Shown here piece by piece: positions 1 through 26,200 of a DNA stretch of 26,200 bases (position 1 is its first letter; each line of letters begins with the position of its first letter). Made by a program: the position numbers and the translations under genes. Location: the IMG/VR virus record IMGVR_UViG_3300044641_008512, positions 1 to 26,200 of that record; one strand, given 5' to 3'. The DNA comes from a virus. The notes under the pieces were generated by a model. That model was given only the letters and a program-made list of their open reading frames with translations. It was not told the DNA's origin and ran no database searches.

Positions 1-3
1 GAG

Positions 4-672
4 ATGAAGACTGAATCAAGCAACGACGTCAAGCTTGTCTGGGTCACGCCAGAGGCGGAGAAGATGGTCACGTACTGTGCCAGGGTGTCATCTCCTCAAA
101 ACCAGGAGAATCTGGAGACAGCTCCGAAACTTCTTGCATACTGCATTAAGAACAGGCATTGGAGCATCTTTGAGATGGCAAACATGTGTGTTCAAGTCAA
201 CACAACTCGTTCTATCTCGGCTCAGTTAATTCGACATCGTAGCTTTAATTTTCAAGAGTTCTCCCAGCGTTATTCAGATGTGGCATCTCTTGGTCCGCTG
301 AAGATGCCTCATCTGCGTCGCCAGGACAACAAGAATAGACAGAACTCCATTGACGACTTGAATATGGAGTTAGTACAAAACTATTATCGACGCATCAGTA
401 CTCTGTTTGAAGAATCAGAACATCTCTATCAAGAGATGATCAGCAACGGGGTGGCTAAGGAATGCGCCAGGGAGGTGCTGCCTATGTCATCCCCAACAAG
501 GCTCTACGTCAATGGCAGCATCAGGAGCTGGATCACTTACATCGCCTTGAGAGAGAAGCACGGAACTCAGATGGAGCACATGAAAATCGCCAAAGGGGTT
601 AAAGAAATTTTTTGCGAAGAATTTCCGAGCATTGCAGAAGCACTTGGAGGCAGTGAGCCGTGGCTGATTTGA
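4..672 (+). CDS. thyX: FAD-dependent thymidylate synthase ThyX
   Basis: Makes dTMP from dUMP using methylene-tetrahydrofolate with FAD and NADPH, supplying thymidine for phage DNA synthesis in the host cytoplasm. The ThyX signature RHRX7S is present as RHRSFNFQEFS at residues 77-87, followed by QRYS. At 222 residues it has the usual length for the family. The ATG at position 4 is the first start available in the window, and the reading frame fits the expected N-terminus. It fits with the dCMP deaminase at 6568, which feeds dUMP to this enzyme. The family is widespread in cyanophages. The identification is firm; the only doubt is whether an upstream start lies outside the window. Confidence 0.96.
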   Translation: MKTESSNDVKLVWVTPEAEKMVTYCARVSSPQNQENLETAPKLLAYCIKNRHWSIFEMANMCVQVNTTRSISAQLIRHRSFNFQEFSQRYSDVASLGPLKMPHLRRQDNKNRQNSIDDLNMELVQNYYRRISTLFEESEHLYQEMISNGVAKECAREVLPMSSPTRLYVNGSIRSWITYIALREKHGTQMEHMKIAKGVKEIFCEEFPSIAEALGGSEPWLI

Positions 673-719
673 GGAAAGCTTAAAAATATAAAATACGAAT
701 AACTTAATTTGTTTTAATT

Positions 720-763
720 GCCTGGGCACCGAAAGGGTAAGTCCCAGGCTTTGTTGTATCTTT
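720..763 (+). terminator. Hairpin between thyX and the ArdC-like gene, possible terminator
   Basis: GCCTGGG (720-726) pairs with CCCAGGC (743-749). Inside the 16-nt loop, ACC and GGT could add an inner stem. The stem is followed by the T-rich but interrupted stretch TTTGTTGTATCTTT. It ends just before the ATG at 771, so it could equally be a 5' leader structure of the downstream gene. Confidence 0.4.
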
Positions 764-770
764 GCACGCT

Positions 771-1724
771 ATGACGGACAACACGCTCACTGCAACCAAA
801 CTTCCAAAAGTTCCTGACAAGGCAATGGAAGCTCTTAAGGAAGGAATTCAATCTGTCCTTGATTCCAAGGATTGGTCTGGATTTCTTTCTGCTATCAGAA
901 AAATTCACAGCTACAGCTTCAATAATCGACTATTGATTATGCTGGGGCAATCAAAGAGAGGATGGGAGTTGTCTCCCTATGTAGCCGGTAAAACTAAATG
1001 GAATACTGAATTTAACAGGCAATTAAAGGAAGGTGAGTTTGTAAAACCAATTTGGATCTTGGCTCCGATCCTTGTTGAGAAGAAAGACAGCAACGGCAAT
1101 CCGATTCGTCGGGCTGACGGATCTACAGAAAAAATTGCAATCAGATTCCGTGGCGTCAAAGTTTACGATCACAGGCAGACCCACGGGGATGACCTGCCGG
1201 AGCCGGATACGGAGGGCATGATGGCTGAGCTGAGTTGCGAAGCGTCAGTGGAACTGTTCAATGGACTGGTTGACGTTGCTAAGAAACGTAACGTTCAGGT
1301 CAGCAGAGCTGTGTCGAAACATGAAATGGGTGGTGCCCACGGTCGTTGTTGGTTCCAGAATCAAGGTCGCGCCAGTAAGATCGAGATACTGGAGGGGCTG
1401 AACCTGGCGACACAGGTCAGTGTTCTTGTCCACGAACTTGGCCACGCAATCCTCCACAACAGGGACGAATATTCAGAACATGACGCCGCATCGATCAAAG
1501 AGCTGGAAGCCGAGTCAGTTGCTTATCTTGTTTGCTCTCATTACGGTATGGATCTCGGCAGCCGTAGCTTCCGTTATATTGTTCATCACGACCATGCGTC
1601 TGATGACGTCGTAGCGGACCTACTCAAATCAGGCGACCGGATCTTCAAGGCGTACAGCGAGATCATCTCTGTTGTGGATCCAAAACTGGAAGAGTTTGGA
1701 CTCAAGCCGGATCGCCCTGCGTAA
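771..1724 (+). CDS. ArdC-like antirestriction protein (ssDNA-binding domain plus zincin metallopeptidase)
   Basis: The N-terminal part (about residues 17-100, with KDWSGFL, YSFNNRLLIM and a GEFVKPIWILAP segment) matches the ArdC-type ssDNA-binding domain. The C-terminal part holds a zinc metallopeptidase motif, VLVHELGHAILH, with H221, E222 and H225, and a downstream ELEAESVAYLV helix whose E248 is the likely third ligand. Known ArdC proteins protect incoming DNA from host restriction; that role here is inferred from the family. The ATG at 771 is preferred to a TTG nine bases upstream. The 317-residue length is usual for the two-domain form. A hairpin precedes it and a long structured non-coding region follows. 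The domain call is firm; the antirestriction role is less so. Confidence 0.85.
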   Translation: MTDNTLTATKLPKVPDKAMEALKEGIQSVLDSKDWSGFLSAIRKIHSYSFNNRLLIMLGQSKRGWELSPYVAGKTKWNTEFNRQLKEGEFVKPIWILAPILVEKKDSNGNPIRRADGSTEKIAIRFRGVKVYDHRQTHGDDLPEPDTEGMMAELSCEASVELFNGLVDVAKKRNVQVSRAVSKHEMGGAHGRCWFQNQGRASKIEILEGLNLATQVSVLVHELGHAILHNRDEYSEHDAASIKELEAESVAYLVCSHYGMDLGSRSFRYIVHHDHASDDVVADLLKSGDRIFKAYSEIISVVDPKLEEFGLKPDRPA

Positions 1725-1730
1725 TGTAGA

Positions 1731-1960
1731 GTTCTAAAGCTGCAGTTACCTCGTCACTGGCTGCAGCAACAGACAGCTTGCTGTCTGGAGAACGGGAAAT
1801 ACAGGAGATAGGGGATTAAACCTTTATCTCCTGTTTCCTTAATTATGAGGGCGGGACTGCACCCTGATCACAGGTACAGTCCGTCAGTTACCAGCGCAGG
1901 GAAACCGTAAAAACCTGCACTCCCTCGTAATACGGGGCTGTCACGGTTCTTCTACGCCCC
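1731..1960 (+). ncRNA. Densely structured intergenic RNA-like region
   Basis: The gap 1725-1990 has no convincing gene but a run of stem-loops: GCTGCAG/CTGCAGC near 1739-1767; CAGACAGC/GCTGTCTG at about 1769-1786; a long stem with CAGGAGATA pairing TATCTCCTG (1802-1840); then a possible three-way junction in which GAGGG pairs CCCTC, GGACTG pairs CAGTCC and GCAGG pairs CCTGC (about 1847-1928); and finally GGGGC/GCCCC (about 1934-1960). An alternative fold of the third block resembles the 3' half of a TPP riboswitch (CCTGATC, then TACCAGCGCAGGGAA), but no CTGAGA element was found upstream. A structured RNA is likely; its class is not known. Confidence 0.5.
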
Positions 1961-1965
1961 TCAGG

Positions 1966-1971
1966 TATAAT
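1966..1971 (+). promoter_or_regulatory. Perfect TATAAT hexamer, possible -10 box
   Basis: TATAAT lies 20-25 bases upstream of the TTG start at 1991. No recognisable -35 hexamer sits 16-18 bases upstream (the sequence there is ACGGTT or similar) and there is no extended TG motif. It could start a transcript with a very short leader for the next two small genes, or be chance. Confidence 0.3.
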
Positions 1972-1990
1972 AGGCCAATGAATTCAAATT

Positions 1991-2230
1991 TTGTATGTGG
2001 TGGCGACTCTTACAAAGCCCAAATTAATTGGATGCGTCTCAAGTGATTCCGGCAGGCTCTCTGTGTTGGATACTTCTCATCTCAGGGTCTCTGAAACTGG
2101 TAAAGTCAAGCTTCCGAGCTGGAACCTTTACACATCCTTCAGTACTGAGATTGGAGATGGTGAGTTCACAGTCTACGAACAACGCGACAACAAAGGACGA
2201 CTATGCCGGATCCTGATCGAGCTGGAATGA
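1991..2230 (+). CDS. Hypothetical small protein
   Basis: I do not recognise this 79-residue protein. It looks beta-rich, with alternating short hydrophobic stretches (MYVVATL, KLIGCVSS, RLSVLDTSHL, FTVYEQRDNKGRLCRILIELE). No ATG is available in frame near its beginning, so it must use TTG at 1991 or GTG at 1997; an ATG at 1978 is in another frame and closes after 22 codons. It is the first gene after the structured region and overlaps the next gene by 28 bases, so the two are probably co-translated. Confidence 0.6.
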   Translation: MYVVATLTKPKLIGCVSSDSGRLSVLDTSHLRVSETGKVKLPSWNLYTSFSTEIGDGEFTVYEQRDNKGRLCRILIELE

Positions 2231-2439
2231 GGGAACTGGATCCAGACAAGGAGCCAAATAACTGGTTGGCTGCTGTGTTGCGTGATCTCATCGATCAAAA
2301 CACAGAGGAATCTAGAGAAAGTCTTAAGGCCGCCGTAACAGACTTGACCTACTGGGTCGAGCCAGGGGTTATTGATTCTGTATTTTACCATTGGATAGTA
2401 GAATATAAAGCTCTAATGGCTCAAAATAAAAAGTCTTGA
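2203..2439 (+). CDS. Hypothetical small acidic protein
   Basis: This 78-residue protein is not recognised. It is mostly helical in appearance, with WLAAVLRDLIDQ, SLKAAVTDLTYWV and SVFYHWIVEYKALM. The ATG at 2203 has a good Shine-Dalgarno sequence (AAAGGA, five bases before it) inside the previous gene. An ATG at 2227, which would make an ATGA overlap, is the alternative start. Its last 71 bases overlap the end of the convergent minus-strand gene, which is unusual but possible in a compact phage genome. Confidence 0.65.
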   Translation: MPDPDRAGMRELDPDKEPNNWLAAVLRDLIDQNTEESRESLKAAVTDLTYWVEPGVIDSVFYHWIVEYKALMAQNKKS

Positions 2440-2947
2440 AGTAGTTACGTCCTGTCGTACAGATCATTGGATCATCTGGAGTTACGCCAGTGATTTTATA
2501 CTTCAATCGAAGTGGGTCAACTGGATAGGGTGGACGATACCAAGTGAATTCTTTTAGTTCTTCATTAATAATCCACTCGGGTCTATTTTTGCACCACCTC
2601 TTAAAAGCACGGAACTGTTTTTCTGGGTAACGCGACGTGCAGTCAATCACCAGGTGATCACCTGGGTGGAGGTTCCAACGAAGCTTCAAGACTTCATCGT
2701 TGCCTTTTGAGATAGCAGTCAACCCAACCTTTCCCCGCATCACTTGGTTAAGCGTGCGGGCTCTCCTGTTCTTTCTTCCTCTGTACCAATCATTGAGCTG
2801 ACGGCGAGACTTGCCAACGGCAAAGCCAACATTCCATATGTAAAAGCCTGGTCTGTACTCTTCTATAGGTTCAAGAAAAACTTTGCAGAGGTGGTCTCCC
2901 ACTCTGAATAAAGAACCTGTAAACTTGCGACAGACTCGGTAACTCAT
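2369..2947 (-). CDS. Hypothetical basic protein, minus strand
   Basis: A 192-residue basic protein rich in Arg, Lys, Trp and Tyr (for example LNDWYRGRKNRRARTLNQVM and FRAFKRWCKNRPEW). The family is not recognised; the composition suggests nucleic-acid contact, which is only inference. ATG at 2947 (MSYRVCRKF) is preferred to an upstream TTG at 2974. It is a lone minus-strand gene among plus-strand genes, converging with the gene ending at 2439, and its start abuts the start of the plus-strand gene at 2948 with no gap. The promoter must therefore lie within the neighbouring coding sequence. Confidence 0.65.
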   Translation of the reverse strand: MSYRVCRKFTGSLFRVGDHLCKVFLEPIEEYRPGFYIWNVGFAVGKSRRQLNDWYRGRKNRRARTLNQVMRGKVGLTAISKGNDEVLKLRWNLHPGDHLVIDCTSRYPEKQFRAFKRWCKNRPEWIINEELKEFTWYRPPYPVDPLRLKYKITGVTPDDPMICTTGRNYFKTFYFEPLELYILLSNGKIQNQ

Positions 2948-3232
2948 TTGGAAGAACTTATTTTTTTGATTCAATCAGACCCTGAGCTCTGGGAAGTGGT
3001 TGAGAACCTGAAGCACCAGGATGAGGACCTGTCCGATTTTATCTTGAGCGTGGCTCAGATGCTATCGGTTGAGTTTGAAGAGATGCACAGAACGGATCTC
3101 AGCGATAAACTGTCGGCTCTGTTCGGCGGTCTGCCGGAAAAGGCTTTCCTGATGGTGCCGCTGCTTCTGCACATTGCTCTGGATATTTTCCTGATGAGGG
3201 CCATCCCTAACAAAAGCGCTCTGAAGGACTGA
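2948..3232 (+). CDS. Hypothetical protein with a hydrophobic C-terminal helix
   Basis: A 94-residue acidic, helical protein (EELIFLIQSDPELWEVVENL near the start) ending in a hydrophobic segment, FLMVPLLLHIALDIFLM (about residues 67-83), that could be a membrane helix or a buried helix. The family is unknown. The start is uncertain: TTG at 2948 keeps the most conserved-looking sequence but has no clear ribosome binding site, and internal ATGs give much shorter products. The next gene begins four bases after its stop. Confidence 0.55.
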   Translation: MEELIFLIQSDPELWEVVENLKHQDEDLSDFILSVAQMLSVEFEEMHRTDLSDKLSALFGGLPEKAFLMVPLLLHIALDIFLMRAIPNKSALKD

Positions 3233-3235
3233 GCA

Positions 3236-3469
3236 ATGCAAGTCGGCTACGTCCTCTGCTCTGCGGATCTCAATGAAATCTTGTGTCTCACTGAGTGTAA
3301 AAGCTCGGTTGAGATGGTGTCCATTGATAGCACCAAGGCAATCAACAAATCAATCTGCCTGTCTGATCTGACAGAGATCAAAAGCATCTATAAAAAGTTT
3401 CGTAACAAAGAACTTGTTGGAGAACTGGAAGTTGTTAATGTAGCTAGGCTCTACAAAAAGTTTTACTGA
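3236..3469 (+). CDS. Hypothetical small protein
   Basis: A 77-residue protein of unknown family. The N-terminal half is hydrophobic and Cys-containing (MQVGYVLCSADLNEILCLTEC); the C-terminal half is basic and helical (KSIYKKFRNKEL). The ATG follows AAGGA by seven bases, a good ribosome binding site inside the end of the preceding gene, so the pair is probably co-translated. It sits directly upstream of the DNA polymerase gene. Confidence 0.65.
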   Translation: MQVGYVLCSADLNEILCLTECKSSVEMVSIDSTKAINKSICLSDLTEIKSIYKKFRNKELVGELEVVNVARLYKKFY

Positions 3470-3486
3470 TCCAATATAAAAAACTT

Positions 3487-5331
3487 ATGAGGCTTGTTCT
3501 GGACATTGAGACGAATGGCCTCTTGGCCGAGCTGGACAGGGTTCATTCACTTGTGCTTCGTGACGTCGATACGGGCACCGTCTATAGCTGTGCGGATCAA
3601 CCTGGCTATCAGTCCGTCGCCAGTGGGTTGGAGCTGGTGCAGCAGGCCGAGCAGATCGTCGGTCACAACGTGATTGCGTTTGACCTGCGTGCTTTGAAGA
3701 AGGTCTACCCCTCTTTTAAGCTTAAGGATGGGTGCGACATTTACGACACTTTGGTGGTCAGTCGCGTACTGTGGCCTGAGCTGGATCCAGTAGACAGGCA
3801 GAAGTTCGCTCACATCGCTCCGAAGTACATGGGCAGGCATTCGCTTGCTGCCTGGGGCGAACGTTTAGGTGTTGCCAAAATTAAGTTTGCAGAGGAAAAG
3901 AAAAAAGAAACAAACGTTGAAAACATCTGGGAAAGCTGGAGCGCGTCGATGCAGGAGTACTGCATCGGTGATACCCTGGTAACCGTTAAGCTATTTGAAT
4001 ATTTTCAGACACAGGGCTTGGTGCCAGGGTGCCAAAAGCTGGAGCACGACTTTGCTCGTGTCATGGCTCTGCAGGAAGACTTTGGTTTTCCTTTCAATGA
4101 GAAAGCTGCTTTTGCATTGGTCAATGATCTCAAAGTCAAACGCGACGAAATCAATGACAAACTCCAAGAGGTTTTTCCGCCTCTCATTGAAGAAAGGTGG
4201 TCGCCTAAAACTGGCAAACGTCTCAAAGACAAGGTTGAGGTTTTTAACCCCGCGTCAAGGCAGCAGACAGCGGAGAGACTACGCGGCAAGTATCCGGAAA
4301 TTACTTTCGCGGAAACAGAGAAGGGCTCTCCCAAGGTTGATGACGATGTGTTGGAAAGCCTGGGTGAGTTCTATCCGGAAGCTAAGCTCCTAGCTGAATA
4401 CCAGACGCTCAACAAACGTCTCGGCCAGATCGCAGAAGGAAAGGAGGCATGGTTGAAGCATTGCCGTAAGTTCGGTGATGGACGCATCCACGGTGGTGTT
4501 AAGACGAACGCCTGCGTCAGCGGTAGGTGCAGCCACACCAACCCGAACATGGCCCAGGTGCCCTCTGTAGGCCACGCCTATGGGGCTGAATGCAGGGCTC
4601 TTTTTACGGCGCCTGAGGGCTGGACTCTAATCGGTACTGACGCGTCAGGCCTTGAGCTGAGAGCGTTGGGTGCATGGCTTGCTCACTTTGACGGCGGAGA
4701 GTATGCAAAACTTGTAAGCAATGCAGGATTTGATATCCACACTTACAATGCAAAACTGTTTGGTATTTATAACGGAGAAGGTGAAATTACAAAGGCTATT
4801 AGAGATTTAAGTAAGAGATTGATCTATGCTCTTTTATACGGAGCCGGTGCAAAAAAGGTAGGAAGTGTTATAGATTTAACAGTAAATGAGCAGAAGCAGT
4901 ACGAAATAGGTAAGAGGACTATTGATACATTTTATGCAAACTTGCCTGCAATTAAAAAACTAAAAGATAAGATCGACGCCAGGATTACTGAGCGGGGTTA
5001 TCTACTTGGTATTGATGGTCGGCATCTACAAATCCGCTCCAGGCACTCGGCACTGAATCAGCTTCTGCAATCTACTGGTGCAGTGCTGATGAAGAAAGCT
5101 ACCTGTATTTACTATGAAGATTTAGAGAATGAAGGATTGCGTTTTGGAATTGATTATGGTTTCTGTGCATTTATTCATGATGAACATCAGGTAGCAACTA
5201 AACCTGAACACGTTGAATTAGTTAAAAAGATTTCAATTGAAGCTATAGAAAAAGCTGGTAGATTTTTTAATCTACTTTGTCCTTTTACTGGTGAAGCTAG
5301 GAGTGGAGTGAATTGGGAAGAGACTCACTAA
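3487..5331 (+). CDS. Family A (T7-like) DNA polymerase with 3'-5' exonuclease domain
   Basis: The replicative DNA polymerase, 614 residues, somewhat shorter than T7 gp5 (704). The exonuclease motifs are LVLDIETNG (D6, E8), GHNVIAFDL (N61, D66) and YCIGD (Y158, D162). Polymerase motif A is GTDASGLELR (D385), motif B is RDLSKRLIYALLYGAG (R439, K443, Y447) and motif C is IHDEH (H564-E566). All catalytic residues are present, so it should polymerise and proofread. Tyr447 corresponds to position 762 of E. coli Pol I. Base use changes inside the gene: from about 4700 to the end it is clearly more AT-rich than the part before. It converges with the minus-strand gene that ends nine bases downstream. 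Confidence 0.97.
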   Translation: MRLVLDIETNGLLAELDRVHSLVLRDVDTGTVYSCADQPGYQSVASGLELVQQAEQIVGHNVIAFDLRALKKVYPSFKLKDGCDIYDTLVVSRVLWPELDPVDRQKFAHIAPKYMGRHSLAAWGERLGVAKIKFAEEKKKETNVENIWESWSASMQEYCIGDTLVTVKLFEYFQTQGLVPGCQKLEHDFARVMALQEDFGFPFNEKAAFALVNDLKVKRDEINDKLQEVFPPLIEERWSPKTGKRLKDKVEVFNPASRQQTAERLRGKYPEITFAETEKGSPKVDDDVLESLGEFYPEAKLLAEYQTLNKRLGQIAEGKEAWLKHCRKFGDGRIHGGVKTNACVSGRCSHTNPNMAQVPSVGHAYGAECRALFTAPEGWTLIGTDASGLELRALGAWLAHFDGGEYAKLVSNAGFDIHTYNAKLFGIYNGEGEITKAIRDLSKRLIYALLYGAGAKKVGSVIDLTVNEQKQYEIGKRTIDTFYANLPAIKKLKDKIDARITERGYLLGIDGRHLQIRSRHSALNQLLQSTGAVLMKKATCIYYEDLENEGLRFGIDYGFCAFIHDEHQVATKPEHVELVKKISIEAIEKAGRFFNLLCPFTGEARSGVNWEETH

Positions 5332-5339
5332 ATTATATT

Positions 5340-6218
5340 TTATTTTAAAGACTCAAGTTGACGTTGTAGCTCGCTTGAACGTCTGCTTAATCTTATCTGT
5401 TCAGGCGTTACTTCAAAGCTACCGGAAGAATTAAGAAGTCTTTTCAATTCTGAATCAACTTTAGATTGCTCTTCGCGGATAGGTTTTGCTCGTTGCTCAT
5501 TTACAAATTGTACGGCACCAGAAACAGCACCAAAAGGATCCAGCAATCCGGCTACGCCACGCGAGGTTAATTCGCTGCCCTCACGTCGCAACGTATTACC
5601 ATAGTTTGAAGTATTGTCTTCGTAAATCGTAGGAGCAGTATAGTTCTGTCTTTTTGCAAATTGTTTGGCAAATCTCTCTGCTCGATCTTCTTCTGGAGCG
5701 TCCGCATATTGCATCGCTAATCCAGCCGCTAAATCAACTAAAGGTAAATTCCCAGTTTGATTGCTAAGGCCTTGAAGAGAGCGTCCGAGCACACCGAAAT
5801 AGCTATACAAACCCTTATCTTTCGGATTAAGGTGGCCTAATTCGTGGATTTCTGTATGTCTTTCTCGCTCCGTACGGCCTCCGGCATAACCAGACATGCC
5901 TACTTCATTTAAAATAGGATTTGCATAGTCTGCTGTTCCCCACAAGGGGGCAACAATTGGTGCAATCTGCCGAACTAAAGATGGTGTTTTTTCTTGGTCG
6001 ATAAAACGACCTTTAACACCTGTAATGCGTTGTAGTTCTTCCGACCTTTTAGGGAAGGGTTGGGGAGGAAATACTGCTCTAGTTACAGGGGAAGCAACTC
6101 CGCCACCAGGGAGCCAGCCCCCTGAAACCCGATCAAGCTGGGTGTAGCCGCGTTGGGCTTGCCCCAGGGCTTGACCAGCAAAGCGTTGAACTCCGCCAAA
6201 GAAACTAGAAAGAGACAC
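5340..6218 (-). CDS. Probable virion protein with HExxH zinc-metallopeptidase motif
   Basis: A 292-residue protein. The N-terminus is Gly/Pro-rich (residues 1-50, for example GGWLPGGGVASPV), as in many phage structural proteins. Residues 121-130 read HTEIHELGHL, a zincin motif with H125, E126 and H129; E181 in EDRAERFAKQF is a candidate third zinc ligand. The C-terminus (about 240-292) is charged and coiled-coil-like, with leucine-rich repeats of EL and QL. A virion-associated or morphogenetic peptidase is possible but not shown. It reads opposite to the polymerase and is paired with a basic peptide gene two bases upstream. The gene is confident; the function is tentative. Confidence 0.75.
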   Translation of the reverse strand: MSLSSFFGGVQRFAGQALGQAQRGYTQLDRVSGGWLPGGGVASPVTRAVFPPQPFPKRSEELQRITGVKGRFIDQEKTPSLVRQIAPIVAPLWGTADYANPILNEVGMSGYAGGRTERERHTEIHELGHLNPKDKGLYSYFGVLGRSLQGLSNQTGNLPLVDLAAGLAMQYADAPEEDRAERFAKQFAKRQNYTAPTIYEDNTSNYGNTLRREGSELTSRGVAGLLDPFGAVSGAVQFVNEQRAKPIREEQSKVDSELKRLLNSSGSFEVTPEQIRLSRRSSELQRQLESLK

Positions 6219-6220
6219 GA

Positions 6221-6334
6221 TTACTTTTTCTTTCCGCCGTTCTTTGCTTTGTTGGCAACGGCATTGCCGCTGTTCTGCTTGGCGTTTTGCTTACCAGCAG
6301 CAGACTTACCTTTTTTGTTCTTCGGCTTAGGCAT
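6221..6334 (-). CDS. Small Lys-rich basic peptide
   Basis: A 37-residue peptide, MPKPKNKKGKSAAGKQ followed by more Lys, Asn and Ala, ending in GGKKK. Such a composition suits binding to nucleic acid or packing with DNA, but no family is recognised. An upstream in-frame start would give 63 residues with an unrelated leader; the ATG at 6334 begins the low-complexity basic part and is preferred. It lies two bases from the start of the HELGH protein and is probably transcribed with it. Confidence 0.55.
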   Translation of the reverse strand: MPKPKNKKGKSAAGKQNAKQNSGNAVANKAKNGGKKK

Positions 6335-6400
6335 CTTAACAATATTTTCTGATACTATCCTACGGTCACCTAGTACAGTTTCACCGCCACGAGACAACCA

Positions 6401-6571
6401 ATGGAGCCTCAACGCCTAGCTAAAATTAAAGAATCCTTAAAAGACATGAGTTTAGAGGAGCTTCAAGGCATGTCAGATGATCTTGGCAATCTCATTTCAG
6501 TCTTGATGACGCGCCAGGTGGCCGTTGAAGATACAATTCTTGACCGCCTTGATGCAGTGTTCAGTAAATGA
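6401..6571 (+). CDS. Hypothetical small helical protein
   Basis: A 56-residue protein, MEPQRLAKIKESLKDMSLEE at the start, ending LDRLDAVFSK. It is acidic and probably all helix, with a heptad-like spacing of Leu, Met and Ile that suggests a coiled coil. Its stop overlaps the dCMP deaminase start as ATGA (6568-6571), and the deaminase has no Shine-Dalgarno of its own, so translational coupling is likely. The gene is divergent from the basic peptide, with about 66 bases between them. Confidence 0.65.
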   Translation: MEPQRLAKIKESLKDMSLEELQGMSDDLGNLISVLMTRQVAVEDTILDRLDAVFSK

Positions 6572-7020
6572 CACCTAAAGAAGAGAAATGGCACGTCAGG
6601 TTTTTGCGTCTTGCAAAAGAAGTGTCGACCTGGAGTGTAGATCCGTCCACAAAAGTTGGGTGCGTTCTTGTGAAGAACAAGCGCGTAATCTCAACTGGAT
6701 ATAACGGATTTCCAAAAAACATCAGCGACAACTTTGATCGATTAATGGATCGAGAGAAGAAGTATGAGATTACAGTCCACGCGGAAGTTAACGCAGTCAC
6801 CACTGCTGCACTTCACGGCGTCAGTACTGAAGGAAGTGCTGCTTATGTCAGCTTCAGTCCATGCTCTCGCTGCGCTGCTGTACTTATTAACGCTGGTATT
6901 ACTGCCGTCTATGTGATAGGAGGTGACACCATACCCGATCGTTGGTTGTCAAACTTTATTACAGCAAGCAACTTACTGGCGGAAGCCGGTGTACACTATC
7001 AAGTCATCGACATTTCCTAA
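6568..7020 (+). CDS. dCMP deaminase
   Basis: Converts dCMP to dUMP, the substrate of thymidylate synthase. The zinc and catalytic motif is HAEVNA (H71, E73) with PCSRC (C99, C102) further on; GYNGFP (44-49) is typical of dCMP rather than cytidine deaminases. At 150 residues it has the normal length. It works with ThyX at 4-672 to supply dTMP. The start overlaps the preceding small gene and no ribosome binding site is seen, so coupling is likely. Confidence 0.95.
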   Translation: MTPKEEKWHVRFLRLAKEVSTWSVDPSTKVGCVLVKNKRVISTGYNGFPKNISDNFDRLMDREKKYEITVHAEVNAVTTAALHGVSTEGSAAYVSFSPCSRCAAVLINAGITAVYVIGGDTIPDRWLSNFITASNLLAEAGVHYQVIDIS

Positions 7021-7032
7021 TCGATCCCAACC

Positions 7033-7728
7033 ATGAACCTCATTCTTGCCTCTGCCCAGTATGTCGGTGAAGTGTTCACTGATAGTGGGCTGCGTTTTGT
7101 GCAACTGACTATCCCAGCAACTGGTAAAAACGCTGCGGATGTACCGATCTTTGTTGTGCCTAACAAAGCCGCAGGTGAAACATTCGATGCTTTTGCCCCA
7201 GGTTGTAGTCTTCTCGTGACTGGCCGACTTTATCCGAACCGGACCGACTACAAGATGTATGTGGTTCCCACTGCACCGCTTCAGGTGATTGCAAAGGAGG
7301 TGTCGATCAATCAAGTCAATCTTGCAGGTGGCGTTGGGTATATTGCAGAGCAAAAGATTGAGGACCTTTACACATTCTCATTGATGTGTAAGGCTCCGAG
7401 CCAGGCGCTCCTGAATTACTCGTGGCAGGACAGTATGGGATTTCGGATCGAGTGCTGGGGCGACGACGCTAAGCGGCTGAACAGCCTGCTGTACGTGGGT
7501 AGGCAGATGGCTCTAGCTGGTAGCCTTCGTTACAACACCTGGACAGCTCAAGATGGTTCTCCCCGATCAACCTACCAGGTTCGTGCTCGTTCGTCTCAGT
7601 ACTCTCTCTTTGGTAAGAATCAGAACCAGAATCAAAATGTATCGAATGATACAGATAAACCGGTTGATCGCGTTCCTGCAGGCGTGGTCAGCCCGGTGAC
7701 GGCAACCACGATCGATCCCCCCTTCTGA
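7033..7728 (+). CDS. Single-stranded DNA-binding (SSB-like) protein with two OB-fold-like halves
   Basis: A 231-residue protein with two beta-rich segments reminiscent of OB folds: about residues 1-90 (LLVTGRLYPNRTDYKMYVVP) and about 100-195 (IECWGDDAKRLNSLLYVGRQ, SLRYNTWTAQDGSPRSTYQV). A Gln/Asn-rich linker (FGKNQNQNQNVSN) leads to a C-terminus TTIDPPF, which resembles the acidic PF-ending tail by which bacterial SSB recruits partner proteins. It would coat single-stranded DNA during replication. It sits between dCMP deaminase and a strong terminator. The start ATG follows CCAACC with no Shine-Dalgarno. The SSB call rests on pattern and tail, not on a search. Confidence 0.75.
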   Translation: MNLILASAQYVGEVFTDSGLRFVQLTIPATGKNAADVPIFVVPNKAAGETFDAFAPGCSLLVTGRLYPNRTDYKMYVVPTAPLQVIAKEVSINQVNLAGGVGYIAEQKIEDLYTFSLMCKAPSQALLNYSWQDSMGFRIECWGDDAKRLNSLLYVGRQMALAGSLRYNTWTAQDGSPRSTYQVRARSSQYSLFGKNQNQNQNVSNDTDKPVDRVPAGVVSPVTATTIDPPF

Positions 7729-7802
7729 GGCAAAGGTAAAATTTTGTAAAAGAAACAGGGTAGGACTGTTTTATTTGACTACGTTGTCACAGGTGGGATG
7801 AG

Positions 7803-7834
7803 GGCCAGGCAGAAGCCGCTGTCTGGCCTTTTTT
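7803..7834 (+). terminator. Strong intrinsic terminator
   Basis: GGCCAGGCAG (7803-7812) pairs with CTGTCTGGCC (7819-7828), a ten-base-pair stem with one G-T pair and a six-base loop, followed by TTTTTT. It closes the dCMP deaminase and SSB-like transcription unit. Confidence 0.88.
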
Positions 7835-7837
7835 CTT

Positions 7838-7901
7838 CCTCGGGCTGGTGCCAGGGACTGCTTCTGCGGTGTCTGTATAGGTTCGATTCCTGTTCCGAGG
7901 A
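7838..7901 (+). pseudogene. tRNA-like element, probably a degenerate tRNA
   Basis: The 3' half is a convincing tRNA: T-arm ATAGG-TTCGATT-CCTGT (7877-7893) followed by the acceptor strand TCCGAGG (7894-7900) and A7901. The 5' acceptor strand CCTCGGG (7838-7844) pairs with it over seven bases (one G-T). Between them are only 32 nt: a CTGG/CCAG mini-hairpin where the D arm should be and ACTGC-TTCT-GCGGT where the anticodon arm should be, with a four-base loop. It lacks U8, a normal D loop and a seven-base anticodon loop, and is followed by CGCA, not CCA. It may be a decayed tRNA, a tRNA mimic or a relic of a tRNA attachment site. Confidence 0.45.
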
Positions 7902-7925
7902 CGCACAATCACTCTTTTGAACAAC

Positions 7926-8849
7926 ATGTCGGTTTTAGATCGTTACCTAAACACTGAAAAGTACCAAGGTGAACTAAGGGATCTTGTTAATGCTCAAATC
8001 CTTAACGACAAAACACAGTGTGGACTGTTTCTAAAGGATACCGCCCTGGCCAGAATTGGTTGGTCCGGTAACGTCAAGCAGTTTCCTAAGGCAGAGGAAT
8101 ACGTCCACACCTACAACAACGGTGACAAGAACGAAGGCATCTTCTTCAAGACGCCGCGTATGATCGTTCTTCATTGCGGGTTCCGTAAGGACGTCACCTT
8201 CATTGAGAACTCTGATAAGGGTGGCATCGAAGGGATTTACCCCAGGGATTCGTACCTGTACGACGACTGGGATGATGCTCACCCCGGTAAGCCCAACCCG
8301 TACAAGCGTCGTCGCTTGATCCTCATCTTCCTGGTGGACGCAGATGGTTCACCAGTCCACAAAAAGCCGTTGATCCTTTCGATCCACGGGGGCGCTTCTA
8401 ATCTGTTCTGTGATTCGTACTCCACGTTCGTTGAGCAGCTTGAATCGGCTTTTGCTGATCGCATGAAGCTTCGTTCTGCTGCTGGCTTCGACCCCAAGCA
8501 GACGGCTGCTGCAATCTTTACGCCGACATTCGGTTCACAACTTTACGGCAACGACAAAGCCAAGTCCTGGATTGCCTATCCGGAGAAGTGGGTCACCCCT
8601 ACGGCTGATACGGTCGAAGACTTCTTCCCTAAAGAAGAAGACACCATCGACTTCATTGAAAACGTGTGGGAGACCTGTCCTCCGACCGTTTATGCGGCCA
8701 GCTTCTTTAAACAATGTGAAAAGGAGATTGGTTTCCATGCCATCAAACCTGGCCTTGATTTCAGCCTGCCTCCTGTTGAATCCTCTGGCAGTTCACGCGT
8801 TCTGCTTGGCGCCAGGGACTCGGATACAGGTGAAGTCACCCTCGACTGA
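7926..8849 (+). CDS. Conserved hypothetical protein, possibly DUF5895-like
   Basis: A 307-residue soluble protein with a helical N-terminus (MSVLDRYLNTEKYQGELRDL) and a mixed core containing GIFFKTPRMIVLHCGFR, RRRLILIFLVDADGSPVHKKP and LILSIHGGASNLF. It resembles, from memory, cyanobacterial and cyanophage proteins of unknown function (DUF5895 type); this is not verified. No catalytic motif is obvious. The ATG at 7926 is preferred to the TTG nine bases upstream. The gene stands alone between two terminators (7803-7834 and 8869-8895), so it must have its own promoter, perhaps within the tRNA-like region. Confidence 0.65.
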   Translation: MSVLDRYLNTEKYQGELRDLVNAQILNDKTQCGLFLKDTALARIGWSGNVKQFPKAEEYVHTYNNGDKNEGIFFKTPRMIVLHCGFRKDVTFIENSDKGGIEGIYPRDSYLYDDWDDAHPGKPNPYKRRRLILIFLVDADGSPVHKKPLILSIHGGASNLFCDSYSTFVEQLESAFADRMKLRSAAGFDPKQTAAAIFTPTFGSQLYGNDKAKSWIAYPEKWVTPTADTVEDFFPKEEDTIDFIENVWETCPPTVYAASFFKQCEKEIGFHAIKPGLDFSLPPVESSGSSRVLLGARDSDTGEVTLD

Positions 8850-8868
8850 TTCAAACTCACTCTTCATT

Positions 8869-8895
8869 GCGGGGCCTCAGAGCCCCGCTTTTTTT
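8869..8895 (+). terminator. Strong intrinsic terminator
   Basis: GCGGGGC (8869-8875), loop CTCAGA, GCCCCGC (8882-8888), then seven T. It closes the gene ending at 8849. The HicA-like ATG follows only three bases after the T run. Confidence 0.92.
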
Positions 8896-8898
8896 GTC

Positions 8899-9156
8899 AT
8901 GGGAAGTCAAGCCGCAGAGATCCGTAAGCACCTAAAGAAATACGGATGGGTCTTACTTAGAAACGGATCTAAGCACCAGGTCTACGAGAAAGATGGGAGG
9001 AAGATGTTGATTCCTCAAGGTACAAAGGTCTACACCAGGAGCTACAAGACAATCCTGATGCAGATTGAAGGCAGAGGGAAAGCAGGTAATCCTGAGCAGC
9101 TCAGTCTGGGTAGTGAGTGCGAATTGCGGCGCACTCAAGATTTGCCAACCTCTTGA
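8899..9156 (+). CDS. HicA-like (YcfA) dsRBD-fold protein
   Basis: An 85-residue protein whose first 60 residues match the HicA/YcfA pattern: IRKHLKKYGWVLLRNGSKHQVY, then a GRKMLIPQG strand, then YKTILMQIEG. HicA toxins are mRNA interferases with a catalytic His in a G-S-H-x motif; here it is G23-S24-K25-H26, so the His is shifted by one or the motif is GSKH. The tail (about 60-85) is extra. No HicB-like antitoxin is adjacent. The gene begins three bases after a terminator, so it may be read from residual read-through, and its last 56 bases overlap the convergent minus-strand gene. Whether it is toxic or a repurposed RNA-binding protein cannot be told. Confidence 0.7.
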   Translation: MGSQAAEIRKHLKKYGWVLLRNGSKHQVYEKDGRKMLIPQGTKVYTRSYKTILMQIEGRGKAGNPEQLSLGSECELRRTQDLPTS

Positions 9157-9346
9157 CTAGGCCCCGTACCATCGACTGCCTCATCACGGCCAGTTGGAGA
9201 AGCTTTATTGCACCTTCCCGCAGTTGCTCAATGTCAGTAACTGCGTTCAACTCTTTTGTGATTCTTGCTACCAAGAACTCATCTTCCAATGTTGATTCAA
9301 AGTCTGAGGAATTTAACCCAACCTCTACTAACTCGAAGTTGTCCAT
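9101..9346 (-). CDS. Hypothetical small helical protein, minus strand
   Basis: An 81-residue acidic helical protein with DIEQLREGAIKLLQLAVMRQ and VRGLVKRLANLE, a pattern I associate with small conserved cyanophage proteins of unknown role. The opposite strand also has an open frame (9117-9380) but its composition is Ser/Thr-rich and unlikely. The gene converges with the HicA-like gene over 56 bases, and is divergent from the Cys-rich gene at 9413 with a 66-base gap that should hold both promoters. Confidence 0.65.
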   Translation of the reverse strand: MDNFELVEVGLNSSDFESTLEDEFLVARITKELNAVTDIEQLREGAIKLLQLAVMRQSMVRGLVKRLANLECAAIRTHYPD

Positions 9347-9412
9347 TGAATTAAAGATGATTACCAGTCTAACTACTTGATCCTTTTAGTTCACCCTGTC
9401 ACCTACTTCACC

Positions 9413-10120
9413 ATGAACAGCGCACTCACCAGGAAATCAGATAACAAGAAGACCGGAGCAATTGCTGTATCGACTACGTCTAGGGAAAGCTGTGCAGATG
9501 GTTGTCCCTTTTTAGGTGACCAAGGTTGTTACGCCGAATCAGGCTACTACACACGCATGCACTGGGACCAGGTCACAGCAGGTACTCGGGGCGTGCCTCC
9601 GTTGGAATTCATCAAGCAAGTATCACAACTGCCTGCTAATGAAATGTTCCGTCACGACGTTGCTGGAGATCTTTGGAAACATCCAGATAACTCCGGGCAA
9701 ATCTACTTCCCTTACCTTGAGAAGTTGGCCAAAGCTTCTTCTCACCTCTATGCTGCTTGGACTTACACGCATCACACCCTTGAGGGCACTGATGGCGACA
9801 GGAACAGGCAAGCAATCTTTGATGTTGAGCAGTACAACTTTATTGTCAACATCTCAACTGAATCTCTCGATGTAGCCGCCAGGCTACAGAAGGAGGGGTT
9901 CATGGTCACTGTCGTCCAACCTAAGGGCGGACCGACTGCTTTCAGGCATCAAGACGTTCAGTTCGTTCAATGCCCTGCAACCCTTCCTGGTTCAGAGATC
10001 ACCTGCCAAACGTGTGGAGGGCGCAAGGGCAAACCACTCTGTGCAACCATCCGTAAGGTTGTCGTTGTGTTCCCTGCCCACGGCGGTCGAGCTGCTGTTG
10101 CAGAACGTCATTGCTCCTGA
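9413..10120 (+). CDS. Cys-rich protein of unknown function, resembling phage DUF7227/Gp37-type proteins
   Basis: A 235-residue protein. Near the N-terminus, SRESCADGCPFLGDQGCYAE (residues 24-42) has three Cys (27, 31, 39); near the C-terminus, CQTCGGRKGKPLC has three more. Both clusters could bind zinc or an iron-sulphur cluster. In between are FRHDVAGDLW, YAAWTYTHH and NISTESLDVAARLQKEGFMV, giving an alternating beta/alpha pattern that recalls the barrel-like phage Gp37/Gp68 and DUF7227 proteins. The function of those families is unknown. ATG at 9413 (CACCATG, no Shine-Dalgarno) is preferred to an upstream ATG at 9377. Confidence 0.65.
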   Translation: MNSALTRKSDNKKTGAIAVSTTSRESCADGCPFLGDQGCYAESGYYTRMHWDQVTAGTRGVPPLEFIKQVSQLPANEMFRHDVAGDLWKHPDNSGQIYFPYLEKLAKASSHLYAAWTYTHHTLEGTDGDRNRQAIFDVEQYNFIVNISTESLDVAARLQKEGFMVTVVQPKGGPTAFRHQDVQFVQCPATLPGSEITCQTCGGRKGKPLCATIRKVVVVFPAHGGRAAVAERHCS

Positions 10121-10168
10121 CTGTGACTGGGATCTGCAGTAGAGTTAGGAGCCTCCATCCAGATCCTG

Positions 10169-10303
10169 ATGGCTAAAAAAGCATCAACCACAACCGCCCA
10201 CAAAGAGGGGGTGCCTAAGCGGACCTCCATCGGCCACGGTCGTCGCAAGCGTGGGTCTTTTAAGACCCGCAGCGAGAAGCACTACCGGGGTCAAGGTAAA
10301 TAA
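10169..10303 (+). CDS. Small basic protein (44 residues)
   Basis: A 44-residue, strongly basic protein, MAKKASTTTAHKEGVPKRTS at the start and ending EKHYRGQGK; RRKRGSFKTRSEKHYRGQGK is its core. Short basic proteins ending in YRGQGK/R are, as far as I recall, common in cyanophages; their role is unknown, and RNA or DNA binding is only inferred. A Shine-Dalgarno-like TTAGGAG lies about 17 bases before the start, too far to be optimal. It sits between the Cys-rich gene and the SWIM gene, all on the plus strand. Confidence 0.65.
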   Translation: MAKKASTTTAHKEGVPKRTSIGHGRRKRGSFKTRSEKHYRGQGK

Positions 10304-10353
10304 AACCGGGTCCTGAGCAAGACCATAAAAGGCTCGCACACACCTTACTTACC

Positions 10354-11187
10354 ATGCCAACCACAACCTCAAAGCTGACGACAGCTCAGCAACTTGTCTA
10401 TACGCGCAGCAGAATTCTAAGCACACTTTGCAAACATGATGCTGAAACTTTTGGTCATATCGAACCAAAAGATATTCTGTCTATTAGTTTAGATGATTCT
10501 GAAGTCATTTGTGAAGTTGATGATGGAAATATCCTCTTAAATAGGAGGGAGGTATTGCTTAACTTCTGGGAGCACCGGACCAGAACTCCTTCCTATTTTG
10601 ACTATAAGGTTTGGCGCCAGGTGGAGCGTCCTCGTGGACAAACCGGAGTTGCAATTGGAGCTATAGATTATAGCTGTTATCCAAACAAGATTGCTGTAGA
10701 CCGTCACGGAGTTCGCAAACTTTATTTTGTAGACGAAATAGAAAAAGAATGCACTTGTGGCGCTTGGGCTAGCTTAAAAGAGCATCAAGCAGAGTTAGAT
10801 GCTGAGTTCAAAAAATTTAATCTATGTTGCTTTGAGGCTACGTGTAAACACCTTAAGTGGGCTCAAGCTAACACAAACTTGCAGGCGCTCAAATGTACTA
10901 AGAGCGTGACGCAAGAAGGCTACAACTCAAGGCTGTGTGTCTACTCTTTTGATCACAGGCGCGGGCTGATGCTGTACCGAGTCACCTGGGACGGCGTTAA
11001 AGCAGGTGGTCAGTGGTTCCCTGTCGATGGTTGGAAGGAAAAACCAGTCTATGGAAAGGGTGGTATTCCTACCGGCGAATGCTGGGACACCCTCCTGTCC
11101 GCCCTGAACCAAGAAGAACCTTTCAAAATCTGTCCTTATTCCCAAAGTGTTGGTGCTTTGATGCAAAGCAGTAGCGCAAAAGTTTAA
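10354..11187 (+). CDS. SWIM zinc-finger protein
   Basis: A 277-residue protein with a SWIM-type zinc finger: C133-T-C135 and, after a long helical insert, C164-K-H166 (ECTCGAW ... FEATCKHLKW). SWIM domains bind DNA or protein; in phages and bacteria they often accompany recombination or helicase proteins. No helicase motif is present here. Base composition changes within the gene: before about 10900 it is AT-rich, afterwards clearly richer in GC. The next gene is Gp157-like, 21 bases downstream and probably in the same operon. The start is ACCATG without a Shine-Dalgarno. Confidence 0.75.
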   Translation: MPTTTSKLTTAQQLVYTRSRILSTLCKHDAETFGHIEPKDILSISLDDSEVICEVDDGNILLNRREVLLNFWEHRTRTPSYFDYKVWRQVERPRGQTGVAIGAIDYSCYPNKIAVDRHGVRKLYFVDEIEKECTCGAWASLKEHQAELDAEFKKFNLCCFEATCKHLKWAQANTNLQALKCTKSVTQEGYNSRLCVYSFDHRRGLMLYRVTWDGVKAGGQWFPVDGWKEKPVYGKGGIPTGECWDTLLSALNQEEPFKICPYSQSVGALMQSSSAKV

Positions 11188-11208
11188 TCAACTAACAGAG
11201 TATTAACC

Positions 11209-11805
11209 ATGGCTGACAAGCAAAGCTTTATTCAAATTGCTGAATCCATTCAACACATTTCTTTTCTTAAAGATTTTCCAAGTGTCAGTGAAGATGAGCG
11301 TGGTGAATTAGAAGAACACCTGAGGGAGCTTGCTTCCAGGCAAGAGTCTAAGTTCGATTCAATTATTGGATTGATTAAAAAATGTGATGCCTACATTGAG
11401 GCTTTGCAAAATGAAATGAATGAGATAAAAACTAATTTAGATGCTTGGAAAAAGAACAAAGATAAGATAACAAACATCATTAAGTTTGCATATCAACAGA
11501 ACCTAATTGACGGTGCTCCTACAGGTATCAAATATCAAGCAACCATCAAACGGGTCAAGCCCAGGGTCGTAGATAACTTTGGTATGTGGAGCGAAGACGA
11601 AGTTTCTGAATTTGGTTTGAAGAAGACAACAACGGTGACCCGAATCAAAGACGGTACCGTGGTTGACGTCAAGGAAGAAACCCTACCTGATAAAGATAGA
11701 TTGCGCCAGGCATTGGTTCAGGACCAGGGAGATGCCCCGCTGTCGTCCCAACTGGTCCCATCTGTAGCTTTTGTGTACGAGCGGAGAAAGCGACTTACAT
11801 CCTGA
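11209..11805 (+). CDS. Siphovirus Gp157-like protein
   Basis: A 198-residue protein. Residues about 25-100 form a long charged helix or coiled coil (ELEEHLRELASRQESKFDSI, EALQNEMNEIKTNLDAW), followed by a beta segment, GIKYQATIKRVKPRVV, and a conserved-looking tail. This layout and the middle segment match the siphovirus Gp157 family (Pfam), described in Streptococcus thermophilus phages and usually encoded with phage recombination genes. Here it follows the SWIM protein and ends the operon at a strong terminator. As in the upstream gene, the first half is AT-rich and the last third GC-richer. Confidence 0.78.
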   Translation: MADKQSFIQIAESIQHISFLKDFPSVSEDERGELEEHLRELASRQESKFDSIIGLIKKCDAYIEALQNEMNEIKTNLDAWKKNKDKITNIIKFAYQQNLIDGAPTGIKYQATIKRVKPRVVDNFGMWSEDEVSEFGLKKTTTVTRIKDGTVVDVKEETLPDKDRLRQALVQDQGDAPLSSQLVPSVAFVYERRKRLTS

Positions 11806-11861
11806 TAGAATTTGCATGCTCAAAAACTACGCCCAGAGGGCGGGTATGGAACCCATCGAAG

Positions 11862-11890
11862 ATCCTGGTTGAGCACCAGGATTTTTTTTT
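11862..11890 (+). terminator. Strong intrinsic terminator
   Basis: ATCCTGGT (11862-11869), loop TGAGC, ACCAGGAT (about 11875-11882) with a continuing run of T to 11890. It closes the SWIM/Gp157 unit. Confidence 0.9.
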
Positions 11891-12029
11891 GGGGTAAATA
11901 CGACAAAAAAGTACGGCATATGCCAATGTGAATCAGCACTTGAATCGGGCAGAATACTTAAGCAATTAAGAACTGGTCGATTCAATGCTAATCTTTTCTC
12001 CTATAGTTAGAACACCTAAAAAATCTGAA

Positions 12030-12233
12030 ATGGCCCTGTCAACCCAAGTAAAAGAATCTGTACAGACAGCAACAGCAGCTCTGAGGGAGGGTCTTGCGTT
12101 TGCCGCCAGGGCAGAACACCCTCTGACAATCGCAAACCTTACGGACATCCTGGTGAGGCTTGAGTCACTTGAGTCGATGGAGGAGATGATGGATAAATTC
12201 AGCAAGCCTCGGGAAAGTCCTAGGTCCTTTTAG
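12030..12233 (+). CDS. Hypothetical small helical protein
   Basis: A 67-residue protein starting MALSTQVKESVQTATAALRE, followed by LAFAARAEHPLTIANLTDIL and a Met/Glu-rich segment LESMEEMMDKF. It looks wholly helical and soluble, with no known motif. The ATG at 12030 is chosen over the upstream ATG at 11985, which adds an unrelated leader. About 140 bases separate it from the preceding terminator; the AT-rich sequence there, including TATAGT near 12004, may hold a promoter. Confidence 0.65.
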   Translation: MALSTQVKESVQTATAALREGLAFAARAEHPLTIANLTDILVRLESLESMEEMMDKFSKPRESPRSF

Positions 12234-12257
12234 GGGTGTTAGAATTTTCAAGATAGA

Positions 12258-12312
12258 GGACAGGCCTCTGTGCGCGTTGGGCACATAGCCCAAAAGGTGG
12301 CACGCCTGTTCC
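12258..12312 (+). promoter_or_regulatory. Nested three-stem RNA hairpin in the leader of the DUF5872-like gene
   Basis: Three nested stems: GGACAGGC (12258-12265) with GCCTGTTCC (12304-12312); GTGC (12270-12273) with GCAC (12300-12303); and TTGGGC (12277-12282), loop ACATA, GCCCAA (12288-12293). The outer stem has one bulged base. It ends 17 bases before the GTG start at 12330, so it could act as a leader structure, an RNA-protein site or a processing site. A coding ORF extends through it from GTG 12270, but that start would lie within the stem. Confidence 0.55.
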
Positions 12313-12329
12313 ATCTACAAAGTACTTTT

Positions 12330-12563
12330 GTGGCTTATACAAAACCAGAGCTTCGTGAGCGGCTAAAAGATAGAATTAAAGCTGGCTCCAAAGGTGGGAA
12401 GCCTGGTCAATGGTCTGCGAGAAAGGCTCAGATGCTTGCTCTTGCCTACAAAGAAAAGGGTGGCGGTTATAAAGGTGGTAAAACTGAGGGGCAGAAGTCC
12501 CTTAAGCGCTGGGGTGAGCAAAAGTGGATGACAAAAACAGAGTACGAAAAGAAAAACAAATGA
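12330..12563 (+). CDS. DUF5872-like small basic protein
   Basis: A 77-residue basic protein matching the DUF5872 pattern: YTKPELRERLKDRIKAGSKG, then GKPGQWSARKAQMLALAYK, GGGYKGG and QKSLKRWGEQKW. The family is found in phages and some bacteria, and its function is unknown; the basic, Gly-rich sequence suggests nucleic-acid binding. GTG at 12330 begins at the conserved part; GTG at 12270 would add 20 residues encoded by the hairpin. Its stop overlaps the next ATG as ATGA. Confidence 0.75.
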   Translation: MAYTKPELRERLKDRIKAGSKGGKPGQWSARKAQMLALAYKEKGGGYKGGKTEGQKSLKRWGEQKWMTKTEYEKKNK

Positions 12564-12979
12564 ATTCCAAAGCAACTATTCTGCTAAATAAAAAAGTTAC
12601 AGAGGTTGGAGACTCCTGCCCGTCTGCAACCCTGGATGTAAAAGAAAATATCAAAAATCGTAACTGGACGATCCAAAATTTTGGATACGGACCCTTGAAC
12701 CCCGATGCGCCAGACCAAGGATTCTGGGAAAAAAAATCGGAAATGTGGAACAGCTCTGTAGATACTGTTAAAACTGCACTTTGCGGCAACTGTGCAGCAT
12801 TTGATCAGTCGGATAAGGTCCTGGACTGCATCATTAAAGGCATTAACGAAACAAAAGCTGCCGACCCGTGGGACGTGCAAGATTTGGCGAACCTAGGCTA
12901 CTGCCAGCTATTTAAATTTAAATGCGCTGCAGCGAGGACATGCGATGCCTGGCTGTATGGCGGTCCTATTACTGACTAA
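12560..12979 (+). CDS. Cys-rich small protein, possibly iron-sulphur (HiPIP-like)
   Basis: A 139-residue protein with the features YGPLNPDAPDQGFWEKKSEM, then CGNCAAFD, then a lone Cys in LDCIIKG, then GYCQLFKFKCAAARTCDAW. The six Cys (two in CGNC, one in DC, one in GYC, one in KC, one in RTC) are the obvious ligand set; the spacing recalls high-potential iron-sulphur proteins, and similar proteins are, as I recall, common in marine cyanophages. Which metal it binds cannot be told. Translation overlaps the DUF5872-like gene by four bases (ATGA). Confidence 0.75.
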   Translation: MNSKATILLNKKVTEVGDSCPSATLDVKENIKNRNWTIQNFGYGPLNPDAPDQGFWEKKSEMWNSSVDTVKTALCGNCAAFDQSDKVLDCIIKGINETKAADPWDVQDLANLGYCQLFKFKCAAARTCDAWLYGGPITD

Positions 12980-12984
12980 CAGAA

Positions 12985-13197
12985 ATGGCAGATAAGGCTA
13001 TCGAAAAAGGTAGGACTGAGCGGTATCTTCCGGAAGAGGCATGGGCTCGGCTCACGCCAGAGGAGAGGGAGAAGACAGACGAGAAGAAGCAACGTGCAAG
13101 CCGAGAGGGCAGGCAGTTCGTGCCCAACACCGAGGAAGCAAGGAAGGCCCGCAAAGCTGTTGACTTAGCTAGCAGGCAAAGGCAAAATAGAGGCTAA
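12985..13197 (+). CDS. Hypothetical small charged protein
   Basis: A 70-residue, highly charged, basic protein: RYLPEEAWARLTPEEREKTD then RASREGRQFVPNTEEARKAR. The pattern YLP..AW..L...E...TD.KK...S..G.QFVPNT is one I associate with conserved cyanophage proteins of unknown function. It starts five bases after the previous stop and ends at a short hairpin with a T run. Confidence 0.65.
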   Translation: MADKAIEKGRTERYLPEEAWARLTPEEREKTDEKKQRASREGRQFVPNTEEARKARKAVDLASRQRQNRG

Positions 13198-13207
13198 GCC
13201 TTTTTTT
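13191..13207 (+). terminator. Short hairpin followed by a T run, weak terminator
   Basis: AGGC (13191-13194), loop TAA, GCCT (13198-13201), then T through 13207. The stem has only four pairs, so termination may be partial. It sits across the stop of the preceding gene and eight bases before the next start. Confidence 0.5.
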
Positions 13208-13214
13208 GGTTTTA

Positions 13215-13751
13215 ATGACCGCCTTTGTTACAGCGGATACCCATTTTGGCCATTCAAAAAGTCTTGGGTTTATAAAACCAGATGGGGAAAGGCTCCGTCC
13301 TTTCAATTCAGTGGAGGAAATGGACGAGCTGATGGTCGAAAACTGGAACAAAGTTGTAAATAATAAAGACACTGTATATCATTTAGGGGACGTAGTTATA
13401 CCTCGGTCTTCCCTTAAGTTGCTTGGAAGATTAAAAGGTAGAAAAATATTAATTCGAGGTAATCATGATCAGTTCAAGCTAAAAGATTACGCTGAATACT
13501 TTGAAGATATTCGTGGTGCTCACTTTCACCAGAAGGGTTCAACGCTTTCAGGTGGGTTGATCATGACTCACATTCCTGTTCACCCCTGGAACCTGCAAGG
13601 TCACTACAGAGGTAACATCCACGGACACCTGCATTGCCACCAGATTATGGATGGAGGTGGGCCGGACCGTAAGTATTTCAACGCCTGTGTGGAAAGGAAC
13701 AATTTTGCTCCTGTATCATTCGACACAGTTTTTGATTATTTCCAAACGTAA
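13215..13751 (+). CDS. Metallophosphoesterase (calcineurin-like)
   Basis: A 178-residue phosphoesterase with all family motifs: DTHFGH (D8, H10), YHLGDV (G58-D59), RGNHD (N83-D85), THIPVH (H119) and HGHLH (H138-H140). These bind two metal ions and hydrolyse phosphodiesters or phosphomonoesters. The natural substrate cannot be read from sequence; phage members may act on nucleic acid ends or nucleotides. ATG at 13215 is the obvious start (MTAFVTADTHFGH). The length suits a single-domain enzyme. Confidence 0.92.
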   Translation: MTAFVTADTHFGHSKSLGFIKPDGERLRPFNSVEEMDELMVENWNKVVNNKDTVYHLGDVVIPRSSLKLLGRLKGRKILIRGNHDQFKLKDYAEYFEDIRGAHFHQKGSTLSGGLIMTHIPVHPWNLQGHYRGNIHGHLHCHQIMDGGGPDRKYFNACVERNNFAPVSFDTVFDYFQT

Positions 13752-13810
13752 CGACACCCTTCTCAAGCCTGAGCTAGGGTCTTATCCTGGTGTGTCCCCT
13801 GATTTTCCCA

Positions 13811-14128
13811 ATGAAACCACATTACATCACGGATTTTCCAGGTTACTCAGAAGTTTTCAGGAAGCATTGGGTTGCTGTAACTGAAATGATGCGGATATTA
13901 GCAGAGGTTATGGAAGCTGAGGGGATGGAAATTCCTTCTACAAAGCAGCTCCATAACATGGTTAATAGTTGTTTTTATGAAGTTGACAATGCTTACGAAG
14001 ACGTGAATGGTATTAAAGAAGAAAGGGATCCATTGATCCACTTGAGTACACAGAGGATGTTGGATACGGTTGTAGAAGCTATTCAGACTGAAATTCAATC
14101 CCTTAAAACAAATGACGACTCAAAATGA
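13811..14128 (+). CDS. Hypothetical small helical protein
   Basis: A 105-residue acidic protein of unknown family: MKPHYITDFPGYSEVFRKHW followed by long helices (TEMMRILAEVMEAEGMEIPS, HLSTQRMLDTVVEAIQTEIQ). The ATG at 13811 is chosen because the upstream ATG at 13790 adds a short unrelated leader. Its end overlaps the AbrB-like gene by 17 bases, so the two may be translated together. Confidence 0.65.
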   Translation: MKPHYITDFPGYSEVFRKHWVAVTEMMRILAEVMEAEGMEIPSTKQLHNMVNSCFYEVDNAYEDVNGIKEERDPLIHLSTQRMLDTVVEAIQTEIQSLKTNDDSK

Positions 14129-14297
14129 TGCCAAAACCAACCAGTGCTGGACAGTACATGTTGATGAGGAAGGTGTTCTCACCTTCCCGGATGAACTTCT
14201 CGATCAACTTGGCTGGAAAGAAGGGGACGAAATTAACTTCATTGATCAAAAAGATGGTTCATTTCTTATGGAGAAAGTGAATGAAATTAAAAACTAA
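14112..14297 (+). CDS. AbrB/MazE-like swapped-hairpin DNA-binding protein
   Basis: A 61-residue protein whose middle, VDEEGVLTFPDELLDQLGWK then EGDEINFIDQKDGSFLMEKV, matches the AbrB/SpoVT/MazE swapped-hairpin fold. Such domains dimerise and bind DNA as transcription regulators or antitoxins. No adjacent MazF- or PIN-type toxin is present, so a regulator of phage or host genes is more likely than an antitoxin. It overlaps the preceding gene by 17 bases. Confidence 0.85.
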   Translation: MTTQNDAKTNQCWTVHVDEEGVLTFPDELLDQLGWKEGDEINFIDQKDGSFLMEKVNEIKN

Positions 14298-14327
14298 GAT
14301 TTGTGAGGCTCAACCTAAATGACTTAC

Positions 14328-14516
14328 CTAGTGTGGAAAATTTAACCTTGCTTTATCACCACGCAACTCAAATGCTTTTGCGTCATATATTAAAGCGGCA
14401 GTAATTTCGTCATCAAAATAACCAAGATGCATTGCTTTCCCTTGATACGTAATCTGTACTTTCCATTTTTGAGTTAAAGAGCACTTTAAAACCTCAGCGA
14501 CTGATTTCTTCCCAAT
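14328..14516 (-). pseudogene. AP2-domain remnant of an HNH-type homing endonuclease
   Basis: Reading the minus strand from 14516 to the TAG at 14328 gives an open frame without a usable start, containing QKWKVQITYQGKAMHLGYFD followed by DEITAALIYDAKAFELRGDK and ARLNFP. This is an AP2 domain (W-x-V-x-I, HLG-x-F, AA-x-x-YD, G-x-x-A-x-LNFP), the DNA-binding module often found at the C-terminus of phage HNH homing endonucleases. The HNH part is missing. The fragment overlaps the last 23 bases of the virion gene at 14494 in another frame, and a TAG at 14517 closes the frame upstream. It is best read as what is left after loss of a homing endonuclease gene. Confidence 0.75.
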
Positions 14517-15828
14517 CTAAAGAAGCATAGATACTACCGCCGCCGTCGCTTGTAACAGCCAAGGTTAGTTCAAATGCTGTAGAAGTAAATGTGTCTCTTT
14601 CTAATTGAAACTTGAACAAAGCTTCTTTAAGAATATCAATGGGTTGCGATCCCTGATTAGATGAGTTGAGGTAACCTGAGGCTAAAGTTCGTCCTCCTGT
14701 AAAGCTAGTTCCTGTAATGTTATACTCCACAGCGGAATTAGCACCAGCGCTAACCCAGGTGCCTCCGGTTGTTGCCCCGCTTGCTATTACTTTCCAGTTA
14801 TAGTTAATCCCGTTGCCCGTACCAAGCACAGACAGGGCTGTAAGAATAATAATTGCATCAAGAAAATTAGGTGAAGACTTTAAACGAAGAGATAAAATTG
14901 GGTAATATGTTCCTGCTACTGATGTAGATCTTGGTGCCGTAATTGGAATATTTACAGCTTGCTGTAGGCCACTTAATTGATACCCGCCTTCTGAAATAAC
15001 AGTAGAGCAGATTTGTTTTAACGTGCTGTTGCTTGCTGTGGCTCCTGTATTCTCAATCTCATAACGCATCGGTAATGATGCCGTAGTGATATAAGTTGAT
15101 GTAATTAAGTTGGCGTGATGAAATTGATGGCAGAGAATAAACTTACCATCAATAACGAAACCTAGTCGGACCGTACCGACACCTAACCACTCAAAATCCA
15201 TCCACAGAATCTGAGCTTTGGTGATGTCTAAGGTCATCCCAGATGGGCCAGTACCGTTTAACTTGTCGTAATTCCAGGCACTCTGAGCAACTTTTGTTTC
15301 TACTAAGGCGCCACTGACTGAACTACGCTGAACAAAAGAAAGTGAATCCCCGCCAGTGCCATCCAGCTCCAAGTACACGCCGTTAGCTGCACCGTAGTAA
15401 CCAGCACGTTGCCGAAGGTTTGCCTTTGCTGGATTAAATACAAAGGTGGTCATCACCAAGAGACTTTTGCCTGGTTGATAACTAAATACTTTTGTCGTTT
15501 CCCGGTAAACCCTGGAGCCAGAAGTTGTCGTTACGTTTAAGGTTACTAGCCCCTGGTTGGCATCAAAGACCGCTGTGCCACCAGAAGCTGTTGATGTGTT
15601 CCACAGGTTGTTGTCTTTATAGCGGTGACTTGAGTCAAACAGCGTCATAGGGTTAGAGACGCGCAACCGACCAAAAGCGTCCAGTGCCGCAGACTTGTTT
15701 CCAGTGCCTGGGTCTGTGGTAACGCTGATCGGCTGACCAGTAATGGCAACATTCGTCGGCGCATCATTGTACGGCGACATCTTGATGACTTCGTATCTGT
15801 TGTGGTCGGTATCTATGATGGTTGCCAC
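14494..15828 (-). CDS. Virion structural protein (tail or appendage-like)
   Basis: A 444-residue protein rich in Thr, Ser, Gly and Asn with beta-sheet character throughout and no enzyme motif. The N-terminal DAFGRLRVSNPMTLFDSSHR, followed by YKDNNLW, recalls structural proteins of cyanophages and other marine phages, which I believe are virion components; this is memory, not search. It is on the minus strand, isolated among plus-strand genes, with an AP2 remnant at its 3' end and a GIY-YIG endonuclease at its 5' end. An inverted repeat (15845-15862) lies upstream of the start. Confidence 0.75.
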   Translation of the reverse strand: MATIIDTDHNRYEVIKMSPYNDAPTNVAITGQPISVTTDPGTGNKSAALDAFGRLRVSNPMTLFDSSHRYKDNNLWNTSTASGGTAVFDANQGLVTLNVTTTSGSRVYRETTKVFSYQPGKSLLVMTTFVFNPAKANLRQRAGYYGAANGVYLELDGTGGDSLSFVQRSSVSGALVETKVAQSAWNYDKLNGTGPSGMTLDITKAQILWMDFEWLGVGTVRLGFVIDGKFILCHQFHHANLITSTYITTASLPMRYEIENTGATASNSTLKQICSTVISEGGYQLSGLQQAVNIPITAPRSTSVAGTYYPILSLRLKSSPNFLDAIIILTALSVLGTGNGINYNWKVIASGATTGGTWVSAGANSAVEYNITGTSFTGGRTLASGYLNSSNQGSQPIDILKEALFKFQLERDTFTSTAFELTLAVTSDGGGSIYASLDWEEISR

Positions 15829-15844
15829 GGGCGCTCTTTTGTAT

Positions 15845-15862
15845 TAAGATTGTGCTATCTTA
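15845..15862. repeat. Inverted repeat between divergent genes
   Basis: TAAGAT, six bases, ATCTTA. It lies in the 52-base gap between the start of the minus-strand virion gene and the GTG of the GIY-YIG gene, where promoters for both must be. It may be an operator, or part of a -10 region (TATCTT). Confidence 0.35.
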
Positions 15863-15880
15863 GCTTAAGTACAGCATTTC

Positions 15881-16636
15881 GTGCACCACTACGTTTACTA
15901 CAGCTATGAGGAGTGGGGGCGCGGCTACATTGGGGTGCGTTCTTGCAAATGCTTGCCAAAAGAAGACATAAAATATTTTGGCAGTTTTAAAGATAAGACA
16001 TTTAAACCAACTAAAAAAATTATTATTGAAGAGTTTACATCTAGAGAAGCGGCTTCTAATGCTGAAATTAGCCTTCACGCTTTTTTTAATGTTGTAGAAA
16101 ATTTAAACTTCGCAAATCGTGCAAAAAGTACAAGTACAGGTTTTACGCGCCTTGGGGCAAAAAACACAAAAGAGACAAACAAAAAAATTGCTTTAATTAA
16201 TAAAGGGAATAAATACTGTGTTGGTAGAAAAATATCAGAAGAGACTCGTGAAAAAATAAGTAAAGGTAACAAAGGCAAAAAAATTAGCGAAGAGCGTAAG
16301 CAAGCTTTGAGAAAAAGAATGTCAGGCAAAAATAATCCGACTTACGGTAAACCTCGCCCGCAAGCTGTCAAGGACAAAATAAGTGCTACTAAGAAAAAAA
16401 CATATGTTAAAGAAAACCACCCAATGTTTAATAAAACACACTCAAAAAAAACTAAAGAAAAAATAGCCGCTGCGCAAAAAAAGATAAATGTTCGTCTGAT
16501 GCATTGTGTGTCCGGTGAAATAGTAGAATTTAGTTCTCAACTGGAGGCTTCTAAAGCATTAAATCTCCACCAGGGCTCTGTTTCTAGCTTGTTATTAAAA
16601 AAACTAAAGACTACTGGAGGCTGGAAACTGGCTTAA
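15881..16636 (+). CDS. GIY-YIG homing endonuclease with NUMOD3 repeats and NUMOD1 domain
   Basis: A 251-residue endonuclease. The N-terminal GIY-YIG domain (about residues 1-85) has VYY (5-7), GRGYIGVR (Y16-G18, R20) and the catalytic Glu in NAEISLHAF (E62). The middle, ISEETREKISKGNKGKKISE and KNNPTYGKPRPQAVKDKISA, is a run of NUMOD3-type DNA-binding repeats. The last 45 residues (GEIVEFSSQLEASKALNL, then WKLA) match NUMOD1. It would cut DNA near its own insertion site and spread by homing. It starts with GTG and is much more A-rich than its neighbours, a sign of separate origin. Confidence 0.92.
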   Translation: MHHYVYYSYEEWGRGYIGVRSCKCLPKEDIKYFGSFKDKTFKPTKKIIIEEFTSREAASNAEISLHAFFNVVENLNFANRAKSTSTGFTRLGAKNTKETNKKIALINKGNKYCVGRKISEETREKISKGNKGKKISEERKQALRKRMSGKNNPTYGKPRPQAVKDKISATKKKTYVKENHPMFNKTHSKKTKEKIAAAQKKINVRLMHCVSGEIVEFSSQLEASKALNLHQGSVSSLLLKKLKTTGGWKLA

Positions 16637-16687
16637 TTCAATGGGTTTCGCCCCCAGGTGAGCAGACATGGACTGAATTCGTATATC

Positions 16688-16707
16688 CGGTTGCACTTTA
16701 GGTGAAT
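16688..16707 (+). promoter_or_regulatory. Leader motif shared with the nuclease gene leader
   Basis: CGGTTGCACTTTAGGTGAAT in the 110-base gap 16637-16746 resembles 17618-17637 (CGGTTACCTTTTAGGTAATT), identical at about 15 of 20 positions. Both can form a short hairpin around TTTA. The rest of the gap has a GGGTTTCGCCC hairpin (about 16649-16659) and no gene. The motif lies 40 bases before the start at 16747. Confidence 0.35.
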
Positions 16708-16746
16708 CAGGCTATGCTGTTGAGCGGCTAACAACTTCTTCCCCTT

Positions 16747-16977
16747 ATGAAAGGTAAAAAGGTTTTCCGTTACAAAGGTGGACCGTCCGAGATCCTGGAG
16801 TCCATTCACTACGAAGGCTACGAGATTAAATCTTTGCGGCACGGGAACACTGGTCACGTCCTCTACTGCTCGCCGAGTAAGGAGTACGAGTGGGAAGACT
16901 GCTGGGGCATGGATCTGCAAACAGCAAAGAACAACGTAAGTAAGCACAATCAATCTAAAAACAGCAAGAAGGTTTAG
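16747..16977 (+). CDS. Hypothetical small protein
   Basis: A 76-residue protein with MKGKKVFRYKGGPSEILESI and EGYEIKSLRHGNTGHVLYCS then KEYEWEDCWGMDL. It is probably a small alpha-beta fold; the family is unknown. A 55-base gap without a gene follows. Codon use resembles the GC-richer neighbours rather than the GIY-YIG gene just upstream. Confidence 0.65.
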   Translation: MKGKKVFRYKGGPSEILESIHYEGYEIKSLRHGNTGHVLYCSPSKEYEWEDCWGMDLQTAKNNVSKHNQSKNSKKV

Positions 16978-17032
16978 TGCATGAGTCAAATACCCGTAGA
17001 ATCAAAATTGTAGTAAATCAGTTGCAAAATAG

Positions 17033-17293
17033 ATGGCTCGTCCGGTGATGACAGATTTGATGGATGACCTTGCCATGGACATCCACGATTATCTGCTGGA
17101 GGTTTCGGTTAAGTACGGAGAAAACAGCTACGTCTTGATCCCTATTACCGAAGTAGTTCAAAAATTCCAACGCAACCACAGGACGATTCAGCGTCGGATT
17201 ACAGCCCTTAAGGATGAAGGTCTGCTCGTGCCTGTCATTAAGAAGAACACCATCACCCTTTACCACGTCAAAGAGCAGGATGACGAGCCGTGA
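17033..17293 (+). CDS. Winged-helix DNA-binding protein
   Basis: An 86-residue protein with a winged-helix pattern: VLIPITEVVQKFQRNHRTIQ forms helix-turn-recognition helix, followed by RRITALKDEGLLVPV and the wing KKNTITLYHV. It probably binds DNA as a small regulator, perhaps of this replication region. ATG at 17033 begins MARPVMTDL. It overlaps the next gene as GTGA. Confidence 0.75.
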   Translation: MARPVMTDLMDDLAMDIHDYLLEVSVKYGENSYVLIPITEVVQKFQRNHRTIQRRITALKDEGLLVPVIKKNTITLYHVKEQDDEP

Positions 17294-17595
17294 CAGAACA
17301 ACCTGAACAAAATAGCAACCTTGAAAATCTGGCGTTTCTGCTAGCCTCTTTCACGGACAACGGCAGATCGCTCAGGGCTTTCACTGCTAACCCGCAAGAA
17401 CTTGCGATCACCATCATCACGGCGGGGCTCCTGGCCAACACCAAGCTGATGATCAGTCCGGAGGATGCGGTCAAATCTGCATTTGATATTCACGCCAGGA
17501 TTCAAAGGCACGTGGCCAACTACCAATCCATGCAGTTTGCTGCCAACATCGAAAACTGTTTTGAAGGGCGTCATCCAGAAGTCGACGGAGACTGA
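17290..17595 (+). CDS. Hypothetical helical protein
   Basis: A 101-residue protein of unknown family, mainly helical (LENLAFLLASFTDNGRSLRA, AITIITAGLLANTKLM, PEDAVKSAFDIHARIQRHVA). It starts with GTG overlapping the TGA of the winged-helix gene (GTGA, 17290-17293), so the two are coupled. A structured leader of the nuclease gene follows its stop. Confidence 0.65.
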   Translation: MTEQPEQNSNLENLAFLLASFTDNGRSLRAFTANPQELAITIITAGLLANTKLMISPEDAVKSAFDIHARIQRHVANYQSMQFAANIENCFEGRHPEVDGD

Positions 17596-17599
17596 GGCT

Positions 17600-17662
17600 G
17601 GACAGTGAAGGGGCAGTCGGTTACCTTTTAGGTAATTGCTGGTGGCTTTGTGCCCGCTGTCC
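17600..17662 (+). promoter_or_regulatory. Nested RNA stem that includes the nuclease GTG start
   Basis: GGACAG (17600-17605) pairs with CTGTCC (17657-17662), GGGCA (17611-17615) with TGCCC (17651-17655), and TTACCT (17621-17626) with AGGTAA (17630-17635). The GTG at 17650-17652 lies at the base of the second stem. If the fold forms it would hide the start codon and limit translation of the nuclease. Confidence 0.5.
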
Positions 17663-18579
17663 TGGATAAAATTGATGCAACAGTTCTCTCTAGAGAAGAG
17701 TTAGAGCGCAAAGTTTATACGTCGTACTCTCGAACTGCACCGTACGGTCAGTTTGTGGATTACAAGTCGGAAGGAGATACCCGTCTAACCATAAACGGAA
17801 GTAGGCATTACAAGACGCCCTACGGAGCCCTCCCTTCTGTCACCACTATCCTGTCTGCAACCCAGGGGAATAAGGCCGCTCTTGAACGCTGGGCTGCTAA
17901 AAACCCTGGTGGGCGTGAGGCTGCTGCAGCCCGTGGAACAAAAGTTCACTCGCTGATGGAGGAGTACCTTCTCGGAATTGAGAAGGATCCAGTTATCGAT
18001 GATGAAGAGATTGCCCAGTTTTGGGACGGTCTCCCTGAAAATCTTGATAAGTTGGAGCGTGTCGTCTGGGCGGAAAACCCAGCCAACCCGTCCGATTTTG
18101 CTTGGACCATGGGCGGCGATGGCATCAGCCGCGTGTGGCACCCTGGAGTAAATGAAGAGGAGACGTGGGGGTGGGCTGGAGCCCCTGACATCGTTGCTGA
18201 ATACAAAGGAAAAGTGGTGCTGGGCGATCTTAAAACCAGTAACGGCCTGTACTACGCCAAGTGGCCGGGTCCTGAAACGCCGAAAAATGAATACGCGATG
18301 AAGCGCTCTGGTTTCATGAAGTACAGCAAGTGCATGATGCAGATGGGTGCCTACGCCATGGCGCTGGAGCACACTGTCGGAATTACTCCGGAGCTCATGA
18401 TGATCTTTGTGGCAACAAAGGAGCGTTGTCAGGTGTTTGCTGTTCAGGGTGGCACCATTGAGAAGTACAAGCAGAAGTGGTTGGACGCTGTTAAAAAGTA
18501 TTACAGCGAGATTCTGCCTCAGCAGCGCATGGAAGAGCTTGATATGGAAGTTGTTGATGGAGACAAGCAAGACTCGTAA
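17650..18579 (+). CDS. PD-(D/E)XK (RecB/Cas4-like) nuclease
   Basis: A 309-residue nuclease. The motifs are in the expected order: RGTKVHSLMEEYL (H100, E104), then WAGAPDIV (D180), then VLGDLKTS (D193, K195), then QMGAYAMALE (Q231, Y235). This is the RecB-family nuclease layout, acting on DNA ends during replication or recombination. The N-terminal YGALPSVTTILSA is typical of phage members. GTG at 17650 is the start; it is in a structured leader with no clear Shine-Dalgarno. It lies upstream of the primase-helicase. Confidence 0.9.
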   Translation: MPAVLDKIDATVLSREELERKVYTSYSRTAPYGQFVDYKSEGDTRLTINGSRHYKTPYGALPSVTTILSATQGNKAALERWAAKNPGGREAAAARGTKVHSLMEEYLLGIEKDPVIDDEEIAQFWDGLPENLDKLERVVWAENPANPSDFAWTMGGDGISRVWHPGVNEEETWGWAGAPDIVAEYKGKVVLGDLKTSNGLYYAKWPGPETPKNEYAMKRSGFMKYSKCMMQMGAYAMALEHTVGITPELMMIFVATKERCQVFAVQGGTIEKYKQKWLDAVKKYYSEILPQQRMEELDMEVVDGDKQDS

Positions 18580-18717
18580 TGAGAAGGGCTGAGTGCAGAT
18601 GCATTCCCCGTACATTGGAATGACAGAAAAGCTACAGGATTGAGAATGGGCTATCTTGAAGAGGGCGCCTATCCTCAAACTGTCGTCAAACCCAAAATCG
18701 CCTGAAATAAAACGACA
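18580..18717 (+). other. Leader region of the primase-helicase, no gene seen
   Basis: This 138-base gap holds a hairpin CATTCC/GGAATG (about 18602-18622) whose loop contains CCGTACATT (18608-18616), the same nine bases as the core of the half-sites at 23600-24000. A 19-codon ORF (MGYLEEGAYPQTVVKPKIA) begins at 18645 but has no support. No good promoter was seen. Confidence 0.4.
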
Positions 18718-21303
18718 GTGACCGTATCAGCACCAGAGCCTCAGCATCCCAGGAAGCACCTCAGCCCAGGGCAGATCGATCTTGGCTTGATCCCTCTGGA
18801 TTGGGCCTTGACGCCGTTGCGGGAGAAGCGCGCTTACGTCCCTGGATGGACCTCCCAGCCCTACTCCATCGATCAGATCCGTAAGGAGCTGGACGAGGGT
18901 CGCGCCACGGGTGTAGGCCTGCTGAGTGGCCAGTGGTCCAACGAAGGCGCACTGATCTGGGCTGATGTTGACGGTCCGGAAGCGATCCCTGCTCTAGAGG
19001 AGCTGGTTGGCGGTCCAATTGACGTCATCTTTCCGCCGACGCTGACCATTTCGTCGGGTAAGCCGGGCCGGATGCGGATGCTTTACAGCGTCCCTGCGAG
19101 CAAGATCCCGTTGCTCCCCGATAAGGCGACAATTAAGATCGGGATTCCGTCGTTTGAAATCCTGTTTCGCTCCCGTCAAGGGGCGATCATGGGCGTCCAC
19201 CCTGAAACAGACGGATATTTCACCACGCCGCACGGTGGTTTCGAGTTTGCTAAAAACCCACCCGAGATGCCGGAGTGGTTGTACGAAGCAATTAACCGTG
19301 CTTTTCCGACGAATAAGTACAGGAAGCCTGTTGTAACTGGTGTCGTCACTCAGCAGATCAACCTGCAGTACGAAGAAGGATCAAAATATCAACTGGAGGA
19401 AGCCACTGAAGAAGCTAGGTCTTACCTTCCTTATCTGAGTGTTGATCGGGCAACCGACTACGAAGAGTGGTTGGCTGTCGGCATGTCTCTGCACCAGGTC
19501 AGTGATGAGCTTCTTGATGACTGGGTAGCCTGGTCGTCCCAAGCTGAAAACTTTGATCCTGAGGCGTGTAACGATAAGTGGCGTTCGTTTGAACGGCTGC
19601 CTGGTGGTCCCAATCCAGGTAATGGACGTGGTATCCAGACGTTGCGCGCCAAGGCAAAGGAGGATGGGTACCTCGAACTTGGCGGGTACGTTGTTGAATC
19701 TCCGGAAGAGCTACTCCGTCAGGCCAAAGAGGTGTTCGACGACGCTGAAATGGGTGACATGCCGCCAATGGACACGTTGCATCGCGCCATGCGGGCGATG
19801 CTTGGCGATCCTGATGAGAACATGGAAGAGGAGGTTCAGCAAGGAGCTAACCGTGGTCGCCCCAGGACGCCACCGGCATCGGAGCTGGCGAACCTCGTCA
19901 CCGGAATGGTTAACGAGATCGGTTGGCGGTACGACCCGAAGTACGACACTTTCATGTTCTACCACCGCGATCGGGGGATCTGGAGGCGTGAAACCTATCC
20001 CCACGAGTTCCGTCACACCGTTCAAGATCTGTTTATCCGGGAGCGGGTCCCGACCCCCAGTGGATTTACGACACACCTGATCAACGACGTCGTTTCTTTG
20101 ACTCAGGCTTACATCGCTCAGCCTGACTGGCACGACGACGATGACCTGCTGTCCTTCCGCAACGGGGTTCTGGAAGTCAGTACTGGTGAGTTTCTTGATC
20201 ACGATCCTGAAAACTATCTGATCTGGGGACTTGATTTTAATTATGATCCTCAGGCAGATCCAGGACCGATCATTGATTGGTTGCGCCGAACTCAGTACGG
20301 TGATGATGGCCGTGTTCAGGTGCTCAGGGCCTGGTTGAGAGCCTGTCTTGTCGGTCACGGCCACGAAATTCAGCGGTTTCTGGAGATCATTGGACCCGGC
20401 GGGCGGGGAAAATCCACCTTCGCAAACCTGTGTTGCGCCCTGGTTGGCAGCGGCAACTACGCCAGCACCACCCTCAACCAGTTGGAGCAGAGTCGCTTTG
20501 AGATTGCATCGATCAAGGGCAAACGGTTGACGCTGATCAATGACTCGGAACGTTACGGCGGTTCTGCTCAGATCTTTAAGGCGCTGACAGGCGGAGACAA
20601 CCTCCGCTTTGAGGAGAAGAATAAGAACGTAGGTGAGCCCTTCGTCTACACCGGTATGGTCATGGTTTGCGCCAACGAACCGATCCAGACGACTGACAAC
20701 ACTTCAGGTCTGACGCGTCGTCGCCTGACCCTTGAGTTCAATCGTCCCCTGTACGACAAGAACTCGGAAGCTAAGGAGATGATTAAGCTCGATAACGGTA
20801 TCGTAAAGGGCTTATGGAAGAATTATTTACCCGGCTTAGTTAACTGGGTTTTGGAGATGAGCCATAAAGAAATGAAGGAGTATCTTCTTGATACCTATGA
20901 AAAAGTTCCGTCCCTCACCAGGGTCAGGAATGAGATTCTGCTGAACAGCAATAACTTGGTTGAGTGGCTGCAGTCAGAAATTGTTTACGCAGTCGACCAC
21001 GTTGCTTCTGTCGGTAAGAAAATTCCAGCCGCTAAGGATGCCCCAGAGCGTTACAACAACAGTAGCCATCACCTTTATGCCAGCTACTGCTCCTACGCAG
21101 AGGACACCGGCAGCAAGCCCGTGGGTCAGAAGCGATTCATTGCGTTGCTTCTGGACTGCTGCACCAACCAGCTTGGCCTGAAGGACATCCGTCAATTCAG
21201 CAAGTACGGTAAGCCTTTTATCAAAGGACTTGCGGTCAGGGCCAGTGATCAGAAGTTCCAGTCCTACCCCACGATCCTGCCGGAAGGTAAAATCGAATCT
21301 TAA
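18718..21303 (+). CDS. Primase-helicase (AEP prim-pol, PriCT and P4/D5-type SF3 helicase)
   Basis: An 861-residue replication protein. The N-terminal prim-pol-like domain (about 20-210) has VGLLSGQWS and LIWADVDG (D83, D85, the likely catalytic pair), then FEILFRSRQGAIMGVHPETD. A PriCT-like segment follows (about 230-310: DYEEWLAVGMSLHQVSDE, GRGIQTLRAKAKEDGY). The helicase has Walker A GPGGRGKST (559-567), Walker B-like LTLINDSE with D609, and sensor-1 MVMVCANEP with N653, as in P4/D5 family SF3 helicases. It would prime and unwind at the origin. It starts at GTG. Its stop overlaps the end of a minus-strand gene. Confidence 0.95.
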   Translation: MTVSAPEPQHPRKHLSPGQIDLGLIPLDWALTPLREKRAYVPGWTSQPYSIDQIRKELDEGRATGVGLLSGQWSNEGALIWADVDGPEAIPALEELVGGPIDVIFPPTLTISSGKPGRMRMLYSVPASKIPLLPDKATIKIGIPSFEILFRSRQGAIMGVHPETDGYFTTPHGGFEFAKNPPEMPEWLYEAINRAFPTNKYRKPVVTGVVTQQINLQYEEGSKYQLEEATEEARSYLPYLSVDRATDYEEWLAVGMSLHQVSDELLDDWVAWSSQAENFDPEACNDKWRSFERLPGGPNPGNGRGIQTLRAKAKEDGYLELGGYVVESPEELLRQAKEVFDDAEMGDMPPMDTLHRAMRAMLGDPDENMEEEVQQGANRGRPRTPPASELANLVTGMVNEIGWRYDPKYDTFMFYHRDRGIWRRETYPHEFRHTVQDLFIRERVPTPSGFTTHLINDVVSLTQAYIAQPDWHDDDDLLSFRNGVLEVSTGEFLDHDPENYLIWGLDFNYDPQADPGPIIDWLRRTQYGDDGRVQVLRAWLRACLVGHGHEIQRFLEIIGPGGRGKSTFANLCCALVGSGNYASTTLNQLEQSRFEIASIKGKRLTLINDSERYGGSAQIFKALTGGDNLRFEEKNKNVGEPFVYTGMVMVCANEPIQTTDNTSGLTRRRLTLEFNRPLYDKNSEAKEMIKLDNGIVKGLWKNYLPGLVNWVLEMSHKEMKEYLLDTYEKVPSLTRVRNEILLNSNNLVEWLQSEIVYAVDHVASVGKKIPAAKDAPERYNNSSHHLYASYCSYAEDTGSKPVGQKRFIALLLDCCTNQLGLKDIRQFSKYGKPFIKGLAVRASDQKFQSYPTILPEGKIES

Positions 21304-21464
21304 CTGACGTTAGTAAACCTGTTCACTAAGCGAAACAAGCCATCAGCATAGAAACCAAGCACGGCCCACCCGACAACAAAAGAAATAATTGAAGCGTTTC
21401 TGTTGTGTCGGGTTATCGCCAGGTCAATCAGGTCCTGGACTTCCTCTTTGGTGATGGGAGTCAC
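21300..21464 (-). CDS. Small single-pass membrane protein
   Basis: A 54-residue protein, MTPITKEEVQDLIDLAITRH at the start, then a membrane segment IISFVVGWAVLGFYADGLF (about residues 26-44) and a short basic tail. It could be a holin-like or other inner-membrane protein, but one transmembrane helix is not enough to say. It starts with GTG, overlapping the TGA of the gene upstream by four bases (GTGA), and ends against the primase-helicase stop, sharing two bases with it. Confidence 0.65.
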   Translation of the reverse strand: MTPITKEEVQDLIDLAITRHNRNASIISFVVGWAVLGFYADGLFRLVNRFTNVS

Positions 21465-21610
21465 GACCTATTGTCTTGCTGTTTGGTTTCGCTCCAGGTG
21501 CGGTCACCTGGTATGGGTTCCATGCCCACTTCCCAGTCATTGTAGGTTTCCTCGTTCCTTAGGAGCCTTGCAAACTCTTCAATGTACTTTTTGATTAGGT
21601 GAGTTGGCAT
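21461..21610 (-). CDS. Hypothetical small protein
   Basis: A 49-residue protein, MPTHLIKKYIEEFARLLRNE followed by ETYNDWEVGMEPIPGDRTWS. Basic N-terminal helix, acidic middle; no known family. It is coupled to the small membrane protein by the GTGA overlap at 21461-21464, and the pair forms a mini-operon in the 40-base-spaced minus-strand block. Confidence 0.55.
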   Translation of the reverse strand: MPTHLIKKYIEEFARLLRNEETYNDWEVGMEPIPGDRTWSETKQQDNRS

Positions 21611-21649
21611 GGCCGCTGGTGACGACGCAAGGGAGTCAGTTTAAGGTTA

Positions 21650-22072
21650 TCAGGTTCCGATCAGACCGTGAGCAATCAGGTCATCGACCAGGGCCTTGAC
21701 ACGTTCAGCCAACTGTTGAGTAGTAACAGTTGACGTGGCAAATGTAGTCCTTGTTGCGGTGCCAGTTGCAGCAACCCAGCCAGTGACACGGGCACCAACA
21801 ACTTGGGTTCCATTAATTTCGTAAACCTTTCCGCTTGCTAGATCAACATTCTCAGCAAAGACAGTTCCTGTAGAGCTGACTGTTAGTTGTTGAACACTGT
21901 TGGAAACAATGCTTATGTCTCCGTTTGAATCACAGCTAAAACCGCTGTCAGCGGAGTCGATGAAACTGATGCCAGGATCTGCTGAGGTTCCTCCTGGTAC
22001 CTGAAGATACGACCGAGAAACAAGTCTGCCATCTTTAGGGTTAACAAAAAGATAGTTAGGAGGAAGAGCCAT
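21650..22072 (-). CDS. Probable virion or tail-fibre protein
   Basis: A 140-residue protein rich in Gly, Ser, Thr and Val. The middle (GDISIVSNSVQQLTVSSTGT, NVDLASGKVYEINGTQVVGA) is a beta-repeat typical of phage tail fibres, and the C-terminal QQLAERVKALVDDLIAHGLI is a helix seen at the ends of such proteins. It is likely a structural adhesin or fibre component. The start ATG at 22072 is preceded by AT-rich sequence that may contain the promoter. Confidence 0.65.
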   Translation of the reverse strand: MALPPNYLFVNPKDGRLVSRSYLQVPGGTSADPGISFIDSADSGFSCDSNGDISIVSNSVQQLTVSSTGTVFAENVDLASGKVYEINGTQVVGARVTGWVAATGTATRTTFATSTVTTQQLAERVKALVDDLIAHGLIGT

Positions 22073-22132
22073 GTTGCGCGTCTTAATTTAACTGTTCTTT
22101 TATCAGTCTACATTAAAAATATATTTACAAAT

Positions 22133-22149
22133 TTATCCTATATGGATAA
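22133..22149 (-). terminator. Small hairpin at the end of a minus-strand gene
   Basis: TTATCC, loop TATAT, GGATAA, overlapping the stop codon of the gene ending at 22138, followed on the minus strand by an AT-rich stretch (22111-22130) with five T. The stem is short, so termination would be weak. Confidence 0.3.
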
Positions 22150-22614
22150 GTTTTGAAGCCTGTTCCTGAGGAGTTCCTGTCTGCGAAACACGTCCTGGGG
22201 GCTAACGCGTGAACTGCCGTGCCTTTCACGAAAATCTTTCAATGCCTTATCCGCCTCAGGAGAGTCAAGGTCAGGTGGGAAAACTTCAAAACTAGGTGAC
22301 CGCGCTTCTTTAACGCCAGTTGAGCCGAGCTTGCGGCGCATCTCTTCAAAGAATCCGGCGGGCGGCTTGGTTCCAGGCTGGCCCATCTTCTCGATCGCTT
22401 CCCGTGGAATCTCCTGTCCAGGGCTGCCGCCGTATGGAGCCCTTTCCTGACCGATAAAATCTTGCAAAAATTCAAATCCGGACTGACTAAAAGGAGTGTC
22501 AGGTTTGACCGGCATTTTCTCCAGCTCAGGATCAGGCCCTCCCGGGTAGTAGGGAAGCTTAACGAACCCCTGGTCCTGTCCCATCCGAATTCGTCCCTCG
22601 TCGAAGGTCATCAT
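22138..22614 (-). CDS. Hypothetical Pro-rich protein, possible virion component
   Basis: A 158-residue protein, Pro/Gly-rich in its first half (LPYYPGGPDPELEKMPVKPD, YGGSPGQEIPREA) and charged-helical at the end (DKALKDFRERHGSSRV, FRRQELLRNRLQNL). No family is recognised. The start is MM at 22614 or 22611. It is placed one base after the upstream gene, so both are in one operon. By composition and position it could be a virion or scaffold-like protein. Confidence 0.65.
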   Translation of the reverse strand: MMTFDEGRIRMGQDQGFVKLPYYPGGPDPELEKMPVKPDTPFSQSGFEFLQDFIGQERAPYGGSPGQEIPREAIEKMGQPGTKPPAGFFEEMRRKLGSTGVKEARSPSFEVFPPDLDSPEADKALKDFRERHGSSRVSPQDVFRRQELLRNRLQNLSI

Positions 22615-22615
22615 C

Positions 22616-23350
22616 TCACTTCAAGCCGTAGGCAGCGAGGGTGTATCCTTCAGGTGCTTGGGCACCGGCACCAAGATCGCGTGGGTGTGCGTACGAATCT
22701 TCTGTCGTCTCAGCGGCTTTCTTGGCCTTCGTTTTCTCGTAGAGGCGTTTGGCCAGCATCGGATTGGTTTCTGCCCACTGGGCGAGGGGAGTTCCTTTGG
22801 CATACCCCAGGCCCTCAACAATAGTGGGCATCTCGGCCCTGCCTGCAGCACTCTGGGACCTGTAGTAGGTCGAGAGGGGCGTTTCCGTCGGCGCCTTCTG
22901 TTGGGCCGCCAACGTCATCATCTCCTCGGAAGTCTTAGGGGCACCGGCTCCACGGGAGGCTGCACCGAAGAAAGGATCCATCTCACCAGTGCCGAAGTAC
23001 CGCTGGAACTGACCTTCCTGAGTCATCGGTTGGGCCGGGAACTGGGGACGACCGCCGCCACCGAAACGACTTGTGCCGTCTCCAGGGAGTTCCGGGGGTG
23101 CAGGTGCCATAAAAGGACGCTGCATCGAGCCAGGGATGTAGCGACCGGTCGGATCTCCCTGGAGTTGAGGGCTTCCTGCAGACGCTCGGCTCAGGCCAGG
23201 GGCAGTCATCCGCCGCATCTGGTCGGGAGTGAAGCGTACCCGGGAGAAAAACTGCGCCAAACGCGTAGAGAGTGCGTCACTCAGCCCCCGTTCAACAGGA
23301 GAAAGACTAGCTCTTTGCTGTTCCGCAGCAGCTTTCAGCAAGTCGGCCAT
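22616..23350 (-). CDS. Hypothetical Pro/Gly-rich protein, possible virion component
   Basis: A 244-residue protein. The N-terminus is helical (MADLLKAAAEQQRASLSPVE), the middle is low-complexity Pro/Gly/Gln (GRYIPGSMQRPFMAPAPPEL, SRFGGGGRPQFPAQPM), and the C-terminus is charged and helical (KRLYEKTKAKKAAETTED) with an end like EGYTLAAYGLK. No known motif. Such linker-rich proteins are common among phage structural and internal proteins. It leads the minus-strand block; its start lies beside the inverted repeat at 23352-23388. Confidence 0.65.
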   Translation of the reverse strand: MADLLKAAAEQQRASLSPVERGLSDALSTRLAQFFSRVRFTPDQMRRMTAPGLSRASAGSPQLQGDPTGRYIPGSMQRPFMAPAPPELPGDGTSRFGGGGRPQFPAQPMTQEGQFQRYFGTGEMDPFFGAASRGAGAPKTSEEMMTLAAQQKAPTETPLSTYYRSQSAAGRAEMPTIVEGLGYAKGTPLAQWAETNPMLAKRLYEKTKAKKAAETTEDSYAHPRDLGAGAQAPEGYTLAAYGLK

Positions 23351-23351
23351 T

Positions 23352-23388
23352 GTTAACTATAAATCATTGTTCTTATTACAATGGTAAC
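23352..23388. promoter_or_regulatory. Nested inverted repeat in a divergent promoter region
   Basis: TGTTA (about 23351-23355) and TAACA (about 23385-23389) enclose CATTGT (23365-23370), seven bases, ACAATG (23378-23383). It lies between divergent gene starts at 23350 (minus) and 23409 (plus). It could be an operator for a repressor or a transcript hairpin. -10-like TATAAA (23359-23364) is on the plus strand. Confidence 0.45.
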
Positions 23389-23408
23389 ACCGGCAAATAA
23401 AACAGTTC

Positions 23409-23594
23409 GTGCAAGTTATTCAAACCTTTCCCAATGGAACGACTATTGAATTCGGTGAAGATTCATGGGGTCACCAGATACACCGAGTCTGTTCCGCCAC
23501 CGGTGCGATGTGTCGGTTAACTGAGCCATATCATTGCGCTTTGGTTTATGCCCAGCAGTACGAAGAGTTTTATTCAGTTAAAGGTCCGAAGTAG
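23409..23594 (+). CDS. Hypothetical small protein
   Basis: A 61-residue protein, MQVIQTFPNGTTIEFGEDSW then GHQIHRVCSATGAMCRLTEP, with beta character in its N-terminal half and Tyr-rich YAQQYEEFYSVKG at the end. It starts with GTG. The family is unknown. It is divergent from the minus-strand block and is closed by the repeat-built hairpin with a T run at 23624-23678. Confidence 0.6.
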   Translation: MQVIQTFPNGTTIEFGEDSWGHQIHRVCSATGAMCRLTEPYHCALVYAQQYEEFYSVKGPK

Positions 23595-23623
23595 GGTCTG
23601 GTAGGCAAAGAGAAATCAGTTTC

Positions 23624-23650
23624 AATGTACGGGCAGAGTATGAACACACT
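23624..23650 (+). repeat. Direct copy of the right half of unit 1
   Basis: The 27 bases 23624-23650 match 23689-23715 except for GAG in place of CTG (two differences). Starts are 65 bases apart. It forms the left arm of the terminator-like hairpin. Confidence 0.8.
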
Positions 23651-23678
23651 GTGTTTGTACAGTGTCCGTACATTTTTT
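23624..23678 (+). terminator. Long hairpin plus T run built from the repeats
   Basis: AATGTACGG (23624-23632) pairs with CCGTACATT (23666-23674); further in, GTATGAACACA pairs with TGTGTTTGTAC with G-T pairs, leaving a small loop. The stem is followed by TTTTTT (23673-23678). It can terminate the transcript of the gene ending at 23594. Its left arm is the third copy of the half-site and its right arm is the left half of unit 1. Confidence 0.6.
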
Positions 23679-23714
23679 GGTCTTGGCGAATGTACGGGCA
23701 CTGTATGAACACAC
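23649..23714. repeat. Palindromic repeat unit 1
   Basis: TACAGTGTCCGTACATT (23658-23674), a 14-base spacer, then AATGTACGGGCACTGTA (23689-23705), an inverted repeat with one mismatch in 17. The flanks GTGTTTG and TGAACAC extend the symmetry. The spacer TTTTGGTCTTGGCG shares CTTGG with that of unit 2. Confidence 0.8.
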
Positions 23715-23846
23715 TTGAGTTTCTGTTATTTTTTTCCCTAAATAAGCTCTTAATTAAAAATTAGAGGCCAACATGCAAGAAAACGCATAAACCCTTGTTG
23801 GGGCAAAAGGGGGAGATCCCTGTCGTGGACAGGGAAAAAATGTACT

Positions 23847-23864
23847 GCCAAAAACGGCAAAAAA
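23847..23864 (+). repeat. Left arm of an 18-bp perfect inverted repeat
   Basis: GCCAAAAACGGCAAAAAA. Its exact reverse complement is at 23990-24007, with 125 bases between. The pair encloses palindromic unit 2. Each arm also forms a local hairpin. Confidence 0.85.
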
Positions 23865-23894
23865 TATGGCCTTTTCACTTAGGCAGTAAATGTG

Positions 23895-23959
23895 AGGGTT
23901 AGTACAGTGACCGTACATTCTTGGAGGGGCAGGAAATGTACGCACACTGTATGAACCCT
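23895..23959. repeat. Palindromic repeat unit 2
   Basis: TACAGTGACCGTACATT (23903-23919), 15 bases, AATGTACGCACACTGTA (23935-23951): 15 of 17 positions agree when inverted. AGGGTT before and AACCCT after extend the dyad to 25 bases a side. It is a second version of unit 1. Confidence 0.8.
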
Positions 23960-23989
23960 TAAAATTACTTTATAAGTAAAAAAGGCGTT

Positions 23990-24007
23990 TTTTTTGCCGT
24001 TTTTGGC
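23990..24007 (-). repeat. Right arm of the 18-bp perfect inverted repeat
   Basis: TTTTTTGCCGTTTTTGGC, exact inverse of 23847-23864. It lies just upstream of the promoter at 24022, and its T-rich GGC(8T)GCC core could act as a terminator for read-through from the left. Confidence 0.85.
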
Positions 24008-24021
24008 TGTTGAAAAATTCC

Positions 24022-24050
24022 TTGACGCCGCAAGGGATCTCAGCTAAAGT
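24022..24050 (+). promoter_or_regulatory. Sigma70-like promoter of the HNH/HTH gene
   Basis: TTGACG (24022-24027), 17-base spacer, TAAAGT (24045-24050). The -35 is inside a CCTTG/CAAGG hairpin with the loop ACGCCG. Start of transcription would be near 24057, with a leader of about 18 bases before the GTG at 24075. Confidence 0.7.
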
Positions 24051-24074
24051 CCGCTTGAACCCTTTGCGCCCCCT

Positions 24075-25232
24075 GTGAAACCGATTCAGTTCTTCTTTGA
24101 AAGCGGCCTATCCGCCATCGATGCCGTCCTCTTTTCGACGGCTTTCCAGGGGTACCTCCAGTCCGTGGGGCCGGACCGGTGTTGGTGCATGAAGAAAAAC
24201 TCGCTCAGCGTTTTTGCGGGGTTCAGCGTTGCCAGCCCCGTAAAGACTCGTTACAGGGATCTGGATGCCCGCCCCTTAGCCCTGGCTCTCGCTGGTGTGT
24301 TCCTGACAGACGACGACAATCAGGTCATTGTTCGCAGGAATTGCTGCAAGTCCCCGCACTGCATCAACCCAGCGCACTACTACTACGGCACCAGGGCTGA
24401 CGTGGCGATGGAGGCTCAAAGGAAAAAGCGAAGCAAAAAGGGAGTTCCCGCTGTGATGACGCCTGAGCTGGCAGATTCACTTCGTAGGGACCGCTCCAGG
24501 GGAGAGTCAATCACTGCCTTGGCGGTTAAATACAGACTCCAGTACCACGTCGCTCGCCGCATCTGCAGCGAAAACACCTACAGAAGTAGTGGAGATGTAA
24601 ACTTCAATGAAGATTCATTACAAGCCCTGTGGCTCAGGACATCTCAAAACTGCATTGAGATCTGCAAAGAAAATCCTGATGCCACCAGGGAACTCAACAT
24701 TTCGTATCACGTGACTCAGCGACTGACCTGCCCCTGGCACCAGAAAAAAAGCGAGGCCCACAAAGGGAACTTCGGCTTGATGGGAGAGTGCCTCGACTGC
24801 ATGGAAGAGCTGAAAAAAGGCCGCTGCTCCGTGGACGTAACCCAGTTCGACATGGACTGGTACTGGCAGGTGAAACGGTTCTGGGAGCAGGTGGACATCC
24901 AAGGCCCAGACGACTGCTGGACGTGGCGGGGACCCACCAGGCGGAACGGCAATGAGTCCGTTGCGTACTTCCCCTCCCCTATGCATTCAGGGACCGCTCA
25001 GTCCGCCTCCAGGGTTGCCTTCTGGTTGAGCCGGGGCTATACAGGTAAGTATCGGATCTTCTCCAGGGGTGACTGCGCTAAGTTTTGCTGTAATCCGCTG
25101 CATCTGAGCCTGGCGGAAACAGTTGAATGCAAGGCTCCAAAAGAAATTTCTACCATTCGCCTGAACCACTCCAATGTCTTCCAGCACTACAAACAAACCG
25201 ACGAGCAAAACAAGCCAGGTTCTGCCATCTAA
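24075..25232 (+). CDS. Large protein with two HNH-like domains flanking HTH and zinc segments
   Basis: A 385-residue protein. An HNH-like domain near the N-terminus (about 30-105) has VGPDRCW and CCKSPHCINPAH (C90/C91, C96, N98, P99, H101); a second (about 275-350) has QGPDDCWTW and CAKFCCNPLHL (C334, C338/C339, N340, P341, H343). Between them are two HTH-like segments (ITALAVKYRLQYHVARRI at about 146-163, and LNISYHVTQRL at about 207-217) and a zinc-ribbon-like CPWH...CLDC (219-242). Both HNH motifs lack the first His, so nuclease activity is uncertain and DNA binding alone is possible. It starts with GTG behind a clear promoter and next to the repeat region. It may be a homing nuclease, regulator or initiator. 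Confidence 0.8.
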   Translation: MKPIQFFFESGLSAIDAVLFSTAFQGYLQSVGPDRCWCMKKNSLSVFAGFSVASPVKTRYRDLDARPLALALAGVFLTDDDNQVIVRRNCCKSPHCINPAHYYYGTRADVAMEAQRKKRSKKGVPAVMTPELADSLRRDRSRGESITALAVKYRLQYHVARRICSENTYRSSGDVNFNEDSLQALWLRTSQNCIEICKENPDATRELNISYHVTQRLTCPWHQKKSEAHKGNFGLMGECLDCMEELKKGRCSVDVTQFDMDWYWQVKRFWEQVDIQGPDDCWTWRGPTRRNGNESVAYFPSPMHSGTAQSASRVAFWLSRGYTGKYRIFSRGDCAKFCCNPLHLSLAETVECKAPKEISTIRLNHSNVFQHYKQTDEQNKPGSAI

Positions 25233-25512
25233 TTATCACCTGAAAGATAAAAAGTATCTGGGCCATGTTCAGATTGGTCCTGATAACTATTACACAGAAC
25301 ATTACGATTCGAAACAAGAAGCAGCCCTCGAACTCCGTTGCCTTGAGAAGCGTTTAAGCTATGAAGTAGTTGAGACGATGGAGAGCGAAGGCTTTTATCC
25401 TGAACGCGCTATAATTATGGAACAAAAATATCAGGAATCCGGTCGCACAAACGGTTTGTACACCGGATTAAATACAGAAGATGGCGCGGTTTCTATCAAC
25501 AATCCCGGATAA
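25174..25512 (+). CDS. Hypothetical small protein
   Basis: A 112-residue protein. The first 20 residues are Ser/Thr-rich (MSSSTTNKPTSKTSQVLPSN) and encoded by the end of the HNH/HTH gene in another frame; the rest (YLGHVQIGPDNYYTEHYDSK, then KRLSYEVVETMESEGFYPER) looks like a small alpha-beta domain. The family is unknown. The start ATG at 25174 gives a 59-base overlap; a later start cannot be excluded. It overlaps the next gene by 32 bases. Confidence 0.65.
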   Translation: MSSSTTNKPTSKTSQVLPSNYHLKDKKYLGHVQIGPDNYYTEHYDSKQEAALELRCLEKRLSYEVVETMESEGFYPERAIIMEQKYQESGRTNGLYTGLNTEDGAVSINNPG

Positions 25513-26170
25513 CACTGGCTTATACAACCTAGGCAATGTCTGGGCTTACCCCACTGGTGGAACAGGGCCGACTGCATATGGACCAACATCTTACTTTGGC
25601 TCTGATCCACTCCCTGCGGATCTTGGAGATAGCCTCTATAACCCTATTGATCTCGGCGATTTTGGCTCTCCGTTCAGAATCGTAGACATTAACAATACCC
25701 ACGGTGGCTTAACGCGTAAAGTATCCACGTTCTTTAAATTGAGCCTGAGCAAATCCAGGACGATTCAATTTACGCAAAACTACAGTCAATTTTCATATCA
25801 TAAAAATACAAATAGAAATACGCTTATTGCTTTTTACAGAATTGATAAGGATAAAAGACGGATAGAGCTACCGATCAATGACTCTGGTTACGTCTACAAC
25901 AGCTCGTCAATTTCGTACGACCAAGACAGTCCTGACGAAAATGAGTCTACGAATGGAGACTATCCTATTAACAGGATGGATCCAGGCGATTATATGTTCT
26001 TAATAACTAATGATATTAGGTTTCTAGAAACGAATTATTCAATTACTATTTCTGTAGCCAACCTGGACTGGAGGTTTGTTACAGAAGAAATTGACGACTC
26101 TCTTGATTTTGGGCTTGTAATTAATCCAGTGGAGGGAGTTCCTATTGATTTCGGTACGCTTGCACCTTGA
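25481..26170 (+). CDS. Probable adhesin-like or virion protein
   Basis: A 229-residue protein with a Gly/Pro/Tyr-rich N-terminus (YPTGGTGPTAYGPTSYFGSD, PLPADLGDSLYNPIDLGDFG) and a beta-sandwich-like C-terminal half (SKSRTIQFTQNYSQFSYHKN, MDPGDYMFLITNDIRFLETN, YSITISV) that recalls pre-peptidase C-terminal (PPC) domains. It could be a secreted or virion surface protein. No catalytic motif is seen. The start ATG at 25481 lies inside the previous gene. The sequence after its stop (26171-26200) has no feature I can name. Confidence 0.65.
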   Translation: MARFLSTIPDNTGLYNLGNVWAYPTGGTGPTAYGPTSYFGSDPLPADLGDSLYNPIDLGDFGSPFRIVDINNTHGGLTRKVSTFFKLSLSKSRTIQFTQNYSQFSYHKNTNRNTLIAFYRIDKDKRRIELPINDSGYVYNSSSISYDQDSPDENESTNGDYPINRMDPGDYMFLITNDIRFLETNYSITISVANLDWRFVTEEIDDSLDFGLVINPVEGVPIDFGTLAP

Positions 26171-26200
26171 TCAAAATTTGCTAGTATTGCCGTAGATTGC

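Follow-up and report, generated by a model that had tools for sequence, protein, structure and literature searches.

A 385-aa protein encoded in a 26.2-kb virus record (the whole analyzed stretch, hereafter called the window) is, judged from its residues, very probably a nuclease-dead DNA-binding protein, because the zinc ligands of its two HNH modules are invariant whereas the catalytic histidine and metal-binding asparagine are gone from both. Directly upstream of its gene lies a giant nested dyad that accompanies the gene among its full-length relatives. The best explanation we can offer, held tentatively and falling just short of an even chance, is that this HNH-built dyad binder would serve as an iteron-type replication-initiation module and as an autoregulator.

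Gene family and genome setting

The gene and its two small neighbors are located as follows.

24075..25232, + strand: gene for the putatively nuclease-dead double-HNH protein (GTG start, 385 aa), defined from its family and alignments
25174..25512, + strand: 112-aa ORF (ORF112) in a different frame, overlapping the gene at its 3′ end
23409..23594, + strand: 61-aa ORF (ORF61) upstream of the half-site array; at least 40 of 70 loci conserve it

The ORF picked out by an earlier sequence-only reading of this DNA is real. Full-length relatives with 34 to 75% identity are present in at least 80 IMG/VR viral contigs, and no cellular relative was recovered when 84,980 bacterial and archaeal genomes were scanned. 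Except for Synechococcus phage S-EIV1, the viral records are metagenomic and may be fragments, and the homologue sets of our separate scans overlap. The family is an uncharacterized one carried by an S-EIV1-like cyanophage lineage. The Prim-Pol/D5 primase-helicase of the window (18718–21303) shares 36% identity, over 98% of its length, with that of S-EIV1, which is the sole phage record matching it over most of the query, and the primases that accompany relatives of the 385-aa gene are 62 to 88% identical to the window primase. To the left of the gene lies a replication set comprising thymidylate synthase, DNA polymerase A, SSB, an exonuclease, and the primase-helicase. The distribution of the gene is single-copy, syntenic, stable, and vertical-looking.

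ORF112 is found downstream of the gene in at least 43 of 79 loci and is probably a translationally coupled partner. An AP2-like fold considered for its product received no Pfam support; the PHROG matches of ORF112 are weak and confined to HNH families, and no DNA-binding fold was recognized.

Several other genes of the window were noted in passing. A homing-endonuclease-like protein with four NUMOD3 motifs (PF07460, 4.7e-14) is encoded at 15881–16636, and a virion structural protein (phrog_1645, 1.7e-146; 62–67% identity to HMO-2011 and cyanomyovirus proteins) is encoded at 14494–15828 on the opposite strand, inside the replication gene set. Weak matches were seen to an anti-restriction protein family (762–1724; phrog_7245, 3.4e-07) and to a Mu Gam-like end-protection protein (11209–11805; phrog_253, 1.9e-04).

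Both HNH modules retain their zinc ligands and lack catalytic residues

24147..24428, + strand: HNH1 (residues 25–118), zinc ligands kept, catalytic His (position −12) and Asn (position +9) lost
24825..25130, + strand: HNH2 (residues 251–352), zinc ligands kept, His and Asn lost

Residue conservation was counted in an alignment of 68 relatives. The two CxNPxH modules that had been read from the sequence are both present, and their residues (C91, C96, N98, P99, and H101 in HNH1; C334, C338, C339, N340, P341, and H343 in HNH2) are each invariant in all 68 sequences. Also borne out is the claim that both motifs lack the first histidine of the canonical RHxC....CxNPxH pattern. Position −12, counted from the CxNPxH histidine, is S, A, or G in HNH1, where histidine occurs once among the 68, and K, R, Q, N, or G in HNH2, where it never occurs. 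Position +9 is valine in 67 of 68 HNH1 modules, with no asparagine, and is variable in HNH2, with a single asparagine. We take the I-PpoI counterparts of these two positions to be H98 and N119, respectively. In an alignment with active-type relatives, histidine occupies position −12 of annotated phage HNH nucleases, phiHAO78-1 gp34 among them. The S-EIV1-type homologues have arginine at this position of their single HNH.

The CxNPxH zinc/treble-clef motif and matching HNH profiles place the protein in the HNH/His-Me finger fold, and BFVD matches to phage HNH proteins reach E values of 1e-5. The signature of an active HNH nuclease or homing endonuclease, His at −12 and Asn at +9, was not found in the 68 relatives. 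That a scaffold is strictly conserved throughout a diverse family from which catalysis has been lost speaks for a role, in DNA binding or in structure, that has been retained.

The near-symmetric domain order had been taken to suggest internal duplication, a view that gained no support. A comparison of HNH1 with HNH2 by hhalign aligned only the eight columns of the shared motif, and their best PHROG families differ (phrog_6254 for HNH1 versus phrog_1872, phrog_826, and phrog_3593 for HNH2). On these grounds, duplication of the halves was rejected in favor of a fusion of two HNH lineages.

One supported HTH and an invariant zinc module lie between the HNH modules

24450..24599, + strand: HTH (residues 126–175), from the AlphaFold2 model and VIA matches
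24717..24824, + strand: zinc module (residues 215–250), C219PWH...H229KGNFGLMGECLDC242, from the alignment

The zinc-ribbon-like CPWH...CLDC segment proposed earlier is indeed a conserved module: the pattern C219-P-W-H222...H229...C239-L-D-C242 is invariant in 68 of 68 relatives, except for H222 (62 of 68). An AlphaFold2 model of the full protein (mean pLDDT 79.5, pTM 0.49) contains HNH1, the HTH at residues 126 to 175, and a C-terminal HNH domain. In VIA-align comparisons, residues 1 to 178 match I-PpoI at a Z of about 5, the HTH matches IstA, Pax5, Hin, and KorB at Z 5–7, and residues 217 to 351 match SMAD3-MH1 and NFI at Z 4.6–4.9. Structure prediction bears out the HNH modules and one of the two HTH-like segments proposed earlier. 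Only residues 126 to 175 adopt a compact tri-helical fold. The second candidate HTH was rejected, as residues 176 to 215 are modeled as two long helices, and the YHV likeness extends over 10 columns (hhalign probability 44%).

When the C-terminal half (zinc module plus HNH2) was modeled alone, the pTM was 0.80, and its structural matches included NFI and SMAD-MH1 chains in the first 30 listed, followed by I-PpoI. The similarity to NFI and SMAD-MH1 is weak (VIA Z 3.7–4.7 over 79–105 residues, rmsd 3–5 Å), and with Foldseek alone it is not significant (E 0.39). As modeled, this half weakly resembles NFI and MH1, which is a lead on fold class and not on membership. A PDB profile search with the protein family returned nothing significant.

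A nested dyad with repeated half-sites is conserved with the gene

23785..24070, no strand: nested imperfect dyad of about 285 to 290 bp, centered at about 23929, about −146 from the start codon
23893..23918, − strand: inner half-site of the left arm, ATGTACGGTCACTGTACTAACCCTCA
23936..23961, + strand: inner half-site of the right arm, ATGTACGCACACTGTATGAACCCTTA, at −130 to −143, a position conserved in 37 of 37 relatives
23625..23715, no strand: distal cluster of three half-sites, at 23625 (+), 23648 (−), and 23690 (+)
24022..24050, + strand: sigma70-like promoter, TTGACG-17-TAAAGT, similarly placed in most relatives

Both the upstream palindrome array and the gene's own promoter that the sequence-only reading described are present, at 23625–24070 and 24022–24050, respectively. 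In a whole-genome scan of minimum free energy, the element ranked first for the window, G001, and G004 but not in A+T-rich genomes, and a strand-neutral dyad score was used instead. By this score, no dyad of the window is stronger (z 11), and the upstream dyad ranks first in 13 of 15 genomes or contigs, S-EIV1 among them. Most dyad centers fall between −129 and −164 relative to the start codon; that of S-EIV1 is at −198, and the top peak of G008 is at −252. Weak dyads occur in two full-length lineages (L003/L008 and L014/L016, corresponding to G003 and G006).

The half-sites conform to the consensus TACRGTCA-N6/7-TAACC. One is found at the inner right-arm position in every one of the 37 non-redundant loci, scoring above the 95% control in 35 of them, and the pattern is enriched about 12-fold upstream of the gene (66 occurrences in the 24 kb there, against 94 in the other 421 kb). 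Searches of single genomes for further copies relied on genome-specific half-site matrices. All five copies found in the 26.2 kb of the window fall within the array, and no copy was found outside the array in the 75.9-kb G001, the one relative genome scanned fully. S-EIV1 has three copies plus a weaker one 200 bp away. Many relatives carry a distal pair or cluster of half-sites at about −350 to −450. The promoter, which lies inside the right arm of the dyad, starts near −50 in most relatives, where its mean match score is 9.6 versus 7.7 in shuffles. The array occupies a divergent intergenic region, in which a search for a DNA-unwinding element gave modest and not decisive A+T peaks at −130 to −100 and at −330.

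The proposed co-occurrence of the gene with the half-site array in other phages is evident in all 37 non-redundant full-length relatives. Homologues lacking the repeats would have counted against it: no full-length homologue is clearly without a dyad or half-site, but the short homologues of L219 and L220 have no adjacent dyad. Only the zinc and HNH2 half (about 225 aa) is encoded by S-EIV1 and eight further contigs, and six of eight S-EIV1-type contigs have a strong dyad, of different sequence, upstream of this short homologue.

Three observations concern individual loci. In L219/L220 (G022 contig, 24500–25050, L225), what stands in place of the dyad, upstream of the short homologue, resembles a portion of an HNH-type protein and may be an insertion. 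In L189, the homologue's reading frame is apparently broken at about 1950–2280 (a frameshift or an assembly error), and the array is intact upstream of the true start. In S-EIV1 (L082:7030–7710, KJ410740, minus strand), the homologue is annotated as a 146-aa hypothetical protein (7027–7467) along with two spurious plus-strand ORFs; the conserved frame of about 225 aa is backed by the eight further contigs.

The protein is a candidate binder of the dyad

Because of their co-conservation and adjacency, the uniqueness of the site, and the domain composition of the protein, we consider it fairly likely that the 385-aa protein binds the half-sites. This agrees with the earlier nomination of the protein as the best candidate, which gains support from the 37 co-conserved loci, the confinement of the sites in G001, and the pattern of a kept scaffold and lost catalysis. 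The suggestion made there that the protein can hold two DNA sites is an inference. With primase divergence controlled, half-site divergence correlates with that of the HTH and HNH1 (partial r 0.42 and 0.31, p 0.001), and partial r is about 0 for the zinc module and for the equally fast C-terminal tail. The corresponding values for the neighboring ORF112 are 0.29 to 0.32, and therefore covariation of the half-site with the HTH is not specific. It may be explained by linkage, and as a sign of binding it is only suggestive.

Proposed function and alternative explanations

In the mechanism that we favor, two unrelated HNH (His-Me finger) modules and an HTH would have been assembled into a nuclease-dead, sequence-specific DNA-binding protein. 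This protein would bind the TACRGTCA-N6/7-TAACC half-sites of the nested dyad, 60 to 450 bp upstream of its own start codon, and dyad and protein together would form the iteron-type replication-initiation module of S-EIV1-like phages. The protein would also autoregulate the promoter inside the right arm. For autoregulation, which that promoter location makes plausible, we judge the chances to be evenly balanced; that the dyad is a replication origin is a possibility we regard with somewhat more doubt. As in iteron modules, repeated half-sites adjoin the initiator-candidate gene and are not found elsewhere in the scanned genome, and the gene shares a genome segment with those for the Prim-Pol/D5 helicase, DNA polymerase A, SSB, and exonuclease. 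GC/AT skew, used as an origin test, follows gene direction, marked no origin, and argues neither way.

The chief competing explanation is that the protein acts purely as a transcriptional autoregulator of its own promoter, perhaps also controlling the leftward genes, and takes no part in replication. The conserved sigma70-like promoter within the right arm, the divergent intergenic setting, and a further half-site of S-EIV1 (7710, minus strand) located just downstream of a TATAAT box are all consistent with this explanation. However, in the marine family about 65 bp separate the conserved inner half-sites from the −35 box downstream of them, the site cluster (two clusters spanning up to about 450 bp) far exceeds usual operators, and the site occurs at no other G001 promoter. 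This spacing, the large array present once per genome where tested, and the replication genes nearby are more like an iteron origin than an operator, and we regard a purely regulatory role as unlikely, though the strongest of the competing accounts. Less probable again is that the HNH gene is a mere neighbor of a dyad that serves ORF112, ORF61, the phage D5 helicase, or a host protein. In favor of this, ORF112 is conserved nearby and diverges with the half-site to about the same degree, and in L219/L220 the short homologue persists with no dyad beside it; against it stand the location of the dyad directly 5′ of the HNH gene in all full-length relatives tested, the same location of a different dyad sequence in S-EIV1-type phages, and the lack of a recognized DNA-binding fold in ORF112.

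The very stable fold of the dyad (window z −9.7) raises the question of whether it encodes a structured leader or non-coding RNA, such that the protein binds RNA or binds nothing there. Mismatched oppositions that would form G-U pairs are about as frequent on the sense strand as on the antisense strand (259 versus 242, counted as GT versus AC across the 37 loci), without the excess on one strand expected of a structured RNA, and neither strand consistently has the better folding energy (20 of 37 loci). Therefore, the symmetry appears to be at the level of DNA, which favors its maintenance for DNA binding or DNA structure. Moreover, the dyad matches no Rfam family at the gathering threshold, permissive matches being miRNA hairpin models only, and the promoter inside the 3′ arm means that the hairpin would be absent from the gene's own mRNA. 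An RNA element is thus very improbable and was rejected on the strand symmetry and the Rfam result. Even less credence is due to an active homing endonuclease or a freestanding mobile HNH gene: sequence relatives are annotated as HNH endonucleases and the same phage has homing-type HNH and NUMOD genes, but catalytic His and Asn are absent from both domains in essentially all 68 relatives, and the gene's distribution is that of a stable, vertically inherited-looking locus.

Comparison with known systems

The 385-aa protein shares its fold class and motif spacing with phage HNH endonucleases (PHROG 1872, 826, 3593, and 6254). Its HNH1-HTH order is similar to that of Escherichia phage phiHAO78-1 gp34, and Mycobacterium phage Mori gp53 is closest to HNH2. 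Unlike these enzymes, it has lost His and Asn, carries two HNH modules per chain and an extra invariant zinc module, and is associated with a fixed dyad. These features suggest that former nucleases were repurposed as a DNA-binding protein with control over virus replication or over its own gene.

An iteron-based precedent is offered by PLE, whose RepA binds semi-palindromic iterons of ~30 bp in an intergenic origin, whose initiator DNA-binding domain covaries with its iterons, and whose RepA_N DNA-binding domain is common to RepA and the ICP1 nuclease Odn (PMC8263062). The likeness lies in an initiator paired with an iteron array, the origin here being only proposed. The systems differ in that RepA_N is not an HNH domain and Odn is an active nuclease.

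The nearest cultured relative is S-EIV1 (KJ410740), which shares the homologue of the C-terminal half and the upstream dyad; its homologue lacks HNH1 and the HTH, and its half-site sequence differs (ATCTTACATATCCAC). If the proposal is correct, it provides the first candidate origin or regulator module, with exact site and position, for S-EIV1-like cyanophages, which are widespread in metagenomes and for which we found one cultured relative.

In eukaryotes, the DNA-binding domains of SMAD MH1 and NFI are of the same fold class, give the C-terminal half its best PDB matches, and can be regarded as work-alikes. Grishin 2001 (as cited in PMC4999995) described SMAD MH1 as a degraded homing endonuclease. 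The phage protein has no sequence-level homology to these domains and differs from them in having two such modules plus an HTH. Should our proposal hold, it would be a phage parallel to animal SMAD MH1, in which HNH catalysis was lost, the zinc scaffold was kept, and a regulatory or initiator role was gained. More speculatively than any single element of the mechanism above, a phage replication initiator may consist of two nuclease-dead HNH modules, one of them with the fold of the eukaryotic NFI/SMAD DNA-binding domains, and may use as its origin a giant nested dyad that a globally abundant cyanophage lineage has conserved, which would represent an independent exaptation of homing-nuclease folds as a sequence-specific initiator.
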